DNA of 64,000 nucleotides from a virus. The notes under the pieces are model-generated. The model did no database searches. It saw only the letters and a list, made by a program, of their open reading frames with translations, and was not told the origin of the DNA. Below, in pieces: positions 1-64,000 of the stretch (positions within the stretch are counted from its first letter, which is position 1; each line of letters starts with the position of its first letter). The stretch lies in the IMG/VR virus record IMGVR_UViG_3300025598_000027, positions 34,765 through 98,764 of that record; one strand, given 5' to 3'. Position numbers and translations under genes: made by a program.

Positions 1-551
1 TCTGGATCGCTCTTATATGAGAACTTAATTGGTTTTAAACTATCAAGTCTCATAAGAGCATATGATAGATCCATTGGTATAATATTATCTTTTATTCTAT
101 AATCAGAACCAGATGGCCCAGGAGGTCCAGCTGGACCAGTTGCTCCTGGAGCACCTGTTGGTCCAGTTCCTCCTGGAGCGCCAGTAGGACCAGTCGGACC
201 TGGAGAACCAGTTGGACCAGTCGGACCTGGAGGACCAACAGCGCCTTGTGCACCCTGCGCACCAGTCGGGCCAGATGGGCCTGGACTACCAGTCGGACCT
301 GGAGAACCTGTTGGTCCGGTCGCACCAGCTGGGCCTGTCGGACCTGGAGAACCAGTTGGACCAGTTGGGCCAGTTGGACCTTGTGGTCCAGTAGGCCCAG
401 TAGCGCCAATCAGTTGACGCATTAGAGTCGTATCTCTGACGTATGCCTTTTGATCTGCCGTATTGATAGCTATCTCCCCAACCACAAAATTTGCAGCTGT
501 TGGCGTAACGCCTGAAGTAGTATTATACGGAAATCTAATTCTTATCGCCAT
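1..551 (-). CDS. Collagen-like tail fibre protein, C-terminus beyond the window edge
   Basis: The protein begins at the ATG at 551 and runs off the left edge. Residues 1-48 form a short head ([14 protein letters not shown]...). From about residue 49 to 149 there are some 33 uninterrupted Gly-X-Y triplets, mainly GPT with GSP, GPP, GAP, GPA and GAQ. This is a collagen triple-helix stalk. It is followed by [20 protein letters not shown], then [12 protein letters not shown], which resembles the start of a peptidase-S74-type intramolecular chaperone (weak call). Phages use such repeats as trimeric fibre rods. The start overlaps the stop of the upstream hydroxylase gene by 10 bases, so the two are probably translated together. 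Prolines in the Y position (GSP, GPP, GAP) are the sites collagen prolyl hydroxylases use. Fibre identity is inferred from the repeat and the neighbours. Confidence 0.85.
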
Positions 552-1111
552 CTTGGTCCTTCCATCCAAGCAACCAAGGAATGCCTAATACCCTGAGTCA
601 CTGGTGTTACTCTATGTTTTAAGAAAGCTGGGAATACGATAATACTGCCCTTCTTTCTAAGATCTTGTTCAACAGGTTTGCTGTGCCATTGAATTTCTAA
701 ATTACCACCCTCATATTCGCTAGGATCAGAAAGCTGAATTACCATTGATAATTTTCTATCAAGAACACTTTCTGATTCCCAGAATACATCTTCATGCCAA
801 TCATAATGACCAACGTTGTTAGCATTGTATGTCGTAAACTGCATATTTCTCAAGTATGTAATATCAGCACCGAAAGCATTCGCATTCGCCTCATGGAATC
901 TTCTCTCTACGAATTTCCAGATATCAACAAAATCTTCATTGTAATCATCAATCCAGCGGATCTCAGAACGGCGAATCTTTCTATCAACGCCTATTCCCTC
1001 TTTGGTACCAATCTTGCCCTGCTGTTCGGGAAGCAGGGAAGCTGTAGCCACAATCTCATCACAAGTCTCAGCTGGTATCAATCCAGACCACATTTGCCAC
1101 ATAGCTTTCAT
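542..1111 (-). CDS. 2OG-Fe(II) oxygenase, prolyl-4-hydroxylase-like
   Basis: This 189-residue protein is a 2-oxoglutarate/Fe(II)-dependent dioxygenase of the prolyl-hydroxylase superfamily. The iron ligands are visible as H106-E-D108 (in YDWHEDVF) and H166 (in FLKHRVTPV). R176 (GIRHSLVAW) is placed to bind 2-oxoglutarate. The spacing fits the double-stranded beta-helix fold, and the length matches single-domain enzymes. Family members hydroxylate protein side chains, often proline, and similar genes are common in T4-like marine phages. A good ribosome site (GAGGAG) precedes the ATG at 1111. The gene overlaps the start of the collagen-like fibre gene by 10 bases, which makes that fibre the obvious candidate substrate. 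The substrate is inferred; the fold and catalytic residues are seen. Confidence 0.88.
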
Positions 1112-1147
1112 TTCAATCTCCTCAATGATCTAAGTTATAATTTAGTA

Positions 1148-1756
1148 TTATGAATAAACACCACAATCAAGGAAGAATCCATCAAGAGTTCCCACAGAAC
1201 CAGTACCTGCTGTGATAGAAGTACCGTTTGCAAAAGTGCTTGGTCCAGTAATCGTATTACTGAAAGCAGCAGCTCCTACATGTGATGTATTAGCTGAGAA
1301 CGTTACGTTAGCAGCATGAGTAGTATTTCCGTTAAAAGTAGATAGGCCAGCCACAGTAAAGACATTACTAAAAGTAACGTTGCCAGTAACTGCTAATGTA
1401 TTTGAAAATACAGCGTTACCAGTAACTGCGATTGTATTCGAGAATACAGCATTGCCAGTATGTATTGATGAGTTGCTAAAGGTAACATTGCCAGCTACCG
1501 TTAACGTATTTGAGAAACTAGCATTGCCGACATGAATTGATGAGTTACTGAATGTTACGTTACCAGTTACTGAAAGCGTATTAGCAATTCCCAATGTGCC
1601 TGTGATGGCAACGTTGCCCTGAACATTGGCGGTACCAGTAATTGTTACGTTTGCGTCAGGAGAGGAATTGTTAATACCAACTTGGCCGCTCAATGCGTAA
1701 ATTAAATTGGTATTGACTACAAGGCCATTCTTGGCCACGAAAACTTTATCTGCCAC
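1148..1756 (-). CDS. Repeat-rich tail fibre protein
   Basis: A 202-residue protein built of imperfect repeats of the type GNVTFSNS / GNAVFSNT, rich in Asn, Ser, Thr and Val with almost no charge. It starts MADKVFVAKNGLVVNTNLIY, a head also seen (as MAVLNKVFLQNDGLQVG) in the protein at 10114-10824. A GINNSSPDANVTITG segment follows, a style common in phage fibre stalks. The repeats predict a beta-structured, probably trimeric, shaft. No enzyme motif is visible. It lies between the hydroxylase and a row of glycine-rich adhesins. Tail fibre is inferred from composition and context; receptor specificity cannot be told. Confidence 0.75.
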   Translation of the reverse strand: MADKVFVAKNGLVVNTNLIYALSGQVGINNSSPDANVTITGTANVQGNVAITGTLGIANTLSVTGNVTFSNSSIHVGNASFSNTLTVAGNVTFSNSSIHTGNAVFSNTIAVTGNAVFSNTLAVTGNVTFSNVFTVAGLSTFNGNTTHAANVTFSANTSHVGAAAFSNTITGPSTFANGTSITAGTGSVGTLDGFFLDCGVYS

Positions 1757-1795
1757 GGTTCCCTCTCCCTCGTGTTTATATGTATTTTATTTAGT

Positions 1796-2773
1796 TTACC
1801 AGCAAGTTATAATTACCAGACCATCACCACCTCGGCCACCAGCACCTACAGTAGTACCGCCGCCAGTATTATATATGCCGCCAGAACCACCACCACCGCA
1901 ACCATAGGCACCAGCTCCTCCGCTGCCACTGTTACCATAAGGGCCAGTACCAGTAATCCAGCCTCCGCCACCTCCGCCAGTACCGCCATAAAAATATCTT
2001 AAATTTGGTAAAGCAATTCCATTACTTCCGTTGCCGCCATTTAGTGGGCCAGTAGTATTTACACCATTAGCGCCTCCAGGCAATGTTGGAAAATTGCTAA
2101 TATTTGTTGATGGTATTGAGGAAGCACCATAAGAATTAGCAGTACTCGTAGAACCTATTCCGCCACCAGTCCCACCAGTAACACACAAACCTGTTGTTGG
2201 TAATGAAAAAGTAGGGGTCGTTGTATTTCCTGCGCCACCAGCTTGGCCAGTTATAGAAATATTCCCAGCAGTGACTGCGCACAAACTTACTCCTAAACCA
2301 GCCAAAGCCGCTGCGCCTATAGTATCAGCTGCAGCTGGACTTCCGCCCGTCCCACCAGAAGTATTAGTAACACCCGAAACACCAGCACCACCGCCAGAAG
2401 CAATACCGACCATAAAATTTGGTGTAGGAGCTGGCCATATCGATACGTAACTAGCCGTCCCAGCAGTAGCAGCTACTAATGGCGAAAAAGTTGCTCCGCT
2501 GCCTCCTAAACCAACATAGACATATAATTGATCTGGTAGACAATATGCTGGGAACAAAAAGTGATATTGGTTACCAGAGGCTCCACCACCGCCACCATAT
2601 GCGCCACCAGCACTACCAGAACCTGCTCCGCCACCACCACCAGCGCCGAGGATGAATATATCAATCATATTTATACCACGTGGTTTCTGCCAAGTCTCAA
2701 AACCACCAGAAGAAGTAGTGTATATCTTTTGATCTGTTTTTTGATTAGTTGGTAGATGAAAAAAATCTAACAT
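1796..2773 (-). CDS. Glycine-rich tail adhesin-like protein (copy 1 of 3)
   Basis: A 325-residue protein with a short conserved head (MLDFFHLPTNQK) and then [16 protein letters not shown], leading into many Gly-rich runs separated by short hydrophobic stretches. It ends in a closing strand (GLVIITCW). This pattern matches the phage glycine-rich domain, thought to pack polyglycine type II helices as in the receptor-binding tips (gp38) of some T-even phages. Two neighbours (2782-3945 and 3955-4884) share the head, the WQKP segment and blocks such as [10 protein letters not shown] and PLAGLGM-type segments, so the three arose by tandem duplication. Role as a receptor-binding tip is inferred. Confidence 0.75.
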   Translation of the reverse strand: MLDFFHLPTNQKTDQKIYTTSSGGFETWQKPRGINMIDIFILGAGGGGGAGSGSAGGAYGGGGGASGNQYHFLFPAYCLPDQLYVYVGLGGSGATFSPLVAATAGTASYVSIWPAPTPNFMVGIASGGGAGVSGVTNTSGGTGGSPAAADTIGAAALAGLGVSLCAVTAGNISITGQAGGAGNTTTPTFSLPTTGLCVTGGTGGGIGSTSTANSYGASSIPSTNISNFPTLPGGANGVNTTGPLNGGNGSNGIALPNLRYFYGGTGGGGGGWITGTGPYGNSGSGGAGAYGCGGGGSGGIYNTGGGTTVGAGGRGGDGLVIITCW

Positions 2774-2781
2774 CTTATTCC

Positions 2782-3945
2782 TTAAAAGCTAGTTACAATT
2801 ATGAGACCATTGCCGCCTTTGCCGCCAACGCCTTGCGTCCCACCATAATTACTACCGCCTCCACCACCTCCGCAGCCATAAGAACCAGTACCACCAACTC
2901 CAGCATTTGCAGCTGAAGTACCACCAGAAGTACCATTACCACCTCCACCACAGCCACCATAAAAATAATTAAATTTTGGTATAGGTTGACATCCATCTCC
3001 ACCATAACCAGCGTCGCCTGTGGTGCCACCACCTACCCCACCTCCCGAAATAGAAGGGAAAAATGGACTAATCCCAGTTATACCATAACCAGCTGATTTA
3101 CCACCACCTCCTGCACCACCAGCTGCTCCACCTGTAACAACTAATCCTGTTGATGGTAACGTGACAGGGCCAGCGGAAATTGAACCACCGCCACCAGCTT
3201 GCCCAAATAAAGTAATGTTACCAGCTGCAGAAGTGCATAAATTCATTCCTAAACCAGCAAGAGGAGCAGCAGATATACTGTGGGATGAACCCCCAAGACC
3301 ACCAGCTGCAGGAACTCCACTAGCTGCCCCAAGTGTTAAAGTAATATTACCACCAGAAACAATTCCTAATAGATGATTAGGAATAGCAGAAGGATATATT
3401 GATGCAAGACTAGGCGCACCAGCAGTAGGAGATATACTGCTACCAGAATCCCCACCACTTCCACCAAACCCAACATAAAAATAAAGTTCGTCTGGCAAAC
3501 AATATGCTGGAAATAGAAAATTGTATTGAGCACTAGACCCACCTCCGCCTCCACCTCCTGGGGATGATGAAGATAAGTATTGACCAGAGCCGCCACCACC
3601 TCCACCAGCAAGCATGAATATATTAACCATGTTGATGCCACGTGGTTTTTGCCATGTCTGCCAGTATAGTGTTGGAGCAGTAATTGTGGTGGCTGTTGAT
3701 ACTGTTTGGCTTACAGATATAGTATAAGACCCAGTCCCACCCGAACCATTAGTAATTGTAGCAGGAATTATACCATTACCATATATTACTGACCCAACCT
3801 GCAAAGAACCAGATTGCACTGAACTGATAGTTAAAGTAGTGCCAGATATAGTTCCTTGGCCACTGAAAGAAGTTGAGCTGGTACCACAATAAAATCTTTG
3901 TTGATTAGTTTTTTGGTTTGTCGGTAAATCAAAAAAATCTAGCAT
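2782..3945 (-). CDS. Glycine-rich tail adhesin-like protein (copy 2 of 3) with inserted beta domain
   Basis: A 387-residue paralogue of its two neighbours, with head [29 protein letters not shown] and Gly-rich blocks to a closing GLIIVTSF. It differs by an insert of about 65 residues near position 30-95 ([14 protein letters not shown]..., ...[12 protein letters not shown]), placed between the head and the WQKP segment. A related insert appears inside the Gly-rich protein at 8939-10114. The insert resembles a small beta domain seen widely in phage virion proteins. Adhesin role is inferred; the duplication and insertion are directly visible. Confidence 0.75.
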
Positions 3946-3954
3946 TGTTATCTC

Positions 3955-4884
3955 TTAAAAACATGTTACTATTACTAAACCAGAACCACCATTGCCCCCA
4001 GAGCCAATGCTGCTATTGTAACAACCACCACCTCCGCCACCGCCGCAACCATAAGCTCCATCACCACCTCTTCCGCCAGCTCCGCCCAGACCACTGACTG
4101 GCGCTCCACCACCACCGCCACCTGCTCCACCTGTGAAGTATAATAATTTCGAAAAGTACTGGAATCCATTACCACCCTGTCCGCCTGGATTACTACCAAC
4201 GCCACCGAAAGCACCTCCAGGTATTAGAGAAAAAATTGGCGAGGTGCCACCTATGCTAGAACCGATCGTACCACTACTATTAACAGCAGGCGCACCAGCA
4301 CCTCCACCAGCACCGCCTGTGACAACTAATCCAGTAAGAGGTACAGTAAGACCACCTGCTGCTCCAGCCTGACCAGCTATAGAAATATTTCCTGCGGCAG
4401 ATGTGGTCAAACACATCCCCAACCCAGCTAGAGGAGCTGCAGCTATAGTGCTTGCGCCTCCTGTAGTACCACCCGCACCAGTAGTACCACCACTAGTTCC
4501 CTGAGAACCAGCATTACCACCATTGGCGATACCTAAAAGAAATTGTGTGGTAGTAGCAGGAAATACTGATGCATAACTGGCAATTCCAGGGTTAGAACCA
4601 ACGCCACCAACACCAACCGAAAAAAACAATTCATCTGGTAAATGTGTAGCGGGAAACAAGAAACTATATTGGCTACCAGAAGCTCCACCGCCGCCACCAC
4701 CATAACCACTTGTCTGACCTGCTCCGCCACCACCACCTCCACCTAACATAAAGATGTGTATGTAATTGACGTTTAGTGGTTTTTGCCAAGCATACCAACT
4801 GCCACCAGCAGTGGTTGAGTTGCCATAAAATATCTGCTGATTAGAACCTTTTTGTCCTATAGGCAGATCATTCATCTCAAGCAT
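3955..4884 (-). CDS. Glycine-rich tail adhesin-like protein (copy 3 of 3)
   Basis: A paralogue of the two Gly-rich neighbours: head MLEMNDLPIGQK, then WQKPLNVNYIHIFMLG, Gly-rich blocks and a closing GLVIVTCF. The start at 4884 is chosen because the resulting N-terminus aligns with the other two copies and its ATG overlaps the upstream stop by one base (TAATG), a coupling used repeatedly here. An in-frame ATG further upstream (4917) would add 11 residues inside the preceding gene. The protein would be 309 residues. Probable receptor-binding tip, by composition and context only. Confidence 0.75.
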   Translation of the reverse strand: MLEMNDLPIGQKGSNQQIFYGNSTTAGGSWYAWQKPLNVNYIHIFMLGGGGGGGAGQTSGYGGGGGGASGSQYSFLFPATHLPDELFFSVGVGGVGSNPGIASYASVFPATTTQFLLGIANGGNAGSQGTSGGTTGAGGTTGGASTIAAAPLAGLGMCLTTSAAGNISIAGQAGAAGGLTVPLTGLVVTGGAGGGAGAPAVNSSGTIGSSIGGTSPIFSLIPGGAFGGVGSNPGGQGGNGFQYFSKLLYFTGGAGGGGGGAPVSGLGGAGGRGGDGAYGCGGGGGGGCYNSSIGSGGNGGSGLVIVTCF

Positions 4885-5306
4885 TAATATGCTCCAGCAA
4901 TAGCACTCACAACCCAACCAGCAGCAACAGTAGTACCAAGCCCAACGTAAATCTTATATCCAGGAGGTAGTGCGAAATTCATAAGATAATCAAGATCAAC
5001 AGTTGCTGAAGCAGTAGCCGCAGTCGTAGCTGGTAGCGATAATTCACCGAATAACACATTGTTAGTGGCTGAAGTATTAACGCTACCATTGTTGATGTAT
5101 ATACGAGCTACTGATGCGACGTTAGTGCCGATTGCTTTAAATCTAAGACGCTGGACAAAACTACCATTGGTAGAATCTGCAGTAAGAATTAAAATATTGT
5201 TAGTGCTTACGCCAGTATAATCAGCTGCAGCTGTAGTAAGCGTAGTGGATCCGATACCACCTATGAGACCTACTCTTGAAAAGATAGGTGCCTGATTTCC
5301 TGCCAT
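4884..5306 (-). CDS. Small virion protein of unknown function
   Basis: A 140-residue protein beginning MAGNQAPIFSRVG, rich in Ala, Thr, Ser and Val, ending LPPGYKIYVGLGTTVAAGWV followed by VSAIAGAY. Regular alternation suggests a compact beta sandwich. There is no signal peptide, membrane segment or catalytic motif. Its stop overlaps the start of the Gly-rich adhesin gene by one base, so the two should be translated as a pair. This resembles the pairing of 118-residue proteins with adhesins in the cassettes at 14.5-22.5 kb, so it may act as a fibre connector or assembly partner. That role is a guess from position. Confidence 0.6.
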   Translation of the reverse strand: MAGNQAPIFSRVGLIGGIGSTTLTTAAADYTGVSTNNILILTADSTNGSFVQRLRFKAIGTNVASVARIYINNGSVNTSATNNVLFGELSLPATTAATASATVDLDYLMNFALPPGYKIYVGLGTTVAAGWVVSAIAGAY

Positions 5307-5316
5307 TGTTAAACTC

Positions 5317-8300
5317 CTATATTAAATTGAATCCTGCAGCAGCAGCATATAATTGACCTTGAGTCAGAGGCAGCGAACCCCAATATGCGTTAGCGCCAGT
5401 ACCAGATGTATATAATAATTGACCCGCTGTTCCAGCACTACCGTTGGCAAAAATTACACCATTTACTGATAGGTTTGCTGTTACTGTTAACTGAGTAGAG
5501 TTAGCGGTAATGTTCGTACCAACATTCGCTGAAGTCGTAACATACAACGTAGCAGTGTTAGTTTGGTTAACGATATTTATTGCTGCCGCATTAACAAGCG
5601 TTGAGTTTGCAGTAAATGCAGTACCAACATTATGAGCAGAAGCATTCACAACGCCAGTCGTATTAGCAACAAATAAACCTGCCGAGTTGGCGATAATATT
5701 TGAAGAAGCAATATAAAGAACAGTTCCGAAATAATTATTGGTGCCAGTAAAATAAAGATTACCTGCTACTGTATAGTTTTGTGAAGTTACAAAGCTGGTA
5801 GCATTTGAATATGCAGTAGCAGCATTTGATGTTATTGCTGTATTAACGACACCAATTCTTGTATCCGTATATGTTGTTGCATTACTGTATGCAGTAGCAG
5901 CATTTGATGTGATTGCTGTATTGACAACCCCAATACGAGTATCAGTATAAGTCGTTGCGTTGCTGTAAGCTGTTGCTGCATTAGAAGTTATTGCTGTATT
6001 TACGACACCAATTCTGGTATCAGTGTAGGTCGTCGCATTAGAATAAGCAGTAGCAGAAGAAGTATCAGCATATGATGTTGCATTGCTATAAGCGGTAGCA
6101 GCATTTGATGTGATTGCTGTATTGACAACGCCAATACGAGTATCAATATACGTTACAGAATTTGAGTATGCAGTTGCAGCATTAGCAACCATTGCTGAGT
6201 TGGCTGTAGAAATCTTACCATCGGTATAGCTAGTAGCATTCGAGTAGGCAGTGGCAGCATTAGCAACCATTGCTGAGTTAGCTGTCGACAATCTGGTATT
6301 TGTATATGAGACAGAGTTGCTATATGCAGTGGCAGCATTAGCGACGATAGAAGAGTTAGTTGTTGCAAATCTATTGTCTGCATAATATACAGCGTTCCCA
6401 TAAGCACTATTAGCAACTGTGTTAGCAAATATTACAGCATTTGAATAAGCAGTAGCAGAAGAAGCATCTGTATATGCAGTAGCATTTGCGTAGGCATTAT
6501 TAGCAACTGTATTAGCGAATGTAACAGCATTTGCATACGCAGCTGCAGCATTGGCAACCATTGCTGTATTCGCTGTTCCTATCTTGGTATCCGTATAGCC
6601 AGTAGCGTTTGAATATGCCGTAGCAGCATTAGCAGCCATTGCTGTATTAGCAGTAGCAATTTTACCATCGGTATATGACACAGCATTTGAGTAGGCAGTA
6701 GCAGCGTTAGCAGCCATTGCTGTATTTGCTGTTCCGATCTTAGTATCAGTGTAACTGACAGCATTGGCATATGCTGCGTTAGCAACTGTATTCGCGAATA
6801 TAACAGCGTTAGAATAAGCAGTAGCAGCGTTACTTGTAATTGCTGTATTGACTACACCAATTCTAGTATCAGTGTAACTGGTAGCGTTAGAATATGCTGT
6901 TGCTGCATTGCTGGTGATAGCTGTATTGACTGTGCCGATTCTTGTATCAGTATATGTTGTTGCGTTAGAATAGGCTGTTGCTGCATTAGCAACCATTGCT
7001 GTATTCGCTGTTCCTATAGAAGTATCAGTGTAACTGGTAGCGTTAGAATAGGCAGTCGCCGCAGTAGTATCCGAATAATTTCTCAATGTTGATGCTGTAT
7101 TTCCGCCGACCCTTGCTGCATTTACGCTTGTAATGTTAATACCATTCGCAGTAATTACGTTGGCGGACAGATTCGCGCTTATGATTAAATCGCCAGTAAG
7201 CGTACCACCTGTAAGCGGAAGATAATTATTATCAACATATGATCTAGAGTTCGCGACAGCGTTCGCATACGCGAGAGCAGCATTACCAGAATAGGCAATA
7301 GCATTAGAATAAGCAGTAGCTGCTTTGGTCGTAGCATCAGAGGCGGCAACAGATACAGCGTTAGAATAGGCAGTTGCTGCTATAGAATTCGCATATACTA
7401 CAGCATTGCTATATGCCTGGACAGCATTACCAGAATAAGCGATGGCATTAGAATAGGCAGTTCCTGCTATCGTGGCTGCATAAGAAACAGCATTAGAATA
7501 GGCAGTAGCAGCATTACTCGTAATAGCTGTATTAACATTACTCACGACCGAATCGGTGTAATTCTTAGAATTGGCAACAGCATTAGCAAAAGCAGTATTG
7601 GCAATATTATTTGCGAATATTACAGCATTAGAATAAGCATTAGAAGCTGCAGCGTTTGCATAAGATATAGCATTGGCATAGGCATTACTTGCTAAATTGT
7701 TAGCTGTTATCTGAGCTGTACCGATAGCATTAGTATACGCCTGACCTGCTTTAGTATCGGTATATGACACAGCATTCGAGTAGGCAGTCGCAGCTTTCGT
7801 TGACGCATCGGAAGAGGCAGTCGATACAGCATTAGCATATGCTGCGTTTGCGACTGTGTTAGCAAATATTACAGCATTCGCATAGGCAGTATTAGCAATC
7901 GTGTTAGCAAATACGATGGCGTTGGAATAGGCAGTGTTCGCTATCGTATTTGCAAAAGAGATAGCATTAGAATAAGCAGTCGCAGCTTTTGTTGTTGCAT
8001 CTGAAGAGGCTGCAGAAACAGCATTAGAAAAAGCAACACCAGATTTAGAATCGGTATAGGAAGCTGCGTTACTATACGCTGTAGCTGCTATAGTTGCTGC
8101 ATATGATGTTGCGTTGTTATACGCATTGTTTGCGTATATATTAGCTTGAGCTATAGCATTCGCGTATGCGGTCGCGGGACCAGAATTACCACCGACATAA
8201 TTGATAGCATTAGTAAAAGCTGTTTGGGCTGCAGTATCAACGTAAGTCTTAAGAGCATAAGAAGAAGCAGCGTTACCGCCAAGATATAAAGAATTGTTTG

Positions 8301-8907
8301 ACGTCAATAGAGCTACGTTAGCAGACAAACCTGCTAATGTCTGATAGTTTCCCAGATTGCTTGTTAGATTGGTAGTCGTTACATAATTTGCCAGATTAGA
8401 AGATAGCTGTGCATTAGATACGACATTCGCTGCTGACAGCGTCCCAATGTAGAGAGCATTATTTGCAGTACCAGTAAATACGGTAGAATTTATAGAAGCG
8501 TTTACAGCAGAATTGCCAATCTTGATTATTGATGAATTGACTACTGTATTGACAGTTGAATTACCAAATGTTATGGTATTACTGAATGTATATTTTAGAG
8601 ATGGGTCAAAATTACTATTACCGCCTCCGGATACTGTTCCCCATAATATACTTGTTCCGTCCGTCTTTAAGACCTGACCAGCAAGACCAGCAGAACCGCT
8701 CGCAATAATCATCGTAGAGTTTGATAGTTCTACGTTCTGACTGAACAGAGCATATGAATTTACTGTAAGATTTGATGAATTGGCAGTTATATTATTACCA
8801 ACATAGAGTTGGTTTAGAATTGCGGCGTTAGAATATACGTTCGCCCACTCAGCAGTATTACTTCCTAAGTCATATAGATCTGGAACATTAGGAGAAAATC
8901 CTGTCAT
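5317..8907 (-). CDS. Giant repeat tail fibre (1196 residues)
   Basis: A long fibre. The first 180 residues contain YALFSQNV/NSTMIIASG-type fibre repeats. Then come many 15-residue units (TAYSNAIVFANTIAN type) up to about residue 560. A short beta section (LPLTGGTLTGDLII) follows. The next region is a long array of 26-residue units (ATTYTDTRIGVVNTAITSNA plus ATAYSN) to about residue 1040. A C-terminal domain ends GTGANAYWGSLPLTQGQLYA. The array has Ala at regular spacing and Asn/Thr elsewhere, as in trimeric coiled-coil or hendecad stalks. The last units are near-identical at DNA level, so the array could expand or shrink by recombination. A weak late-promoter-like ACTAAATA lies about 30 bases upstream of the ATG. 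Confidence 0.85.
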   Translation of the reverse strand: MTGFSPNVPDLYDLGSNTAEWANVYSNAAILNQLYVGNNITANSSNLTVNSYALFSQNVELSNSTMIIASGSAGLAGQVLKTDGTSILWGTVSGGGNSNFDPSLKYTFSNTITFGNSTVNTVVNSSIIKIGNSAVNASINSTVFTGTANNALYIGTLSAANVVSNAQLSSNLANYVTTTNLTSNLGNYQTLAGLSANVALLTSNNSLYLGGNAASSYALKTYVDTAAQTAFTNAINYVGGNSGPATAYANAIAQANIYANNAYNNATSYAATIAATAYSNAASYTDSKSGVAFSNAVSAASSDATTKAATAYSNAISFANTIANTAYSNAIVFANTIANTAYANAVIFANTVANAAYANAVSTASSDASTKAATAYSNAVSYTDTKAGQAYTNAIGTAQITANNLASNAYANAISYANAAASNAYSNAVIFANNIANTAFANAVANSKNYTDSVVSNVNTAITSNAATAYSNAVSYAATIAGTAYSNAIAYSGNAVQAYSNAVVYANSIAATAYSNAVSVAASDATTKAATAYSNAIAYSGNAALAYANAVANSRSYVDNNYLPLTGGTLTGDLIISANLSANVITANGINITSVNAARVGGNTASTLRNYSDTTAATAYSNATSYTDTSIGTANTAMVANAATAYSNATTYTDTRIGTVNTAITSNAATAYSNATSYTDTRIGVVNTAITSNAATAYSNAVIFANTVANAAYANAVSYTDTKIGTANTAMAANAATAYSNAVSYTDGKIATANTAMAANAATAYSNATGYTDTKIGTANTAMVANAAAAYANAVTFANTVANNAYANATAYTDASSATAYSNAVIFANTVANSAYGNAVYYADNRFATTNSSIVANAATAYSNSVSYTNTRLSTANSAMVANAATAYSNATSYTDGKISTANSAMVANAATAYSNSVTYIDTRIGVVNTAITSNAATAYSNATSYADTSSATAYSNATTYTDTRIGVVNTAITSNAATAYSNATTYTDTRIGVVNTAITSNAATAYSNATTYTDTRIGVVNTAITSNAATAYSNATSFVTSQNYTVAGNLYFTGTNNYFGTVLYIASSNIIANSAGLFVANTTGVVNASAHNVGTAFTANSTLVNAAAINIVNQTNTATLYVTTSANVGTNITANSTQLTVTANLSVNGVIFANGSAGTAGQLLYTSGTGANAYWGSLPLTQGQLYAAAAGFNLI

Positions 8908-8938
8908 TGGTAACTACTATCCTGTTTGTTTTAACTAT

Positions 8939-10114
8939 TTAGTAGGTTAGTGTGTATGCAACTTGAGTATTGGCTGCTGAATGGGTGCATTCATACAAAG
9001 CATTAGCAGTTGATCCGCCAGTATAAGAAAATGTGTTAGCATTATGATTGAAAAGACTTAATGTGCCACCAAAATTATAACTGTTTGAATACGATAATAT
9101 GAAGACACCAGTTCCTCCATTAGCTGCTGTTGCTGTCGCGCTACCACCAGATCCTCCTCCCGTACCATCTATACCTGGAGCGCCGCTTGTGCCAGATGTT
9201 CCAGTTCTTCCACCACCACCAATACCAGCATAACCACCAGCATAACCAAAATACGGAGTACCACCACCGCCACCAGCAAAATAACGATAGCCTGATATCG
9301 TCAAAGGCCCAACTGTTTGTGTTACTGTCGCTGTATTAGTTGTAACTGTATAAGTTCCTCTCAAACCCAAAGCGCTATTTGCTTCTGTTGAAGAATTTTG
9401 AGCTGTGACGTATGTAATGTTTGTTATACCTGTGCCTACTAGAACTTGGCCAAGAGTTATATTTCCATTTAATATAGCTGTTACGGTTAAAGTTGTTCCA
9501 GAAATACTGCCAGTATATCTACTGATTCCGCATATTGGAGGCGAATCTCCCGGACCTCCATTACCAGCATATGTAGCGTTAGCAGAACCACCCGATCCAA
9601 GATATCCACCACCACCACCACCATATTCTCTTGGACCGGAAGGAAAACCACCACTACTTCCTCCACTAGAACCCTGACCGGATACTGCAGTACCACCCGA
9701 AAATGATGATTGACCGTTTGATGAACCGCCACCACCAGAGCCACCATTACCGCCATTGCCGCCACCACTAGAACCAACAACCGATGCGCCTGCGCCGCCG
9801 CCAACTGCTGTATTAGTACCATAAACTGTAGCACCAGTTGCTGTAAAATATGAATTTATACCATTTCTTGTTGTTAATGTTGCTGCAGTACCACCACCGC
9901 CACCAACATTAACTGACAATGTTGTTCCAGGTCGTATAGTTACGCCTGTATTGTATATGTAACCACCTGCTCCACCACCACCGCTTCCGTAGTTAAAATA
10001 GTTAGAAACACCACCCATTCCACCACCTGCAACAAGCAGATAATCAAATGTTAGTGTTGGTTTCGATGGTACGACTGTTTTAGATGATGCTGAAACGGAA
10101 GCTAGTATTGGCAT
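8939..10114 (-). CDS. Glycine-rich tail adhesin-like protein with internal beta insert
   Basis: A 391-residue protein. The head (MPILASVSASSKTVV) leads to LTFDYLLVAGGGMGG, the usual opening of phage glycine-rich domains, followed by Gly-rich blocks. Around residues 200-275 it carries an insert starting GSISGTTLTVTAILNG, related to the insert in the gene at 2782-3945. Gly-rich blocks then resume and close with GVFILSYSNSY. The last 45 residues (FNHNANTFSYTGGSTANALY...) are a different C-terminal piece. The ATG overlaps the upstream stop by one base (TAATG), so it is coupled to the 236-residue fibre protein. Receptor-binding role is inferred. Confidence 0.75.
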   Translation of the reverse strand: MPILASVSASSKTVVPSKPTLTFDYLLVAGGGMGGVSNYFNYGSGGGGAGGYIYNTGVTIRPGTTLSVNVGGGGGTAATLTTRNGINSYFTATGATVYGTNTAVGGGAGASVVGSSGGGNGGNGGSGGGGSSNGQSSFSGGTAVSGQGSSGGSSGGFPSGPREYGGGGGGYLGSGGSANATYAGNGGPGDSPPICGISRYTGSISGTTLTVTAILNGNITLGQVLVGTGITNITYVTAQNSSTEANSALGLRGTYTVTTNTATVTQTVGPLTISGYRYFAGGGGGTPYFGYAGGYAGIGGGGRTGTSGTSGAPGIDGTGGGSGGSATATAANGGTGVFILSYSNSYNFGGTLSLFNHNANTFSYTGGSTANALYECTHSAANTQVAYTLTY

Positions 10115-10824
10115 TATGCATACCTAGTTTGAGAAGCCAAAATAGTGTATGTTGGAGTTGCGGCTGTTTTTATAACGATAAAATTGTAAAGATGCGTAGC
10201 ATTACTGTCAGCTACGAAAGAACCGCCATAAAGATACTTGACGGTAACACCAGTTGCAGTTCCGTCGACCTGTATTGATGTAGGAGTGTATCCTGTTGCT
10301 CCTGTACTTGTTATTATAGAAAATGACATGCTCTGCGCATTCGCCAACAAAGAATTAAAAGTAACAGAGCTATTACCGATAAAATTGAGAGTCAGACTTC
10401 CTGTTAAATTTGAGGTTAGATATAAGATACCACCATTTGATGCGTTCACCGAAACAGTACCTGTTGTAGCAGATCCGTTTGCGTTTACTGGCTCCAATAT
10501 GGGCGCACCACTGGCCAAAAATGAAGTCGAAGGTACAGCGCCGAAATACACAGAAGAGTTGAAAGTTATTGTGTTGGTAAAAGTATACTGAGATGCAGTA
10601 TTAACCCCAGCAACACCCCAATAAGCATTCGATGTCGATCCACCACTTAATAATGCTTGCCCTGCAGATCCTATTGATCCATTAACTGATATATTTGGAA
10701 CAATTACTGTATTACCAATAGCTAAAGTATTTCCAACCAATACGTTTCCTCCAGAAACTACAAGCTGGTTATTGCCAACTTGTAGTCCATCGTTCTGGAG
10801 AAAAACTTTATTGAGTACAGCCAT
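10114..10824 (-). CDS. Tail fibre protein with variable C-terminal beta domain
   Basis: A 236-residue protein. Residues 1-60 resemble other fibre heads in this locus (KVFLQNDGLQVGNNQLVV). They are followed by the recurring motif SAGQALLSGGSTSNAYWG, found in at least six proteins of the window, and a TFTNTITFNSS repeat. Residues 95-236 form a distinct beta-rich domain ending TYTILASQTRYA. The gene precedes, and is coupled by a one-base overlap to, the Gly-rich protein at 8939-10114, so the pair may form one fibre: shaft plus tip. No enzyme motif. Confidence 0.7.
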   Translation of the reverse strand: MAVLNKVFLQNDGLQVGNNQLVVSGGNVLVGNTLAIGNTVIVPNISVNGSIGSAGQALLSGGSTSNAYWGVAGVNTASQYTFTNTITFNSSVYFGAVPSTSFLASGAPILEPVNANGSATTGTVSVNASNGGILYLTSNLTGSLTLNFIGNSSVTFNSLLANAQSMSFSIITSTGATGYTPTSIQVDGTATGVTVKYLYGGSFVADSNATHLYNFIVIKTAATPTYTILASQTRYA

Positions 10825-10827
10825 TTC

Positions 10828-13800
10828 TTAAGCCTGAGCTTCTGTCCATGAGAAACGACCAGAAACGGTATTAGCACCAGCTGTTAGGTTGGTAACAGCA
10901 ATAGTCAATACATCAGGTCCGTCTGGGTAGATACCGTAACCAGCAGTTGCTGTTCCACCACTTAAGATAGAAGTACCAAGATCGCGGATGAAGGTCATAT
11001 CTTGCTGAGTCACTGTTACGTTGTTACCACCTGATGAGTTTAGATAGAAACCAAAGATGGCTTCACCACCAGTTACGATAGTGTTAGCATTATGGAAAAC
11101 ATACTGTGATAGACTCGAACCACCTACGTTTGTCCATGTCTGGTTAAGCAAGTTTATCGGAGTGTTCAAGTAAACGCTAACAAGCATCGAAGCAGGTGTA
11201 ACCATATCAAGTTCGTATGGAATCAACTGCATGCGGTTAACAATTTCACGAACACCGAGAGCGTTTCCTGGCTGGCTTTGTGATGCAGAAGGAGAAATAC
11301 GGAAGCTCATAATAGCATATGTGTTACCAGTAGGAACAGTGGTTGAAGTTGTCATACCCTTCGTAAAGACGTATGCTTTATCGACCGTAAACTGACCGTC
11401 CATAATAGCAGAAGTACCCCAGTGGTTAATTTCTGATGCATAAGATGGAGCATGGAGTTCTACGTTGACAGGAGCTGTTGCAGAATATGAGAACGTCTGG
11501 GCGGCAGTAGCTCCCATAGGTGCAAAAGTTAGCGCTGCAGAAGCGTTAGTATTCGTTGTAGCGACACTCAGTGTTACGTTAGTTCCCACTACGTTTGTAA
11601 CGAATGCAGCTGGAGGAACACCAGTACCAATAACATATTGACCTACTTGAATGTTGCTGTTAGAAGAAACTACAACAACAGGACTGTTATTTGTAGTGCT
11701 TGTAGTAACAGCACTCGCGCCAGCGAGAGTTCTTGCTACTGTCAAGCTGGTATTTGTTTTTGCTGTATAGTTGACGAACTCACTTGTTGTTGGGGTGCGA
11801 ATCCATGCAATACCAGTATTTGGCCAGCCAACAGTATTAGCGACGTTAATTGTTGTATCACCAGTCGCGACACTGGATGTAATGTTAGTAATCTTACTAA
11901 ACGTATTGGTCTCATAACGTCCAGGCAAGTTACCCGAGCGCATGTAAGCCTGATAGTTTACGTTGTTGTTGATTACTTTATGGCAGTAGATTACGTTACC
12001 GTCTGGGCCACGAACGCCAAAGCGAATGAAACCAGCACCATACCATGAGTAGTCAATATAGAACATCTGGTTCTTAGTCAAGTCAATGTTGTAACCAGAA
12101 GGACCAGTACCATCTAGACGATCGATATTGAAAGCGCTCTGAGGTGTTCTGTTATCAACTGTTCTCGTGATAATTGCGTTTGGCGAAGAAGCTGTCCCAC
12201 GATAAGCAGGGCTAATTGTCATTGTAGTATCGGATAGAATATTTGTAACACGATACGACATACCTTTGATAACGATGAAATCGTTAACAGCTAGCTGTTT
12301 AGAAAACGCTGTAGATACGCCAGTTGATAGAGAAGTATTCGCAGTAACAGTCGCACTTCCTGGAGTTACAGATACATAGCCAGCTAGTTGATAAACTGAG
12401 TTACGGCGAACAGCATACAGAGTCTGGCCATCAAACTCCCAGAACATACCGTTCATGTTATCAAAAATACCGATACGAGTCGAACCACCGTACCAACCAG
12501 CAACAGATGCGTTATAGTTACCAGAAGCAGTAGTTACTGTAGGAGCTGAGTTTGAGACATATGTAAACGCATATGGGTTGATTACGTTTGCAACGGTCCA
12601 AGTACCACTATAACCTGTTTCGTTTGTGTTAGCGATGTTAACTGTAGCACCATTGGTAATATTATGTGGGTCTTTTGTATAGACTGTTACTGTGTTACCA
12701 GAAGATGTCAGCTGATCAATAAACATATTCGGCTTCAGAGTCGTACCTGTTGACATCTGAATGCCTTTACCAGACTGGTAGCGGAAATAACGACGAGTCT
12801 GGCGGATATACTGTTGATTATGACTTGGCGAATTAGTACTAAAACGAATACCACCAGAGAATGGGCGATGGAGTGTAGAACCCATTGGACGTGGGTAAAC
12901 TACTGCGCCAAAGTTAATAGTAGCGTTAGTTGCTGAAGCTAATGGTGGTTGCGATACTGATACAGCAGTACTATTGATAACTGCAGTAACAATTGTTGGC
13001 GGAGCAGCTGTAAAATATGTAGCATTCGCTGCAATCATACCAGCAGCAATGTTAGCAGTACTTGTAATAGTATTGATGATTACGTTACCTGTACTTACGT
13101 TACCAGCAAGAGCCGTAGTCGTTGTTACAGCGCCACCTGGAGTAGCATTAGTATAAACAATAAAGTTTGTGCTGTTTGCAATGGTGCTAACAACCCAAGA
13201 ACCGTTTGGAGCACCAGATGTTGCTGTGGTACCAACCAATGCAATCTCATTACCAAGAGCCAAGTTGTGAGGCTGAGTAGTAGTGATAGAAATTGCGTTT
13301 GAAGTATTCGATACAGCAGAAAGAGATATTGGAGCGAATGAATATTGGTAGCCCTGATAGATTGCTGTTACGTTATTGCTGTATACGGTGCCAGATGTAC
13401 CTGGATAATAGAATTTTCCAGTATAAGTAAAATTGGTTCCGTTAGATGAGTCAATAATGTATGTACCATCAGCACCACCATAAAGCGTATCTAATACTGA
13501 GATAGGAGTACCAACAGCAAGGTTAGCATTCGTATTAGCAACATATGATCTAGAACCTTGTGTTGCTTGAATATCAGTAATCGTTAATGGTGTTGTCTGA
13601 TAATAGTAAGCAAATGGCTGATTGTTTAGGAGAGCAAGTGGCTCCCACTTTGTAGCCTGTGTTGAGTATTCAAAATCGGTATCGATCAATGACTGTGGCT
13701 GAGATACACGCAGCTTGTTAACAGGATCAAGATATGTCTCAGATGGGCTGAACTTTTCGTCATATTCATCGATGATAATCTGTAAGCTATCGGTAGATGA

Positions 13801-14037
13801 TAGAGCAGCAGTATTGTAGTTTAATACGATTGTTGTCGTAGTGTTACCGCTCGAATCGGTCGCAATAGTATACGAGGTCGAGAGCAGGTTTGGATCAGAA
13901 AAGTTATAGATTACGACGTTTGTTGTTACGTCAGTAATTAAGATAAGACGCTCTTTCGGAACAGCACGTGGGATTACGATTGTTCTTGTTGAAGGTGTAA
14001 AGGTATAATACCTATCGAGAATTACTTTTCTTGCCAT
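10828..14037 (-). CDS. Large tail-associated structural protein (1069 residues)
   Basis: Starts MARKVILDRYYTFTPSTRTIVIP and continues with a compact N-terminal domain to about residue 130 that includes LQIIIDEYDEKFSPSETYLD. The rest is a chain of beta modules. Several follow the pattern 'PHNLALGNEIALVGT...NGSWVVSTI...NFIVYT', seen at least twice (also PHNITNGATVNIANT...GTWTVANV), which look like small repeated beta domains. No catalytic motif, signal or membrane segment is seen. The size and N-terminus are those of a large virion protein rather than a simple fibre rod, and it lies among fibre genes. It could be a baseplate-attached fibre base or a neck component. No firm T4 counterpart is recognised. 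Confidence 0.7.
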   Translation of the reverse strand: MARKVILDRYYTFTPSTRTIVIPRAVPKERLILITDVTTNVVIYNFSDPNLLSTSYTIATDSSGNTTTTIVLNYNTAALSSTDSLQIIIDEYDEKFSPSETYLDPVNKLRVSQPQSLIDTDFEYSTQATKWEPLALLNNQPFAYYYQTTPLTITDIQATQGSRSYVANTNANLAVGTPISVLDTLYGGADGTYIIDSSNGTNFTYTGKFYYPGTSGTVYSNNVTAIYQGYQYSFAPISLSAVSNTSNAISITTTQPHNLALGNEIALVGTTATSGAPNGSWVVSTIANSTNFIVYTNATPGGAVTTTTALAGNVSTGNVIINTITSTANIAAGMIAANATYFTAAPPTIVTAVINSTAVSVSQPPLASATNATINFGAVVYPRPMGSTLHRPFSGGIRFSTNSPSHNQQYIRQTRRYFRYQSGKGIQMSTGTTLKPNMFIDQLTSSGNTVTVYTKDPHNITNGATVNIANTNETGYSGTWTVANVINPYAFTYVSNSAPTVTTASGNYNASVAGWYGGSTRIGIFDNMNGMFWEFDGQTLYAVRRNSVYQLAGYVSVTPGSATVTANTSLSTGVSTAFSKQLAVNDFIVIKGMSYRVTNILSDTTMTISPAYRGTASSPNAIITRTVDNRTPQSAFNIDRLDGTGPSGYNIDLTKNQMFYIDYSWYGAGFIRFGVRGPDGNVIYCHKVINNNVNYQAYMRSGNLPGRYETNTFSKITNITSSVATGDTTINVANTVGWPNTGIAWIRTPTTSEFVNYTAKTNTSLTVARTLAGASAVTTSTTNNSPVVVVSSNSNIQVGQYVIGTGVPPAAFVTNVVGTNVTLSVATTNTNASAALTFAPMGATAAQTFSYSATAPVNVELHAPSYASEINHWGTSAIMDGQFTVDKAYVFTKGMTTSTTVPTGNTYAIMSFRISPSASQSQPGNALGVREIVNRMQLIPYELDMVTPASMLVSVYLNTPINLLNQTWTNVGGSSLSQYVFHNANTIVTGGEAIFGFYLNSSGGNNVTVTQQDMTFIRDLGTSILSGGTATAGYGIYPDGPDVLTIAVTNLTAGANTVSGRFSWTEAQA

Positions 14038-14049
14038 TTATTTGATCCT

Positions 14050-14514
14050 TTAGTATCCAAGCATTATATTTAGTGGTTGGAAAGGTACTTGTGAATAATT
14101 AAAAGTTGGAGCGGAATCTTGGTTTGTTCTATAAGTTCCGTAAAAATTCATTCCAGTCATTGGTGGAGTAGTAAAGGTAATATTAGAACCGAATATCTTA
14201 AAACCCGATGAATAGAATGATATTTCTGGTTGATTGACATAATCATATTTTGCTGGTGTAACAGGAACACCACCTATAAACACTGTAACCATACTTGGGT
14301 TAGATGGTGTAACAGGCGTATTGTTGACAGACATTTTGAATGTATTGGTTATTGCACCATCAAACAGAGATGAGAAGTCATCAAGTATATAGGTAGTGCC
14401 AACACCCTCACCGTTAGGATATGCAAATGTGTTTGCTCCAACACTGATACTATTTGCAGTAGCATTGATAGTAAGGTTTTGAGCAAAGAATCCTAAGTTA
14501 AAGTTTTGTGTCAT
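14050..14514 (-). CDS. Small tail structural protein, unknown
   Basis: A 154-residue protein beginning MTQNFNLGFFAQNLTINATA and ending FQPLNIMLGY. Aromatic and polar residues alternate in a beta-like pattern (SFYSSGFKIFGSNITFTTPP). The phrase TVFIGGVPVTPAKYDY resembles the 'SVYLNG' strands in the fibre protein at 18524-19357, hinting at a related beta domain. It has its own late-promoter-like AATAAATAC and the ribosome site AAAAAGG just upstream. Function unknown; a fibre-associated virion component by location. Confidence 0.6.
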   Translation of the reverse strand: MTQNFNLGFFAQNLTINATANSISVGANTFAYPNGEGVGTTYILDDFSSLFDGAITNTFKMSVNNTPVTPSNPSMVTVFIGGVPVTPAKYDYVNQPEISFYSSGFKIFGSNITFTTPPMTGMNFYGTYRTNQDSAPTFNYSQVPFQPLNIMLGY

Positions 14515-14531
14515 TCGTTACCTTTTTAACT

Positions 14532-14540
14532 GTATTTATT
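14532..14540 (-). promoter_or_regulatory. T4-like late promoter (AATAAATAC)
   Basis: AATAAATAC on the minus strand, close to the T4 late -10 element TATAAATA. It overlaps the end of the LamG gene and lies 18 bases before the ATG at 14514. AGTTAAAAAGGTAA, with a ribosome site, sits between. The same arrangement recurs at 17271 and 29883. Confidence 0.55.
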
Positions 14541-16638
14541 GGTTATTAAACGCTGCTGTTGGAGGCGTAAATGATGCACTATATCTATTATAACCTTTTG
14601 TAAATCGTATTTCATCCATATAACCTTGTAGGTAATACTCAACAGGTGAACCTTCTGCACCCAAATACATGGTAAAATTTCCAGAATTATTAAAAGCTGT
14701 ATATGCAGAACCAGTAGTTTGTGTGCCGTTCACGTAGATTGCACCACCACTACCATTTCTTGTTACTGCAATGTGATACCATTGACCTGTGCTTAAAGCT
14801 CCTGTAGAACTTGCAATACTAACATAACTAGAACCACTGAAAGTTTCAAAATTGGGCACCATTGAACGAAGTATTATTCTCCACGTATATTGACTGTTAC
14901 TTGTTGTACCAACACCCTGATATACTAAAACTTGATACGTATTAGTACCAGTCACATACACCCAACACTCAAATGTAAATGGAGCATTTGTAACATCTAT
15001 ATTATAGTTCCATGGGATTGTTAAATAATCTGATGAGCCATTGAACGCAATACTACTACCACCAAATTTTGATTGTGTTGTACTAATTTGAGCAGCCCCA
15101 TAAGTTAAAAGATCACATTTAGTAGATTGATCGTAAATTCCAGCATTAGTTCCGTTTACTAATAATTGAGTGTTTGTAATTGCTGTAACTGGTGCTGTTG
15201 GTGGTGTGAAGTTAGTTGTATAAACGGCAGTTCCGTTTACAATTCTAGCATTAGTGATATAACCATTGAAATAAGTAGGATCCCCTGTTGCTCCAATTCT
15301 AAGAATATTAGATGATGTAGCATCCAAAGTGGCACTGCTCGTAGCACCAGCACCAACAACTGCACCATTTAAGTATGATTTTATAGCACTACCAGATCTT
15401 ACAAGGGCATAATGATACCACTGTCCAGCAACAACTGTGCCCAAACTCTGAGCATTGATAACATCCCAGCTGAAATTATTCGAAGACATATAAAGTGTAA
15501 GTGTTCCGGATGATACCCATAATAGATAAGGACAATAAGTGCTGTTGGTTGTTCGCTGGCTTATTATAGGCTGAGTGCCAGAAGTGTTAGTCATATAAAA
15601 CCAACATTCTACAGTAAAATCTCCCGTATACTTTTCTAAAGACGCTGAATACGGAACCGTAAGATAATCCGTACTACCATTAAAATACATGCTACCACCA
15701 ACGCTGCTAACACCATACGGTCCACTAGGAGCAAATGGTGATGTAGCTAGAACAGTTGGCGCTCCTGCTGCTGTTACAGTATAAGCATTAGTACTATTGT
15801 CTAAATGCCTATTAGATTGACATGTAAGTAAACTTGTACCTGATATAGCAGTTAGTGGTGTTGTTGAAGGGGTAAAAGAATTAGTAACACCATAGAGTGA
15901 TGTACCTTTAACTATTCTTATATTACTCATTGTACCAGAAAAATAACCATAGCCACTAACATTTGCTATGTTAATTGTATTAGTAGCTGTGTAATTGATT
16001 GTGTCCGCTGTCGCTGTACCAATTGGTGTGCCATCAATAAAAAATCTTGATTGGCCACTTGCTCTAGACAGTGCAACATGATGCCAGTTTCCATCAAAAA
16101 GATTACCATAAGCAACACCACCAATCACGTTTGTTGATGCTACAACATTTTGATAATAAATTTGACTGTTACTGTAAACTATGATACCCCAGCTACTTGT
16201 CATCCAGATCAAGTTCATTGACGTACCACTACTAATAGATCTTACCCAAAACTCAATGGTAAAATCACCTGTACCAAATGCAAAAGCGCTACTTCCAGGC
16301 ACAGTAAGATAGTCAGATGTACCATTGAATACAGTACTCCAACCTGTTGGACTAAACGGACTTATTGTTCCTTGTGTTGCAGTACCATTTCTCGTTATAG
16401 TATATGCATTAGTGCTGCTGTCTTGAAACACACTGTTGTTTGCTCCATTACCACCATCAGCGTGTAATAACATAGAATTAAGATTAAATTGTGGATCAAC
16501 AGGAAAAACATATTGTGGAAAACTATTATTGCCTTTATATTGCTGCGCTTCTACAATTGTGTAGATACCAGTTGCATTGCTGCTACTGGTTGCATCATAA
16601 GGACCAATTATCCCACCATTGTTTCTTATTCTAACCAT
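14536..16638 (-). CDS. Triple LamG-domain adhesin (cassette 1)
   Basis: A 700-residue protein. The head MVRIRNNGGIIGPYDATS to about residue 50 is shared with the adhesins of the other two cassettes. After it come three concanavalin-like LamG domains, at roughly 55-255, 280-480 and 500-695. Each has the hallmark 'FNGS(S/T)DYLT(V/I)P...GDFTIE(F/C)W', a 'GQWYHYAL' strand, and a closing 'ARIVNGTAVYTTNFTPPTAP'. LamG folds bind carbohydrate, so this is a likely receptor-binding protein for surface glycans. The ATG overlaps the stop of the 118-residue gene by one base. The domain call is strong; the ligand is unknown. Confidence 0.87.
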   Translation of the reverse strand: MVRIRNNGGIIGPYDATSSSNATGIYTIVEAQQYKGNNSFPQYVFPVDPQFNLNSMLLHADGGNGANNSVFQDSSTNAYTITRNGTATQGTISPFSPTGWSTVFNGTSDYLTVPGSSAFAFGTGDFTIEFWVRSISSGTSMNLIWMTSSWGIIVYSNSQIYYQNVVASTNVIGGVAYGNLFDGNWHHVALSRASGQSRFFIDGTPIGTATADTINYTATNTINIANVSGYGYFSGTMSNIRIVKGTSLYGVTNSFTPSTTPLTAISGTSLLTCQSNRHLDNSTNAYTVTAAGAPTVLATSPFAPSGPYGVSSVGGSMYFNGSTDYLTVPYSASLEKYTGDFTVECWFYMTNTSGTQPIISQRTTNSTYCPYLLWVSSGTLTLYMSSNNFSWDVINAQSLGTVVAGQWYHYALVRSGSAIKSYLNGAVVGAGATSSATLDATSSNILRIGATGDPTYFNGYITNARIVNGTAVYTTNFTPPTAPVTAITNTQLLVNGTNAGIYDQSTKCDLLTYGAAQISTTQSKFGGSSIAFNGSSDYLTIPWNYNIDVTNAPFTFECWVYVTGTNTYQVLVYQGVGTTSNSQYTWRIILRSMVPNFETFSGSSYVSIASSTGALSTGQWYHIAVTRNGSGGAIYVNGTQTTGSAYTAFNNSGNFTMYLGAEGSPVEYYLQGYMDEIRFTKGYNRYSASFTPPTAAFNNQ

Positions 16639-16994
16639 TAACTGATCTGCTCCCAGCTACACACAGCTGTAATATAACCGTTTGCTACTGCGTTTATTTG
16701 TAATGAGTTATTTTCTAACAAATAGATAGCTGTATCTTTACCTAAGATAACAAGGCTGACAGCTGCTGGAACTGATACGTTTGCAGCAATCGTAGTGTTT
16801 GTCCCAGCCTGATTTATTTGTAATGTAACAGATTGAGCAACTGTGCAAGCATTTGTAACAATAAGGTTAGTTACTTTATAAAGATTACTTGATGAAGCAG
16901 GATTTTGAACGATGTTAGCGTAAGATGTAGTAACTGCAAGAGTACCAGTGTTACCATACATATTTACTATGTTAACTATATTTGGATTGGCCAT
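16638..16994 (-). CDS. 118-residue cassette protein, copy 1
   Basis: One of three 118-residue paralogues (also 18165-18521 and 21461-21817), all starting MANPN and ending SW(E/D)QIS, with a conserved core IYLLENNSLQI and NPASSSNLYKV. The sequence predicts a single small beta sandwich. It sits between a fibre-base gene and an adhesin gene and is coupled to the adhesin by a one-base stop/start overlap. An unchanged partner beside variable adhesins suggests a connector or chaperone joining the adhesin head to the fibre. Family not recognised; the paralogy is clear. Confidence 0.75.
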   Translation of the reverse strand: MANPNIVNIVNMYGNTGTLAVTTSYANIVQNPASSSNLYKVTNLIVTNACTVAQSVTLQINQAGTNTTIAANVSVPAAVSLVILGKDTAIYLLENNSLQINAVANGYITAVCSWEQIS

Positions 16995-16995
16995 A

Positions 16996-17253
16996 TCATC
17001 CCCCGATAAGCATTGAAAGAGCTATACTTTTACCAGAAGTAGCTGAGTTAGCCCAGTATACGTTTGATGCAGAACCGCCTGATGTTAACACCTGCCCTGC
17101 TGAACCTGTGTTGCTTGTACCGTTTGCAGATATAAAACTTGTCGTAACCAAGTTTGAAGTTACCGCAGTAACAGCAGTAGCGTTAACTGAGATAGAGCTA
17201 ACTATCGCATTTGCATTATTGGCTAAACCTGCAAGGCTATTAGTAAAAGTCAT
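16996..17253 (-). CDS. Short fibre-base protein, cassette 1
   Basis: Only 85 residues: MTFTNSLAGLANNANAIV, a short Asn/Thr/Val stretch, then the recurring fibre motif GSAGQVLTSGGSASNVYWAN, closing with IALSMLIGG. The counterparts in cassettes 2 (277 residues) and 3 (240 residues) share this last third (Ser-Gly-Gly...YW... and a hydrophobic ending in GG) but carry longer N-terminal parts. This looks like a shortened version that keeps only the C-terminal attachment unit. A late-promoter-like AATAAATAC and AAAAAGG ribosome site precede it. Confidence 0.7.
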   Translation of the reverse strand: MTFTNSLAGLANNANAIVSSISVNATAVTAVTSNLVTTSFISANGTSNTGSAGQVLTSGGSASNVYWANSATSGKSIALSMLIGG

Positions 17254-17270
17254 TGTCTACCTTTTTAATT

Positions 17271-17279
17271 GTATTTATT
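17271..17279 (-). promoter_or_regulatory. T4-like late promoter (AATAAATAC), cassette 1
   Basis: AATAAATAC on the minus strand, 18 bases before the ATG at 17253, overlapping the end of the cassette 2 adhesin gene. AATTAAAAAGG follows. It would start transcription of the whole cassette 1 (fibre base, 118-residue protein, LamG adhesin). Confidence 0.55.
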
Positions 17280-18165
17280 AGTATGGATAAAATATGATTG
17301 CGACACCTGTACCACCAGCAGCGCCAGCAGCACCAATTGTTCCGCCACCACCGCCACCACCGCCAGTATAGTTTGTACCAGCTGTAGTGTGATTAGAATT
17401 ACCAATACCACCGCCACCTGGGGTGTAAGTAGTTGAATAATAGTTACCACCGCCACCACCATAATAATATGTTCCTGAAACTAAATGTCCATAAACGGTA
17501 CCACCAGCTGCAGCAATTTGTGTTGTTAGTGTATTCCCTAATGTCGAGCCGTACCCACCATCATTACCACCAGAACTAGCAGCCCCCGATCCGGCACCAC
17601 CGCCTCCGTTTGTACCTGTATATGATCCGGTCGAACCATTGTTGTTATAACCCGATTGAGTTTGATACACACCGAACCATGTCCCACCATTAGCTTGTGC
17701 AGATATAGCGCCACCACCTATAGTGGTAGTACCACCGTTGCCACCAGCAGAATAACCACCACCACCAGCACCAGAGCCGCCTGCTCCAACGTATATTGTA
17801 TATGTTGTTGATGCTGTAAAACTTTGGTTAGTTAGTAATGTTACATAGCCACCTGGACCACCAGATCCTGGGAAGTTATTAACACCACCGCCTCCACCGC
17901 CACCAACAAGAAAAATGGTGCAATTAGACATATTAATTGATGGAACAAACGAATTAGATGCTGACGTAAACGTATGGAATACACCAAGACCTGGATATAA
18001 AGTTATAGTTCCACCTGTTGCTTTTGCTACAGCTCCAACGGGCTTTGGCCATGTACCAGCATTTAAATACAACGCTGTTTCGGGATTAGACCAGACACCT
18101 GGTGCAATTTGACCCGATACAGTTACAGCTGGCCCTATTATACCACCGTTGTTTCTAATTCTCAT
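17278..18165 (-). CDS. Glycine-rich adhesin (cassette 2)
   Basis: Start at 18165 gives the head MRIRNNGGIIGPAV, matching the cassette 1 LamG adhesin, and a one-base overlap with the upstream stop as in the other cassettes. An upstream in-frame ATG at 18183 would add six residues. After about 90 residues (including LYPGLGVFHTFTS) comes TIFLVGGGGGGG and a glycine-rich domain to the closing GVAIIFYPY, 295 residues in all. So the same anchor carries a Gly-rich domain here and LamG domains in cassettes 1 and 3. Receptor-binding role inferred. Confidence 0.8.
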   Translation of the reverse strand: MRIRNNGGIIGPAVTVSGQIAPGVWSNPETALYLNAGTWPKPVGAVAKATGGTITLYPGLGVFHTFTSASNSFVPSINMSNCTIFLVGGGGGGGVNNFPGSGGPGGYVTLLTNQSFTASTTYTIYVGAGGSGAGGGGYSAGGNGGTTTIGGGAISAQANGGTWFGVYQTQSGYNNNGSTGSYTGTNGGGGAGSGAASSGGNDGGYGSTLGNTLTTQIAAAGGTVYGHLVSGTYYYGGGGGNYYSTTYTPGGGGIGNSNHTTAGTNYTGGGGGGGGTIGAAGAAGGTGVAIIFYPY

Positions 18166-18521
18166 TAGCTTATTTGATCCCAACTTGCTATTGCTGTGAT
18201 ATATCCAGCAGAACCAGCATTGATTTGTAATGAGTTATTTTCTAACAAATATATTTCAGAATCTTTTGCAATAAAAACCATTGTTGCTTGAGATGGCACG
18301 CCAACGTTAGCTGCAATTGATGTGTTTGTTCCTGCTTGATTTAATTGGAGTGTTATGTTAATTAGAGCCGTGCATGCGTTTGTAACAGTTAATGATTTTA
18401 CTTTATACAAGCTACTTGATGATGCTGGATTTTGCACTACGTTGGCGTATGAGGTGCCAACTGCCAATCCAGCAACGTTACCGTATAGTGTCGAACCATT
18501 GAATACATTTGGATTAGCCAT
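18165..18521 (-). CDS. 118-residue cassette protein, copy 2
   Basis: Second of the three 118-residue paralogues: MANPNVFNGSTLYGNVAGL, shared NPASSS.LYKV and YLLENNSLQIN, ending SWDQIS. It is closest to copy 1 (long identical blocks such as LYKV, TNACT, LQ.NQAGTNT) and more distant from copy 3. Its last base pair is shared with the start of the Gly-rich adhesin. Likely a structural connector or fibre assembly partner; no known family recognised. Confidence 0.75.
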   Translation of the reverse strand: MANPNVFNGSTLYGNVAGLAVGTSYANVVQNPASSSSLYKVKSLTVTNACTALINITLQLNQAGTNTSIAANVGVPSQATMVFIAKDSEIYLLENNSLQINAGSAGYITAIASWDQIS

Positions 18522-18523
18522 TG

Positions 18524-19357
18524 TTATCCCCCAATAAACATTGAAATTCCGTAGATCTTAGCATTGCTAGATCCACCTGATCCCCAGTAAGCATTACCAC
18601 TAGGACCACCAGATACTAGTGCTTGTCCTGCCGTTCCTGTTGATCCATTTGCGTTATAGTAATTAAATACAGCTGTATTACTTGTAACAGTATTAGTTGT
18701 AATTGTAGTATTAACAGATGTATTACCAACAGTAATTGCTGTTCCTAAGACTGTAGTATTACCAACAACAAGCGAGTTTGAAGATAGAGTAATCGCTGAT
18801 TGATAACCAAATACATCAACAATATAATTATTTGGTGGTGTAACAACAAACCCAACATTTGAACCAGAAGTCGTATTAACATCAATTACAGGTATTTGTT
18901 TTACACCGTTAAGATAGACAGAAAGCATTCCTGGCAGGTAACCACCAGTAATAGCGAAGCTGTTAGCAGTTCCGTTTGCTGTAAACTGCTGATTGACCAG
19001 AACTGATGCACCATTGAATGAGAATGTTCCTGTGCCAACAGCATCAACCAATGAACCGTTCGGTGGTGGTGTCGTAAACACGATGTTAACACCACTACCA
19101 ATATTAACGTCAACTCCAGGTCTCTGGTAAGAACCGTTAAGATATACGCTTATCTGGTTCGCGACATAACCACCTGGAATACCAAATGATGTTGTTGTAC
19201 CATCCCCTGTTAGCGATGCTTTAGCTAACGTTGGTGTTGTAGAATAAGCAATGTATTTCCAAACACCAGGTGTGCTATAGTACTGGAAACGACTGCCTGA
19301 AGTCGAGTCAGTAAAAATATATCCGTTAGCTACACCTGTTGGAAAATTAATTGCCAT
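18524..19357 (-). CDS. Fibre-base protein, cassette 2
   Basis: A 277-residue protein. Residues 1-55 (MAINFPTGVANGYIFTDSTS...WKYI) are a small N-terminal domain seen on many phage fibres. Two repeats follow, about residues 60-115 and 118-175, each with 'AFSITGGYLPGMLSVYLNG'-like strands and 'VDVNIGSGVNIVFTTPP'. The C-terminal part has NTTITTNT fibre repeats, the GQALVSGGPSGNAYWGS motif, and the cassette ending ISMFIGG. It would attach the fibre to the tail, with the adhesin at the far end; the order is inferred. Confidence 0.75.
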   Translation of the reverse strand: MAINFPTGVANGYIFTDSTSGSRFQYYSTPGVWKYIAYSTTPTLAKASLTGDGTTTSFGIPGGYVANQISVYLNGSYQRPGVDVNIGSGVNIVFTTPPPNGSLVDAVGTGTFSFNGASVLVNQQFTANGTANSFAITGGYLPGMLSVYLNGVKQIPVIDVNTTSGSNVGFVVTPPNNYIVDVFGYQSAITLSSNSLVVGNTTVLGTAITVGNTSVNTTITTNTVTSNTAVFNYYNANGSTGTAGQALVSGGPSGNAYWGSGGSSNAKIYGISMFIGG

Positions 19358-19375
19358 TGTTTACTCTTTTTTCAT

Positions 19376-19384
19376 GTATTTATC
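19376..19384 (-). promoter_or_regulatory. T4-like late promoter (GATAAATAC), cassette 2
   Basis: GATAAATAC on the minus strand 18 bases before the ATG at 19357, followed by ATGAAAAAAGAG, overlapping the end of the cassette 3 adhesin gene. Same position and spacing as the promoter of cassette 1. Confidence 0.5.
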
Positions 19385-21461
19385 GGTTAGGGAATGCTGA
19401 TAATAATGGTGTAAAGGCTGAGGTATATCTGGCATAACCTTTGGTGATACGTAGATCGTCAATATAACCGTTATAATAGTAGTAAGTAGTGCCGTTATAT
19501 GTAGATCCTATTCTTCCTACTGTACCGGTCGTAGGAACAGATCCTGCTAAACTACCGCTTGCTACACTTGTTCCATCTTTGTATATAGTAACTATTCCAC
19601 TGCTTCTTACTACTGCTACATGATGCCATGTGCTGTCATTTGTCCATGTACCATAAGTTACTGTAGAACCGTTGATAGTAAAATATAATCCTCGAGAAGA
19701 ACTTATCTCAAAATACCAGCCATCGCTAGCATTGGTAGCGCTTCCATATTGTGCTACACCATCATATCCATTAGTACCGTTGGCTGATTTCCATACCCAT
19801 GCTTCTATAGTGAAATCACCGGTGCCGAATTGCCAATTCAGATAGCTGGGAGTAGTGATATAATCTGTACTGCCATTGAATAATATGCTGCTGCCACCAA
19901 ATTTAGATTGTGTAGTACTAATCTGTGCAGAACCAACCGTAATAAGATCGTTCTTAGCAGTCTGATCGTAGATACCAGCGTTAGTGCCGTTTATTAGCAG
20001 CTGGGTAGCGGCAATAGCAGTAACTGGTGCGGTTGGTGGTGTGAAGGCAGATGTATATACTGCTGTACCATTTACAACACGTAGATTGCTGATATATCCA
20101 GACCATTGATAGCCAGTATTATCGTTGTATGTCCTGCCTATTCCAAATGCAGTCGCCCCTGGCCAAGTCGGTGTTGCGGTATTAGTAGCTACACTTACAC
20201 CGTTGAGGTACAGAGTATTAGTAGAACCGAGACGGACTAAAGCTACATGGTACCATTGATTATAACTAACAGTATTATTGGCAGAATATGCGATAGTCCC
20301 GTTTCCGTTGACAAAAAAAGCGATTCGACCACTGGTATCAAAAAATATAGATACACCGCTACCGCCACTGGTAGTAAAACCCTGATTTGCCAAAATGCCG
20401 AATCCAGGAGTTCCTACACCTAAACAATATACCCAGGCTTCTATAGTAAAATTACCAGTAAAATTATTACCAGTGCTATAAGAAGTCATAAGATAATCGG
20501 GATTAGCCTGATTGAAATATGCGCTACCACCAACACTACTGACACCATAAGCAGCAGCGGGAGGTAATGGTGAGAATGGTTGGACGCTGGGAGTGCCTGA
20601 TGGTGTTATAGTATATGCGTTAGTGCTGTTATCTAAGAAACGATTAGATTGACAAGTGAGTAATACAGTGTTTGTGATTGCGGTTAGTGGTGTTGTACTT
20701 GGTGTAAAGTTACTGTTGTATATCGCGGTGCCGTTTACATATCTTACATTAGATATATATCCTGCAAAATAACTTCCGATCGAAGTATAACCAACATTAA
20801 ACTGTGTATCACTGAATGTATACGCTGATGATGTACTGGCTGCAAGTACTCCGTTGACATACAACGATATGGTACCAGTTTTTCTTACCATTGCCAAATG
20901 ATACCATGTGTTGGCTAATGGTGTAATACTGCCAGCATTTATTAAAATATTGGAAGTATTACTTCTTATACCAAATCCCTGAGATGAACTCATATAGACT
21001 TGGAATCCCGTACTGCTGCCGCTGGCCACAATACTGAATATATTTGGAGCTCCTGAAGCTAATGTAGTTGCGTATGCCCACCCTTCGATCGTAAAATCGC
21101 CTGTGCCAGATCCTGTAACAGTTGCCTGTAGATAATCTGTGCTTCCATTGAAATAATTACTCCAACCAGTCTGGCTGAATGGTGAGAACGTTCCCTGTGT
21201 CGGTGTGCCATTGCGTGTGATGGTAGCTGCAGTAGCGCTAGAATCTTGAAACACACTGTTGTTTGCGCCATTACTACCATCACCATGAAGTAATAATGAC
21301 GTTAAGTTAAATTGTGGATCGCCACCAGTTGAATCCAAAGGAAATAAATTATTTCCTCTATACAAGTTTTCTTCAGTAGCTGACCAGATACCACCTGCTG
21401 ATGATCCAGTAGGTAAGTTGAAATACCCAGTAACGCCACCATTCATTCTAGCTCTTGGCAT
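19380..21461 (-). CDS. Triple LamG-domain adhesin (cassette 3)
   Basis: A 693-residue paralogue of the LamG protein at 14536-16638. The head is MPRARMNGGVTGYFNL with 'GGIWSATEENLYRGNNLFP', and three LamG domains follow with NGSTDYLQ, NPDYLMTS and NGSTDYIT strands. Each LamG domain includes a 'TWYHLAMVRKTGTISLYVNG'-type strand and ends in 'FTPSTTPLTAI' or 'FTPPTAPVTAI'. The whole-length similarity shows cassette duplication rather than convergence. It is coupled to its 118-residue partner by a one-base overlap. Glycan binding is the expected activity; the ligand is unknown. Confidence 0.87.
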   Translation of the reverse strand: MPRARMNGGVTGYFNLPTGSSAGGIWSATEENLYRGNNLFPLDSTGGDPQFNLTSLLLHGDGSNGANNSVFQDSSATAATITRNGTPTQGTFSPFSQTGWSNYFNGSTDYLQATVTGSGTGDFTIEGWAYATTLASGAPNIFSIVASGSSTGFQVYMSSSQGFGIRSNTSNILINAGSITPLANTWYHLAMVRKTGTISLYVNGVLAASTSSAYTFSDTQFNVGYTSIGSYFAGYISNVRYVNGTAIYNSNFTPSTTPLTAITNTVLLTCQSNRFLDNSTNAYTITPSGTPSVQPFSPLPPAAAYGVSSVGGSAYFNQANPDYLMTSYSTGNNFTGNFTIEAWVYCLGVGTPGFGILANQGFTTSGGSGVSIFFDTSGRIAFFVNGNGTIAYSANNTVSYNQWYHVALVRLGSTNTLYLNGVSVATNTATPTWPGATAFGIGRTYNDNTGYQWSGYISNLRVVNGTAVYTSAFTPPTAPVTAIAATQLLINGTNAGIYDQTAKNDLITVGSAQISTTQSKFGGSSILFNGSTDYITTPSYLNWQFGTGDFTIEAWVWKSANGTNGYDGVAQYGSATNASDGWYFEISSSRGLYFTINGSTVTYGTWTNDSTWHHVAVVRSSGIVTIYKDGTSVASGSLAGSVPTTGTVGRIGSTYNGTTYYYYNGYIDDLRITKGYARYTSAFTPLLSAFPNR

Positions 21462-21817
21462 TAGCTTATTTGCTCCCAGCTGGCAATTGCTTGAATATAT
21501 GCATTCGCCGATGCGACTATCTGGACTGCATCATTTTCAAGCAAGTATAGCATCGTGTCTTTACCAATTATATCCAATTTAGAGTTAGCAGCAACAGGTA
21601 CGTTTTGCACAAGAAAAGTATTGGCACCACCTCTATTAAACATTACTGAAACAGAAGCAGCAGCAGTATTAATATTTGATACAGAAAGAGTATTCAATTT
21701 ATAAACAGAAGCGCTACTTGATGGGTTAGAAACAATAGCGGTGTTAACTGTTGTTACCGCTAGTAAGTTAGTATTACCATAAATTGTTGATACACCAACT
21801 ATATTTGGATTAGCCAT
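21461..21817 (-). CDS. 118-residue cassette protein, copy 3
   Basis: Third 118-residue paralogue (MANPNIVGVSTIYGNTN..., ending AIASWEQIS). It keeps YLLEND and GKDTMLYLL but differs from copies 1 and 2 in the middle (FNRGGANTFLVQNVPV), so it is the oldest branch of the three. Same coupling to the adhesin gene by a one-base overlap. Structural connector or assembly partner by context. Confidence 0.75.
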   Translation of the reverse strand: MANPNIVGVSTIYGNTNLLAVTTVNTAIVSNPSSSASVYKLNTLSVSNINTAAASVSVMFNRGGANTFLVQNVPVAANSKLDIIGKDTMLYLLENDAVQIVASANAYIQAIASWEQIS

Positions 21818-21818
21818 A

Positions 21819-22541
21819 TTATCCCCCGAATACTATTGCCATTGCAATGGCTTTACCTGTTGTAGCAAATGATGTATTTGGTGTTGACCAATATACGTTA
21901 CCACTACTACCACCAGATGTTAAAACTTGACCAGTTGTTCCATTTGAACTGTTTGCTGTTATAGAACCACTGAATATTGTATTGCCAAAATTGGTATTGC
22001 TAAAAGTTGTGTTTGTAAAAGTAGCATTACCAACAACATTGATACCGTTACTAAATGTAGCAAGACCAGTAAACAATGGTGTATTAACAGGAGCGCCAAG
22101 ATATGTCTCGTTAACACTAACCCACTGGCTACTATCGCCATCATTGTAATATATATACAAATCACCTGTAGCACTGCTATACCAAAGATTACCAGCCGAA
22201 GGCGAAGATGGTGCTGTATCTGATATTGTTACTGATGCGCCACCACCTGTTGGTGTTGACCAATAAACAGATGAACCATTTGAAGTCAGTACTTGGTTTG
22301 CCGATCCTAAAGAACCGTTCGCGGAAATAGCATTAACAGTTAGAGTATTACTAACTCTATGATTTACTGTATTCGAACCAATGATGATAAGATTCGTACC
22401 GTCAGAAGTATAAAGAACCTGATCGGTCATATTCAGAGCCAGTTCGCCCGCATTTATGTATTGAGAATTGGCAGAGTTTGTCGTATTTGGCGTGCGGCCA
22501 GTCGTGGACGTTCTCTTTACCTGAAAGGTATTATTGGCCAA
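21819..22541 (-). CDS. Fibre-base protein, cassette 3
   Basis: A 240-residue protein starting MANNTFQVKRTSTTGRTPN...INAGELALNMTDQVLYTSDGTN, the classic 'QIKRS...PGELALN' head of phage tail fibres. It includes VNGSLGSANQVLTSNGSSVYWSTP, a segment around APSSPSAGNLWYSSATGDLYIYY, TFSNTNFGNTIF repeats, a second GTTGQVLTSGGSSGNVYWS motif, and the cassette ending AIAMAIVFGG. The head is the same type as in the gene at 22839-24737. Baseplate-proximal attachment is inferred from homologous heads. Confidence 0.78.
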   Translation of the reverse strand: MANNTFQVKRTSTTGRTPNTTNSANSQYINAGELALNMTDQVLYTSDGTNLIIIGSNTVNHRVSNTLTVNAISANGSLGSANQVLTSNGSSVYWSTPTGGGASVTISDTAPSSPSAGNLWYSSATGDLYIYYNDGDSSQWVSVNETYLGAPVNTPLFTGLATFSNGINVVGNATFTNTTFSNTNFGNTIFSGSITANSSNGTTGQVLTSGGSSGNVYWSTPNTSFATTGKAIAMAIVFGG

Positions 22542-22577
22542 TTTTGGCTCTCCTCATCAATCGGTATATACCGAGGA

Positions 22578-22778
22578 TTAAAACGAATTATCTTCTTTAG
22601 TAGTCTTAGAGGCTTTCTTATTTAAGCTCGCCTCTAATTTTGTTTTATCTTCTAAGAGAGTGGCGACTAATTTTTCAGCAATCGCCAATCTCGTCTGTAA
22701 CATAATTTCTGATTTGGTTAGATCAGACACTTTATTGTTCATCATCTCAATGTAGGTATTAATAAATTCTTCATTCAT
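22578..22778 (-). CDS. Small coiled-coil protein
   Basis: A 66-residue hydrophilic helical protein (MNEEFINTYIEMMNNKVSDL...RLAIAEKLVATLLEDKTKLEA) with heptad-like hydrophobic spacing over residues 5-55 and a Lys/Asp-rich tail. A good ribosome site (AAGGA) lies 8 bases before the ATG. A second small coiled-coil gene (27061-27276) sits elsewhere between fibre genes, and both may be fibre assembly helpers. No family recognised. Confidence 0.65.
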   Translation of the reverse strand: MNEEFINTYIEMMNNKVSDLTKSEIMLQTRLAIAEKLVATLLEDKTKLEASLNKKASKTTKEDNSF

Positions 22779-22838
22779 AATAAAATCCTTGACTAATGTT
22801 TCAATCTATAATATAATCAGTAATGTGATGATGATAAC

Positions 22839-24737
22839 TTAGAATGTACCGCCATCTAGAGTGCCATAAGCTGGTAGGTTGTTGGTAATCTGTAGAACCT
22901 GGCCGTTAGCAGCAGAACCTGGGACCGATAACTTACTTAGCGCCGAAGAAGATGATGCATATAGCAAGTCACCAGTGCTATATGAAGTCTGGCCAGTACC
23001 ACCGTATGAAGCAGCAAGAGCGCTCGAAAGAGTCAAGGTGTTGGCAACAAGAGCAGAAGATACTGTGCTATTCGCAGTAATATTGACTACAGTTGAGTTA
23101 GCGACAAAAGCGCCAGTAGTCAACCAAGCATTAACAGTACCAAGGTTATATCCTGGAGCACTATTATCTACGACACCTGAAGGTTCAGTATTAGATGCGA
23201 AGATTTTAAATACTGGGTTTGTTCCAGTGCTCGCAGCGTGGTCGCGATAGAAACCAGCATACCAAGTATTCGCAGTGTTACCATATGTACCATAAACTAC
23301 GAAGTCTTGTTGGTCAACATAAGTTGTTGAACTTGCCTGGCCATCAGCAATCTTAATCGAGTTATCTTTAACCTGTAGGTTATTGGTATCGATAGTAGTA
23401 AGAGTGCCCTGAACAGTAAGGTTACCACTAGCAATAATGTCTTTAACATTCAGTACTGCTGAAGTAGCATATACGTTAGTACCACCAATAACAACGTTCG
23501 CGCCAAGATTGGTAGTGCCATTAACCGACAACTTATCAGTTGGTGCGCTGTTACCGATACCTAAGTTACCGTTAGCAACATGATATGCTGCAGTACCGAT
23601 TGTTAATGTATTGGTAGAAAGAGTAAGGTTAGCAACAGCAAGACCAGAAGCAGCGCCACCAGAAGCAGCATTAACTTGTAGAGTTCCGCTGCTGTCTTTT
23701 AGGGTCACAGAACCTAGATAGACAGTAGTACCACCAACATACAAACTTCTGAAAGCGTTGGTAGAATTACCAAGGTCATATGATACGTTAGAAGTTGGGA
23801 TAATCGAGCCGCCAAGAGAGATCGCTGGAGCAGCAAGAGATGAGCCAGTAATAAAGACGTTCGATGAGATTACGGTATTGGTACCAGCAATCGTAGTGTT
23901 AGATGAGATGTATGTATTGGTGCCAGTAATCGAATGATTGGCCGAGCTAAACGTAGTGTTTCCAGTATACGTAGCATTACGAGTTAGAGTATCCGCCATA
24001 GCATTGGAATATGCAGTGCTGGCGTACGAGCTAGCAGAACTATCAGCATAAGACTGAGTAGCATATCCAGAAAGAGCAGAAGATGTTATATAGCCTTGGC
24101 TAGTTACATAAGACTGAGTAGCATAGGAAGAAGCGATTGTTCCACCAAGATACAATGCATTATTTGCAGTTCCGCTAAATGCAGTGCTATTGATGCTTAC
24201 GTTAACAGAGTTATTACCAACACCAATAAATGTAGAGTTAGCAAGGAAACCACTAGTAGCACCACCATAAGTAGCAGCGGTATATGATGTAGCATTAATA
24301 GTGTTAGCTAGGATAGAAGTACTGAATGTTACAGTATTTGAGAAAGAAATTGTATTGGTAAAGCTGTATTGAGCAGCAGTGTTAACACCAAGACCACCAG
24401 CACCAGCCCAGTATGCATTCGAGCCAGAACCACCAGAGAACAGAACATAACCAGAAGTTCCAGGGCTACCGTTAGCATTAAGGATATTAAGATCAACGTT
24501 AGCAGCTAAAATTCTGTTAATACCAGAAGTAGAGTTGGCTACGAGAGCTTGGTTGGCAGTAAGAGTACCTGGAGTTCTAGCACCACCAATTGGAACAACA
24601 GTACCGCCATCAGTAGAACCGATGAATAGTATACCAGAACCACCAACTACGTTGGAAAAGGCTAATTCGCCTGGATTCAACGACGATGGAGTAGCTGTAG
24701 AAGCACTTCTTTTAATTTGAATTAGGTTATTAGCCAT
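22839..24737 (-). CDS. Tail fibre protein (632 residues)
   Basis: Starts MANNLIQIKRSASTATPSSL and continues with PGELAFSN, the standard phage fibre head. There follows SGYVLFSGGSGSNAYWAGAG, TFTNTISFSN repeats, a short TAYSNA segment like the giant fibre, and a region with DIIASGNLTVQGTLTTIDTN and NLQVKDNSIKIADG that is widespread in T4-like marine phage fibres. The C-terminus has AASYGGTGQTSYSTGDLLYA and ends GTLDGGTF. The next gene downstream also ends LDGGSF, suggesting a shared terminal unit. No enzyme motif. Structural role by strong family resemblance. Confidence 0.85.
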   Translation of the reverse strand: MANNLIQIKRSASTATPSSLNPGELAFSNVVGGSGILFIGSTDGGTVVPIGGARTPGTLTANQALVANSTSGINRILAANVDLNILNANGSPGTSGYVLFSGGSGSNAYWAGAGGLGVNTAAQYSFTNTISFSNTVTFSTSILANTINATSYTAATYGGATSGFLANSTFIGVGNNSVNVSINSTAFSGTANNALYLGGTIASSYATQSYVTSQGYITSSALSGYATQSYADSSASSYASTAYSNAMADTLTRNATYTGNTTFSSANHSITGTNTYISSNTTIAGTNTVISSNVFITGSSLAAPAISLGGSIIPTSNVSYDLGNSTNAFRSLYVGGTTVYLGSVTLKDSSGTLQVNAASGGAASGLAVANLTLSTNTLTIGTAAYHVANGNLGIGNSAPTDKLSVNGTTNLGANVVIGGTNVYATSAVLNVKDIIASGNLTVQGTLTTIDTNNLQVKDNSIKIADGQASSTTYVDQQDFVVYGTYGNTANTWYAGFYRDHAASTGTNPVFKIFASNTEPSGVVDNSAPGYNLGTVNAWLTTGAFVANSTVVNITANSTVSSALVANTLTLSSALAASYGGTGQTSYSTGDLLYASSSSALSKLSVPGSAANGQVLQITNNLPAYGTLDGGTF

Positions 24738-24764
24738 GGTTGTTCCTTTGTGTTATTGTTTTTT

Positions 24765-24773
24765 ATATTTATT
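24765..24773 (-). promoter_or_regulatory. T4-like late promoter (AATAAATAT)
   Basis: AATAAATAT on the minus strand in the 47-base gap before the ATG at 24737, followed by AAAAAACAATAACACAAAGG. Same motif class as the other late promoters in the window. Confidence 0.5.
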
Positions 24774-24784
24774 ATAAAATCATC

Positions 24785-25048
24785 TTAAAAAGAACCGCCA
24801 TCAAGGCTCGTCACGCTAATTGTTATGTTTTTTACTTCGTATTTATGCGTATTCGCATTGTATACTAGAGTAGCTCCATCAGATGGATGATCTTCGACTA
24901 CATCTAGTAGATTATGTATATAATTTTGATTCAAAGATGCACCATTATTTTTTAGCGATAATGGTGGGTTAGATTGAGTCGTAGTAAGAGGGACCGTATT
25001 TGCTACGATTAGGTTTGGTCTTCTTATTGTAGCATTAATGTTGGCCAT
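24785..25048 (-). CDS. Small fibre-associated protein
   Basis: An 87-residue protein, MANINATIRRPNLIVANTVP..., with LLDVVEDHPSDGATLVYNAN and HKYEVKNI and the ending SLDGGSF. The centre resembles the 'DGQVLVYNSTTGKYE' segment found in many phage fibre proteins. The C-terminus matches the ending (LDGGTF) of the 632-residue fibre immediately downstream. The ATG shares one base with the upstream stop. Probably a minor fibre or linker component. Confidence 0.65.
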   Translation of the reverse strand: MANINATIRRPNLIVANTVPLTTTQSNPPLSLKNNGASLNQNYIHNLLDVVEDHPSDGATLVYNANTHKYEVKNITISVTSLDGGSF

Positions 25049-25371
25049 TATTGTGATACTCTTGGCGTTACAGTAACGATCCCCTCTACGACTCTAGTAA
25101 CGACGCCAGTGCCGTCTGTCATGACAACATCATACACATATCTACCAGCTGCAAGAGAGCTGGTGGTATTTGCGTCTAATGAAAGATTTACGACTCCTGT
25201 GCTAAGGGAGACGCTAAAAGAAGTAGAATTGCTTGATGTATACCATTTACGAATCTGCGATTCGCCAGTATAGCCAGTAAGATCTAGAGGATTACCAGCA
25301 TCATCAGTAAGAGATATTTGTGTATTAAAAGTAGTACCCTGATCAACAACTATGTTAGCCTTTGTTGCCAT
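25048..25371 (-). CDS. Ig-like beta-sandwich virion protein
   Basis: The start at 25371 gives MATKANIVVDQGTTFNTQIS and places the ATG one base after the upstream stop; an in-frame ATG at 25407 lies inside the preceding gene. The 107 residues read DDAGNPLDLTGYTGESQIRK...GRYVYDVVMTDGTGVVTRVV and end EGIVTVTPRVSQ. This is a widespread phage beta-sandwich type, reminiscent of the N-terminal domain of BppU-like baseplate proteins. It is found in many T4-like marine phages beside fibre and baseplate genes. Exact role unknown. Confidence 0.72.
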   Translation of the reverse strand: MATKANIVVDQGTTFNTQISLTDDAGNPLDLTGYTGESQIRKWYTSSNSTSFSVSLSTGVVNLSLDANTTSSLAAGRYVYDVVMTDGTGVVTRVVEGIVTVTPRVSQ

Positions 25372-25372
25372 C

Positions 25373-27064
25373 TTACACCACCATAGTATTTCTTGTAAAT
25401 TTGGCAACTACTGTTGAAGTTGCTGGTGTTCCTCTCAATCTCACAGAGCCAGAGTTAATGTCGGCCACAAACGAACACAGAGAACTATTGTTAACAATAG
25501 TGCCAAATTCAGTAGCATAAGCAGAAGTTCCGTCCTGGATCAATAATATCTTAGTTAGCTGGTAGCTACTTGTGCCGGAATCAGTCAATTCAATGAGATA
25601 TTCTGCTGATCTAAATGTAGAAGCTGAGAAACTGTCGACAGTTATCTGAGCAGTGCTGCTAAAATTAAACGTATTACTATACATCGTATTGATACCAGCA
25701 ATAGAAACCACGCCACCGATTGCAACGTTACCAGCTATGTTTGCTGCGCCACCAATCGTAGTATTTGCTGAGATATTAGCAAACCCTGTAATCGTGGTAT
25801 TACCAGCTATGTTAGCAACACCACTGATATTTGTATTTGATGTAATGGTCAACAGGCTTGAGAATGGTGATAGGCTATTAGTATACATCGCATATATGTA
25901 AGAGTTCGAATAATATAAAGAACTATTTGATATGCTGTATGTGTTACTAAAACCGACTGGTGGGAAAATACTACCGAGAGCTGAGTTAGAAGCAATAAAC
26001 AGGCCAGTAACATTCAAGACATATGTATTAACAGTGTTTGTTGTAACACCATTTGCAGTTATGTAAGTATTCACTGAGCTGTTGCCGAGAGTAACATACG
26101 AAGAGTTTGCAAAGAAACCGTTTGATGAAGTAATAGTTCCTACTGCAAAAGAAGCTGCGTTAACAACAGTAGAGTTAGCTTGAACAACTCCAGCTACTGT
26201 AAAGTTATTTGATGCATTTATATTTGTTGAGTTAGCGACAGTAGCATTGAAAGTATTAACAGTAACAAGACCAGTCGCATTTACTGTATTCGAGAACGTA
26301 GCATTACCAGTTACAGTTAATGTATTTGCGACTTGAAGAACTCCACCGAATGCAACGTTACCGCTGATGTTAGCAGTTCCTGTTACCTGTAATCTAGCAT
26401 TTGGATTTGTATTACCGATACCTACGTTCGCGCCTGATGTAAGGCGCATGACTTCGTTGTTAGCTAATGTTCCATTAGCGAAAAAGTTGATATATGCCTG
26501 ACCCTGTGTACCGATTGATAGATTGGTATTACCTGAATAGAGATAAACATCTGAAGGTCCATTGATAGTCCAAGAAGAACCAGACCAGTTGCTACCATTG
26601 ATACCCAAGTCAATGAATACGTTAGATGTCGTACCTACACTATTGTAGAGAGCAAGATCGGTAGAAGAATTAATACCAGTGTTAGTATTTTGTAATACAA
26701 ACTGTACGTAATTATTCTGGTTACCAAAACCTTCCATAATAGAACTTGGAGCAGAAAGATAACCAAGAACTACGTTAGCAGTAGCATTTCCGAAGAATGC
26801 TGTAGCATTTACTACGTTAAGGTTTGAAGTAACGTAAAGAGTATTAGGAGCGCCCATGACGCCACCAGAAATATAATTATTTACGAAAAGATTGTTAGCG
26901 CCAAAGAAACCATTCACATATGCGTTACCAGTAGTAACAGAACCAGAAGAAGTAGAATCTGCTGTTACTGCATTGGCTCCGATAATGTATACGATGTCGT
27001 TAGTTCTCTGGAGCCAAGTCCCAAAGCTCTGAGTATTAGTAACTTGTGAGATGGTTATAGTCAT
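25373..27064 (-). CDS. Tail fibre protein (563 residues)
   Basis: Starts MTITISQVTNTQSFGTWLQR and continues TNDIVYI, a head common to fibres of T4-like marine phages. Then come N-rich fibre repeats, a segment (about residues 85-200) with LQNTNTGINSSTDLALYNSV, and VGIGNTNPNARLQVTGTA typical of phage fibres. Many GNVAFGG / GNTTITG repeats follow. The last 90 residues (STAQITVDSFSASTFRSAEY...) form a compact domain ending RNTMVV, a common virion-protein terminal domain. The start overlaps the upstream coiled-coil gene by four bases (ATGA). Confidence 0.82.
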   Translation of the reverse strand: MTITISQVTNTQSFGTWLQRTNDIVYIIGANAVTADSTSSGSVTTGNAYVNGFFGANNLFVNNYISGGVMGAPNTLYVTSNLNVVNATAFFGNATANVVLGYLSAPSSIMEGFGNQNNYVQFVLQNTNTGINSSTDLALYNSVGTTSNVFIDLGINGSNWSGSSWTINGPSDVYLYSGNTNLSIGTQGQAYINFFANGTLANNEVMRLTSGANVGIGNTNPNARLQVTGTANISGNVAFGGVLQVANTLTVTGNATFSNTVNATGLVTVNTFNATVANSTNINASNNFTVAGVVQANSTVVNAASFAVGTITSSNGFFANSSYVTLGNSSVNTYITANGVTTNTVNTYVLNVTGLFIASNSALGSIFPPVGFSNTYSISNSSLYYSNSYIYAMYTNSLSPFSSLLTITSNTNISGVANIAGNTTITGFANISANTTIGGAANIAGNVAIGGVVSIAGINTMYSNTFNFSSTAQITVDSFSASTFRSAEYLIELTDSGTSSYQLTKILLIQDGTSAYATEFGTIVNNSSLCSFVADINSGSVRLRGTPATSTVVAKFTRNTMVV

Positions 27065-27276
27065 TTACTGGCTTTTCCTAAAATTTCTCTTAACATCTGT
27101 TTAATCTCAGAAACATCTTCTTTTAGCTGTTGATGTTCATTAACGACGTTTGCAAGTTTCTGTTTATATTCTCTCTCTTCTTTATATTTATTAAGCGAAG
27201 AAGAGTCCTGATTCAGTATGGCTTTACTATTACTATCTCTCAAAAGATCTTTATGATCGATTACTTTTTGATACAT
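27061..27276 (-). CDS. Small coiled-coil protein
   Basis: A 71-residue charged helical protein (MYQKVIDHKDLLRDSNSKAI..., then KYKEEREYKQKLANVVNEHQ and EIKQMLREILGKASK) with clear heptads over residues 30-68. It overlaps the next fibre gene by four bases (ATGA) and starts just after the stop of the 860-residue gene, with GCAGGTG as ribosome site. Size and location suggest an assembly helper for the neighbouring fibre. Family not recognised. Confidence 0.65.
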   Translation of the reverse strand: MYQKVIDHKDLLRDSNSKAILNQDSSSLNKYKEEREYKQKLANVVNEHQQLKEDVSEIKQMLREILGKASK

Positions 27277-27277
27277 C

Positions 27278-29860
27278 TTACACCTGCAACGCTAAACATC
27301 TCATATCTGCGGCTCTTGGAATAATATAAGATGTCTCTGAGACAGGAATAATCTTAATAGCAAAAGTCTTAAAGCTATCATAAACGACATCAGTATTAGA
27401 TACGTATCTTACTATGTTGTTATTATTTGCGAACAAGAAAGCTCCAGTCTGGTCTTCAATTCCAGGAATAATACCAATATCAGCATAAGCACTAACAGTA
27501 GTTGAGATTGATGGGTTGGAAGTTAGGACTAGAGTAGTATTATTCGCAACATAATTTACCATACGAACAATAAAAGTATTAGCAGCAGTATTATACAGAT
27601 AGATATAATTACCGTTTGCGATACCTGCTGTCGTAGAAACTGTTACGTTAGCTGAAGAAGTATTGCATTGTGCATTATTTGAAGCCAAGAAAACACTAGT
27701 CGGAAAATCATATTCAAGTTCAACAAAATCATCTAGATTTGTCCCAGAACTTAATAAAGCAGGCGAAGATATTTCTACCATTCTAGACCAGTATATATTA
27801 TTAAAAGCTGAAGAATCTTGGTTGTGTTGAATTTTAGCATAAACTTTAAAATCAGTTGTTGCTGGACGATATGCTGCTATGAAACATTTAAGGTCTTCGG
27901 CGTCTTGTTTATCAGCAAGAACTACGTTTTTAGAAATATATCTTGATCTTGGATAAATTAGATTAGTATTATATATTTCTCCGTATTTTTGTGAAGAATT
28001 AACATAAGCATTAATAGTTGAATTTCCTGTAACATAGATACTATAACCAGCCTGAAATGGACCAGAAGTATTTGAAATATACATAACACTACTGTTTCCA
28101 TAATGGAAATTACCTGTTACTGTAACTGAACCATTAGATTGAGAAACAGGTTGTCCTGAATTGTTTCTAGAAACATAAAAACTATTAGTGGCATTTGAAA
28201 TAGAAAGAACATATCCGTAAGTTTGCCATTTTTGGAAAGTATAATTTCTAGTAAAAGTAGAGTAATTAGAAATACTATCAATATATGGAGAAAATTTATT
28301 GTTTGCGGTAGTAAATTCTGCAGAAATTAAAGTTGTGTAAGAGCCACCATTATTGATAAGTTCGTCTGATCTAGCTTTTACAGCTCTTTCAACATCGTAA
28401 AATTCTTTTTCTGAATTATTAACCACAGGAATAGGAGATGAATCTGAAGTATTATTTTTTTGAATACCTGTTAGATAATAATTGATATTTGTGGAAAAAG
28501 AAGTCATATCAGCAAATTGTGGAATAATAGCATTATAAGATCTATTATAATTAGAATTTATGATTGCTGAAGATTGAGAAGATTTTCCTATTAGGTATTT
28601 TCCATAAGAGTTGGAGAAATTAGAAGAAGCGTTTGCCGTAGATCCCCAAATATAAAAATTTGTTGACATATACTTATTTGATATGTTTTGAGCAACAGAA
28701 CCACTAAATCTACCATTAAGAGCTAAACCATCACCTCTTACTTGCCCTAAAAGTGAATTGGTATCGCTGAATGATATATTTCCTGCAAGAGAAAAAGCTG
28801 TAGAATTAATAACAGTATTAACAATACCAACCTGCATTGATGAACGATTGTTCGTACCGATATATATTGATTGGTTTGCATAAAAAATATTTGCAGTTCC
28901 GTTCCCAGTAAACGGAACTATGATAGTAGAATTTGATTGAGCTATAACATTTTGACTATAAGATGTCACATTAACAGTAGCTCCTGAGGCTCCGCCCTGA
29001 ACATATAGAGTCGTGTTTCCAGAAGAAGCAACAAAAGCTCCAACAGTATTTGTTACAAGCAAAGAAGAACCGTTTGCATAATACAAGACACCTGTTGCTA
29101 AATTGGCGCTTCCATTACTCTGGTAAACAGTTTCACCAACTGAGAAAGGAATAGTATTTGTAGAATCGATTCTCAATTTAGCCAAATTGTAATTTGTATC
29201 AGATATAAAAAGCAATTCATTTGGAGTAAAAGAACCAATAAGATTATTGTACTGCATATTTTCTTCATCAAACATTGTATATACTGCAGTACCAGAACCA
29301 CCACTGACAGTAAAATCAGCTGTGTAAATTGTAAATTTAATATCTTCAGATTGAATTGCTGTAAATTGTATATCGTTCGAAGATAAGAAAAGTGTTCCTG
29401 TATCATTATTTGTAGTAATTGGGGTGTTTAATGATACATCGGTCTTACCCAATTCTGCTGTCCAAACAGTATAATCAGGGTTACCACCAATCGGAATAAT
29501 AACGAATGCATATGATGTTTGTGATTTTAAGAATATTGGAGTATCAAATTCAAATCTTGTAGGGACTGTGGCATCAGCAGATGCTGTAATAATTTTACTG
29601 CCAGCTGATATGGTCGTTGATGTGCCATTCTTAAGATATGTAATATCAGAAGCATACGTATCTGATATTTGTAACACTTTTTGGCCGTTCGGTAAACGAT
29701 CAGTTGTTGGGTTACCATTATCAGTGGTTCTGATCTGCAATTCAACACCATAATTTGAGCTCACAGATGCAAAATAGATATCAACTGCAGTTAATACTAC
29801 TCCATCGGTTCCACCAACGGGTTCATTAATATAGAAAGTTTGCGCAATTGGTTTAGTCAT
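27278..29860 (-). CDS. Baseplate/tail structural protein, possible separated C-terminal part of the DUF4815 protein
   Basis: An 860-residue protein starting MTKPIAQTFYINEPVGGTDG and continuing VVLTAVDIYFASV...ELQIRTTDNGNP. This 'AQ(S/T)F...G.(F/V)LT.VD.(Y/F)F...LQIR' phrase usually follows the DUF4815 part within one long polypeptide in T4-like phages. Here it is its own gene, 12 bases after the DUF4815-Hint gene. Residues about 235-310 contain the repeat FSVGETVYQSNG...VTNTVGAF...GASGATVNVTSY, shared with gp8 of this phage. It has its own late-promoter-like AATAAATAC. Structural role is well supported; the split is an inference. Confidence 0.78.
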   Translation of the reverse strand: MTKPIAQTFYINEPVGGTDGVVLTAVDIYFASVSSNYGVELQIRTTDNGNPTTDRLPNGQKVLQISDTYASDITYLKNGTSTTISAGSKIITASADATVPTRFEFDTPIFLKSQTSYAFVIIPIGGNPDYTVWTAELGKTDVSLNTPITTNNDTGTLFLSSNDIQFTAIQSEDIKFTIYTADFTVSGGSGTAVYTMFDEENMQYNNLIGSFTPNELLFISDTNYNLAKLRIDSTNTIPFSVGETVYQSNGSANLATGVLYYANGSSLLVTNTVGAFVASSGNTTLYVQGGASGATVNVTSYSQNVIAQSNSTIIVPFTGNGTANIFYANQSIYIGTNNRSSMQVGIVNTVINSTAFSLAGNISFSDTNSLLGQVRGDGLALNGRFSGSVAQNISNKYMSTNFYIWGSTANASSNFSNSYGKYLIGKSSQSSAIINSNYNRSYNAIIPQFADMTSFSTNINYYLTGIQKNNTSDSSPIPVVNNSEKEFYDVERAVKARSDELINNGGSYTTLISAEFTTANNKFSPYIDSISNYSTFTRNYTFQKWQTYGYVLSISNATNSFYVSRNNSGQPVSQSNGSVTVTGNFHYGNSSVMYISNTSGPFQAGYSIYVTGNSTINAYVNSSQKYGEIYNTNLIYPRSRYISKNVVLADKQDAEDLKCFIAAYRPATTDFKVYAKIQHNQDSSAFNNIYWSRMVEISSPALLSSGTNLDDFVELEYDFPTSVFLASNNAQCNTSSANVTVSTTAGIANGNYIYLYNTAANTFIVRMVNYVANNTTLVLTSNPSISTTVSAYADIGIIPGIEDQTGAFLFANNNNIVRYVSNTDVVYDSFKTFAIKIIPVSETSYIIPRAADMRCLALQV

Positions 29861-29872
29861 TTTTACCCCTAA

Positions 29873-32800
29873 TTACTTCTTTGTATTTATTCTATAATCA
29901 TCAAGAGTCAATTGAATTCCTTTTGACTCCCATTTATCATAATCAAAGTCATCTTCTCTAGGCCATCCAGTTACAGCGTAACCATTAACAAAGTAAGTAT
30001 GACTCCCGCCAACAACAAAATTGTAGAGCTTTGTTTCTGGTGGCATATCGTATACCAATATTTCTTCTACGACTTTAGAAGAATCTACAGTCTTAAGTTC
30101 AACACCAAGTTCTAATTGATGGACTCTATCTTTATTTAATCCTTTATTGATTAAAATATCAATTTCATCGTTTTCTAGAATTACGGGATAAGAACCACCC
30201 CATTCTTTATAAATTGCATCTACCTCAAAAGAATAGAATTTTTTATCTTTAGAAACGTGAGGATGATCCCCAGCAGTATCATGTTCTGAATTGATTTTAT
30301 ACATCGATCTATTACCAAGCACAACATTATCTTTACCAAGAATTATATTGTGTTCGCCAAAAGCTCCTAGGACATATTCTCCTACTTTTACATCTTCAAT
30401 TACTTTTACAGATCCATCTGCCATTGTTATTAAACTTCCGGCCAAGAAACAAGAACATCCGTCACAGTTATGAACAACAAATCCCTCAACAACATAAGTA
30501 TGGTTACCATCAAGGGTAAGATCATAAACAACATAATCATTATCTTTTATTTCTGTGATAACATCTAAATCTTTATAAGATAGGCTGCTCATTGAAATTT
30601 CATTGTGTTCATAAATGCCCATCATTACAAATGAATCGTTCTCATTTAGAGGGGTTGTTTTGTTTTCGCCAGTTAGGTAAACTCTGACATCTAAATTGTT
30701 GTCAAAAACTCTTTGTGGATTAAATGTTTTCCAACCATTGATAGTAAGGAACAGATGGTCATCAGTGGCAAACGCAAAACCATTAAATCCTTTCATCGGT
30801 CTATCATTTACCGTTGTGGTTTTTACGTTTACAACTTTATTTATTTGACCACCATAACCGACAACTAAATCTCCGATTTCGACATCTTTAATTTTTTTCA
30901 GAGATTTATCAGCCATCAGTACAGAAGCTTCTGGATCAAAACAACATCCACATCCACCACCACCACAGTTATGGACAACAAATTCTTCAACAATATACGA
31001 TTGATCGCCATCAAGATGTAAATCATGAACGACAAAGTCAGGATTAAAGATATGATCTTCAATTTCTAATTCAGAATATGGAACACTCGTTACTTTTCCA
31101 TCTTTAAATAAAGTAAGAATATCTTTGTCATTAAGAGGAGTATAACGGTTTTCTCCTTCTAAGAAAACAGCATTTTCTCTGTTGTTTATAATTAATCTAT
31201 CAGGTCTCCAAGTTTTCCAGCCATTATTGGTTAAGAACAGATGGTCATCGGTAGCAAAGAAATCATATCCTTTGATTTTTTTCATCATACGGTCTTGAAC
31301 AGTTGTTGATTTTGTTCCTGTAACTGTATTAACATTACCTGTGGAACCTATAACTTGTTCGCCTTCTAAAATATCTGAAATCTTTTTCCAAGACCCATCA
31401 GCCATAAGAACTTTCGTATCTGGATCAAAACAACAACCACCGCCGCCATCATAACTATTTCCATCAGAAGCAGCAGGAATACTATCTCCGTAAGGATTAT
31501 ATGGAGGCTCTGGTGGTGCTGGAGCAGGTATAACAACAACACTAGAATTACTTGTTACTACAGTTTGAGTTATAGTCTGTTGATCTGTAACTTGTTGAAC
31601 CGAAACAACAGCTTCTCTTGCATTTAATATAGAAGATCCCTTTGCTATACTTATGTTTGAACCGTAAAAATTACCTGTAGCTTTTGTTGTTATAGCATCT
31701 ATACCTGTTACTGGGTTAGGAACATCATAAAGATTCATTTCTAGAGTCGTTGATCTAAAAGTATTTGGCGGAATTATTAATTGTGCATATAAATTTCCAT
31801 TACTATCAACAATCAATGGATCGCCTAAATTTCCTGACGGAACATAAGAACTATTAGCTGGCCCAAGATAATGATTCACGTCTATATTGTTTATGAAACC
31901 ATAGACTCTACTTCCTGGTTTTAATCCATGAGCTATCACAGTTACTGCAATAGATTTTACATAAGGTAATGTTGAAACATCTGTTACGAATGTTCCCACA
32001 TTATATTGATTTGTGCTAGTAGTAACAGCAAGTTGTGTGCCAGCACGCTGTTGTTGAGTGTTAGTAGTAGTTGCTGTTTGTGTTGAGGTAGTGTTGATAA
32101 TATTTCCATAAGAATCTGTAACAGAACTATAATCAGTTCCAGCTATCTTAGAATCAGTCGCTGAACTTGTTGTTTGCCAATTACCCCATTGTGTACCATA
32201 TGCAGCAGAAATATTAACAAAATTAGAAGCAAGATCAATATTATTAACAACGTCTGGGCTCTTAGTAAGATCTGGTTGTGTATCCCCAGGAGGAATGAAA
32301 TTTATTTCGCCAGACCAAACATATATATTACCTTCAATACAATTTCTATATTTACTTGCATAATTTTGAGAAATATATTGTGTTTCTGTATAATTTAAAA
32401 GAACAGCATTACCTTTTTTTACAGTGTTTGTGCTTAAATCTTGGCTATATTTCATAGGTCTACGGAACTGATCAAAAAATGGTCTCAATTCAGACTTAAC
32501 AGTATCAATAGCTATATTATAATTTGGATCTAGAGTGTTACCTATGTCATGGCCTCTAAAAGGATCGACAAGAATACCATTTTGGAATCTGTTTTGACCT
32601 GTCGCGCTCGAGCGCACAAGAGTATTTTTGGCTTGTGTTTCTAACAAAGAGAGAGAAGTATAATATTCCAGATTATCAATTTTATTAGAAAGAACACCAA
32701 TATCTTTCATGGTGTATCTTTTAATCTGAGTAATTGAATTTGTTATTGCATAATCATATCTTTTAGCATCATTGGCTTCTGGGGTTGCTAATGATGGATA

Positions 32801-35626
32801 TGGCGGAACGGTAATAATCCCAAGAGTCATCGCCCCAGGTTGATCTACAGGAGGAATAGGAGAATTTGATGGATTACCTTCTACGATAATAAAATCACCA
32901 TTTGTTTTAATCACAGCTTTATCAATTCTTGACAAATAATGTTGAATATCAGATTCAAAATTTTGATTTGGTGTAGGAAGATAAGTCCCTGAGGAAGAAT
33001 GTTTAGAAGAAAGACTAAATGTTAATGTTCCTGATGGATTTGTAGTAGCAGTTGATGCAAAATTTGAAGAATTTGCCGCAGGATTTGCTGTGTTTGCCGC
33101 GAAAGGTCTAAAATCAACACAGTCTCTTAAATCAAAAATAGAACCATCAGTTGCTGTATATTGAGGAATAGCAGCAGTCTGAATTGCTGTTGTATTTGCA
33201 GTATTAGCATTGTCTATAGGATAAGAGTTTGCAGTAAAGAAACCTTTACCTGACGATTGATCATAAGTAAACACTTGCATATCAACATAAATGCGAGTAT
33301 TTGCATCTAAATTAGCAGAAATAGGAGTAATCGTTGCGAGATCGTAATAATTATCTCTCTGGCCATTGTCAAATTTAAAAGCAGATGATAGATTAATACC
33401 AGAGTTAGAATATGTTCCTTCGTTTAGATAAATCGCATTAATCTTATAAACATCTGGGAAACCAAGAGAATATGGGCCATTAGTTGTAGCAGAATGACTT
33501 GCGCAATTTATTTGAACGATAACATTCTTTTTAATTTGTTTTTTGATCGCTACAGTAGAAGAACGAAGAACGTCATAATAGATCTTGGCGTTGAACGATG
33601 CAGATAAAGTCTCATTTAGAGTAAAAGTCGCAGTTGTTCCGCTAATAACAACTGATCTATTTCCTCTAGTAAAGTCGATAGGAACTCCAGCTGGGAATGC
33701 TTTTGCAAATGAGCCAGAACCTGATACTGAACCGATTGTATTCAGAGAAGTATTATTAGCAACGAATGTTACTAGGAAATTAGAGCCACCAATACTGATA
33801 TAATCGCCTGGAACAAAATGAGATAGGAAAGCAGCATCAGAAGAACCAGTTACTGTGTTTCCAGATGTTGATACTGTACCAGTATAGTTAGAAGTATATC
33901 CTGATACTGTTGGGACTACTAAAAATTCTGTAGTCTGAGCAGGAGAAAGAGTGCCAGAAACATTAAAAGATTCTGTTGCAGTACCGTCAGCAGAACTTAA
34001 AGTGAAAGACATCGCTCCACCAGAAAGAGATGGAACGCCGAACGATGATGTTTTCTTATCGCGATAAACATACTGTGTGTTATTGAAACCGTTTTCTTTC
34101 AGCGCTTTCTGACCAAAAGGATAAATCATGTTGTTAAACTGGGCGCTCTGAATCTTAGAAATATTCGCATTAACAGTAGAATCATATGTCTGAATAACGT
34201 CAGCAACACCAACAACTGCAGAAGATTGATAGTTGATGATACTCTTAACAGCGCTGAAATTTTTACCTGGATTCATCTGCACATCAAATAGATATGCTGT
34301 ATAGATATCTGAACCACTGCCGATATTACCAGAACTGAACATAAATCCACGAAGATATGCTGTTCCGATTCTAGTAGAGCTAGAATATCCAGTGCTTAAC
34401 AAAGTGCCACTAGTAACAGCTGTTTTTGCAACGCTGTGTAATTCTACTTGGTATAATTGATCAGTATTAAATTCACCACAGAAATTATTAACATTGATAT
34501 AATAACCATAATTTGCGCTAACAACAACATTTTTTACAGTATCGTAATCTGTTGATCTTCTAAGGTTTATTTTATTGTTGTTGACATATTGTACTCTATA
34601 TCCTTCAACATATCCAAGACCAGCAGAAGAAACAAGATTTACATATGTAGAATTTAAAGCATCATTGGCAGCTTTTGCTTCTGTAGAGAGAACAAAAGGA
34701 TAAACAACATAATTACCATTCGTTTCATATGTTCTCTGTGCAATTTGTGCACCAAGTAGAGCATATTGTGGATCATTTTTGATAGAAACGGGTTTACCGC
34801 TTTTAAAATCGCACAAAGAAAAGAAAGAAGAAGTGTTAGATATGTTATTTGCATATCTAGTTACGAGAGTAGGAATTAATTGTAAACGGTGTGCTCCTGG
34901 AGCTGCATAGTTTGGCGAACCAGCTGCGTTATCATAAAGAGAAGAATCAGCTTCTGGTGTAATGATATTTTCAGTAGCATCAAAACCAACAGAGATACCA
35001 TCTGGCATATTATCATATTTTGAAACAATTAATGTCTGAGGCTGAACGCTAATAAAGAAACCTTTTTTATAGATGGTTCCGGCTGTAGTCGTAAAGGCAT
35101 ATCCAACGCCTGTTGAATTGGTTACAGTCGCAACAGTAAGGTTACCAACAGCCACGTTAGCCTGTGTAGTAACAACAAGATTATCGTTGTTAGAGAATGC
35201 TGTATATGTTATACCATTATTTGTTACTGAATTGATGTATTTTACATAAAGAGTGTTAAGATCAGGATCTTGTGTTATAAAACCTGCTACAGTATTATGA
35301 ACGATAGCTCTTAAACCAAATCCATTAGTAATTACTTTATCTTGGAAATCTGTAATAGTAAATGCGGCGCCATTAGCATATGTATCGTTAATTTTTACGT
35401 AATTATACTTATCATCAAAAGTAAATGCACAACCTTCTGTGACAGAACCTTCTTTAAAAATATTACGCCCAAATTTATCAATTTGATCTTGTAATATTGT
35501 CTGCATCTGATTAAGTTCGCGAGCCTGAACAGCAACAGATGGGCGGTAAAGAACACGATAAAAATTCTTATTTACATCGTAGTCATCAAAGTAAGGCGAG
35601 CGGGATAGATCTGTTTGAAGAGCCAT
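29873..35626 (-). CDS. DUF4815-like tail protein with three C-terminal Hint (intein-like) domains
   Basis: A 1917-residue protein. The N-terminus (MALQTDLSRSPYFDDYDVNK, RPSVAVQARELNQMQTILQD) is typical of DUF4815 structural proteins of T4-like phages, followed by beta-rich modules to about residue 1350. A Pro-rich linker (PAPAPPEPPYNPYG) leads to three consecutive Hint domains: 1399-1553, 1562-1720 and 1726-1887. The first two have intein-type ends: N-terminal Cys, TDDH block, final His-Asn followed by Cys. The third keeps the N-terminal Cys (CFLAGSLITMADG) but ends VTG instead of HN. The protein ends with a 30-residue tail (WPREDDFDYDKW...). It sits after gp8 in the baseplate row. Whether it splices or cleaves is inferred. 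Confidence 0.88.
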   Translation of the reverse strand: MALQTDLSRSPYFDDYDVNKNFYRVLYRPSVAVQARELNQMQTILQDQIDKFGRNIFKEGSVTEGCAFTFDDKYNYVKINDTYANGAAFTITDFQDKVITNGFGLRAIVHNTVAGFITQDPDLNTLYVKYINSVTNNGITYTAFSNNDNLVVTTQANVAVGNLTVATVTNSTGVGYAFTTTAGTIYKKGFFISVQPQTLIVSKYDNMPDGISVGFDATENIITPEADSSLYDNAAGSPNYAAPGAHRLQLIPTLVTRYANNISNTSSFFSLCDFKSGKPVSIKNDPQYALLGAQIAQRTYETNGNYVVYPFVLSTEAKAANDALNSTYVNLVSSAGLGYVEGYRVQYVNNNKINLRRSTDYDTVKNVVVSANYGYYINVNNFCGEFNTDQLYQVELHSVAKTAVTSGTLLSTGYSSSTRIGTAYLRGFMFSSGNIGSGSDIYTAYLFDVQMNPGKNFSAVKSIINYQSSAVVGVADVIQTYDSTVNANISKIQSAQFNNMIYPFGQKALKENGFNNTQYVYRDKKTSSFGVPSLSGGAMSFTLSSADGTATESFNVSGTLSPAQTTEFLVVPTVSGYTSNYTGTVSTSGNTVTGSSDAAFLSHFVPGDYISIGGSNFLVTFVANNTSLNTIGSVSGSGSFAKAFPAGVPIDFTRGNRSVVISGTTATFTLNETLSASFNAKIYYDVLRSSTVAIKKQIKKNVIVQINCASHSATTNGPYSLGFPDVYKINAIYLNEGTYSNSGINLSSAFKFDNGQRDNYYDLATITPISANLDANTRIYVDMQVFTYDQSSGKGFFTANSYPIDNANTANTTAIQTAAIPQYTATDGSIFDLRDCVDFRPFAANTANPAANSSNFASTATTNPSGTLTFSLSSKHSSSGTYLPTPNQNFESDIQHYLSRIDKAVIKTNGDFIIVEGNPSNSPIPPVDQPGAMTLGIITVPPYPSLATPEANDAKRYDYAITNSITQIKRYTMKDIGVLSNKIDNLEYYTSLSLLETQAKNTLVRSSATGQNRFQNGILVDPFRGHDIGNTLDPNYNIAIDTVKSELRPFFDQFRRPMKYSQDLSTNTVKKGNAVLLNYTETQYISQNYASKYRNCIEGNIYVWSGEINFIPPGDTQPDLTKSPDVVNNIDLASNFVNISAAYGTQWGNWQTTSSATDSKIAGTDYSSVTDSYGNIINTTSTQTATTTNTQQQRAGTQLAVTTSTNQYNVGTFVTDVSTLPYVKSIAVTVIAHGLKPGSRVYGFINNIDVNHYLGPANSSYVPSGNLGDPLIVDSNGNLYAQLIIPPNTFRSTTLEMNLYDVPNPVTGIDAITTKATGNFYGSNISIAKGSSILNAREAVVSVQQVTDQQTITQTVVTSNSSVVVIPAPAPPEPPYNPYGDSIPAASDGNSYDGGGGCCFDPDTKVLMADGSWKKISDILEGEQVIGSTGNVNTVTGTKSTTVQDRMMKKIKGYDFFATDDHLFLTNNGWKTWRPDRLIINNRENAVFLEGENRYTPLNDKDILTLFKDGKVTSVPYSELEIEDHIFNPDFVVHDLHLDGDQSYIVEEFVVHNCGGGGCGCCFDPEASVLMADKSLKKIKDVEIGDLVVGYGGQINKVVNVKTTTVNDRPMKGFNGFAFATDDHLFLTINGWKTFNPQRVFDNNLDVRVYLTGENKTTPLNENDSFVMMGIYEHNEISMSSLSYKDLDVITEIKDNDYVVYDLTLDGNHTYVVEGFVVHNCDGCSCFLAGSLITMADGSVKVIEDVKVGEYVLGAFGEHNIILGKDNVVLGNRSMYKINSEHDTAGDHPHVSKDKKFYSFEVDAIYKEWGGSYPVILENDEIDILINKGLNKDRVHQLELGVELKTVDSSKVVEEILVYDMPPETKLYNFVVGGSHTYFVNGYAVTGWPREDDFDYDKWESKGIQLTLDDYRINTKK
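29883..29891 (-). promoter_or_regulatory. T4-like late promoter (AATAAATAC)
   Basis: AATAAATAC on the minus strand, 23 bases before the ATG at 29860, overlapping the last codons of the Hint-containing gene. A ribosome site (TTAGGGG) follows. It gives the 860-residue protein its own late transcript. Confidence 0.5.
29966..30451 (-). other. Hint domain 3 (degenerate at its C-terminal end)
   Basis: Residues 1726-1887 of the tail protein: CFLAGSLITMADGSVKVIED at the N-terminus, GDHPHV (H1788) as block B with the usual Thr displaced by one position, and HTYFVNGYAVTG at the end. The final His-Asn and following Cys are absent, so Asn cyclisation cannot occur, while the N-terminal thioester chemistry could still work. 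Similar solitary Hint domains end tail proteins in other T4-like phages, so this is probably the ancestral one. Confidence 0.8.
30467..30943 (-). other. Hint domain 2 (mini-intein-like)
   Basis: Residues 1562-1720: CFDPEASVLMADKSLKKIKD start, T1621-D-D-H1624 block, HTYVVEGFVVHN end, then Cys1721. It has all terminal residues for protein splicing and no homing endonuclease (159 residues). Clearly paralogous to Hint domain 1. Confidence 0.85.
30968..31432 (-). other. Hint domain 1 (mini-intein-like)
   Basis: Residues 1399-1553: CFDPDTKVLMADGSWKKISD start, T1459-D-D-H1462 block, SYIVEEFVVHN end, then Cys1554. 155 residues without an endonuclease. Flanks are Gly/Cys-rich (GGGGC before, CGGGGCGC after). 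Terminal residues fit splicing. Confidence 0.85.
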
Positions 35627-35634
35627 ATTTTCCT

Positions 35635-38600
35635 CTAAAATTTAATAATAAGTCTTACACTCTCTTGAGATGTGTTAGTTATTGTGAATGGAGATACGTT
35701 TTCTATATAAGTAACAGCACCTGAATCACGAACCAAATCCGGATACAATATGTTATTATTATTCAGCAAACACTTACCAATCGCACCAGAATCGGTACCA
35801 ACAACATTACCTGATAGAGAACCTGCTTGGAATCTTGGACCTTGTATATCACCAAGAACTAAGACAGGATAAACACTAGCAATTTCTGCAGTAATACCAA
35901 GATTATTTATAATGTTATCCGTAGCATAAAATTGTCCATTTGCTGCAGTTACTCTTAAATATGTGCTATTTGCGAATGTTACTATTGCATTAGCTCCAGT
36001 ATTCTGACTGACTACCCAGTTTCCAGTGTCAAACGAACCACTGGGTAATTCAATAGCAAAATCGAATTCGTTATTATTGCTTATTACGCGACCAATAGAA
36101 TTAGAAGTCTGTTGTTTAACATATTCAAATTGCTGAAATGCTGCGGTATTTGATGTTAATGGGAAACGAACTGTCTGGCTAAATTTACGGCCAAACGAAG
36201 AAGTAACATCAATAGTACCGTTTGCAGCATATATTGCTGTAACATTAGCATAAGCATTCGACCCTGCATCATATACGATGTCATTATATTCGAATTTTCC
36301 TGTTACATTAGTCAAGAATAGATTTGAGTTTTGGCCGCCTGGAATACTTTTAAGATATGCGCTAGCACCAGAATATGTTTCTGAAATGATATCAACATTT
36401 GAATAGACGTTAAAATAAGCCACATTAGACAAGGAAACATTTGCAGTTGTTAGTGAGCTGAGAGCTAAGATGTTATCGTTAGAAGAACTGCCGTTTGCGT
36501 ATTTTCCATTGGCGCTAAATGTTCCTTTAACATTTCTCAACTCTAGATATGTTGTGTTACCATAAACAACGATACCAGCTGCATTCGTATTAGATTGAAT
36601 TACAATCTCTCCTGGAACAAATGTATTGGCATTTTTATTTGTGATAGTAAGTTTAACTCTGTCAAAATCACCAACCTGTATCATTGCATCAGCAAATAAT
36701 GGGTTTTCGATAATACCTACTCTTCTGTATTTTCCATAGACAGGAAATTTATAAGATTCATTGGTTGGGCTATCTATCAACACAGAAACCCCAGCATATC
36801 TAGCACCAAGCTCTGCATGAGTATCGGAACCATGGCCTAAAATTGGAGATATAGTTGCTGCAGCCAGAGCACCATTGCCATATGTGTTATTTGATGTTAG
36901 AGTAACATTAGCAGAAGTATATCCTTGGCCTGGATTGATTACTATTACTCTAGATATGTTATTTGATGTAGCAGAAAAATTATATGATACAACATTTGCT
37001 GTGGCGCCAGAAGTAAATCCTGTGATATAGAATGTTGAGTTTGGCGAAACAGTAAATGAACCGATAGTATTACTGATTGATAGAGTAGAACTATTTGCTT
37101 GATAAAGGATACCCAAACCAATATTGGCTGTACCATCACTCTGATACACGATTTCACCAGCAGTAAACGATATAGTATTTGTTGAGTCAATAATCAAAGT
37201 TGATTTTATATCAGTATTAACAGTTGAGTATGCGAGAGCACCACTACCATCACCAACAATATTAACAGTTGGAGATATGACATATTCTGTTAACTGATTC
37301 GGAATAGTATAATAAGATATTACGTTTGCATAACCATGAGTAATCTGCAGATTAGCAGAATCTTTTGAGAATATGTTTTGCCCAGATATAAATGTTCCGA
37401 TTGGACTAGAGATTGTTATGTTAGGATAACTGGTTACAGCATGAATAGTATTTTCTAATAGTGATGATTCGCCTTTTAGGAAATAAGTATCTCCACCTAT
37501 AAATCCAGTACCTGAAACATTTGTTAATATTACTGTTGAAGAATTGGCAAAAGATACTGTAGCAGAAACGCCTTGGTTGATACCACTTCCGTCAACCATG
37601 TTAACTTTTTCGCCGATTATGTAATAATAACCAAGTATGTTTGGATTAGTGATGTTTATTGATACGCCATTAAGATTTGTATTTGATACAGTACCATTCG
37701 CTGAGAGCAATGATATAGAAAGAGGTTCAGCAACGTATGGCATAGAATAATGAACATTTGCAGTCGCTGAATTACCAAAAGGAGAATCTACGATAATAAC
37801 TGTGCTGTTGACAGAGGTAACACGTCTGACATTTGTATTAGCATCAGAACCAACGCGAATATAGTCATTAGCAGAATAATTCGAGGTAAATGAAGTCCCA
37901 CCATTGGCAATAACCCAATTATTACCAGATATGATATTAACATTACCACTCTTGAGAGTGCCAGATTGAGATGTATTGATGAACGGATAACCTAACGAGA
38001 ACGTTGTAGCAAGACTATTTCTTACGACTTTATATACAGTAGAGTTTGCTGTAACGATAGTTCCGTTTGCTCCTGTATCAGATTGAACTATACTGTCACC
38101 AACTTGGAATATGCCTTTTGTGTAAGAAACTGCGATACTATCGATATTTTGTGTTAGAGTATCACCAACATTAAAATTGCCACTATAACCATCAAGATTA
38201 AAATTGATAAAAGTATCAAATGGTGAATCTACACGAACCAGTTTGTTTGCGCCATTGTAATTGGTAATCTTACGGATCTGGCCTGCGCCGAAACCAGATT
38301 TAAGATACATCGAAGAACCCACATAATAATTGTCGATAGGAGCAGCATTAGCATCAAGAGTTACCACATAATTGTTTACGGTTCCTTGTAAAAATCCACT
38401 GTAATGTGCCTGATAGTTGTTACCACCGTTTAACAATCTAATAACGTCGATTGTGCCACCAACAGCATTACCAGTTACATAATTATTTGGTGTCACAGGA
38501 ATATATGTAGTACTTGTAAAATTGGTATTTGCGTCAGAACCAACACTATACATATATTTCCAAGTATAGCCATCGCCTGTTTGGAATGTTCCAATCGTAG

Positions 38601-39009
38601 AAGTAAGAGAAGGTTTTACTGTAGAATTTGCGCCATTATTGTTGTCTATGCATTTATAGACTTCATAATTGTCGTTAAGAACATAAAATGCCTTAGAATA
38701 GAGATTAGCATCAAACTGATCGTATCTGTCGTAATATGTGTTATTGGCCCAATCATATCTTGGGATCATATATGAAACATTTGTATTTGAGATTAGTTTC
38801 CCAAAAACAATATCATTATAGATTGTAGATTCGTGTTGATTTACTGAGCCATCTGCAGGTTGAACAGCAGTATCATCATTTGCACCAGAATCATTTACCC
38901 ATGGCTGTGGTCTGCCCATGAACAGATAATAAGATTTAGAAGAATTCGTGAGATTATTGATGAAAGAATCAATAATGTCTAGGTAATGATGTATCGTTAA
39001 AGCTGCCAT
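35635..39009 (-). CDS. gp8: Baseplate wedge protein gp8-like, greatly enlarged
   Basis: The N-terminal 180 residues match the gp8 family of T4-like phages: SSKSYYLFMGRPQPWVNDSG, VSYMIPRYDW, YVLNDNYEVYKCIDNNNGAN, TVKPS and DGYTWKYMYSV. T4 gp8 is about 334 residues; this is 1124. The extra part is made of beta modules, including LDSTNT-type strands, 'FTAGEIVYQSDGTANIGLGI...TNAIGSF' (about 606-670) and 'FVPGEIVIQSNTNAAGIVVY'. The module is shared with the 860-residue protein and others. In T4, gp8 joins wedge arms to the baseplate periphery. Position after gp25, gp6 and the gp7-like protein agrees with T4 order. Confidence 0.85.
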   Translation of the reverse strand: MAALTIHHYLDIIDSFINNLTNSSKSYYLFMGRPQPWVNDSGANDDTAVQPADGSVNQHESTIYNDIVFGKLISNTNVSYMIPRYDWANNTYYDRYDQFDANLYSKAFYVLNDNYEVYKCIDNNNGANSTVKPSLTSTIGTFQTGDGYTWKYMYSVGSDANTNFTSTTYIPVTPNNYVTGNAVGGTIDVIRLLNGGNNYQAHYSGFLQGTVNNYVVTLDANAAPIDNYYVGSSMYLKSGFGAGQIRKITNYNGANKLVRVDSPFDTFINFNLDGYSGNFNVGDTLTQNIDSIAVSYTKGIFQVGDSIVQSDTGANGTIVTANSTVYKVVRNSLATTFSLGYPFINTSQSGTLKSGNVNIISGNNWVIANGGTSFTSNYSANDYIRVGSDANTNVRRVTSVNSTVIIVDSPFGNSATANVHYSMPYVAEPLSISLLSANGTVSNTNLNGVSINITNPNILGYYYIIGEKVNMVDGSGINQGVSATVSFANSSTVILTNVSGTGFIGGDTYFLKGESSLLENTIHAVTSYPNITISSPIGTFISGQNIFSKDSANLQITHGYANVISYYTIPNQLTEYVISPTVNIVGDGSGALAYSTVNTDIKSTLIIDSTNTISFTAGEIVYQSDGTANIGLGILYQANSSTLSISNTIGSFTVSPNSTFYITGFTSGATANVVSYNFSATSNNISRVIVINPGQGYTSANVTLTSNNTYGNGALAAATISPILGHGSDTHAELGARYAGVSVLIDSPTNESYKFPVYGKYRRVGIIENPLFADAMIQVGDFDRVKLTITNKNANTFVPGEIVIQSNTNAAGIVVYGNTTYLELRNVKGTFSANGKYANGSSSNDNILALSSLTTANVSLSNVAYFNVYSNVDIISETYSGASAYLKSIPGGQNSNLFLTNVTGKFEYNDIVYDAGSNAYANVTAIYAANGTIDVTSSFGRKFSQTVRFPLTSNTAAFQQFEYVKQQTSNSIGRVISNNNEFDFAIELPSGSFDTGNWVVSQNTGANAIVTFANSTYLRVTAANGQFYATDNIINNLGITAEIASVYPVLVLGDIQGPRFQAGSLSGNVVGTDSGAIGKCLLNNNNILYPDLVRDSGAVTYIENVSPFTITNTSQESVRLIIKF

Positions 39010-39032
39010 TATTTTACCCGATATGATTTATT

Positions 39033-39041
39033 GTATTTATT
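39033..39041 (-). promoter_or_regulatory. T4-like late promoter (AATAAATAC)
   Basis: AATAAATAC on the minus strand overlapping the end of the gp7-position gene, 24 bases before the gp8 start at 39009, with TCGGGTAAAATA between. Would give gp8 its own late transcript. Confidence 0.5.
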
Positions 39042-41091
39042 ATGAATAACTAACGCCATTCAATGTAAAAGAGATTGGTTGTGAATATTCTTCTGTCAGT
39101 TCGTTTTTGATCGAATACGCACCAAAAAGAAGGAACCCAGAGGGATGAACGAGGTCTAGAACGAATTTTTGGTATGTATCGATCATTCTGTTTGCTGTAA
39201 TCTGGTATGAGAAAGCCTGATAAAAATAGCTATCTTGAATTTTCATAGTCTCACTAAGGAAACTTCTAGTGTTCTTATAAGAACCAGCGCCAACACCATT
39301 TAGATCAACAATTGTAGTACCAGTAACAGTAGCTGTATTGTTAGCGTTTACTAGATTTACGTTTTCATCTGGTATATATCCCAATCCAGAATCATAAATC
39401 GTAACTCCAGTAACAATTCCTGTTGCTGTTCCGGCATTCGCTGTTACGATAGCATCATAACCCAAATATCCACCAATGCCGTCTGGTATTCTAAGATCAT
39501 ATAATAGAGGCTCAACTATTTCTACTGTTGGGCTTGATGAGTAACCAGTGCCTGGATTTATGTTATTTAAGAATGTTATGGTTCCGACTTCTTTAACAAC
39601 AAATCTTAATGTATTACCAATGTTGCTGTTTAGATTCTCATTACCGAAACCAGCAGGAAAATAACTCGGACCCCAGTTTGTTAATCTGTTAATACCAGTA
39701 ATTTTTGCTGTCGCCCCAGATGTATTACCTGTTACAGTCAGACTAGGTATAAAATAGCCAATATCAGAAGTTGGGTTAAAGATCGTAAGAACAGAACTAT
39801 TTGATGCGTAAGTATTAACGACTCCGTTTCCAGACACTGTAACTTTAGGAAAGGTGGAATTAATCTTAACAGTCGAAGAAGAAGTATTGCTTATTAAGAT
39901 AACGCCTGGCACAAGATTTGCATTGTTAAGATTGGTATCCGAACCAATACAATATATCATATTTCCGTCTGAATTATATACAGTAAGACCTGAAATACCC
40001 AAAGAACTATTTGAAAGAGATTCGCCGTTACTGATATTACCAAATATTTGCACCACATCAAAATGTTTTGCGTTAGCGGATAGATGGATATATTCGTTGT
40101 TTATAAAGGTGCCAGACAATATCGAGACATTAAGAGCTAGACCCTCAGTCTCTATATCCAGTAGAGTATCTTTTAAACCATTGATGACGTCTGTGTTAAG
40201 AGAGACGATCTGAGTGTCTGTTATACCACCAACCTGGAAAGAAGCTCCTGCGCCGCCACCACCAGTAATAGTGATATTTGGGCTAGTAGAAAATCCTTTA
40301 CCGCCATTCTTAAGATTAAAAGTAACTTTACCGTTTTGGTTTGTTGTGGCTGCGACTCTAGCAACACCACCAAAACCACTTCCAATAACATTGAGTAGAT
40401 CGCCTACCTTATAATTATAGCCACCAGAAGTAACAGAAACAGTAGAAAGAGAGCCAAATATGACTGGAGCGTTAGATATGTTTATTTCAGGAAAATCATA
40501 TGAGTAGATTTCTTCACCATATTTAAATTGTCCTTCAACATTAGAAAGATGTAAAATGTTTATGGTTTTACCACTAACAATCTTTGTGGTAAAATCTTCA
40601 ACAACCCCTGTTCCGTTTCCAGAACTGTAGATAGAATGGCCAACTAAATCTTGTAGGTAATAACTATCAGAAACTTCAATGTATTTTGGAACAAACCAAG
40701 TATTATCGGAAGGTTTCATCATATATTCGCTGGGAATATAAAAATCTATATCTTCATTAAATAACATACGAAATAGCAGTTTATAAGAGCTCTCGTTACC
40801 CTTAGAACGATAAAGATCTATGATGTGTTTTACCAATAATCTTTTGTCAGTAATAACATTATCTGGAAGAGAGTTTATATATTTTGTCTTAAAATATTTG
40901 ATAAATTCTGCTGTAGTAAGATCAATATCACCAATCTCAGATAGAGATCTAGATAAATTTATAACATTTCCCTGTTTTTCCATCCATTCATAATACGCTT
41001 GAACGAAAGCAATGAAATTTGGCCCCTGATCTCTATAGAAACCAGGAAACTGAGATTTAATTAATGGCGATATAAATTTTTCTATATTCAT
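39040..41091 (-). CDS. Baseplate wedge-associated protein at the gp7 position
   Basis: A 683-residue protein. The first 160 residues are helical and well conserved in T4-like phages: MNIEKFISPLIKSQFPGFYR, GPNFIAFVQAYYEWMEKQGN, LPDNVITDKRLLVKHIIDLY and KGNESSYKLLFRMLFNEDID. The remainder consists of beta modules (SVTSGGYNYKVGDLLNVIGS, GGKGFSTSPNITITGGGGAG, NINPGTGYSSSPTVEIVEP). The 80 C-terminal residues are helical again (YQKFVLDLVHPSGFLLFGAY). It lies between gp6 and gp8, where T4 has gp7. Similarity to T4 gp7 itself cannot be shown by eye, so no symbol is given. It overlaps the gp6 stop by one base. Confidence 0.78.
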   Translation of the reverse strand: MNIEKFISPLIKSQFPGFYRDQGPNFIAFVQAYYEWMEKQGNVINLSRSLSEIGDIDLTTAEFIKYFKTKYINSLPDNVITDKRLLVKHIIDLYRSKGNESSYKLLFRMLFNEDIDFYIPSEYMMKPSDNTWFVPKYIEVSDSYYLQDLVGHSIYSSGNGTGVVEDFTTKIVSGKTINILHLSNVEGQFKYGEEIYSYDFPEINISNAPVIFGSLSTVSVTSGGYNYKVGDLLNVIGSGFGGVARVAATTNQNGKVTFNLKNGGKGFSTSPNITITGGGGAGASFQVGGITDTQIVSLNTDVINGLKDTLLDIETEGLALNVSILSGTFINNEYIHLSANAKHFDVVQIFGNISNGESLSNSSLGISGLTVYNSDGNMIYCIGSDTNLNNANLVPGVILISNTSSSTVKINSTFPKVTVSGNGVVNTYASNSSVLTIFNPTSDIGYFIPSLTVTGNTSGATAKITGINRLTNWGPSYFPAGFGNENLNSNIGNTLRFVVKEVGTITFLNNINPGTGYSSSPTVEIVEPLLYDLRIPDGIGGYLGYDAIVTANAGTATGIVTGVTIYDSGLGYIPDENVNLVNANNTATVTGTTIVDLNGVGAGSYKNTRSFLSETMKIQDSYFYQAFSYQITANRMIDTYQKFVLDLVHPSGFLLFGAYSIKNELTEEYSQPISFTLNGVSYS

Positions 41092-42911
41092 TAGACTGCA
41101 TTTACATTAACTGACATCGCGCCGATATCTATTTCTACGATATTGTTGAAAGTACCAGAAATATCATCATTTACTGGTGTTCCTGACAGAATAATACCAT
41201 TATTACCAAGAAAATCAATAACATTAAGATTTGTTATGTTTAATATACCTGTATTATAATCTATAGTACCAGCGTTCATATATACCAATGTGTTATTTGT
41301 TGTTATTTTCTTCAAATACAAAACTGGGTTTGTATTATAAACAGAAAATCCCAAAGGTGTAATTTGTCTTTCAAAAGTATTATTTAATTCGCTGTAATCT
41401 GTTATGATGTATGTATTTCCATCACTCAATAAGAATTGACTGCTACTGATCGTCCCTGGAAGTAGAGAATTATTGAATTTCGTTGTTACAGATGTAGCTG
41501 TTCCAATAATAGGCTCTACAATCTTATAAATTTGAGTATTAATCTGATTGCCTACGATACTGGCGTCTGCTGCATCAACAGCCTCAACTAATTTAGAAAA
41601 TCTAAAGGTATTGTTGAATATCTGTAGGTTACTCTTATTAAATGCACTAACAGCATTAATCACAGAAGATTGGATCTCTGCTGGAGTCATGGGTGTATTC
41701 TTAAAATCAACATTTACGTTAATAGTTGGCACGACATAAACGTAGTCAGGATCAGAAACTACTAATTCTATTCCTATGATTTTTTTAGTTTTTAGATAAG
41801 TTATAACATCAGTTTTTCTTTGATTTGTAAGCGTCGAACCAGAAAATGTTGATGGTACAATAATAACTTTTCCATACTGTATGCTATCTGTAACTTCTTC
41901 GCCGCCGTATACGTTCACGTCTTTTATTTCTGGAAAATTGTTTAGGATAAGAGTCTTATAATCCGAAACAGTAACAGCTCTATCCTGAGTCTGATAATTT
42001 CTTGGTGCTCTAAAACGAATTGATTCAATTGTTTCGATAGGCGAACCATCAGCAGATGTAACTACTGGAGTTATTTTTGCTGTAGAATTACCGCCATTGT
42101 ATGCTCCTAAATCTTTGTTTAAGAAGAAGGTGGTTACGCCATTACCATCAGAACCATTACATACTCTATATGTTACAAGAATCAAAGCATTGTTTTGCGG
42201 TACGCGACCAAAAACACCATCCCCAAATACGATTTCATAATAACCATCTAAAGTTGATTGTAGGAAATATATCTGAGATTCAGAATTCAAATTATACAGA
42301 GTATCGCTCTGTAAAAAATCATTAACATTAGAACCATTATCTTCAGAGACAGTAACAACGATACTACTTGTATCAATATTTTTATTTGATAGAACGAATT
42401 TTTGATTTTCTATGGTATTATCAACAATCATAGTCTCGTTGATGTAGGAACCCTCATAGATATCTAAACTAGTTATAGAGAATACGTTGTTTGTTGAAGT
42501 TATGGTCTGTGTTCTATCTGTAACGAACGTATAAGATCCATTAGCATTCTGACCAGAAAACTGTGTCCCCTTTGGGATTGAGAATGTGTTAGATATACCA
42601 GTAGTTATAAAGTTACAACTTACAGTAGCTTTTGCCGATCTCGCTGATCTTGGTGTATAATTCAGTTCTTTCGCATGCGAGACAACAGAACTGTAAAGCT
42701 GCGCAGTATCTAAGAATGTCTCAGAAGCCATCATATTAAGATAGAAAGAGTTGAGATATGTGTTGTAAGACAAAACGTCAAGGAGGACGTTCATGTTAGA
42801 ACCTTCATAGTCATAGTCTTTAAACTGACTTTGCGATTGAAGGAACGTTTTTAGCTGGGATTTTAGAGTATCAAAATCTAACGATGTTAATACTAATGCG
42901 CTATTTGCCAT
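41091..42911 (-). CDS. gp6: Baseplate wedge protein gp6
   Basis: A 606-residue protein of the gp6/Baseplate J family. The N-terminus (MANSALVLTSLDFDTLKSQL...FKDYDYEGSNMNVLLDVLSY...NMMASETFLDTAQL...LNYTPRSARSA) is diagnostic. In the middle, IRFRAPRNYQTQDRAVTVSD and YKTLILNNFPEI is the second hallmark segment. Two copies per wedge form the ring that encloses the hub and controls sheath contraction. Length is close to T4 gp6 (about 660). Flanked by gp25 and the gp7-position gene with one-base overlaps at both ends. Confidence 0.95.
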   Translation of the reverse strand: MANSALVLTSLDFDTLKSQLKTFLQSQSQFKDYDYEGSNMNVLLDVLSYNTYLNSFYLNMMASETFLDTAQLYSSVVSHAKELNYTPRSARSAKATVSCNFITTGISNTFSIPKGTQFSGQNANGSYTFVTDRTQTITSTNNVFSITSLDIYEGSYINETMIVDNTIENQKFVLSNKNIDTSSIVVTVSEDNGSNVNDFLQSDTLYNLNSESQIYFLQSTLDGYYEIVFGDGVFGRVPQNNALILVTYRVCNGSDGNGVTTFFLNKDLGAYNGGNSTAKITPVVTSADGSPIETIESIRFRAPRNYQTQDRAVTVSDYKTLILNNFPEIKDVNVYGGEEVTDSIQYGKVIIVPSTFSGSTLTNQRKTDVITYLKTKKIIGIELVVSDPDYVYVVPTINVNVDFKNTPMTPAEIQSSVINAVSAFNKSNLQIFNNTFRFSKLVEAVDAADASIVGNQINTQIYKIVEPIIGTATSVTTKFNNSLLPGTISSSQFLLSDGNTYIITDYSELNNTFERQITPLGFSVYNTNPVLYLKKITTNNTLVYMNAGTIDYNTGILNITNLNVIDFLGNNGIILSGTPVNDDISGTFNNIVEIDIGAMSVNVNAV

Positions 42912-43327
42912 TATCTTACTCTTCTAAGGATTAGATTTAAATTTATAGTATCTGGATTATTTATTAGAGAAAAAATGATGTTTACGTCAAAAGAATAATT
43001 ATCAGGATTAGGATTGACGATAACATTCAACAGAATTACTCTCTTTTCGTTCTGTTTTATCGTTGAAGTTATATGGTATGTTATATTTTCAGCTGTAATG
43101 ACATCGTTTGGTTCAAACAGAGCTTTGTATACGTTTGAACCAATTGTAGGCTGAAATAATCTCTCTCCGATATTTGTGAGTATGAGATTCTTTAATGATT
43201 GTTTTACAGATTCTTCGTTTATGACTTTACCAAGAGTCTTGTTAATCGGATGTACGTCCATATTATTCAGAAAATCGCTGAAATACTCTACTGGTTTTCC
43301 TTTTTGGACTATATCGGCTCTTGCCAT
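42911..43327 (-). CDS. gp25: Baseplate wedge protein gp25
   Basis: A 138-residue member of the gp25/GpW-lysozyme-like baseplate family. The core VKQSLKNLILTNIGERLFQP...SNVYKALFEPND carries the family signature (E-R-L-F-x-P and F-E-P), and the end RRVR follows the usual C-terminal beta strand. T4 gp25 is about 132 residues. It binds gp6 in the wedge and anchors the first sheath ring. It overlaps gp6 by one base and follows the spike gene at 43331. Confidence 0.95.
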   Translation of the reverse strand: MARADIVQKGKPVEYFSDFLNNMDVHPINKTLGKVINEESVKQSLKNLILTNIGERLFQPTIGSNVYKALFEPNDVITAENITYHITSTIKQNEKRVILLNVIVNPNPDNYSFDVNIIFSLINNPDTINLNLILRRVR

Positions 43328-43330
43328 CTA

Positions 43331-44113
43331 TTAACCTTTACCTTTTGGTGGGACATTAGCAATTTCAAGCTGAGTACCATTATTAGATCTAATAACATTG
43401 CTCTTAGAAGATTTAATAGTAGTAGAACCACCACTGTCAATAACAATACCACCCTGAGTAATAGTTATTGAAGTACCACCAACATTTAATGTTATCGAAG
43501 TATCACTATCAATTATGATGGCATCCGAACTCTTTATTCTAGTCTTGCCATCGTTAGTCTGAATATCAAAATTACCGCTTTGAATATTTATACCATACTC
43601 ACCAGTTATTATATCCATTTTATGGCCATTAACGACCTCAACCATATCTCCTGTGACAGCATGGCTTACGTTACCATCATGCTGGGTGATATGATTACCC
43701 TCTGAGGTATGAAAGACGTCACCACTACTGTGGGAGATACCAGAATCCTGTGTAGCTGATACGTTATGACCTGAACCGCCAGAATAATTGTCGCCGCCAT
43801 TCTCGCTGCTTCTACCACCATCGCTGTTTGATCTGACCGAACCGCTTACCTTTTCGTCAGAGTGTCCGTCAGCCGTCTTGGAAACTCCGTCACCGTGATA
43901 TTGGTGGGTTTTACCTACAACTACCTCAGTCCTAGAACCATCAGCTGCATGACCGTAGTAAGAGCCGCTTGCCATGACCTCAAAATATGCCTCTTTTCCA
44001 GGCTCAAGACTCTTGATGATCTGATTGCCGGCAGCATCCTGCGATACGTGAAGATTAGGATAATTTCCCTCATATGGGAGTTTCGGATGTTTTACATTAT
44101 AATCGGTCGCCAT
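43331..44113 (-). CDS. Central spike beta-helix protein (gp5 C-terminal-like)
   Basis: A 260-residue protein. After an N-terminal part (HPKLPYEGNYPNLHVSQDAA) come short-period repeats rich in Gly, Ser, Asp and His (SGSYYGHAADGSRTEVVVG, SGISHSSGDVFHTSEGNHIT, GDMVEVVNGHKMDIITGEYG, FDIQTNDGKTRIKS, TSITLNVGGTSITITQGG). These match the triple beta-helix of gp5/VgrG needles. In T4 this helix is the C-terminal domain of gp5; here it is a separate gene right after the OB-fold gene. It should form the membrane-piercing needle. His-rich positions could hold metal ions. No PAAR tip is visible in it. Confidence 0.8.
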   Translation of the reverse strand: MATDYNVKHPKLPYEGNYPNLHVSQDAAGNQIIKSLEPGKEAYFEVMASGSYYGHAADGSRTEVVVGKTHQYHGDGVSKTADGHSDEKVSGSVRSNSDGGRSSENGGDNYSGGSGHNVSATQDSGISHSSGDVFHTSEGNHITQHDGNVSHAVTGDMVEVVNGHKMDIITGEYGINIQSGNFDIQTNDGKTRIKSSDAIIIDSDTSITLNVGGTSITITQGGIVIDSGGSTTIKSSKSNVIRSNNGTQLEIANVPPKGKG

Positions 44114-44115
44114 TC

Positions 44116-45771
44116 TTATCCCTTTATGATTGGTCTATCTTGGCCAAATGTCTGGTTAATCTGTTGTTGTTGGACTGCTGCTTTTTCTGCAGTCGTTAGA
44201 CCACCATTTAAGACAGATGCCTTATCTGCGGCAGACAATCCTTTCAACGAATCATCCAGTTTGCTATCTAATTCTGAATCTTTTGGTTTGATGGAGTCAA
44301 TGAGGCTACTCTTTTTAGCAGATAACATGGCCTGACCCTGAGTAAAAGCTCCCATGGCTTTCCCAGCACCCTCACCAAGAACGGAGCTGGGCAACTGACC
44401 TTTCATGATACCATCGATACCGCCACCAAGTCCTCCAGGCAATAGTTTAGAAGCCATGCTAGTTATGTTATCTGGGCTGATACCAGAACCAAGGACTTTA
44501 GTCAAACCATCAACTTTCATAGCACTAAACCCACCACTCAGAGCGCCTAAGACGGATGCAGAAGAGGGAATTGCTCCATTTAACAGACTAGAAGCGAGTG
44601 AAGAAGTTAGAGCTGCAACAGCATTGCCTTTTACATGCTCTGTGGCTGATGCGTAATGCGGCTGGCCGTTTCTGTGTGTATATCTTTTTTGATTCGATCT
44701 TTTGTCATACCATTCTATGTAACCTGGATATGGATCTTCATCAACAGTATAATATTGCTGAACATACATATCTGGAGGATTATCAACAATAAGACTTGCA
44801 AGAGGAATCGGAGTATTGGCGCCTCTTGTCGTAGTAGAAGGAACTGCGTGAGGAACTGCTGCGCCACCATTAGCCATAGCGCTGTTAATTGCTGTCGATA
44901 GTCCTATCTTAATACCTCTTACAAGACTAGGATCTAAACCATTCAACAGACCAGTCGCTCCGCCCACTTTTAGAGCATTAGATAAGACGCCTGCTATATT
45001 ACCTAGACCGAATTGACCAGCTAGATTACCAACCATACCTGCAACAGCGCCAGACATTAAATTCTGTAGACCTAGAGGACTTGAGATATTAACAATATCT
45101 CTAACGCTGGCCATATTACTAGCCATAGAAGGTATAGAAGCACTAAGACCTTTTGGGTCTACCTGTTTTACGAGGTCAAGAATGTGCGCACCAGAACCTT
45201 TAACAGCAGAAGCGACTGTGGGTATCGATGGTTCTTTTAGTTTCTTATCGACTTCTTGATTGTTTACGATGCCAGCAGCTTTAGATACGCTTTGAACTGA
45301 TTTGACACCATTGTTAATATCATTGATTGTTATTCTGTCTGGGTTTAGAATACTGTACGGATTCTTAGCAACAGGAGGAGATTGATTTGTTGCACCTGTA
45401 GGAATACTTCCTGTATCTTTGTTAATCTCAGGAACACCATCCGTTACAGATCCTCCTTCAACAGGATCACCAGCTTTACCGAAGCTGCCCATGATGATTG
45501 GATACTGCTGATCTTTATCAGCCCACATACCCATGACCTTAGAACCTTTAAGAAGACCTAATGGTGCCTGTCCTATTTTTCCCATCGCAGCTGATGTGAC
45601 TGGCTGCATTGGCATGGCCCAAGGTAATGTGTTATCTGGTATATTCTCTTTGTCATCATGACGCCCGTATACGCGCACGCGAACACGTCCTGACTGATCT
45701 GGATCCATGACATCCACGACCTCGCCATACCACATACCACCAAAACTACTACCTAAATCTCTTTCAGTCAT
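44116..45771 (-). CDS. gp5: Baseplate hub spike protein, gp5 OB-fold part without lysozyme
   Basis: The start at 45771 gives MTERDLGSSFGGMWYGEVVD and a one-base overlap with the hub gene stop; an in-frame start at 45816 would lie inside that gene. Residues 10-100 are the gp5 OB domain (VVDVMDPDQSGRVRVRVYGR, LPWAMPMQPVTSA, GLLKGSKVMGMWADKDQQYP, IIMGSFGK). T4 gp5 then has a lysozyme; no lysozyme residues are seen here. The other 450 residues are Ala/Gly/Ser-rich helical segments plus a short conserved patch near YVQQYYTVDEDPYPGYIEWY. The needle is encoded next door. OB identity is firm; the function of the long C-terminal half is unknown. Confidence 0.85.
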   Translation of the reverse strand: MTERDLGSSFGGMWYGEVVDVMDPDQSGRVRVRVYGRHDDKENIPDNTLPWAMPMQPVTSAAMGKIGQAPLGLLKGSKVMGMWADKDQQYPIIMGSFGKAGDPVEGGSVTDGVPEINKDTGSIPTGATNQSPPVAKNPYSILNPDRITINDINNGVKSVQSVSKAAGIVNNQEVDKKLKEPSIPTVASAVKGSGAHILDLVKQVDPKGLSASIPSMASNMASVRDIVNISSPLGLQNLMSGAVAGMVGNLAGQFGLGNIAGVLSNALKVGGATGLLNGLDPSLVRGIKIGLSTAINSAMANGGAAVPHAVPSTTTRGANTPIPLASLIVDNPPDMYVQQYYTVDEDPYPGYIEWYDKRSNQKRYTHRNGQPHYASATEHVKGNAVAALTSSLASSLLNGAIPSSASVLGALSGGFSAMKVDGLTKVLGSGISPDNITSMASKLLPGGLGGGIDGIMKGQLPSSVLGEGAGKAMGAFTQGQAMLSAKKSSLIDSIKPKDSELDSKLDDSLKGLSAADKASVLNGGLTTAEKAAVQQQQINQTFGQDRPIIKG

Positions 45772-47006
45772 TATACTCCGTTCTCCAATCCACCCTTCAG
45801 TAGTTCTATACAACAAGTATATCTTGGCTTAATGCCTTCTTCTTGTATCTCATGATGTATTCTAGAAATTAAAAAATTACCTGTCAACTGAGTATCATTA
45901 CTGTATTCCCCAGTCGTAGAAACTTTTTTCGTAATATTAGCCTCAATTACAGCACCACAAGTTAGTTTGGTATCACCATACACTCTAATCTGTAAAGCGT
46001 TCTGCATCAGCTGTGCTATATACGCCTGTTGATCTTTTGAATTATCTGCTATGTTTGTAACAGCACGCTGCGATGTATCAACAGGTATCATATTCTGAGG
46101 AGGTATCTTTGCTCCATCATTATACTTACTCTTAAACTCGGGCGAGTCATAACTTCCTTTACCGCCTGACTTATACGATGAAGGATCTGGCGTATCATCT
46201 TTAGATTTATATTCGTGGGTGCGAAAATCAAAAGTAGAAGTCCTGCGTTTACCACCATTTGCGATACGGTCAGTTGAAGATAATTGTTTAGGAACCTTAT
46301 ATGCCAATATGTTGTTATCTGTCTGATTAGATGTGCTACTGTTAACAGAATCAGACTGTTTAAAAGATTTTACTGATGCTTCCTGAAATAATTTTTCTAT
46401 GGTAACAAATTTAAATTTTGGGCTAGTACCGCCTTCTCTAGTCTCAAAAAACACATATGATGATGATTTGTTATCGGCGCTGATCGCTCTACGTCTAATC
46501 ATATCAACTGCTTCATAAGGATTCTTGTGTGATATCAATATATCCTGGACTCCTTTTGTGTCCTCAGCTTCAAATGATTTACTGCTCTTCATATATCTTA
46601 GAAAGATATCTTGAGCCATATCACTGATTGTTTTCTTGTACGACTGCTGAACAAAGTTTGTCTTAGAATGTAAAGCCTCTTCGCTAACGCATTTCAGCAT
46701 ATAGACCTTAGATTTCTGAGCACCAGTTGGTTTACCATCATCAAGCATATGGAGTGCAAATTTAAATTCTGCACTGCTGCCGCCTGGAACTTTGAATGAA
46801 AATTCTACAGTCTCATCGCCTGTTATTTTTAATTGACCGACTTGGTCATCAGCGTCAAGAACAGATATATCTGCCAGTATCCCTGGTGTAAAGATACTCT
46901 CATATATCGAACATGATACGAATGATTTAGAGAGATCCAATGATCCTCTAGATGATGTAACAGTCAATTTGTCTACGGCAATATCGCCTGGATTAGAATC
47001 AGCCAT
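45771..47006 (-). CDS. gp27: Baseplate hub protein gp27-like
   Basis: A 411-residue hub protein (T4 gp27 is about 391). The N-terminal tube-like domain has FVSCSIYESIFTPGILADIS and VLDADDQ; later GDETVEFSFKVPG, LKCVSEEALHSKTNFVQQSY, NPYEAVDMIRRRAISADNKS and SYVFFETREGG are typical of T4-like hub proteins. The C-terminal segment (QIRVYGDTKLTCGAVIEANI...GNFLISRIHHEIQEEG) is another hub signature. As a trimer it connects the tube to the gp5 spike. It lies between gp53 and gp5, overlapping gp53 by 8 bases and gp5 by one. Confidence 0.9.
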   Translation of the reverse strand: MADSNPGDIAVDKLTVTSSRGSLDLSKSFVSCSIYESIFTPGILADISVLDADDQVGQLKITGDETVEFSFKVPGGSSAEFKFALHMLDDGKPTGAQKSKVYMLKCVSEEALHSKTNFVQQSYKKTISDMAQDIFLRYMKSSKSFEAEDTKGVQDILISHKNPYEAVDMIRRRAISADNKSSSYVFFETREGGTSPKFKFVTIEKLFQEASVKSFKQSDSVNSSTSNQTDNNILAYKVPKQLSSTDRIANGGKRRTSTFDFRTHEYKSKDDTPDPSSYKSGGKGSYDSPEFKSKYNDGAKIPPQNMIPVDTSQRAVTNIADNSKDQQAYIAQLMQNALQIRVYGDTKLTCGAVIEANITKKVSTTGEYSNDTQLTGNFLISRIHHEIQEEGIKPRYTCCIELLKGGLENGV

Positions 47007-47913
47007 TTGATGCTAAGAGTTTCTTTATTTCAGTTGCAGTTTGTTGAATGTAAGATTTATTTAAGATGTTTACTACCTTATTATTTTCGTTAGATTCTCT
47101 CTCATAGTCATATATTGTTACTGGACTCCAATATGTGTTTTCTGTTGGTGGTAGATTAACAGAAACTAGTAATATGTTATTCGAATATCCACCAGTGGTA
47201 TTTGCTGTAAAGTTTACGTTTGACGTACTCTCTCTACCATACAGATAACTAGAAGCTGTTATAGAAACAGTATTGCTAACATTGACCGTACCATACATGT
47301 GTTGTAATGTTAATACACTGGTATTTCCTAATACTACCTGCCCTCTGCCTGTTGTTGTGTTATTAAAAACAATGTCAACTATCTCATTTTTAACAAAACC
47401 AGAACCATCAACATAATAAGTGAATACTTCGTTAGTGTTTGTTACCCAATCATTCTGTTTTCTGCTGTAGCCGATAGGAGTATAGCTACTGTTATATACT
47501 GGCTCCCAATATTTCTGTAGATCTAATGTTAGAGCCTCGAAATCAGCAACAGAAATCGTACCAGTATTTTCATACCAGTTATTTCTATAGAATGCTACTT
47601 TTTGTTGTAATGTATAGACATCTACATTATATTTTTTTGTTATAGAGTCGTTAAATTGTTCTTCATCTAGACACCAGCTATAATATGGGTCAATCGTCTT
47701 ATTTGCTAGATAAATCATCCAGCTAAGATATTGATCTTCATAATATCTATCTGCTATGCTATCTGGTCTTTCGTTCTCAACATTAACTAGTGGAAGATAA
47801 ACATAAGGATTCTGTAAAACAGAATTTAAGATACCAACACGCTCTGTTATATTAACAGCGTAATTATTAGCATAAGCAATTGTTGGAAAATTCTCGAAAT
47901 ATCTATTTGGCAT
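46999..47913 (-). CDS. gp53: Baseplate wedge protein gp53
   Basis: The N-terminal 160 residues are gp53: NRYFENFPTIAYANNYAVNI, ENERPDSIADRYYEDQYLSW, MIYLANKTIDPYYSWCLDEE, FNDSITKKY. T4 gp53 is about 196 residues and this one is 304. The extra 100 residues (about 165-265) are a beta module, GSGFVKNEIVDIVFNNTTTG...VLTLQHMYGTVNVSN, related to repeats in gp8 and the 860-residue protein. The usual C-terminus resumes near YWSPVTIYDYERESNENNKV. gp53 clamps neighbouring wedges around the hub. Confidence 0.92.
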   Translation of the reverse strand: MPNRYFENFPTIAYANNYAVNITERVGILNSVLQNPYVYLPLVNVENERPDSIADRYYEDQYLSWMIYLANKTIDPYYSWCLDEEQFNDSITKKYNVDVYTLQQKVAFYRNNWYENTGTISVADFEALTLDLQKYWEPVYNSSYTPIGYSRKQNDWVTNTNEVFTYYVDGSGFVKNEIVDIVFNNTTTGRGQVVLGNTSVLTLQHMYGTVNVSNTVSITASSYLYGRESTSNVNFTANTTGGYSNNILLVSVNLPPTENTYWSPVTIYDYERESNENNKVVNILNKSYIQQTATEIKKLLASNG

Positions 47914-47924
47914 TTAATTACTCA

Positions 47925-48899
47925 TTATAATGATGCTGAGCCAATATTTTCTCTGAGCCAGTATTCGGTCTCAAGGAAACTTATTGAGATTGTAACTTCT
48001 ACTGGCTTGGCCGATTTAAAAAACGCAGGAGTGCCAGCTGAACCAAAGTTGACAGACATTTCAGTCGCAACGCATGGCTTAAATTTGTAAAGGAATTCTT
48101 CATTTGGTGATAAGTTAATCATACACATGTTCGGATAACCTAAAAGCGCTCCGCCTTCTCCGGCCAATCCAGGAAGAATGTTATATCTTAATGCATTTAT
48201 AATGTTATTAAGAGTATTAGATTCTTGTTCGTTATTAGGAGTAAGTTTCCAAGAGAATTGATGTCTCTTGAATGTTGGCGACTTAAACATAACAGTTAAG
48301 AATGGGTTTTGAGCAAGACCACCAAGCTGTAATACTTGTGCTGAAGCACCTTTTCCCAAAGCCTCATCGCCTGCTTTAGTAAGAGCATTAACACCAGCGG
48401 CTTCAATAGCAGCAGTTCCAGCCTGCGCAATTTTACCGATAGCATTCTGCAATCCACCGCTCTTTACGCTATTTCCGCCCTTTAAGAATCCCTCAATACC
48501 AGCACCAACAGCTGGATTTTCTGCAGATTCTTCAGAATAATTTATGCTATAACTATCAACAAGATTTGTTGGGATAGGAAGACGAATCCCTCCCTGTTCT
48601 TTAGTAAATGGCGGATCAAAGATTGATCTTCTCTGATATTGGACAAATCTAAGCGTCATATAGTAATTTCTAGATGCACTGTCGTCTATAAGATCGTTAG
48701 GGAAAGTAAGATCTACACCATTAAATTGTTTATCTGATTGTATTTTCTGAGGAGAAACTTTAAATGCACTTGCTATTGCTGCAGCCCCAGAAGCACCAGC
48801 CGCGAGTCCGATAGCTGTTGGGACTACAGCAGCGACTGCCTTTGCTCCACTAACGAATCTAGAAGTTAAAGAACCCACTGTTCCTGTTACGTTAGACAT
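47925..48899 (-). CDS. gp48: Baseplate tail tube cap protein gp48-like
   Basis: A 324-residue protein. It starts with a low-complexity Ala/Gly/Val segment, then NYYMTLRFVQYQRRSIFDPP and IRLPIPTNLVDSYSINYSEE. The C-terminal half is LAQNPFLTVMFKSPTFKRHQ, FSWKLTPNNEQESNTLNNII, LLGYPNMCMINLSPNEE and PVEVTISISFLETEYWLREN, a tube-like domain seen in gp48/gp54 proteins that start the tail tube on the hub. T4 gp48 is about 364 residues. It is the first gene of the leftward baseplate row, with a divergent promoter region upstream. Confidence 0.88.
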   Translation of the reverse strand: MSNVTGTVGSLTSRFVSGAKAVAAVVPTAIGLAAGASGAAAIASAFKVSPQKIQSDKQFNGVDLTFPNDLIDDSASRNYYMTLRFVQYQRRSIFDPPFTKEQGGIRLPIPTNLVDSYSINYSEESAENPAVGAGIEGFLKGGNSVKSGGLQNAIGKIAQAGTAAIEAAGVNALTKAGDEALGKGASAQVLQLGGLAQNPFLTVMFKSPTFKRHQFSWKLTPNNEQESNTLNNIINALRYNILPGLAGEGGALLGYPNMCMINLSPNEEFLYKFKPCVATEMSVNFGSAGTPAFFKSAKPVEVTISISFLETEYWLRENIGSASL

Positions 48900-48909
48900 A
48901 TATGTTTCC

Positions 48910-48917
48910 TATAAATA
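48910..48917 (+). promoter_or_regulatory. T4 late promoter TATAAATA (rightward)
   Basis: Perfect TATAAATA on the plus strand 31 bases before the gp4 ATG. It drives the rightward late genes starting with gp4. Confidence 0.7.
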
Positions 48918-48926
48918 TTCTTTTTA

Positions 48927-48935
48927 TTATTTATT
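48927..48935 (-). promoter_or_regulatory. T4-like late promoter AATAAATAA (leftward)
   Basis: AATAAATAA on the minus strand, about 28 bases before the gp48 ATG at 48899, facing the rightward TATAAATA only 9 bases away. A TATAGGAAAC ribosome site precedes the gp48 start. A compact divergent late promoter pair. Confidence 0.5.
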
Positions 48936-48948
48936 GCTAAGGTTAGAA

Positions 48949-49389
48949 ATGGCTTACAAAGGATACTTTAAACCAAAGAACCCAGCAAAATATAAGGGAA
49001 ATCCCACCAATATTATTTATCGCTCTCGATGGGAGTTAAAATTGATGTCTAATCTTGATGATCATCCAGAGATAGTGCAGTGGTCTTCCGAAGAGTTTTG
49101 TATACCGTATCGCTCGCCTGTAGACGGGAGAATGCATCGTTATTTTCCTGATTTTTGGGTAAAAAAGAAAAAACCAGACGGAACATTTGAGACGATGGTA
49201 ATAGAAGTAAAACCAGCTGCGCAGACCGTCGCGCCAAAGCCCGAAAACAAGCCAAATAGAAGATACATCAATGAAGTTTTCACATATGGAATAAATAGTG
49301 CTAAGTGGGCCGCCGCCGAGTCTTTCTGTAAAGATCGTAATTGGAAATTCGTTATTTTTACGGAAAAAGAGTTAGGAATAAACTTTTGA
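48949..49389 (+). CDS. gp4: Head completion nuclease gp4
   Basis: Start at 48949 (MAYKGYFKPKNPAKYKGNPT), after TAAGGTTAG; an in-frame start at 48934 would add five residues and aligns poorly with T4 gp4. The 146 residues match T4 gp4 closely (T4 about 150): IIYRSRWELKLMSNLDDHP, SSEEFCIPYRSPVDGRMHRY, FPDFWVKKKKPDG, VIEVKPAAQT. The nuclease residues E29, D68 and E86-V-K88 of the TnsA-like fold are present. The protein completes packaged heads before tail joining. Confidence 0.95.
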   Translation: MAYKGYFKPKNPAKYKGNPTNIIYRSRWELKLMSNLDDHPEIVQWSSEEFCIPYRSPVDGRMHRYFPDFWVKKKKPDGTFETMVIEVKPAAQTVAPKPENKPNRRYINEVFTYGINSAKWAAAESFCKDRNWKFVIFTEKELGINF

Positions 49390-49982
49390 CAGCGTATATA
49401 TTTCAGACTATAGCTAAAAAGGGTGATAAAGCCAACATCACACCGAATCAGACTAGCACAGCTCGCGAATGGTTTAGAGAAGCAGCCCAAAGCGTTGGTT
49501 CCGTGTCTGCTCCGAAGCTAATGAACGATAAAAAGAACGTTTTACCATCGCTTACTATCAAAAATATCGGTCAGATGTTTATGTTTTTCTATGATCCAAA
49601 AATGAAAGACGTCTTGCCTTATTATGACACTTTTCCTCTCATATTTGTAGTCGATTTTGCCCCAAACGGGTTCACAGGGATAAATTTACACTATCTTCCT
49701 AGATATTATAGAGCAAAACTGATGGATGCTCTCTATGGGATAGCCAGTGACGACAAGTATGACGAAAATACGAAGCTAAAAATATCATATCAGACGCTAA
49801 AAAGACTACCTGCGACTAGTTATTTTGCTCCTTGCTTTAAGAGATATCTCTGGAGCCATGTTCAGGGTCAATTTTTAAATGTTGAGCCTAAATATTGGGA
49901 TACAGCTCTAATGCTTCCGACCGAAAGATTTAAGAAAGCCAGAAAAGAGACTGTGTTTAGCGACTCAGTAAGGAAACTATAA
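49386..49982 (+). CDS. Conserved T4-superfamily protein, function unassigned
   Basis: I choose TTG at 49386 as start: it overlaps the gp4 stop (TTGA) and has TTAGGAA seven bases upstream. The ATG at 49341 lies deep inside gp4. The 198-residue protein starts TAYIFQTIAKKGDKANITPN and carries STAREWFREAAQSVGSV, IGQMFMFFYDPKMKDVLPYY, DTFPLIFVVDFAPNGFTGIN, LHYLPRYYRAKLMDALYG and WDTALMLPTERFKKAR. The motifs are strongly conserved-looking and I have the impression of a family present in many T4-like phages beside tail and head-completion genes. No catalytic motif. Could be a virion or DNA-end protein; unproven. Confidence 0.78.
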   Translation: MTAYIFQTIAKKGDKANITPNQTSTAREWFREAAQSVGSVSAPKLMNDKKNVLPSLTIKNIGQMFMFFYDPKMKDVLPYYDTFPLIFVVDFAPNGFTGINLHYLPRYYRAKLMDALYGIASDDKYDENTKLKISYQTLKRLPATSYFAPCFKRYLWSHVQGQFLNVEPKYWDTALMLPTERFKKARKETVFSDSVRKL

Positions 49983-49984
49983 TA

Positions 49985-50743
49985 ATGGCTGGTTTTAATA
50001 TCGCATCATTCTCTTCAGAAATAGGTAAATCAGGTTATTTACAGACTAACAAATATCTTGTTGGTTTTACGACTCCTAACATCCTTCAAAACTATAGCAT
50101 AGACGGGAAACCAGTCGCTGATATAGAGAAAATGATTCAAGTAAGAGCTGATTCTATAAAAATTCCAGGAATCGCACTGTTGATGGGCGATGTTAACAGA
50201 TATGGTATTGGCCCAGTCCAAAAAATGCCATATAACGCCTCGTTTACGTCAAACAGCATAAGTTTTATCGCTGATAGAAGAGGTGCGATTTACAAATATT
50301 TTTACACATGGATTAACAGCATATTTGAGTTTGCTGGAGCTAGTGGAGCGATCGTAGCTGGTCGACCAATCATTAGTCGTAATGCTTCATATCAGACTGA
50401 ATACAAAGATAACTATACGACCGATATTCATGTGTATGTTTTTGATAATACCGGAAATCAGATAAAAGAAATTGTTATGCTAAGAGCTTTTCCAGAATCA
50501 TTAAACGAAGTACCTCTTAGCTGGAACCAAAACAACGAATTAATGAAAGTAACTGTATCGTTCTCGTTCAGAGATTGGCAGATGATTGCTGTAGAATCAA
50601 AAGCTCCAGACGTCCAACAGGGTTCAGATACATCAAATGCTACAAATCCTTTAAAAGTTCTAACGAATCTAATTCCTGGGTCTTCTATCTCAACACCGAA
50701 AAACAATAACGTAATAAAAACTGATTTTAATTCACCTCTTTAA
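49985..50743 (+). CDS. Tail tube family protein (gp19/gp54-like)
   Basis: A 252-residue protein with tube-fold signatures: MQVRADSIKIPGIAL-type strand, GPVQKMPYNASFTSNSISFI, DRRGAIYKYFYTWINSIFEF, DIHVYVFDNTGNQIKEIVML, RAFPESLNEVPLSWNQNNEL and MKVTVSFSFRDWQMIA. T4 has gp19 (tube, about 163 residues) and gp54 (tube initiator, about 320). Its length and place next to hub assembly genes favour the initiator gp54, but the folds are related and I cannot separate them by eye. It begins two bases after the preceding stop. Confidence 0.82.
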   Translation: MAGFNIASFSSEIGKSGYLQTNKYLVGFTTPNILQNYSIDGKPVADIEKMIQVRADSIKIPGIALLMGDVNRYGIGPVQKMPYNASFTSNSISFIADRRGAIYKYFYTWINSIFEFAGASGAIVAGRPIISRNASYQTEYKDNYTTDIHVYVFDNTGNQIKEIVMLRAFPESLNEVPLSWNQNNELMKVTVSFSFRDWQMIAVESKAPDVQQGSDTSNATNPLKVLTNLIPGSSISTPKNNNVIKTDFNSPL

Positions 50744-50758
50744 TAATGGAGTTATATT

Positions 50759-51466
50759 ATGCCACTACCTAAGATTAATCATCCTGTTTTTAAACTAACA
50801 GTACCATCAACAAAAAAAGAAGTTAGATTTAGACCTTTTCTTGTAAAAGAAGAAAAGATTCTATTGATGGCTAGAGAATCTGATGACGAGACTGATGTAA
50901 TGATGGCCGTTAAACAGATCGTTAACAACTGCGCAATTGATGAGATTGATGTTGATAAACTTGCTATTTTTGACCTTGAATATCTATTCATACGCATACG
51001 CGCACAATCTGTAAACAACATCGTTGAAGTATCATACAGAGATTATGAAGATAATCAGCTCTATGACTTTGAAGTAGATCTGAATACGATAGATGTAAAA
51101 TTTCCAGAAAAGATTGAAAGCACAATCAAATTATCTGATGATAGCGGATTCGTTATGAAGTTTCCTGAGGCTTCTATCTTTAGCGATAAGAAGTTTTTTG
51201 AATCAGGAAATGAGACATTTTTCCAGCTTGTAATTCGCTGTATAGATAAGTTTTATGACGAGAATAACGTATATCCAGCATCAAGTTATGACGTAAAAGA
51301 AATTGAAGAATTCCTTGAGAATTTGGATGTTAAGACCTTTGAAAAAGTTCGTTCTTTCATGGCAAATCAACCTACTCTTTATTATGCGATCAACTACAAG
51401 AACAGCAATGGTAACGATCGACAGATTGAGATGAAAACCTTATCTGATTTTTTTACCTTGCGCTGA
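50759..51466 (+). CDS. gp26: Baseplate hub assembly protein gp26-like (possible tail assembly chaperone)
   Basis: A 235-residue member of the T4 gp26 baseplate-protein family: MPLPKINHPVFKLTVPSTKK, EVRFRPFLVKEEKILLMARE, DVMMAVKQIVNNCAIDEIDV, DLEYLFIRIRAQSVNNIVEV and a helical C-terminus (FLENLDVKTFEKVRSFMANQ). T4 gp26 is about 208 residues. Ribosome site GGAG before the ATG. The last codons include a run of seven T bases at 51448-51454 that is a potential -1 slip site (see separate entry). Its location before the holin-like and tape-measure-like genes is that of a lambda gpG-type chaperone. Confidence 0.9.
   Translation: MPLPKINHPVFKLTVPSTKKEVRFRPFLVKEEKILLMARESDDETDVMMAVKQIVNNCAIDEIDVDKLAIFDLEYLFIRIRAQSVNNIVEVSYRDYEDNQLYDFEVDLNTIDVKFPEKIESTIKLSDDSGFVMKFPEASIFSDKKFFESGNETFFQLVIRCIDKFYDENNVYPASSYDVKEIEEFLENLDVKTFEKVRSFMANQPTLYYAINYKNSNGNDRQIEMKTLSDFFTLR
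51448..51454 (+). promoter_or_regulatory. Probable -1 ribosomal frameshift site (T TTT TTT)
   Basis: Seven T bases in the phase required for a -1 slip (zero-frame codons GAT TTT TTT ACC), four codons before the gp26 stop. After a -1 slip, reading continues open from 51454 to the stop at 51631-51633. No clear downstream RNA structure was found. Confidence 0.5.
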
Positions 51467-51633
51467 ATCATACTTCATTAGAAAATTACTATTTGACAAT
51501 GTTTTCTATGATCCAGCATCATAAATATTCAATAACAGAATTAGAAAATCTGATACCTTTTGAGAGAGATATTTATGTTCAGATGATAATGAATCACCTA
51601 GCGGAAATGGAAGAGAAACAAAGAAATGGCTAA
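51454..51633 (+). CDS. Frame -1 extension of gp26 (frameshift product tail), possibly also a short separate gene
   Basis: The -1 frame is open for 59 codons: YLALNHTSLENYYLTMFSMI, QHHKYSITELENLIPFERDI, YVQMIMNHLAEMEEKQRNG. The segment 'HHKYS..ELENLIPFERDIYV' looks like real protein with amphipathic helices, yet the ATG at 51499 lacks a good ribosome site. So it is best explained as the tail of a 291-residue gp26 fusion, like lambda gpGT. Independent initiation at the ATG at 51499 (45 residues) is the alternative. The end overlaps the next gene by 8 bases. Confidence 0.6.
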   Translation, partial: YLALNHTSLENYYLTMFSMIQHHKYSITELENLIPFERDIYVQMIMNHLAEMEEKQRNG

Positions 51634-52117
51634 ATTTGCGAAACCAGCTGATGATGATGCGCCAGTGGCAGCTCCTGCTCCTGCTGTTACTGTGATTGAT
51701 GTGAACAATAACAATAATCAAGCATCTTCAACGATGGCTCAGCAAACTGTGCAAATGCAACAGCAAACAGCACAAGCCCAAGCAACAGCTTCTGTTGGCT
51801 TGGCTCAGACCGCTATTGATGAAAAGATAGTAGACAGTCAGCTAGATAAACAAGAAGAACACTGGGTAAAGGCATACTGGCGTCCAGCAATGGGTTGGCT
51901 CTATATGGGTATCTGTTTTATGGACTTTATCGGATTCCCAGTCATATCTATGTTCCTACCTATTCTCTACAAAGGATCAGGCGTCCAGGTAGGTTATACC
52001 GCATGGCAGAGTCTATCTCTGTCTAATGGTGGTATGATTCATATCGCTTTCGGTGCTATCCTTGGTGTTGCTGCTTATACTCGTGGACAAGAAAAGTTGG
52101 CAAAGATAGGTAACTAA
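51626..52117 (+). CDS. Holin-like membrane protein
   Basis: A 163-residue protein. Residues 1-75 are polar and Gln/Ala-rich. Then EEHWVKAYWRPAMGWLYMGI leads into hydrophobic segments at about 88-116 and 134-152, ending in a Lys-rich tail (YTRGQEKLAKIGN). The 'R.RP...W' approach to a short-loop membrane pair resembles the three-TM holin family of gene transfer agents (GTA_holin). It overlaps the next gene by one base, and that gene carries a cell-wall peptidase, which fits a lysis role. It could instead be a tail membrane component. CATAAATA about 100 bases upstream is a weak late promoter candidate. Confidence 0.65.
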   Translation: MAKFAKPADDDAPVAAPAPAVTVIDVNNNNNQASSTMAQQTVQMQQQTAQAQATASVGLAQTAIDEKIVDSQLDKQEEHWVKAYWRPAMGWLYMGICFMDFIGFPVISMFLPILYKGSGVQVGYTAWQSLSLSNGGMIHIAFGAILGVAAYTRGQEKLAKIGN

Positions 52118-55113
52118 TGGCTAATTTTACAGACGACGATCTAAAGAGACTCTTACAGCAGACTAATAATCCTGATATAGCAAGAACTGCGCAGGAACAG
52201 CTTGACATATCTAAACAGAATAAAGATTCCGCGAAAGAAGTTGCTAAAGAATCTGTAAAGACCACAAAAGAAGTTTCTGAGCTCAAGAAAGAGCAAAAAA
52301 AGACTAATGATGCTCTAAAAGAACTGATCAGCCTTACAAAAGAGCAGGTCAAGTTACAAAAACAGACAACTACATCAAAAACTGAAACCAAAGAAATGAA
52401 ACAGAATGCTGACTATGGTGTAAGCTATGGTCCGACTCGCCCATTCTTTGAAGAAGTAAAGGGTCTAGTAAAAGAACTAAAAGTTGCGTCTAAACAGGAT
52501 GTAAAAAAGAGAGATGGTTTTGGTACAGAAGAACCTGAAGTCGTTAGAGAATTAAAAGAACTAACAAAATCTATAACTAAATCTATTGGTGGTGCAGTCA
52601 AAGATATTGGTGATGATCTATTCGTAAAAGCATTTCCTGGCCTAAAAGGATTAGTTCAAAAAAGAGAAGAAAATAAACCAAAAGCCGAAAACAAATCAGG
52701 CGGTGGTATGTCTGAATCGACTGAGTCTTTTTCTAAGGCGATAGTCGAACAGCAGATGATGACGAATCAGCTGCTCAGAGATATGTTAAAATCTAACCAA
52801 GATAAAAAACCTGATGCAAAACCAGCTGTTACCGAACCAATCGTCCCTGAAAGAGAGAGATATGAGTTCAGAGAAAAAGCTGGTATGTGGGCCGATACGC
52901 ACAAGGGTGTTGGTGGCGGTCAATTTATCTCTAGAAAAGAAGCTGAGAAATTAGGTCTTGGACAGAACGGCGAAAAGATTCGTTCATCCGAAAAACAAGA
53001 CGGAGAGGCTGTTTCTAAGAGTGGCGTAAGCCAGAGCCTTTCTATGGAAAAAATAGAAGAGGCGATAAGCCGTAATGGTGATAAGATAGATACAGCAAAT
53101 GGGTATCTAAAAGATATAGCTGATCATCTTACATCAACAAAACCACAACAGCAGCCACAAGCCAAGAAAGAAGAAGGTCCAGGATTATTAAGTAAACTTG
53201 CTGGTGGCGCTATGGATATCGCAGGCTCTGCTGGTAGCGGTCTAATGAGCGCTGGTAAAGGAGTATTAAGTGGCGCTTCTAAAGCTGCAGGTGCAGTAGT
53301 AGAAGGAGCTGGCTCAATAGCAACAAAAGCTGCGGGAGCTGTCGCCGAAGGTGCTGGTGCTGTAGCAACCAAAGTTGCTGGAGCTGCAAGTAATGCAGCG
53401 ACACAAGGCGTAAGCAAATGGTCTAAATTCTTAACATTCTTAGAAAAGACTGCACCATCTGTGTTTAGAAGATTTATGGTCAGAGCAGGTAGTGCTCTCG
53501 CTGGTCTAGCATTACCAGGCCCAGGATGGGTGTGGACTGCTATAAATGTTTTAGGTTCTTTGGCGCTAGCATATGAAGTATATAATTGGTGGAAAGAATT
53601 CTCATCGCAAAAAGATGAAGAAGATAAAGAATTACCAGAAGATCAACAACAGGCTGGTAGAAATAATCTTGAAGACAAAGGCGACATTAAACCAGAACCA
53701 GAAGCTGCAGGACCAGTAAAATCTGAAGCACCAATTGTTGCCACAAAACAAAACACACCACAAATTGTTTCTTCCAACGATAATATGCCCGATATTTCTT
53801 CTGCTATCATGGCAGAACGTCAGGCTGCTGTTGAAAGAAAACAAGAAGATGACGCTGATGCTGAAAAACAAAAGAGACAAAAAGAACTAACATTTGAAGC
53901 TGATACAATTATCCTTAAAGCAGATAAGATCATATTCACTTCAACACCAACTACACAAGCTCCTGCTGCTGGAGCAGCCAAGAGTGCAGATGTATCAAAA
54001 GCACAAGAGATGGGCCCACCCAGTCCTGTAGGAGCTGGCAAACCTTCTGGCGGAGGTGGTGGTTCTGGCGCTGCAGTTGTTATGCAGAGAGCTGATGCAG
54101 TTAAAGAATCAGTAGCAAAATCTGCTACTGCTGCTACTGGTGCTGGCCCTTCTGGTAGCCCTTCAGTATCGATGCCATCTGGAGCTGGTGGCGGTCAAGG
54201 ATCTGGTGGTGCTGCTGGTGGTCCTGCAGCAATAGGTGGAGCAAGTAAGGGTGTTGGTGGTCCTGTATCAAAACCAAATCTTGTAAACGTAAAAACTGCT
54301 AGCGGCAAGTCGGTACAGGTTGCTGGTGCTTATGCTAAGAACTTCCAAGGATTCATTAGTGATCTTGAGGCCACGGGTTATAAGATTAGTAGCATAGGTG
54401 GTTATGCTGATCGTGCAAACGTAAACAACCCAAGCGTAAAGAGTTACCACGCATCTGGTGCTGCTATCGATATCAATCCTGGATCAAATCCAAACAAGTC
54501 AACAAAGACAGATCTACCAGCAGAGACTGGTGCGCTTGCTGCTAAGTGGGGTCTTGGTTGGGGTATGAATTGGAAATCCGTCAAAGATCCTATGCATTTT
54601 TCTGCTGCGAAAGGCGAACAGGGAACATTTGATATCCCAAGAAATGGATCCATAGCTGCTGGTGAAGTTGAGGGTACTGCAGCCAGTGGTGGTGGCGGTG
54701 GTGATCAGGGCGGAAAGAAAGAAGATAAGAGTAAAGACCCAGTCGGCTCAGGAGGTCCAGATACAGCTACTCCACCACAAGCCAAGAAGGAAGATAGTGG
54801 TAGTGGTGCAAAACCAGCCAAGGGTGGTGGCAGCGGAATGAGAAGCGAAGCGGCCAGTGGTGGCGGTGGTGGTACTCCGACTCCTGCAGCTCCGTCTACT
54901 GGTGCCGATTTAGCCAAAGCATCTTCTAACGACATAGCAAGTCAGAGATCGGCTGATAAAAATATTGCTGCTGAAGCTCCATCTAACAGTGGTGGTCAGG
55001 CTCCGGCATCTGGTAAAGAAGGTAATGCTAGATTTGATAAAGATAATGTTGGTATGGTTGAACCTGCTGATGCAGCGAAACGTCTCAAAGATCTGTTCGG
55101 AATGGCAGCATAA
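52117..55113 (+). CDS. Tape-measure-like tail protein with M15 peptidase domain
   Basis: A 998-residue protein. Residues 1-110 are charged coiled coil (SVKTTKEVSELKKEQKKTND). Residues 240-330 hold MWADTHKGVGGGQFISRKEA-type segments. A hydrophobic stretch lies at about 449-495 (SALAGLALPGPGWVWTAINV, LGSLALAYEVYNWW). Gly/Ala/Ser linkers follow. A D-Ala-D-Ala carboxypeptidase/endopeptidase M15 domain spans about 735-845 with Zn ligands H778 and D785 (YHASGAAIDINPG) and H827, and D824 in DPMHF. The tail is low complexity. Length and position suggest a tape measure that also cuts peptidoglycan on entry. A lysis endopeptidase is the alternative. T4 gp29 is about 590 residues. Confidence 0.78.
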   Translation: MANFTDDDLKRLLQQTNNPDIARTAQEQLDISKQNKDSAKEVAKESVKTTKEVSELKKEQKKTNDALKELISLTKEQVKLQKQTTTSKTETKEMKQNADYGVSYGPTRPFFEEVKGLVKELKVASKQDVKKRDGFGTEEPEVVRELKELTKSITKSIGGAVKDIGDDLFVKAFPGLKGLVQKREENKPKAENKSGGGMSESTESFSKAIVEQQMMTNQLLRDMLKSNQDKKPDAKPAVTEPIVPERERYEFREKAGMWADTHKGVGGGQFISRKEAEKLGLGQNGEKIRSSEKQDGEAVSKSGVSQSLSMEKIEEAISRNGDKIDTANGYLKDIADHLTSTKPQQQPQAKKEEGPGLLSKLAGGAMDIAGSAGSGLMSAGKGVLSGASKAAGAVVEGAGSIATKAAGAVAEGAGAVATKVAGAASNAATQGVSKWSKFLTFLEKTAPSVFRRFMVRAGSALAGLALPGPGWVWTAINVLGSLALAYEVYNWWKEFSSQKDEEDKELPEDQQQAGRNNLEDKGDIKPEPEAAGPVKSEAPIVATKQNTPQIVSSNDNMPDISSAIMAERQAAVERKQEDDADAEKQKRQKELTFEADTIILKADKIIFTSTPTTQAPAAGAAKSADVSKAQEMGPPSPVGAGKPSGGGGGSGAAVVMQRADAVKESVAKSATAATGAGPSGSPSVSMPSGAGGGQGSGGAAGGPAAIGGASKGVGGPVSKPNLVNVKTASGKSVQVAGAYAKNFQGFISDLEATGYKISSIGGYADRANVNNPSVKSYHASGAAIDINPGSNPNKSTKTDLPAETGALAAKWGLGWGMNWKSVKDPMHFSAAKGEQGTFDIPRNGSIAAGEVEGTAASGGGGGDQGGKKEDKSKDPVGSGGPDTATPPQAKKEDSGSGAKPAKGGGSGMRSEAASGGGGGTPTPAAPSTGADLAKASSNDIASQRSADKNIAAEAPSNSGGQAPASGKEGNARFDKDNVGMVEPADAAKRLKDLFGMAA

Positions 55114-55118
55114 AAAAA

Positions 55119-55137
55119 GGGGAGCTAAATGCTCCCC
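55119..55137. terminator. Bidirectional intrinsic terminator
   Basis: Stem GGGGAGC / GCTCCCC with a 5-base loop, between two converging genes. On the minus strand it is followed by seven T bases (55112-55118 read as A on the plus strand), so it strongly ends gp32 transcripts. On the plus strand it is followed by AATTCTTT and could end the tape-measure transcript. Confidence 0.85.
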
Positions 55138-55143
55138 AATTCT

Positions 55144-56079
55144 TTAGCCTTTGTTGGCTAGTTTATTAAAGAACTCCAGACCATCATCATCGTCATCATC
55201 GTCTGAGAACTTAGGAGCTGCCGCAGGTGCAGACTTAATAGCAGGCGCTGCAGCCTCTTGTTTCCAAGGGGCATCATCCTCCGCTGAAAGATAAGTCTCA
55301 GCTGCACTCGCGCGAGCGGATGCTGGAGAGCCATCGAGACCAAGGACACGGTTCAGCTTCGCCTTCAATTCATCATAAGACTTGAAGTTAGAAGGAGCAA
55401 GGAATCCCTGAAGAGAATGTTCTTTCTTCCAGATTGCTTCCATCATCTCGTCATCACCAAGAGGCGCTGTAGTTGAGAACTCTGAACGGTCATAGTTACG
55501 GTAACCATCAACGTTACGGATCTTCAGCTTGAAGTTAGCACCAGCCCACAAATCGAATGGGTTAAATGCTTCAACGTCAGGAAACGCTGGGTTCATAGCA
55601 TCATTGAGCTTATCAAAGATCTTCTTGCCATAACGGAACAAGAATACCTTACCCTCGTTCTCAGGATTTTGCTGGTCAGTAATAACATAGACATTACTGA
55701 TAAAGCTGACCTTACGCTTTTGATCGCGAGCAATCTTCTTATCAGACTCAAGACCAGAGTTCCAGAGCTGAGTGTTATATTCGCTGACAGGATCGGTCTT
55801 GCCGATAGTAGTCAGTGAGTTCTCAATATACCAAGAACCTGTTGGTCCCTTGAATCCGTGTTCAAACATACGGATAAAAGGCACATCTTCATTTGGGGGA
55901 GCGGGAAGGAAACGGATAACAGCATAGCCATTGCCAGCCTTATCTACGTTAGGATACCAAAAACGATCATCAGACTTCTTATCGCCTTGCTGACCGCCAC
56001 TGAGCTTAGAGAGCTCTGAGGTAAGTTGTTCGAGTGAAGACTTACCAGAATTACGTTTAAGTTGTGAAAAATCTACCAT
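55144..56079 (-). CDS. gp32: Single-stranded DNA-binding protein gp32
   Basis: A 311-residue T4 gp32 homologue (T4 about 301). The N-terminal basic/Gln region contains LKRNSGKSSLEQLTSELSKL. The OB core has DRFWYPNVDKAGNGYAVIRF, MFEHGFKGPTGSWYIENSLT, QKRKVSFISNVYVITDQQNP and GKVFLFRYGKKIFDKLNDAM. An acidic tail (FSDDDDDDDGLEFF) recruits partners. T4 gp32 binds zinc through His and Cys residues; here the equivalent region has no cysteines, as in several marine T4-like phages. It coats ssDNA in replication and recombination. Preceded by GGAGAA and a leader hairpin. Confidence 0.96.
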   Translation of the reverse strand: MVDFSQLKRNSGKSSLEQLTSELSKLSGGQQGDKKSDDRFWYPNVDKAGNGYAVIRFLPAPPNEDVPFIRMFEHGFKGPTGSWYIENSLTTIGKTDPVSEYNTQLWNSGLESDKKIARDQKRKVSFISNVYVITDQQNPENEGKVFLFRYGKKIFDKLNDAMNPAFPDVEAFNPFDLWAGANFKLKIRNVDGYRNYDRSEFSTTAPLGDDEMMEAIWKKEHSLQGFLAPSNFKSYDELKAKLNRVLGLDGSPASARASAAETYLSAEDDAPWKQEAAAPAIKSAPAAAPKFSDDDDDDDGLEFFNKLANKG

Positions 56080-56128
56080 TTGTATTCTCCGTATTGTTAG
56101 TATTAATCGTATTGACAGTATTGTTTAA

Positions 56129-56148
56129 TTGAGCAGTATAACGCTCAA
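56129..56148 (-). promoter_or_regulatory. Hairpin in the gp32 leader
   Basis: Inverted repeat TTGAGC-(8 bases)-GCTCAA, about 50 bases before the gp32 ATG. T4 gp32 controls its own translation by binding a leader structure; this hairpin could serve that purpose, but no direct similarity to the T4 pseudoknot is claimed. Confidence 0.4.
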
Positions 56149-56162
56149 GTTTATTTAGTATA

Positions 56163-56747
56163 CTAAACATCGCTAAATTTGTCAAGTACTATCTTCTTAA
56201 ACTTTTCTCTGTCGTAGTTTAAGAATGGTCTATACTTGATAATCTTAGTTGAGATGCTTGCCCAAGACGGATCATATTCCATCTTCTTATTCCAGTATAC
56301 CATACACTGAACCATATCTGCCAGTATGATCAGGGTCTCAAGAGAAACTTCATTACGAAGATAAAGTTTCAGCAACAGTGGGTGACTGTTGTCTTTTATC
56401 TTAAAATTAGAATTGAAATCCTCATCTAATTTAGATAGTTCGTTTGTAAAATTGTAGGTAAGTGATTCTTTACGCTTCAGCCAATCCTGATAGATCTGTT
56501 CGGCTGTTGAAGAATATGCAATTTCTTTTATCCAAGTTTTCTCGTTCACAAGGAGATTAGACAAAATATAGTTTACTGGGTCAGTGTGTTTGGCGACCTT
56601 CATAAAGTATAGTTTATCTTTTCTCTTCTCAAAAGAGTCAAAAGAAACTCTGCTTTTACCTGCATATTTGAAGTAATCATAACTTGGCTTGGTGAAGTGG
56701 TTCTTCAGAGCAAGATATTCTTTATAACATTCAAATGCTGACATCAT
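56163..56747 (-). CDS. gp59: Helicase loader gp59
   Basis: A 194-residue gp59 homologue (T4 about 217): SAFECYKEYLALKNHFTKPS, YDYFKYAGKSRVSFDSFEKR, KDKLYFMKVAKHTDP, VNYILSNLLVNEKTWIKEIA and WLKRKESLTYNFTNELSK. The family is all-helical and loads the gp41 helicase onto gp32-coated DNA at forks and recombination intermediates. The adjacent gp32 gene is its functional partner. The start overlaps the next upstream gene as ATGA; a second ATG three bases later is also possible. Confidence 0.93.
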   Translation of the reverse strand: MMSAFECYKEYLALKNHFTKPSYDYFKYAGKSRVSFDSFEKRKDKLYFMKVAKHTDPVNYILSNLLVNEKTWIKEIAYSSTAEQIYQDWLKRKESLTYNFTNELSKLDEDFNSNFKIKDNSHPLLLKLYLRNEVSLETLIILADMVQCMVYWNKKMEYDPSWASISTKIIKYRPFLNYDREKFKKIVLDKFSDV

Positions 56748-57037
56748 AAATTCTTATCAAGTTGTTTTGAGAAAAATGCTCGCAGTGCTTTATCAAAACG
56801 ACGATCGTTATCACCTTCATCTGCTAACCATTCTTCATAAAGTTTAAAGATTGCATCTTCGAGTGGTTCAATGGGTTTACCAAGTCTACGTTTCTCGAAT
56901 TCTTCGTAGATCTCCCAATCCTCAAAATCAGAAAGATCTCCATCAATAACATAACCACGAGATTGTAATTCGTCTTTCAGATCCCAATCGTCAAAATCAT
57001 CAAGACTGCATTCAACTTCTTTTACTTTTGCAATCAT
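56744..57037 (-). CDS. Small acidic protein, unknown
   Basis: A 97-residue very acidic protein (MIAKVKEVECSLDDFDDWDL, LSDFEDWEIYEEFEKRRLG). It contains a repeated pattern, 'DDFDDWDLKDELQSRGYVID' followed by 'SDFEDWEIYEEFEKRRLGKP', which looks like two related helical units, each with a conserved D-x-x-D/E-W. It overlaps gp33 and gp59 by four bases on each side (ATGA), so it belongs to their operon. No known family recognised. Confidence 0.7.
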   Translation of the reverse strand: MIAKVKEVECSLDDFDDWDLKDELQSRGYVIDGDLSDFEDWEIYEEFEKRRLGKPIEPLEDAIFKLYEEWLADEGDNDRRFDKALRAFFSKQLDKNL

Positions 57038-57258
57038 ATCGGCAACTTAGCTCCACCTTTGAGGAAATTAAGATTCTCAGCATCAGCCTGAAGTTTAGAT
57101 TTAATTACGGGATCTTTCTTGATTACACCAGCAAGAACTTCTACATCAACATTGTTTCTCTCGCACCAAGTTACGACTGCGTCAATGTAATCGACATTGT
57201 TTCTACACATCTTGTCTATCTCATTATTAAACTTAACGACGTCGAATGCAAATTTCAT
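57034..57258 (-). CDS. gp33: Late promoter transcription co-activator gp33
   Basis: A 74-residue small form of gp33 (T4 about 112). The C-terminal phrase KLQADAENLNFLKGGAKLPI matches the conserved end of gp33 in T4-like marine phages (EAE.LNFLK....LP), which contacts the RNA polymerase beta-flap. MKFAFDVVKFNNEIDKMCRN forms the N-terminal helix. Together with the sigma-like gp55 (not in this window) it recognises TATAAATA promoters. Position just before the gp59-gp32 group is usual for T4-like marine phages. Confidence 0.82.
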   Translation of the reverse strand: MKFAFDVVKFNNEIDKMCRNNVDYIDAVVTWCERNNVDVEVLAGVIKKDPVIKSKLQADAENLNFLKGGAKLPI

Positions 57259-57295
57259 TACTGCTCCTTTGATGATGGTAGGGGTAGCGAAAAAA

Positions 57296-57372
57296 TGGTG
57301 CTCGGTGTGGGACTCGAACCCACTATAATACGTTTATGAGACGCAGGCATATACCGCTTATGCTTCCCGAGC
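57296..57372 (-). tRNA. tRNA-Met (anticodon CAT)
   Basis: Cloverleaf on the minus strand: acceptor GCTCGGG/ACCGAGC (one mismatch at the last pair), D stem GCAT/ATGC, anticodon loop CTCATAA with anticodon CAT, T arm GTGGG-TTCGAGT-CCCAC, encoded CCA, then TTTTT. 77 bases. Elongator-type anticodon stem without the initiator GGG/CCC pairs; it could instead be tRNA-Ile2 if the C34 is modified. Confidence 0.9.
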
Positions 57373-57387
57373 TTTAACTAGGAATAA

Positions 57388-57464
57388 TGGCGATCTCTGC
57401 TGGATTCGAACCAGCGACCCACAGCTTAGAAGGCTGTTGCTCTATCCTGCTGAGCTAAGAGACC
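57388..57464 (-). tRNA. tRNA-Arg (anticodon TCT)
   Basis: Minus-strand cloverleaf: acceptor GGTCTCT/AGAGATC, D arm GCTC/GAGC, anticodon loop CTTCTAA (anticodon TCT reading AGA/AGG), T arm GCTGG-TTCGAAT-CCAGC, encoded CCA. 77 bases. AGA is a codon favoured by AT-rich phage genes. Confidence 0.93.
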
Positions 57465-57465
57465 A

Positions 57466-57579
57466 TTAAAAGTATTTTTCGAAGATTATAAGACTTGCTG
57501 TCGTAACAAAAAACCCAAGAGATAACCAAAACATGGTATCGAAAACGATAGGTCCACAGGTTGATAGAGTTATGACCAT
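57466..57579 (-). CDS. Tiny membrane protein (37 residues)
   Basis: A 37-residue reading frame: MVITLSTCGPIVFDTMFWLS, then LGFFVTTASLIIFEKYF. One membrane helix is predicted at about 12-34. The ATG lies inside the end of the 60-residue membrane protein gene (10-base overlap), so it would be translated by coupling, and the stop touches the tRNA-Arg 5' end. The similar pairing and the membrane helix support a real gene; function unknown. Confidence 0.5.
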   Translation of the reverse strand: MVITLSTCGPIVFDTMFWLSLGFFVTTASLIIFEKYF

Positions 57580-57752
57580 GACATCCAAGCCCAAACCAAT
57601 AGAGCAGCTGGTATTACGATATGTTCAAACACTTCATACAGTGCCATGAATGAAAGAAGGATAGCGAACCATATGCTCGCCTTTGCACGTTCAGAAACAT
57701 AAGCAAACATCTTATGGTGAAAATCGCTAATAAATTGTGCTAACTTTTGCAT
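57570..57752 (-). CDS. Small membrane protein (60 residues)
   Basis: 60 residues, MQKLAQFISDFHHKMFAYVS, ERAKASIWFAILLSFMALYE, VFEHIVIPAALLVWAWMSWS. One or two membrane helices span residues 25-58, after a soluble amphipathic N-terminus. Strong ribosome site AAGGAACC seven bases before the ATG. Function unknown; not recognised as a holin. Confidence 0.7.
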   Translation of the reverse strand: MQKLAQFISDFHHKMFAYVSERAKASIWFAILLSFMALYEVFEHIVIPAALLVWAWMSWS

Positions 57753-57777
57753 TTTGGTTCCTTGAAGATAATATATT

Positions 57778-57785
57778 ATAAATAA
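57778..57785 (+). promoter_or_regulatory. T4 late promoter TATAAATA (HNH gene)
   Basis: Perfect TATAAATA on the plus strand 57 bases before the HNH endonuclease ATG, isolated from other rightward genes, so it probably serves only that gene. The following AATATTG is similar to the sequence after the tmRNA promoter. Confidence 0.6.
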
Positions 57786-57841
57786 TATTGTCAGTCGCGG
57801 AGGGCAATCCCACTGACTCTATGTTAGAAAGGAAACACAGC

Positions 57842-58297
57842 ATGGTTATTTATCACAAACATCACATAATTCCTAAACACGCTGGTGGATCGGACGATCC
57901 ATCTAATATTGTTCTTTTAACTGTAGAAGAGCACGCAGAAGCGCACAAAAAATTATGGGAACAACATGGTAATGAATACGATAGAATTGCTTGGCTTGGT
58001 TTATCTAAAATGATAGATAAAGAAAAAATTATATCGTTAACCATGTCGGAAAATGGTAAAAGAAATTCTTGGCATATGAATAAATTACCTAAAAATAAAG
58101 AACAACAAAAAAATAAAATATTAAATATGTGGAAAATGCCTGGAATGAAAGAACATTTAATAGAAAAAAGAAAAGAACAAAGCCGAAATGGTAAAAATCC
58201 AATGCAAGGAAAACAACAAAAAAAGGTATGTTGTTTGAATTGTAAAAAAATAATTTCAGTTAATGGATTAGTATTACATCAACGAAGTTGTTATTGA
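57842..58297 (+). CDS. HNH homing-type endonuclease
   Basis: The ATG at 57842 follows AGAAAGGAA; upstream in-frame starts (57821, 57788) lack such a site. The 151-residue protein has the HNH core H7-H8...N22...H31/H35 (YHKHHIIPKHAGGSDDPSNI, LTVEEHAEAHKKLWEQHG), a helical middle rich in Lys (KNKEQQKNKILNMWKMPGM), and a C-terminal zinc-like knot C131-x2-C134...H146-x3-C150. It is more AT-rich than its neighbours and stands alone on the plus strand among leftward genes and RNA genes, as expected for a mobile endonuclease. Cleavage site unknown. Confidence 0.85.
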   Translation: MVIYHKHHIIPKHAGGSDDPSNIVLLTVEEHAEAHKKLWEQHGNEYDRIAWLGLSKMIDKEKIISLTMSENGKRNSWHMNKLPKNKEQQKNKILNMWKMPGMKEHLIEKRKEQSRNGKNPMQGKQQKKVCCLNCKKIISVNGLVLHQRSCY

Positions 58298-58298
58298 C

Positions 58299-58332
58299 GG
58301 TAGTTTTGTTCTGTTTCCAAGCCAAAACTACC
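58299..58332. repeat. Inverted repeat (10 bp stem) between converging HNH and tmRNA genes
   Basis: GGTAGTTTTG paired with CAAAACTACC, 14-base loop, starting one base after the HNH stop. It may be a terminator or 3' stabiliser for the HNH transcript, or a helix at the 3' end of the tmRNA precursor on the minus strand. No T run follows on either side. Confidence 0.55.
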
Positions 58333-58613
58333 AAAAGCTCATGCTTAGGCAGCTAGTGCCATAGCGATAGGTGCATTATCGTTTGCATCTATGACGTTTG
58401 CTATGATCTCAGTAATACCTTTATCACACCTGTCGATCCTATTTCGCCCCCAGCAAAGATACATGATGACGATTTGCCAGAACGGAGCTGTACGTTCTTT
58501 TTGATGGCATCCTTACACCTTAATTGGTAACAGCACCATGTATCTATGGTGGAGGCGTCGGGTACCGCCCCCGAGTCCAGTGTGCTTATGCCGTATAACG
58601 TCAACGACCATCG
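58333..58613 (-). ncRNA. ssrA: Phage-encoded tmRNA, circularly permuted (two-piece, alphaproteobacterial type)
   Basis: Reading leftward, the acceptor part comes first: T-arm-like TCGGG-(7)-CCCGA at 58574-58558, acceptor strand CGCCTCC, then A and encoded CCA ending at 58547. After a spacer of 95 bases the other acceptor strand GGGGGCG begins at 58451 and pairs with CGCCTCC over seven positions (one G-T). Next come AAATAGGATCGACA (D-loop-like, as in tmRNA), helix strand GTGTG matching CACAC upstream of the T arm, and the tag frame at 58386-58345: ANDNAPIAMALAA then TAA. The order is that of permuted genes, processed into two pieces. It rescues stalled ribosomes by adding the tag. The T loop (GGCGGTA) is atypical. 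The exact 5' and 3' ends are estimates. Confidence 0.92.
58345..58386 (-). other. tmRNA tag reading frame (ANDNAPIAMALAA)
   Basis: Thirteen sense codons starting at the resume codon GCA and ending TAA. With the alanine carried by the tmRNA the added tag would be A-ANDNAPIAMALAA. The hydrophobic ALAA end is the signal read by ClpXP-type proteases; AND at the start is the usual opening. Confidence 0.9.
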
Positions 58614-58618
58614 CATAT

Positions 58619-58626
58619 TATTTATA
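58619..58626 (-). promoter_or_regulatory. T4 late promoter TATAAATA (tmRNA)
   Basis: Perfect TATAAATA on the minus strand, about 45 bases upstream of the tmRNA T arm, so the tmRNA would be made late in infection. It is read away from the small gene at 58651-58767. Confidence 0.6.
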
Positions 58627-58650
58627 GCCTACATTGGGTAAAAAGTCAAG

Positions 58651-58767
58651 TTATTTTACAAGCAATTTGGCGCCATCAAGCAGCCATGTTATCAGTAATA
58701 TCAACCAAACTATCTTTATAGTATTGTCAATGATGCGTGTGTAGATTTTATACCAGCTAGGAATCAT
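58651..58767 (-). CDS. Tiny membrane protein (38 residues)
   Basis: A 38-residue frame: MIPSWYKIYTRIIDNTIKIV, then WLILLITWLLDGAKLLVK. One membrane helix at about 17-31 with basic flanks. It starts one base after the stop of the gene at 58769, suggesting coupled translation. No family recognised; small membrane proteins of this kind are common and poorly known in T4-like phages. Confidence 0.5.
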   Translation of the reverse strand: MIPSWYKIYTRIIDNTIKIVWLILLITWLLDGAKLLVK

Positions 58768-58768
58768 A

Positions 58769-59137
58769 TCAACCCCAATTATGTGAATCGTCACGAGGAA
58801 TTACATGACCAGTATCATACTCATAATCAACCAAGCTAGTATTGATGTTTCCTTTAGGTGCATGCTGGCTGGCATCAACACCAGTTACTGAGAAAGGAAC
58901 TGCGCCAGAACCAATAACATATTTTGGTTTCGATATATTATGGACGGCAATTTTTCCTTCATCAATTTCAGCCTGTTTTTCTTCTTCGCTAATATCTTTA
59001 TAGTTCTGGCTCATATGAACAACATAGTCGTAGTTTTCTTTAACACGCTTCAGCTCAGCCTGTAGCAATGCGATATTGCCTTTCAGAGCTTCATTCTGGC
59101 GGCGTTCTTGGTAATAAGCATCAAGCAGCTCTTTCAT
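58769..59137 (-). CDS. Unknown protein with N-terminal coiled coil
   Basis: A 122-residue protein. Residues 1-60 form a coiled coil (MKELLDAYYQERRQNEALKG, NIALLQAELKRVKENYDYVV). The rest is polar (EGKIAVHNISKPKYVIGSGA, YDTGHVIPRDDSHNWG) without a clear fold. It overlaps the upstream gene by 17 bases, yet has a good ribosome site (AGAGGTGC) before the ATG. Not recognised. Confidence 0.7.
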   Translation of the reverse strand: MKELLDAYYQERRQNEALKGNIALLQAELKRVKENYDYVVHMSQNYKDISEEEKQAEIDEGKIAVHNISKPKYVIGSGAVPFSVTGVDASQHAPKGNINTSLVDYEYDTGHVIPRDDSHNWG

Positions 59138-59564
59138 TTTGCACCTCTACAATCTGATCTTTTTCAATTTTAAAACTAATTCGTCTTGCGCCTTCAACAT
59201 TTGCAGACGATTTAAAGTAGTCACGACCACCATCTACCATTGCTCCGCGATGAACGAAACAATCGTGCCGAAAACGACTATGGACTAGCTCACCATCTTC
59301 AAACAGAAAGCCACCAAACTGACCCTCGATAGCTTTGATAGCATTCGTGATCATCCACCCATTGTGAATATCTGACCAATACAGAGCCATGTAGTTTGAG
59401 CCTTCAGGGTGTGGTTCTTCTGTATAAAAAATTGCAGCAGGAGAATTTACCCAAGAACCGCCCAGAGATTTAAGACAAGTATCAATGACATACTTAGCAT
59501 TGTATTTTTCTTCAATCTTTGCGATATGCTCATCATCAAAAAACTTATTTACTGGTTTCATCAT
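59121..59564 (-). CDS. Unknown phage protein (147 residues)
   Basis: MMKPVNKFFDDEHIAKIEEK, then YVIDTCLKSLGGSWVNSPAA, IFYTEEPHPEGSNYMALYWS, DIHNGWMITNAIKAIEGQFG and DGELVHSRFRHDCFVHRGAM. A mixed alpha/beta composition without signal or membrane segment. Start overlaps the upstream stop as ATGA. Clustered His, Asp and Arg residues (SRFRHDCFVHRG) might mark a ligand site, but no family is recognised. Confidence 0.7.
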   Translation of the reverse strand: MMKPVNKFFDDEHIAKIEEKYNAKYVIDTCLKSLGGSWVNSPAAIFYTEEPHPEGSNYMALYWSDIHNGWMITNAIKAIEGQFGGFLFEDGELVHSRFRHDCFVHRGAMVDGGRDYFKSSANVEGARRISFKIEKDQIVEVQNERAA

Positions 59565-60682
59565 ACGACCTTCAAAATAATTACATGTTCGTTAAGACGA
59601 TCTTGAATCTTTCCGTCTGGCTTAAGATCGTCTAAGACTTTCCTTAGCATTATCTTACCTCCATTCTGGATTTTGTCAAGCACCAATTCTGGCTTACGTC
59701 CGCCCTTCTTAGACTGACTGGTTTTCTCGTCATATTTTGTGATGGTTGACCTATTCACATCAAGACCGCCACGGTCTAGTGCTCGAAGGACTGTAAAGAC
59801 CTTATACTTCACATTAAACAACCAGACCTCTGAGGCTCCGAGGATCTTCTCTGGAGCTACTGATGCGAGCTTAAACTCATTGCTCTCCTTTAGGTAGCGA
59901 AGGTGCTGCAGCTTCTTGTCAACCGATACTGCACGAGGCTTGCGAGGCTTACGAACCTTCTTAGTCACATCACCGTAGCGTTCAGCATCTGACATAATCT
60001 TGCCATAAAACTCAGCTCGTGCACGGATCTGTAACTTGGTCCAGTTCTCATACCCATCTAGATAACCATCCTGACCTTTAGGAATCAATGCTAGACGCAT
60101 CTCTGTCTCGATGGGACGATAATAGTCAGCAATCTTAGAGGCATACGCAGCTGGAACCTCGTTGGTCTTTAGCCAGTCGTATAATGAAAATGTTTCGCCT
60201 GAATCAATCAGAGCCTCAATATCACCAATGATATCACTGAGCTTCTCGCGCATGCGATCCTGAATAGATACGACAGCTGCCTTTGGTTTTTCCTCAGGCT
60301 CATCATTTGAACCCTTAGAGATCGCATACTTGATGTCGCGAATCATGCGGTCATAAGCATCAGCCTCAAGGACTCTCTTATGTTTACTGGCGATACGGCA
60401 CTGCCAAGCCACATGAAAGGGAATCCAGGTATCAGGAATCTTTTTGATACCCTTGGCCAGTTCTCCCTGACCTACCTCCATCAGCCAAGTATGTAAGTAC
60501 TCGCGAGCATCCTCTCGGTCGCACATGATACCATACCAGTTGGTAGCATTGAGAAGATCTGCGCGAGTAACCACATTCTCAGGCTCGTCGCCCAGATATT
60601 TACGATTGACCAGGAAAACCTCACTATGAGTCTTTCGAACGGTCTTTGCTTTTCGTTTAATTAATGCTGGACGACGAGCCAT
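59561..60682 (-). CDS. Unknown conserved phage protein (373 residues)
   Basis: ATG at 60682 is chosen (MARRPALIKRKAKTVRKTHS); a GTG nine bases upstream overlaps the preceding stop. A basic N-terminus is followed by WYGIMCDREDAREYLHTWLM and IPDTWIPFHVAWQCRIASKH, then a helical, charged middle (SIQDRMREKLSDIIGDIEAL). A basic linker (KKVRKPRKPRAVSVDKKLQH) leads to a compact C-terminal domain (GASEVWLFNVKYKVFTVLRA, GLDVNRSTITKYDEKTSQSK). The basic patches suggest nucleic acid binding. Function unknown. Confidence 0.72.
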   Translation of the reverse strand: MARRPALIKRKAKTVRKTHSEVFLVNRKYLGDEPENVVTRADLLNATNWYGIMCDREDAREYLHTWLMEVGQGELAKGIKKIPDTWIPFHVAWQCRIASKHKRVLEADAYDRMIRDIKYAISKGSNDEPEEKPKAAVVSIQDRMREKLSDIIGDIEALIDSGETFSLYDWLKTNEVPAAYASKIADYYRPIETEMRLALIPKGQDGYLDGYENWTKLQIRARAEFYGKIMSDAERYGDVTKKVRKPRKPRAVSVDKKLQHLRYLKESNEFKLASVAPEKILGASEVWLFNVKYKVFTVLRALDRGGLDVNRSTITKYDEKTSQSKKGGRKPELVLDKIQNGGKIMLRKVLDDLKPDGKIQDRLNEHVIILKVV

Positions 60683-60684
60683 TC

Positions 60685-61272
60685 TTAACACCCAATCTCA
60701 TCTTTAAATGTTTTATTCTCTTCTTCCTGCCATTCTAACCAGTCATCATACTGATATTGAATACGTTCATGAAGACGCTCGGGAAAATTATCTTTCCAAT
60801 CTTCGTCAAAAGCATCAAAGTTTAAGTCAAAACATTCGTCACCCTCTTCATTTGTAAAGTAACCAACGAACCCCATACCCTCTTCTGTATATTCGGCATC
60901 GACTTCCCAGCCCATGTCTACCATCTTTTCATAGAAAGCAATCGGAGGTCCCCAAGCAGTATCAAAAGAGCATACAGCTGAGCCATCACTCTCTTCATAG
61001 ACATCAGGATTGCCGATATCCCACTTAGTTCCCCAGTTACCACAGTTCCAGTCATACCAGCCAGAGTAACCATACTTCTCTAGATTACTCTTAGCTTTAG
61101 CCTCGCATCGTTCATTATAATTCTCGCCCTCTTCAACATGTTCCATAATCTCAGATGGGCAGGGAACAAACTCGGTAAAGAGATTGTGTTCTTTAACAGC
61201 ATTTACCAGACGCTTGACCTGTTCTGGATCTTTATGAGAGAAGGTAGCATAGTTATAACACCAATTAGGCAT
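60685..61272 (-). CDS. Api92-like protein (DUF1281 type)
   Basis: A 195-residue protein opening MPNWCYNYATFSHKDPEQVK, the signature of Api92-like phage/plasmid proteins with a ferredoxin-like fold (DUF1281). Also WYDWNCGNWGTKWDIGNPDV, SFDTAWGPPIAFYEKMVDMG and FVGYFTNEEGDECFDLNFDA, typical of the family. The C-terminus is strongly acidic. The molecular function of the family is not known; such genes are frequent in phage accessory regions. It is followed two bases after its stop by the next gene. Confidence 0.8.
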   Translation of the reverse strand: MPNWCYNYATFSHKDPEQVKRLVNAVKEHNLFTEFVPCPSEIMEHVEEGENYNERCEAKAKSNLEKYGYSGWYDWNCGNWGTKWDIGNPDVYEESDGSAVCSFDTAWGPPIAFYEKMVDMGWEVDAEYTEEGMGFVGYFTNEEGDECFDLNFDAFDEDWKDNFPERLHERIQYQYDDWLEWQEEENKTFKDEIGC

Positions 61273-61274
61273 GA

Positions 61275-61964
61275 TCAGACTCCAAAAAATTCAGAAAAGA
61301 GGACAGCAGCTTCGTTAGGAGAATCGCAGTTAACATAAATTTTTAACTGATTCTTATCTTCAGTTATTTCTTTTTTACCACAGGCTTTGAGCCAATGAAA
61401 GAGTTTCTCTCTAGTTTCAATAATTTTATTTGGTTTATTGGTAAAATAGTTTGACATCTCAAGAAGAACTTGAGTGGAACTATCAACAGAAGATACAATG
61501 ATATGAATATAAACGCCAGAATTAGCAGTACTTATTACAGTGAATTTATCTTTTGCTATCGATACTTCCCTAATGTTGCCCTTGATTAGATGATAGTCTT
61601 CAATATACCAATCGGGCAGAGTTTCGAAGTTATCGTGTTGTGTAGATTTAAATTCAGAATAGAGAGAGGCAAGAGAGACCATATCGAAACACTCCTTGTA
61701 ATGGCCAGAAACTGCATTATGGGTTGGATTATAGTTCTTAATCAGATAAGATTCAAACAGTAGTGATGGTTTATCATTAAAGCTCTCAAGATTACGACCG
61801 ACTATATAGCAGTCTTCATATTCAAAACCTTTGTCCTTTAGATGAAAGAGGCAACGATCGTTTACACCCTTGCCAATATACAGTATCTCATCTTTGCTGC
61901 TATACATGTATACGTACTGACCAAGAGTCTCGAAAAACTCAGCCGTAGGTTTATCAAACATCAT
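61275..61964 (-). CDS. GIY-YIG nuclease-domain protein
   Basis: Start at 61964 overlaps the preceding small gene as ATGA; a second ATG at 61961 has better spacing to AAAGG and is equally possible. Residues 12-90 form a GIY-YIG domain: YVYMYSSKDEILYIGKGVND, then RCLFHL, and FESYLIKNYNPTHN with the catalytic Glu. The remaining 140 residues have no known domain (SLASLYSEFKSTQHDNFETL, HIIVSSVDSSTQVLLEMSNY). 229 residues in all. Could be a homing endonuclease or a phage nuclease used against other DNA; no flanking intron is visible. Confidence 0.75.
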   Translation of the reverse strand: MMFDKPTAEFFETLGQYVYMYSSKDEILYIGKGVNDRCLFHLKDKGFEYEDCYIVGRNLESFNDKPSLLFESYLIKNYNPTHNAVSGHYKECFDMVSLASLYSEFKSTQHDNFETLPDWYIEDYHLIKGNIREVSIAKDKFTVISTANSGVYIHIIVSSVDSSTQVLLEMSNYFTNKPNKIIETREKLFHWLKACGKKEITEDKNQLKIYVNCDSPNEAAVLFSEFFGV

Positions 61965-62134
61965 ACACCTTTGTTTAACCAATCCTCGTGATACTTCAGC
62001 TGCATCGCGAGGAAATTTTTGGGCATATTCTCATCAGTCAAACCACCAAAGAGACCCTGGAGATAATCACTCAGGATCAGATTCTTGGCGCGACAGTAGA
62101 GAACGATCATTGGGATAAGGTCATGTTTCATCAT
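61961..62134 (-). CDS. Small unknown protein (57 residues)
   Basis: MMKHDLIPMIVLYCRAKNLI, LSDYLQGLFGGLTDENMPKN, FLAMQLKYHEDWLNKGV. Helical and soluble-looking. Its TGA overlaps the ATG of the GIY-YIG gene. The reading frame ends in register with its neighbour, and it fills the 170-base gap between two genes. Not recognised. Confidence 0.65.
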   Translation of the reverse strand: MMKHDLIPMIVLYCRAKNLILSDYLQGLFGGLTDENMPKNFLAMQLKYHEDWLNKGV

Positions 62135-62149
62135 TTCAACATCATACCC

Positions 62150-62539
62150 TCATTTGGTATTAATGTCAAGCATGTATTTTTTTAATTCCTTATCTTGTGG
62201 CTCGAGGGTCTCGCCAAGAAAGAAGATGCGATAACTCTCCGAACCATACTGACCGATACCATGAAGCTGTGTAGCGTCCTTACCATCCCAGCTTAGGAAG
62301 TCTATGCTCATCCGATAGATCGCCTTTGCACGCCGACGGTAGAGGCCCAGAGGCTTAATCATCTCTTCTATATCAATGATGCGGCTGCGAAGTAGAGCCT
62401 CTGGTGTTGGCCAGCGTTCAAGAAACTGTGGCAGTATCTGTTTTACTACCTTTCGATCAGTCAGGTTCAGCATCATGACTCCGACCATATGTTGCCATGG
62501 GCCATCAATCTGTTGCTGGACCATCAGATCTTCTCTCAT
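62150..62539 (-). CDS. MBD4-like DNA glycosylase (HhH-GPD family)
   Basis: A 129-residue enzyme close to the glycosylase domain of MBD4: PWQHMVGVMMLNLTDRKVVK, QFLERWPTPEALLRSRIIDI, EEMIKPLGLYRRRAKAIYRM. The helix-hairpin-helix is LHGIGQYGSESYRIFF, and the catalytic Asp lies in EPQDKELKKY. MBD4 removes T or U from mismatches with G. The start overlaps the upstream stop by one base (TGATG). It is shorter than cellular enzymes but has all active-site segments. Role in the phage (repair, or handling of deaminated or modified bases) is inferred. Confidence 0.85.
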   Translation of the reverse strand: MREDLMVQQQIDGPWQHMVGVMMLNLTDRKVVKQILPQFLERWPTPEALLRSRIIDIEEMIKPLGLYRRRAKAIYRMSIDFLSWDGKDATQLHGIGQYGSESYRIFFLGETLEPQDKELKKYMLDINTK

Positions 62540-62817
62540 CAGAAGCTTCCTACAGCTGGGGGATTGGCTGGGCGAGGAACGTTACGCCAGCTCTGGTCAA
62601 ATTTCCTTGGAGCACGACCCTTGGTGTGTTTCAGGTAGCCCTCGCGGAAGGAACGCCAGATATTCCTGTTACCGCTGAACCACATCTGCATATTCATATA
62701 GAAATTTGCACCATCACGCTGCTCGTCGAGAGCACAGTGTTTACCCTCGAGGTAGCCATACAGCCGCTCCTCTTCTTCAAGGGTCATGGTTCTTTTTGTT
62801 ACATTAATCTTCCGCAT
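62539..62817 (-). CDS. Unknown basic protein (92 residues)
   Basis: The ATG at 62817 overlaps the upstream gene by 14 bases; a second in-frame ATG at 62787 (MTLEEEERLYGYLEGKHCAL) is an alternative start. MRKINVTKRTMTLEEEERLY, DGANFYMNMQMWFSGNRNIW, RSFREGYLKHTKGRAPRKFD. Aromatic and basic residues suggest nucleic acid contact, but no family is recognised. It lies directly before the glycosylase gene and is coupled to it. Confidence 0.65.
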   Translation of the reverse strand: MRKINVTKRTMTLEEEERLYGYLEGKHCALDEQRDGANFYMNMQMWFSGNRNIWRSFREGYLKHTKGRAPRKFDQSWRNVPRPANPPAVGSF

Positions 62818-63073
62818 CACAATACTCTGTTCTCAGTTGATATACTTTATCTATAATTTGATTGATCGTCTCACATGCCTCGTGGAACTTAGCGTAGTCT
62901 TCTTCAGATATTTCTGCAATCGGAGGCTTGTAGTCTTTACCGTAGCTACATGCTTCCCAATCAGTATCCTTAACAAGGTCCCAATCAATAATATTGGTGT
63001 GGTCACCGACACCACGGGGAATATCATCTGTTCCACACCACATCACATTGTAGTCATCAATGTATACTTTCAT
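62804..63073 (-). CDS. Small acidic unknown protein (89 residues)
   Basis: The start at 63073 gives MKVYIDDYNVMWCGTDDIPR and an ATGA overlap with the upstream exported-protein gene; a longer form from 63118 is unlikely. VGDHTNIIDWDLVKDTDWEA and ISEEDYAKFHEACETINQII follow. Acidic, mixed alpha/beta, no signal. Not recognised. Confidence 0.65.
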   Translation of the reverse strand: MKVYIDDYNVMWCGTDDIPRGVGDHTNIIDWDLVKDTDWEACSYGKDYKPPIAEISEEDYAKFHEACETINQIIDKVYQLRTEYCDAED

Positions 63074-63366
63074 TCTGTCACCACACGCTTCCAATCGCCA
63101 CCCTTGGACTTCAACCAAAGATTGCCATCTTGACCGACAGCCATTGAAACCTGTTTGTCTGGATCATTGGCGCCCCAGCCGCCATCCAATGTTAAAAACA
63201 TACCATTTGCACTACTAACAGCAGGTTTGGTTTGTTTTTTAGTTCCTGACAATACAAGAGAGTTTTGTGAACTGTGAGGCTCGCCCTCGGGCTTTGGCTT
63301 TGCAAATGCCTCGACAGCCATAACAGGCGCCAGTGCAAGTGCTGCAAATAATCCACGTCTATTCAT
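63070..63366 (-). CDS. Exported protein with N-terminal signal sequence
   Basis: ATG at 63366 has an ideal ribosome site (GAGGAG) seven bases before it. MNRRGLFAALALAPVMAVEA-FA is a signal sequence with an RR-G-L-F core resembling a Tat motif and a probable cleavage after AFA. The mature part is about 75 residues (KPKPEGEPHSSQNSLVLSGT, ANGMFLTLDGGWGANDPDKQ, VSMAVGQDGNLWLKSKGGDW). A secreted phage protein among cytoplasmic genes is unusual. Function unknown. Confidence 0.75.
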   Translation of the reverse strand: MNRRGLFAALALAPVMAVEAFAKPKPEGEPHSSQNSLVLSGTKKQTKPAVSSANGMFLTLDGGWGANDPDKQVSMAVGQDGNLWLKSKGGDWKRVVTE

Positions 63367-63568
63367 AATCAAACTCCTCAGGATGTTCTTCTTTGTATTT
63401 CTTCCACATATTCATCGCTTTCTGCAACTGATAGCAATGTTCCATACGAATCTGTTGCATAATGCCAAACACGTTTGTGTTCTTATCCATCGCATCTAAC
63501 TTGTCGTAGCGTTTCTGCAAAGTATAGAGGACTACATCGTATTTTGGCTTACCAGCATCTTCACTCAT
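63359..63568 (-). CDS. Small unknown protein (69 residues)
   Basis: The ATG at 63568 overlaps the upstream stop (ATGA). MSEDAGKPKYDVVLYTLQKR, YDKLDAMDKNTNVFGIMQQI, RMEHCYQLQKAMNMWKKYKE, EHPEEFDYE. Helical and charged; no known domain. Its end overlaps the exported-protein gene. Confidence 0.65.
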   Translation of the reverse strand: MSEDAGKPKYDVVLYTLQKRYDKLDAMDKNTNVFGIMQQIRMEHCYQLQKAMNMWKKYKEEHPEEFDYE

Positions 63569-63819
63569 GGAGCAATTCCTACATCCCATGAATATGTTTC
63601 CGGACCATCTTCACCGCCATTTGCAGCTGCGATTAGTTCTTCATAGTAACCACCAGCCAATGCACGGACAGCCTGATCTATCACCCACATCTTGTGATGC
63701 TCTCCATCATGCATACCATGACGAATTAGAATGCGAAGTGCTTCTTCTGCATCATCGCGCCCCGCTTCAAAAATGCTTTCTATTATATCTTCAAATTGTT
63801 GTTCATAATCTATTGTCAT
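63565..63819 (-). CDS. Small unknown acidic protein (84 residues)
   Basis: MTIDYEQQFEDIIESIFEAG, RDDAEEALRILIRHGMHDGE, HHKMWVIDQAVRALAGGYYE, ELIAAANGGEDGPETYSWDV. A helical bundle with a His pair (GEHHKMW) near the middle. The ATG at 63819 overlaps the upstream stop. Not recognised. Confidence 0.65.
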   Translation of the reverse strand: MTIDYEQQFEDIIESIFEAGRDDAEEALRILIRHGMHDGEHHKMWVIDQAVRALAGGYYEELIAAANGGEDGPETYSWDVGIAP

Positions 63820-64000
63820 CACTTGTTTTTGGTCTCAATATAATTTTTAATTAGATATTCCATAAATTCTACTGTTGCGGTATTGAATGACCTAATTTTT
63901 TCAGCTTCTTCCGTAAGTCCCTCAAGTTCATGTATCCTAATCTGGAGCATGTTTATTCCAATTGTCTGAGCCACTGACTCCAATGTTTTATATTGTTCGG
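63819..64000 (-). CDS. Unknown gene, N-terminus beyond the window edge
   Basis: Open frame from the right edge to a TGA at 63819: EQYKTLESVAQTIGINMLQI, RIHELEGLTEEAEKIRSFNT, ATVEFMEYLIKNYIETKNK. A helical C-terminal part. Its stop overlaps the next ATG, as in the rest of this operon. No family recognised from this fragment. Confidence 0.6.
   Translation of the reverse strand, partial: EQYKTLESVAQTIGINMLQIRIHELEGLTEEAEKIRSFNTATVEFMEYLIKNYIETKNK

Follow-up and report, generated by a model that had tools for sequence, protein, structure and literature searches.

Three Hint domains in a row close a baseplate-region tail protein encoded in the window, the whole 64,000-nucleotide stretch of viral DNA analysed here, and the first two (D1 and D2) are probably endonuclease-free class-1-type mini-inteins, removed by splicing so that only a short Cys/Gly-rich stretch remains ahead of the third (D3). 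The array lies where the two halves of one ancestral DUF4815 protein meet, a site that is occupied by Hint domains in many related phages, and it is mainly in this junction that the interest of the finding lies.

The Hint array and its host gene

The minus-strand ORF 29873-35626 encodes 1917 aa. It matches Pfam DUF4815 with 179 bits (cut-off 30) and phrog_358 with an E value of 7.7e-241 (ORF residues 1-1258, profile 1-1240), and baseplate wedge genes of the gp6 and gp8 types are found directly upstream. Pfam Hom_end_hint recognizes three stretches of the ORF (81.9 bits, cut-off 32.1), while PT-HINT (PF07591) reaches 26.6 bits, under its cut-off of 27.7, and Intein_splicing 20.4 bits, below its cut-off of 35.8. 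The earlier note had described three Hints in a row closing a tail protein, and the ORF, its length and its residues are as it gave them, in agreement with Pfam. Its coordinates locate the array correctly, except that the boundary at 31435 takes in Cys1398, residue 1399 being encoded by 31430-31432. Three other assemblies carry the same array with 100% identity, which excludes an assembly accident. The extein order is GGGGC (1398) / D1 / CGGGGCGC / D2 / CDGCS / D3, and the parts, read on the minus strand, are as follows.

31487..35626, minus: N-half of the DUF4815/phrog_358 tail protein, the N-extein host, residues 1-1380 (Pfam DUF4815, phrog_358, wedge genes upstream)
31433..31486, minus: linker ending ...SDGNSYDGGGGC, residues 1381-1398, of which the last is Cys(-1) of D1 (sequence)
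30968..31432, minus: Hint D1, putative mini-intein, residues 1399-1553, with Cys1, TDDH, block-F Asp and His-Asn
30944..30967, minus: 8-aa CGGGGCGC, residues 1554-1561, the C-extein of D1 and N-extein of D2 (sequence)
30467..30943, minus: Hint D2, putative mini-intein, residues 1562-1720, with the same catalytic residues as D1
30452..30466, minus: 5-aa CDGCS, residues 1721-1725, the C-extein of D2 and N-side of D3 (sequence)
29966..30451, minus: Hint D3, residues 1726-1887, with Cys1 and block-F Asn, without His-Asn
29876..29965, minus: conserved C-terminal tail of D3-type domains, WPREDDFDYDKWESKGIQLTLDDYRINTKK, residues 1888-1917 (alignment; mostly ordered in the model)
29861..29875, minus: stop codon of the Hint ORF, AGGGG RBS-like stretch and 12-nt gap before the next start (sequence)
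27278..29860, minus: C-half of the same ancestral protein, a separate 860-aa ORF beginning MTKPIAQTF... (phrog_358, junction alignment)

One junction with and without Hints

Positions 1-1240 of the phrog_358 profile match the Hint ORF and positions 1422-2020 the next ORF, whose start lies no more than 2 residues from the extein +1 position of relatives in the junction alignment. The earlier note had overlooked both that the N-half and this next ORF come from one ancestral protein and that Hints recur at the site. In the isolate Rhizobium phage RHph_I1_18 (L008), the two halves are fused in one ORF without a Hint. In L109, L110, L115, L116, L117, L118, L120, L122 and L211, a single ORF, at most 2232 aa long, comprises the N-half, a Hint with HN/Cys and a C-terminal part; homology of this part to the C-half is direct in L109, L110, L115, L118 and L120, and follows from very similar flanks in L116, L117, L122 and L211. 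Contig ends interrupt the corresponding ORFs of L114, L119 and L218. Junction inteins are thus located exactly between the halves of the DUF4815 protein in at least nine viral contigs besides the window, and the HN/Cys Hints of these relatives are, judged by sequence, mini-inteins at one fixed junction. An intein-free host protein exists for the clade relatives (L109, L110 and L115 compared with L008), while the window's C-half is a separate ORF. L043 resembles the window in having one HN/Cys Hint and a separate C-half ORF, and in Caulobacter phage Cr30 the gene is split earlier in the protein than in the window, without a Hint.

The window's N-half belongs to the same family as the proteins annotated VrlC or hypothetical tail protein in Cr30, RHph_I1_18 and Pelagibacter phage HTVC008M, one member of which has solved structures (PDB 9euf and others); the proteins of Cr30 and RHph_I1_18 carry no Hint, unlike the window's. 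No paper on Hint domains in DUF4815/VrlC proteins was found in the searchable literature, which took in few subscription journals.

Splicing-type features of D1 and D2

Both D1 and D2 begin with Cys1 (C1399 and C1562), contain TDDH (the TxxH of block B) and the block-F Asp, and end with His-Asn followed by Cys. As paralogues with the full set of splicing residues and without an endonuclease, which is what had been claimed for them, they retain all these residues at 49-51% identity over 155-159 aa. The NCBI intein models detect one end of each only: D1 alone passes the N-terminal model TIGR01445 (29.4 bits, cut-off 24.5), and D2 alone the C-terminal model TIGR01443 (30.7 bits, cut-off 15.6). 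In an alignment of 12 D1-type domains, which share 46-62% identity with D1, the 7 splicing residues all fall within the 29 invariant of 156 columns, for which the chance with 7 random columns is about 4e-6. Loss of Cys, His or Asn in close relatives, set beforehand as the observation that would count against splicing, was seen nowhere in the D1/D2 clade.

The Hint fold was assigned to D1 by an AlphaFold2 model (pLDDT 95.9) and to D2 by homology. In Foldseek, the best PDB match of the D1 model is BIL2 of BUBL1 from Tetrahymena, followed by the gp41-1, Ssp DnaB and Mtu RecA inteins, with E values from 3e-8 to 1e-6. D1 and D2 resemble these class-1 mini-inteins in Cys1, TxxH, block-F Asp and His-Asn/Cys, as does D1 in its predicted fold; they differ in that the host is a virion baseplate-region protein, that they stand in tandem with exteins of 8 and 5 aa, and that the second half of the host has a gene of its own. 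With A-type BIL domains they share the Hint fold and the C-terminal His-Asn, but such domains have no +1 nucleophile, whereas the +1 residue is Cys in both D1 and D2. Splicing competence, as proposed earlier for the two domains, finds good support in their sequence, their conservation, the predicted fold of D1 and the relatives in which a Hint of this kind interrupts one conserved protein.

Cleaving-type Hints at the same junction

The HN/Lys Hints of related phages match the A-type BIL kind. HN/Lys or HN/Arg Hints lie between the halves within one ORF in L028, L047 and L131 (one each), L030 (two) and L142 (three), and one such Hint ends a split gene in L033, L124, L128, L130, L132, L134, L135, L137 and L139. 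The block-F Asp is present in 16/19 HN/C/S/T Hints versus 0/52 HN/K/R Hints (raw p 3e-13), a link between this Asp and the +1 nucleophile that is not significant once kinship is counted, with only 2-5 independent pairs in the tree; since switches are so few, it is used as support only. The pattern fits one splicing type and one cleaving type. HNK-stop was also observed as the exact end of many phage Hint proteins (L046, L054, L088, L133, L149, L163, L164), conserved though Asn cleavage there would free a single lysine; L223 ends in HNC-stop and L169 in HNT-stop.

BIL domains without a +1 nucleophile yield mostly cleaved products (PMC7664689, PMC7765530), and many relatives carry at the same junction the cleaving signature, HN/Lys/Arg without block-F Asp. 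D1 and D2 might likewise be BIL-like autocleavage domains that cut at one end or at both, release the N-half and are lost with no ligation, the more so as the window's C-half is no longer in need of joining. This reading is unlikely, if still to be reckoned with: D1 and D2 combine Cys+1 with the block-F Asp, unlike all 52 HN/K/R Hints, and they group with the single-ORF junction inteins. Two features count against splicing. With exteins so short and a Cys at -1, cleavage may be more favourable than splicing, and the C-extein here amounts to no more than 8 or 5 aa followed by another Hint, which leaves no evident selection for ligating a functional C-extein any longer.

Tandem arrays and the origin of D1 and D2

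Among 106 distinct Hint proteins fetched, at least two adjacent full-length Hints are present in 13, and three adjacent Hints in 3 (the window, L042 and L142); the proteins were gathered by similarity searches, so these counts are not population rates. A tandem triple had been considered unknown, which holds for the searched literature, but the triples of L142 and L042, with HN/Lys ends, indicate that it is not unique. Among the arrays found, only the window's has HN/Cys members.

In the Hint tree, built by a quick method with SH-aLRT as the only support, a clade with support 99 unites 13 Hints, all HN/Cys: D1, D2, E1 (another Hint of the same genome, see below), L015 and the junction inteins. 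Within it, the sister of D1 is the junction intein of L109 (support 92). D1 is therefore probably in its ancestral place, and the family appears to have moved among virion genes without an endonuclease. D2 is evidently not a recent copy of D1. Only 6 matches to the D1/D2 clade, weak and mostly partial, were obtained in cellular genomes, so the clade looks phage-specific. Against named phages, tblastn of the Hint region returned only Providencia phage PSTNGR1 (D3-type, E 1e-5), and searches with the Hints of D2, D3, L030 and L115 returned other inteins (terminases, helicases etc.), with no DUF4815 gene among the matches listed.

Several other Hint proteins were observed in these searches. L015:8001-8480 is a D1-clade HN/Cys mini-intein, by sequence type, mid-way in a 1510-aa phage structural protein, with DGGGGC before it; a weak, tape-measure-like match to its extein is present in Ochrobactrum phage vB_OspP_OH, and no close homologue without the intein was found among isolates. 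A family of phage proteins of ~740-800 aa (L054, L058, L060, L073, L077, L094) has two C-terminal tandem Hints, the first with HN/F/R/Y and the last with HN/K at or beside the end. HN/Cys Hints also lie inside apparent cysteine motifs, in L227:8068-10395 (SRT/Hint/CPQC) and in the radical-SAM-like protein of L228:8803-10254 (KCPW/Hint/CFYVSS).

Other Hints of the same genome

The 98,764-base viral record (G000) holds five Hints, D1, D2, D3 and two outside the window, the latter also found at L004:6461-8274.

G000:C1:32830-33915, minus: E1, Hint ending a collagen-like fibre
G000:C1:32102-32842, minus: E3, the next gene, a Hint-fold protein starting MGFFAGS

E1 ends VVHN/CGGDVGG...GGGG, that is, HN/Cys and then a 27-aa Gly-rich end. 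E3 has neither Cys1 nor HN, and E3-like proteins are also present in L187 and L188. Contigs L004-L006 were considered as an independent 55% relative and rejected, being the same virus (100% identity); E1 and E3 thus belong to this genome and are not outside evidence. A frameshift joining E1 to E3 was likewise rejected, as E3 has its own AAGGAAGG and ATG. Elsewhere in the window, ARAGORN predicts a tmRNA at 58254-58640 on the minus strand, with the tag ANDNAPIAMALAA, near a tRNA-Arg at 57388-57464.

The C-half has its own start, and in E3 the same genome contains a Hint fold without Cys1 and HN, of a kind kept in other viruses. D1 and D2 could accordingly be regarded as relics, in which splicing became unselected after the gene split and which persist as beta domains of the virion, inert or structural. 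This seems improbable, since decay would be expected to remove some of the catalytic residues, which are all intact in D1, D2 and E1 at ~50% mutual divergence.

D3, the C-terminal cap

D3 has Cys1 and ends ...YAVTG without His-Asn, as the earlier note recorded of its N-terminal Cys and VTG end, and it passes neither NCBI intein model. Lacking the C-terminal His-Asn, it would be capable of N-terminal thioester chemistry at most and not of splicing by the standard route. In the tree it falls in a distinct group that lacks HN and whose members cap tail proteins at the C-terminus, collagen-like ones among others; in L023, another virus, a Hint(HN/Lys) is paired with a D3-type Hint after it. The alignment reveals a conserved tail, W-x-R-x-DDFDY, after D3-type Hints. 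In the D3 model (pLDDT 94.6) the tail is ordered for the most part; the model's matches are to BIL2, BIL and inteins, with a weaker one to Hedgehog (1at0, E 2.2e-4).

Cys1 in 11/11 D3-type rows, no HN in 11/11 and a post-Hint tail that is conserved and largely ordered reproduce the layout of the Hedgehog Hog domain. D3 with its tail could be Hedgehog-like, passing a Cys1 thioester to an outside nucleophile and so linking the tail protein to a partner or small molecule; attachment to a partner, or cleavage, had been raised for D3 in the earlier note. Such a linkage would be compatible with splicing of D1 and D2. The odds are rather long, however: the block-B His, found in 9/11 rows, is gone in L023 and L026, no nucleophile, partner or ligand is known, and the fold match to Hedgehog is weaker than that to BIL2.

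Proposed course of splicing

From the residues, the clade, the homologous site, the split gene and the predicted fold, we infer that D1 and D2 likely splice out in the order and to the product described here. The junction between the DUF4815 halves would be the usual seat of the D1/D2 intein family. In the window virus the second half would have become its own gene, D1 staying at the end of the first half, where D2, a second member of the family, and D3, a cap type of other phage fibres, joined it. Cys1 would attack the peptide bond of the preceding Cys, the acyl group would pass to Cys+1, and Asn would cyclise. D1 and D2 would then leave, with GGGGC-CGGGGCGC-CDGCS joined ahead of D3, the Cys/Gly-rich product that the earlier note predicted and that follows from the sequence. 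D3 might then remain as a structural cap or self-cleave by hydrolysis. That splicing builds a Cys/Gly-rich metal-binding or disulfide knot while a D3 thioester attaches the tail covalently to a partner is very improbable, and no description of such a Hedgehog-like attachment step for phage virions was found in the searchable literature.

Significance of the junction

Ciliate BUBL polyubiquitin-like loci, the subject of Dassa et al. 2004 as cited in PMC8616854, reportedly encode several Hints per polypeptide. Ubiquitin-like domains lie between the Hints in BUBL (Tetrahymena BIL2), whereas the window's Hints are nearly back to back. What is new is the apparent seat of the D1/D2 clade inside one ORF, between the halves of the same tail protein. 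Tandem splicing-type mini-inteins with exteins of 8 and 5 residues would offer a test of minimal extein length. In conclusion, one tail-protein junction has across phages no Hint, a single mini-intein of the splicing type, one to three Hints of the cleaving type, or a gene split, and with these natural variants at one site, the transition from intein to cleaving Hint and a use in virion maturation become directly testable.
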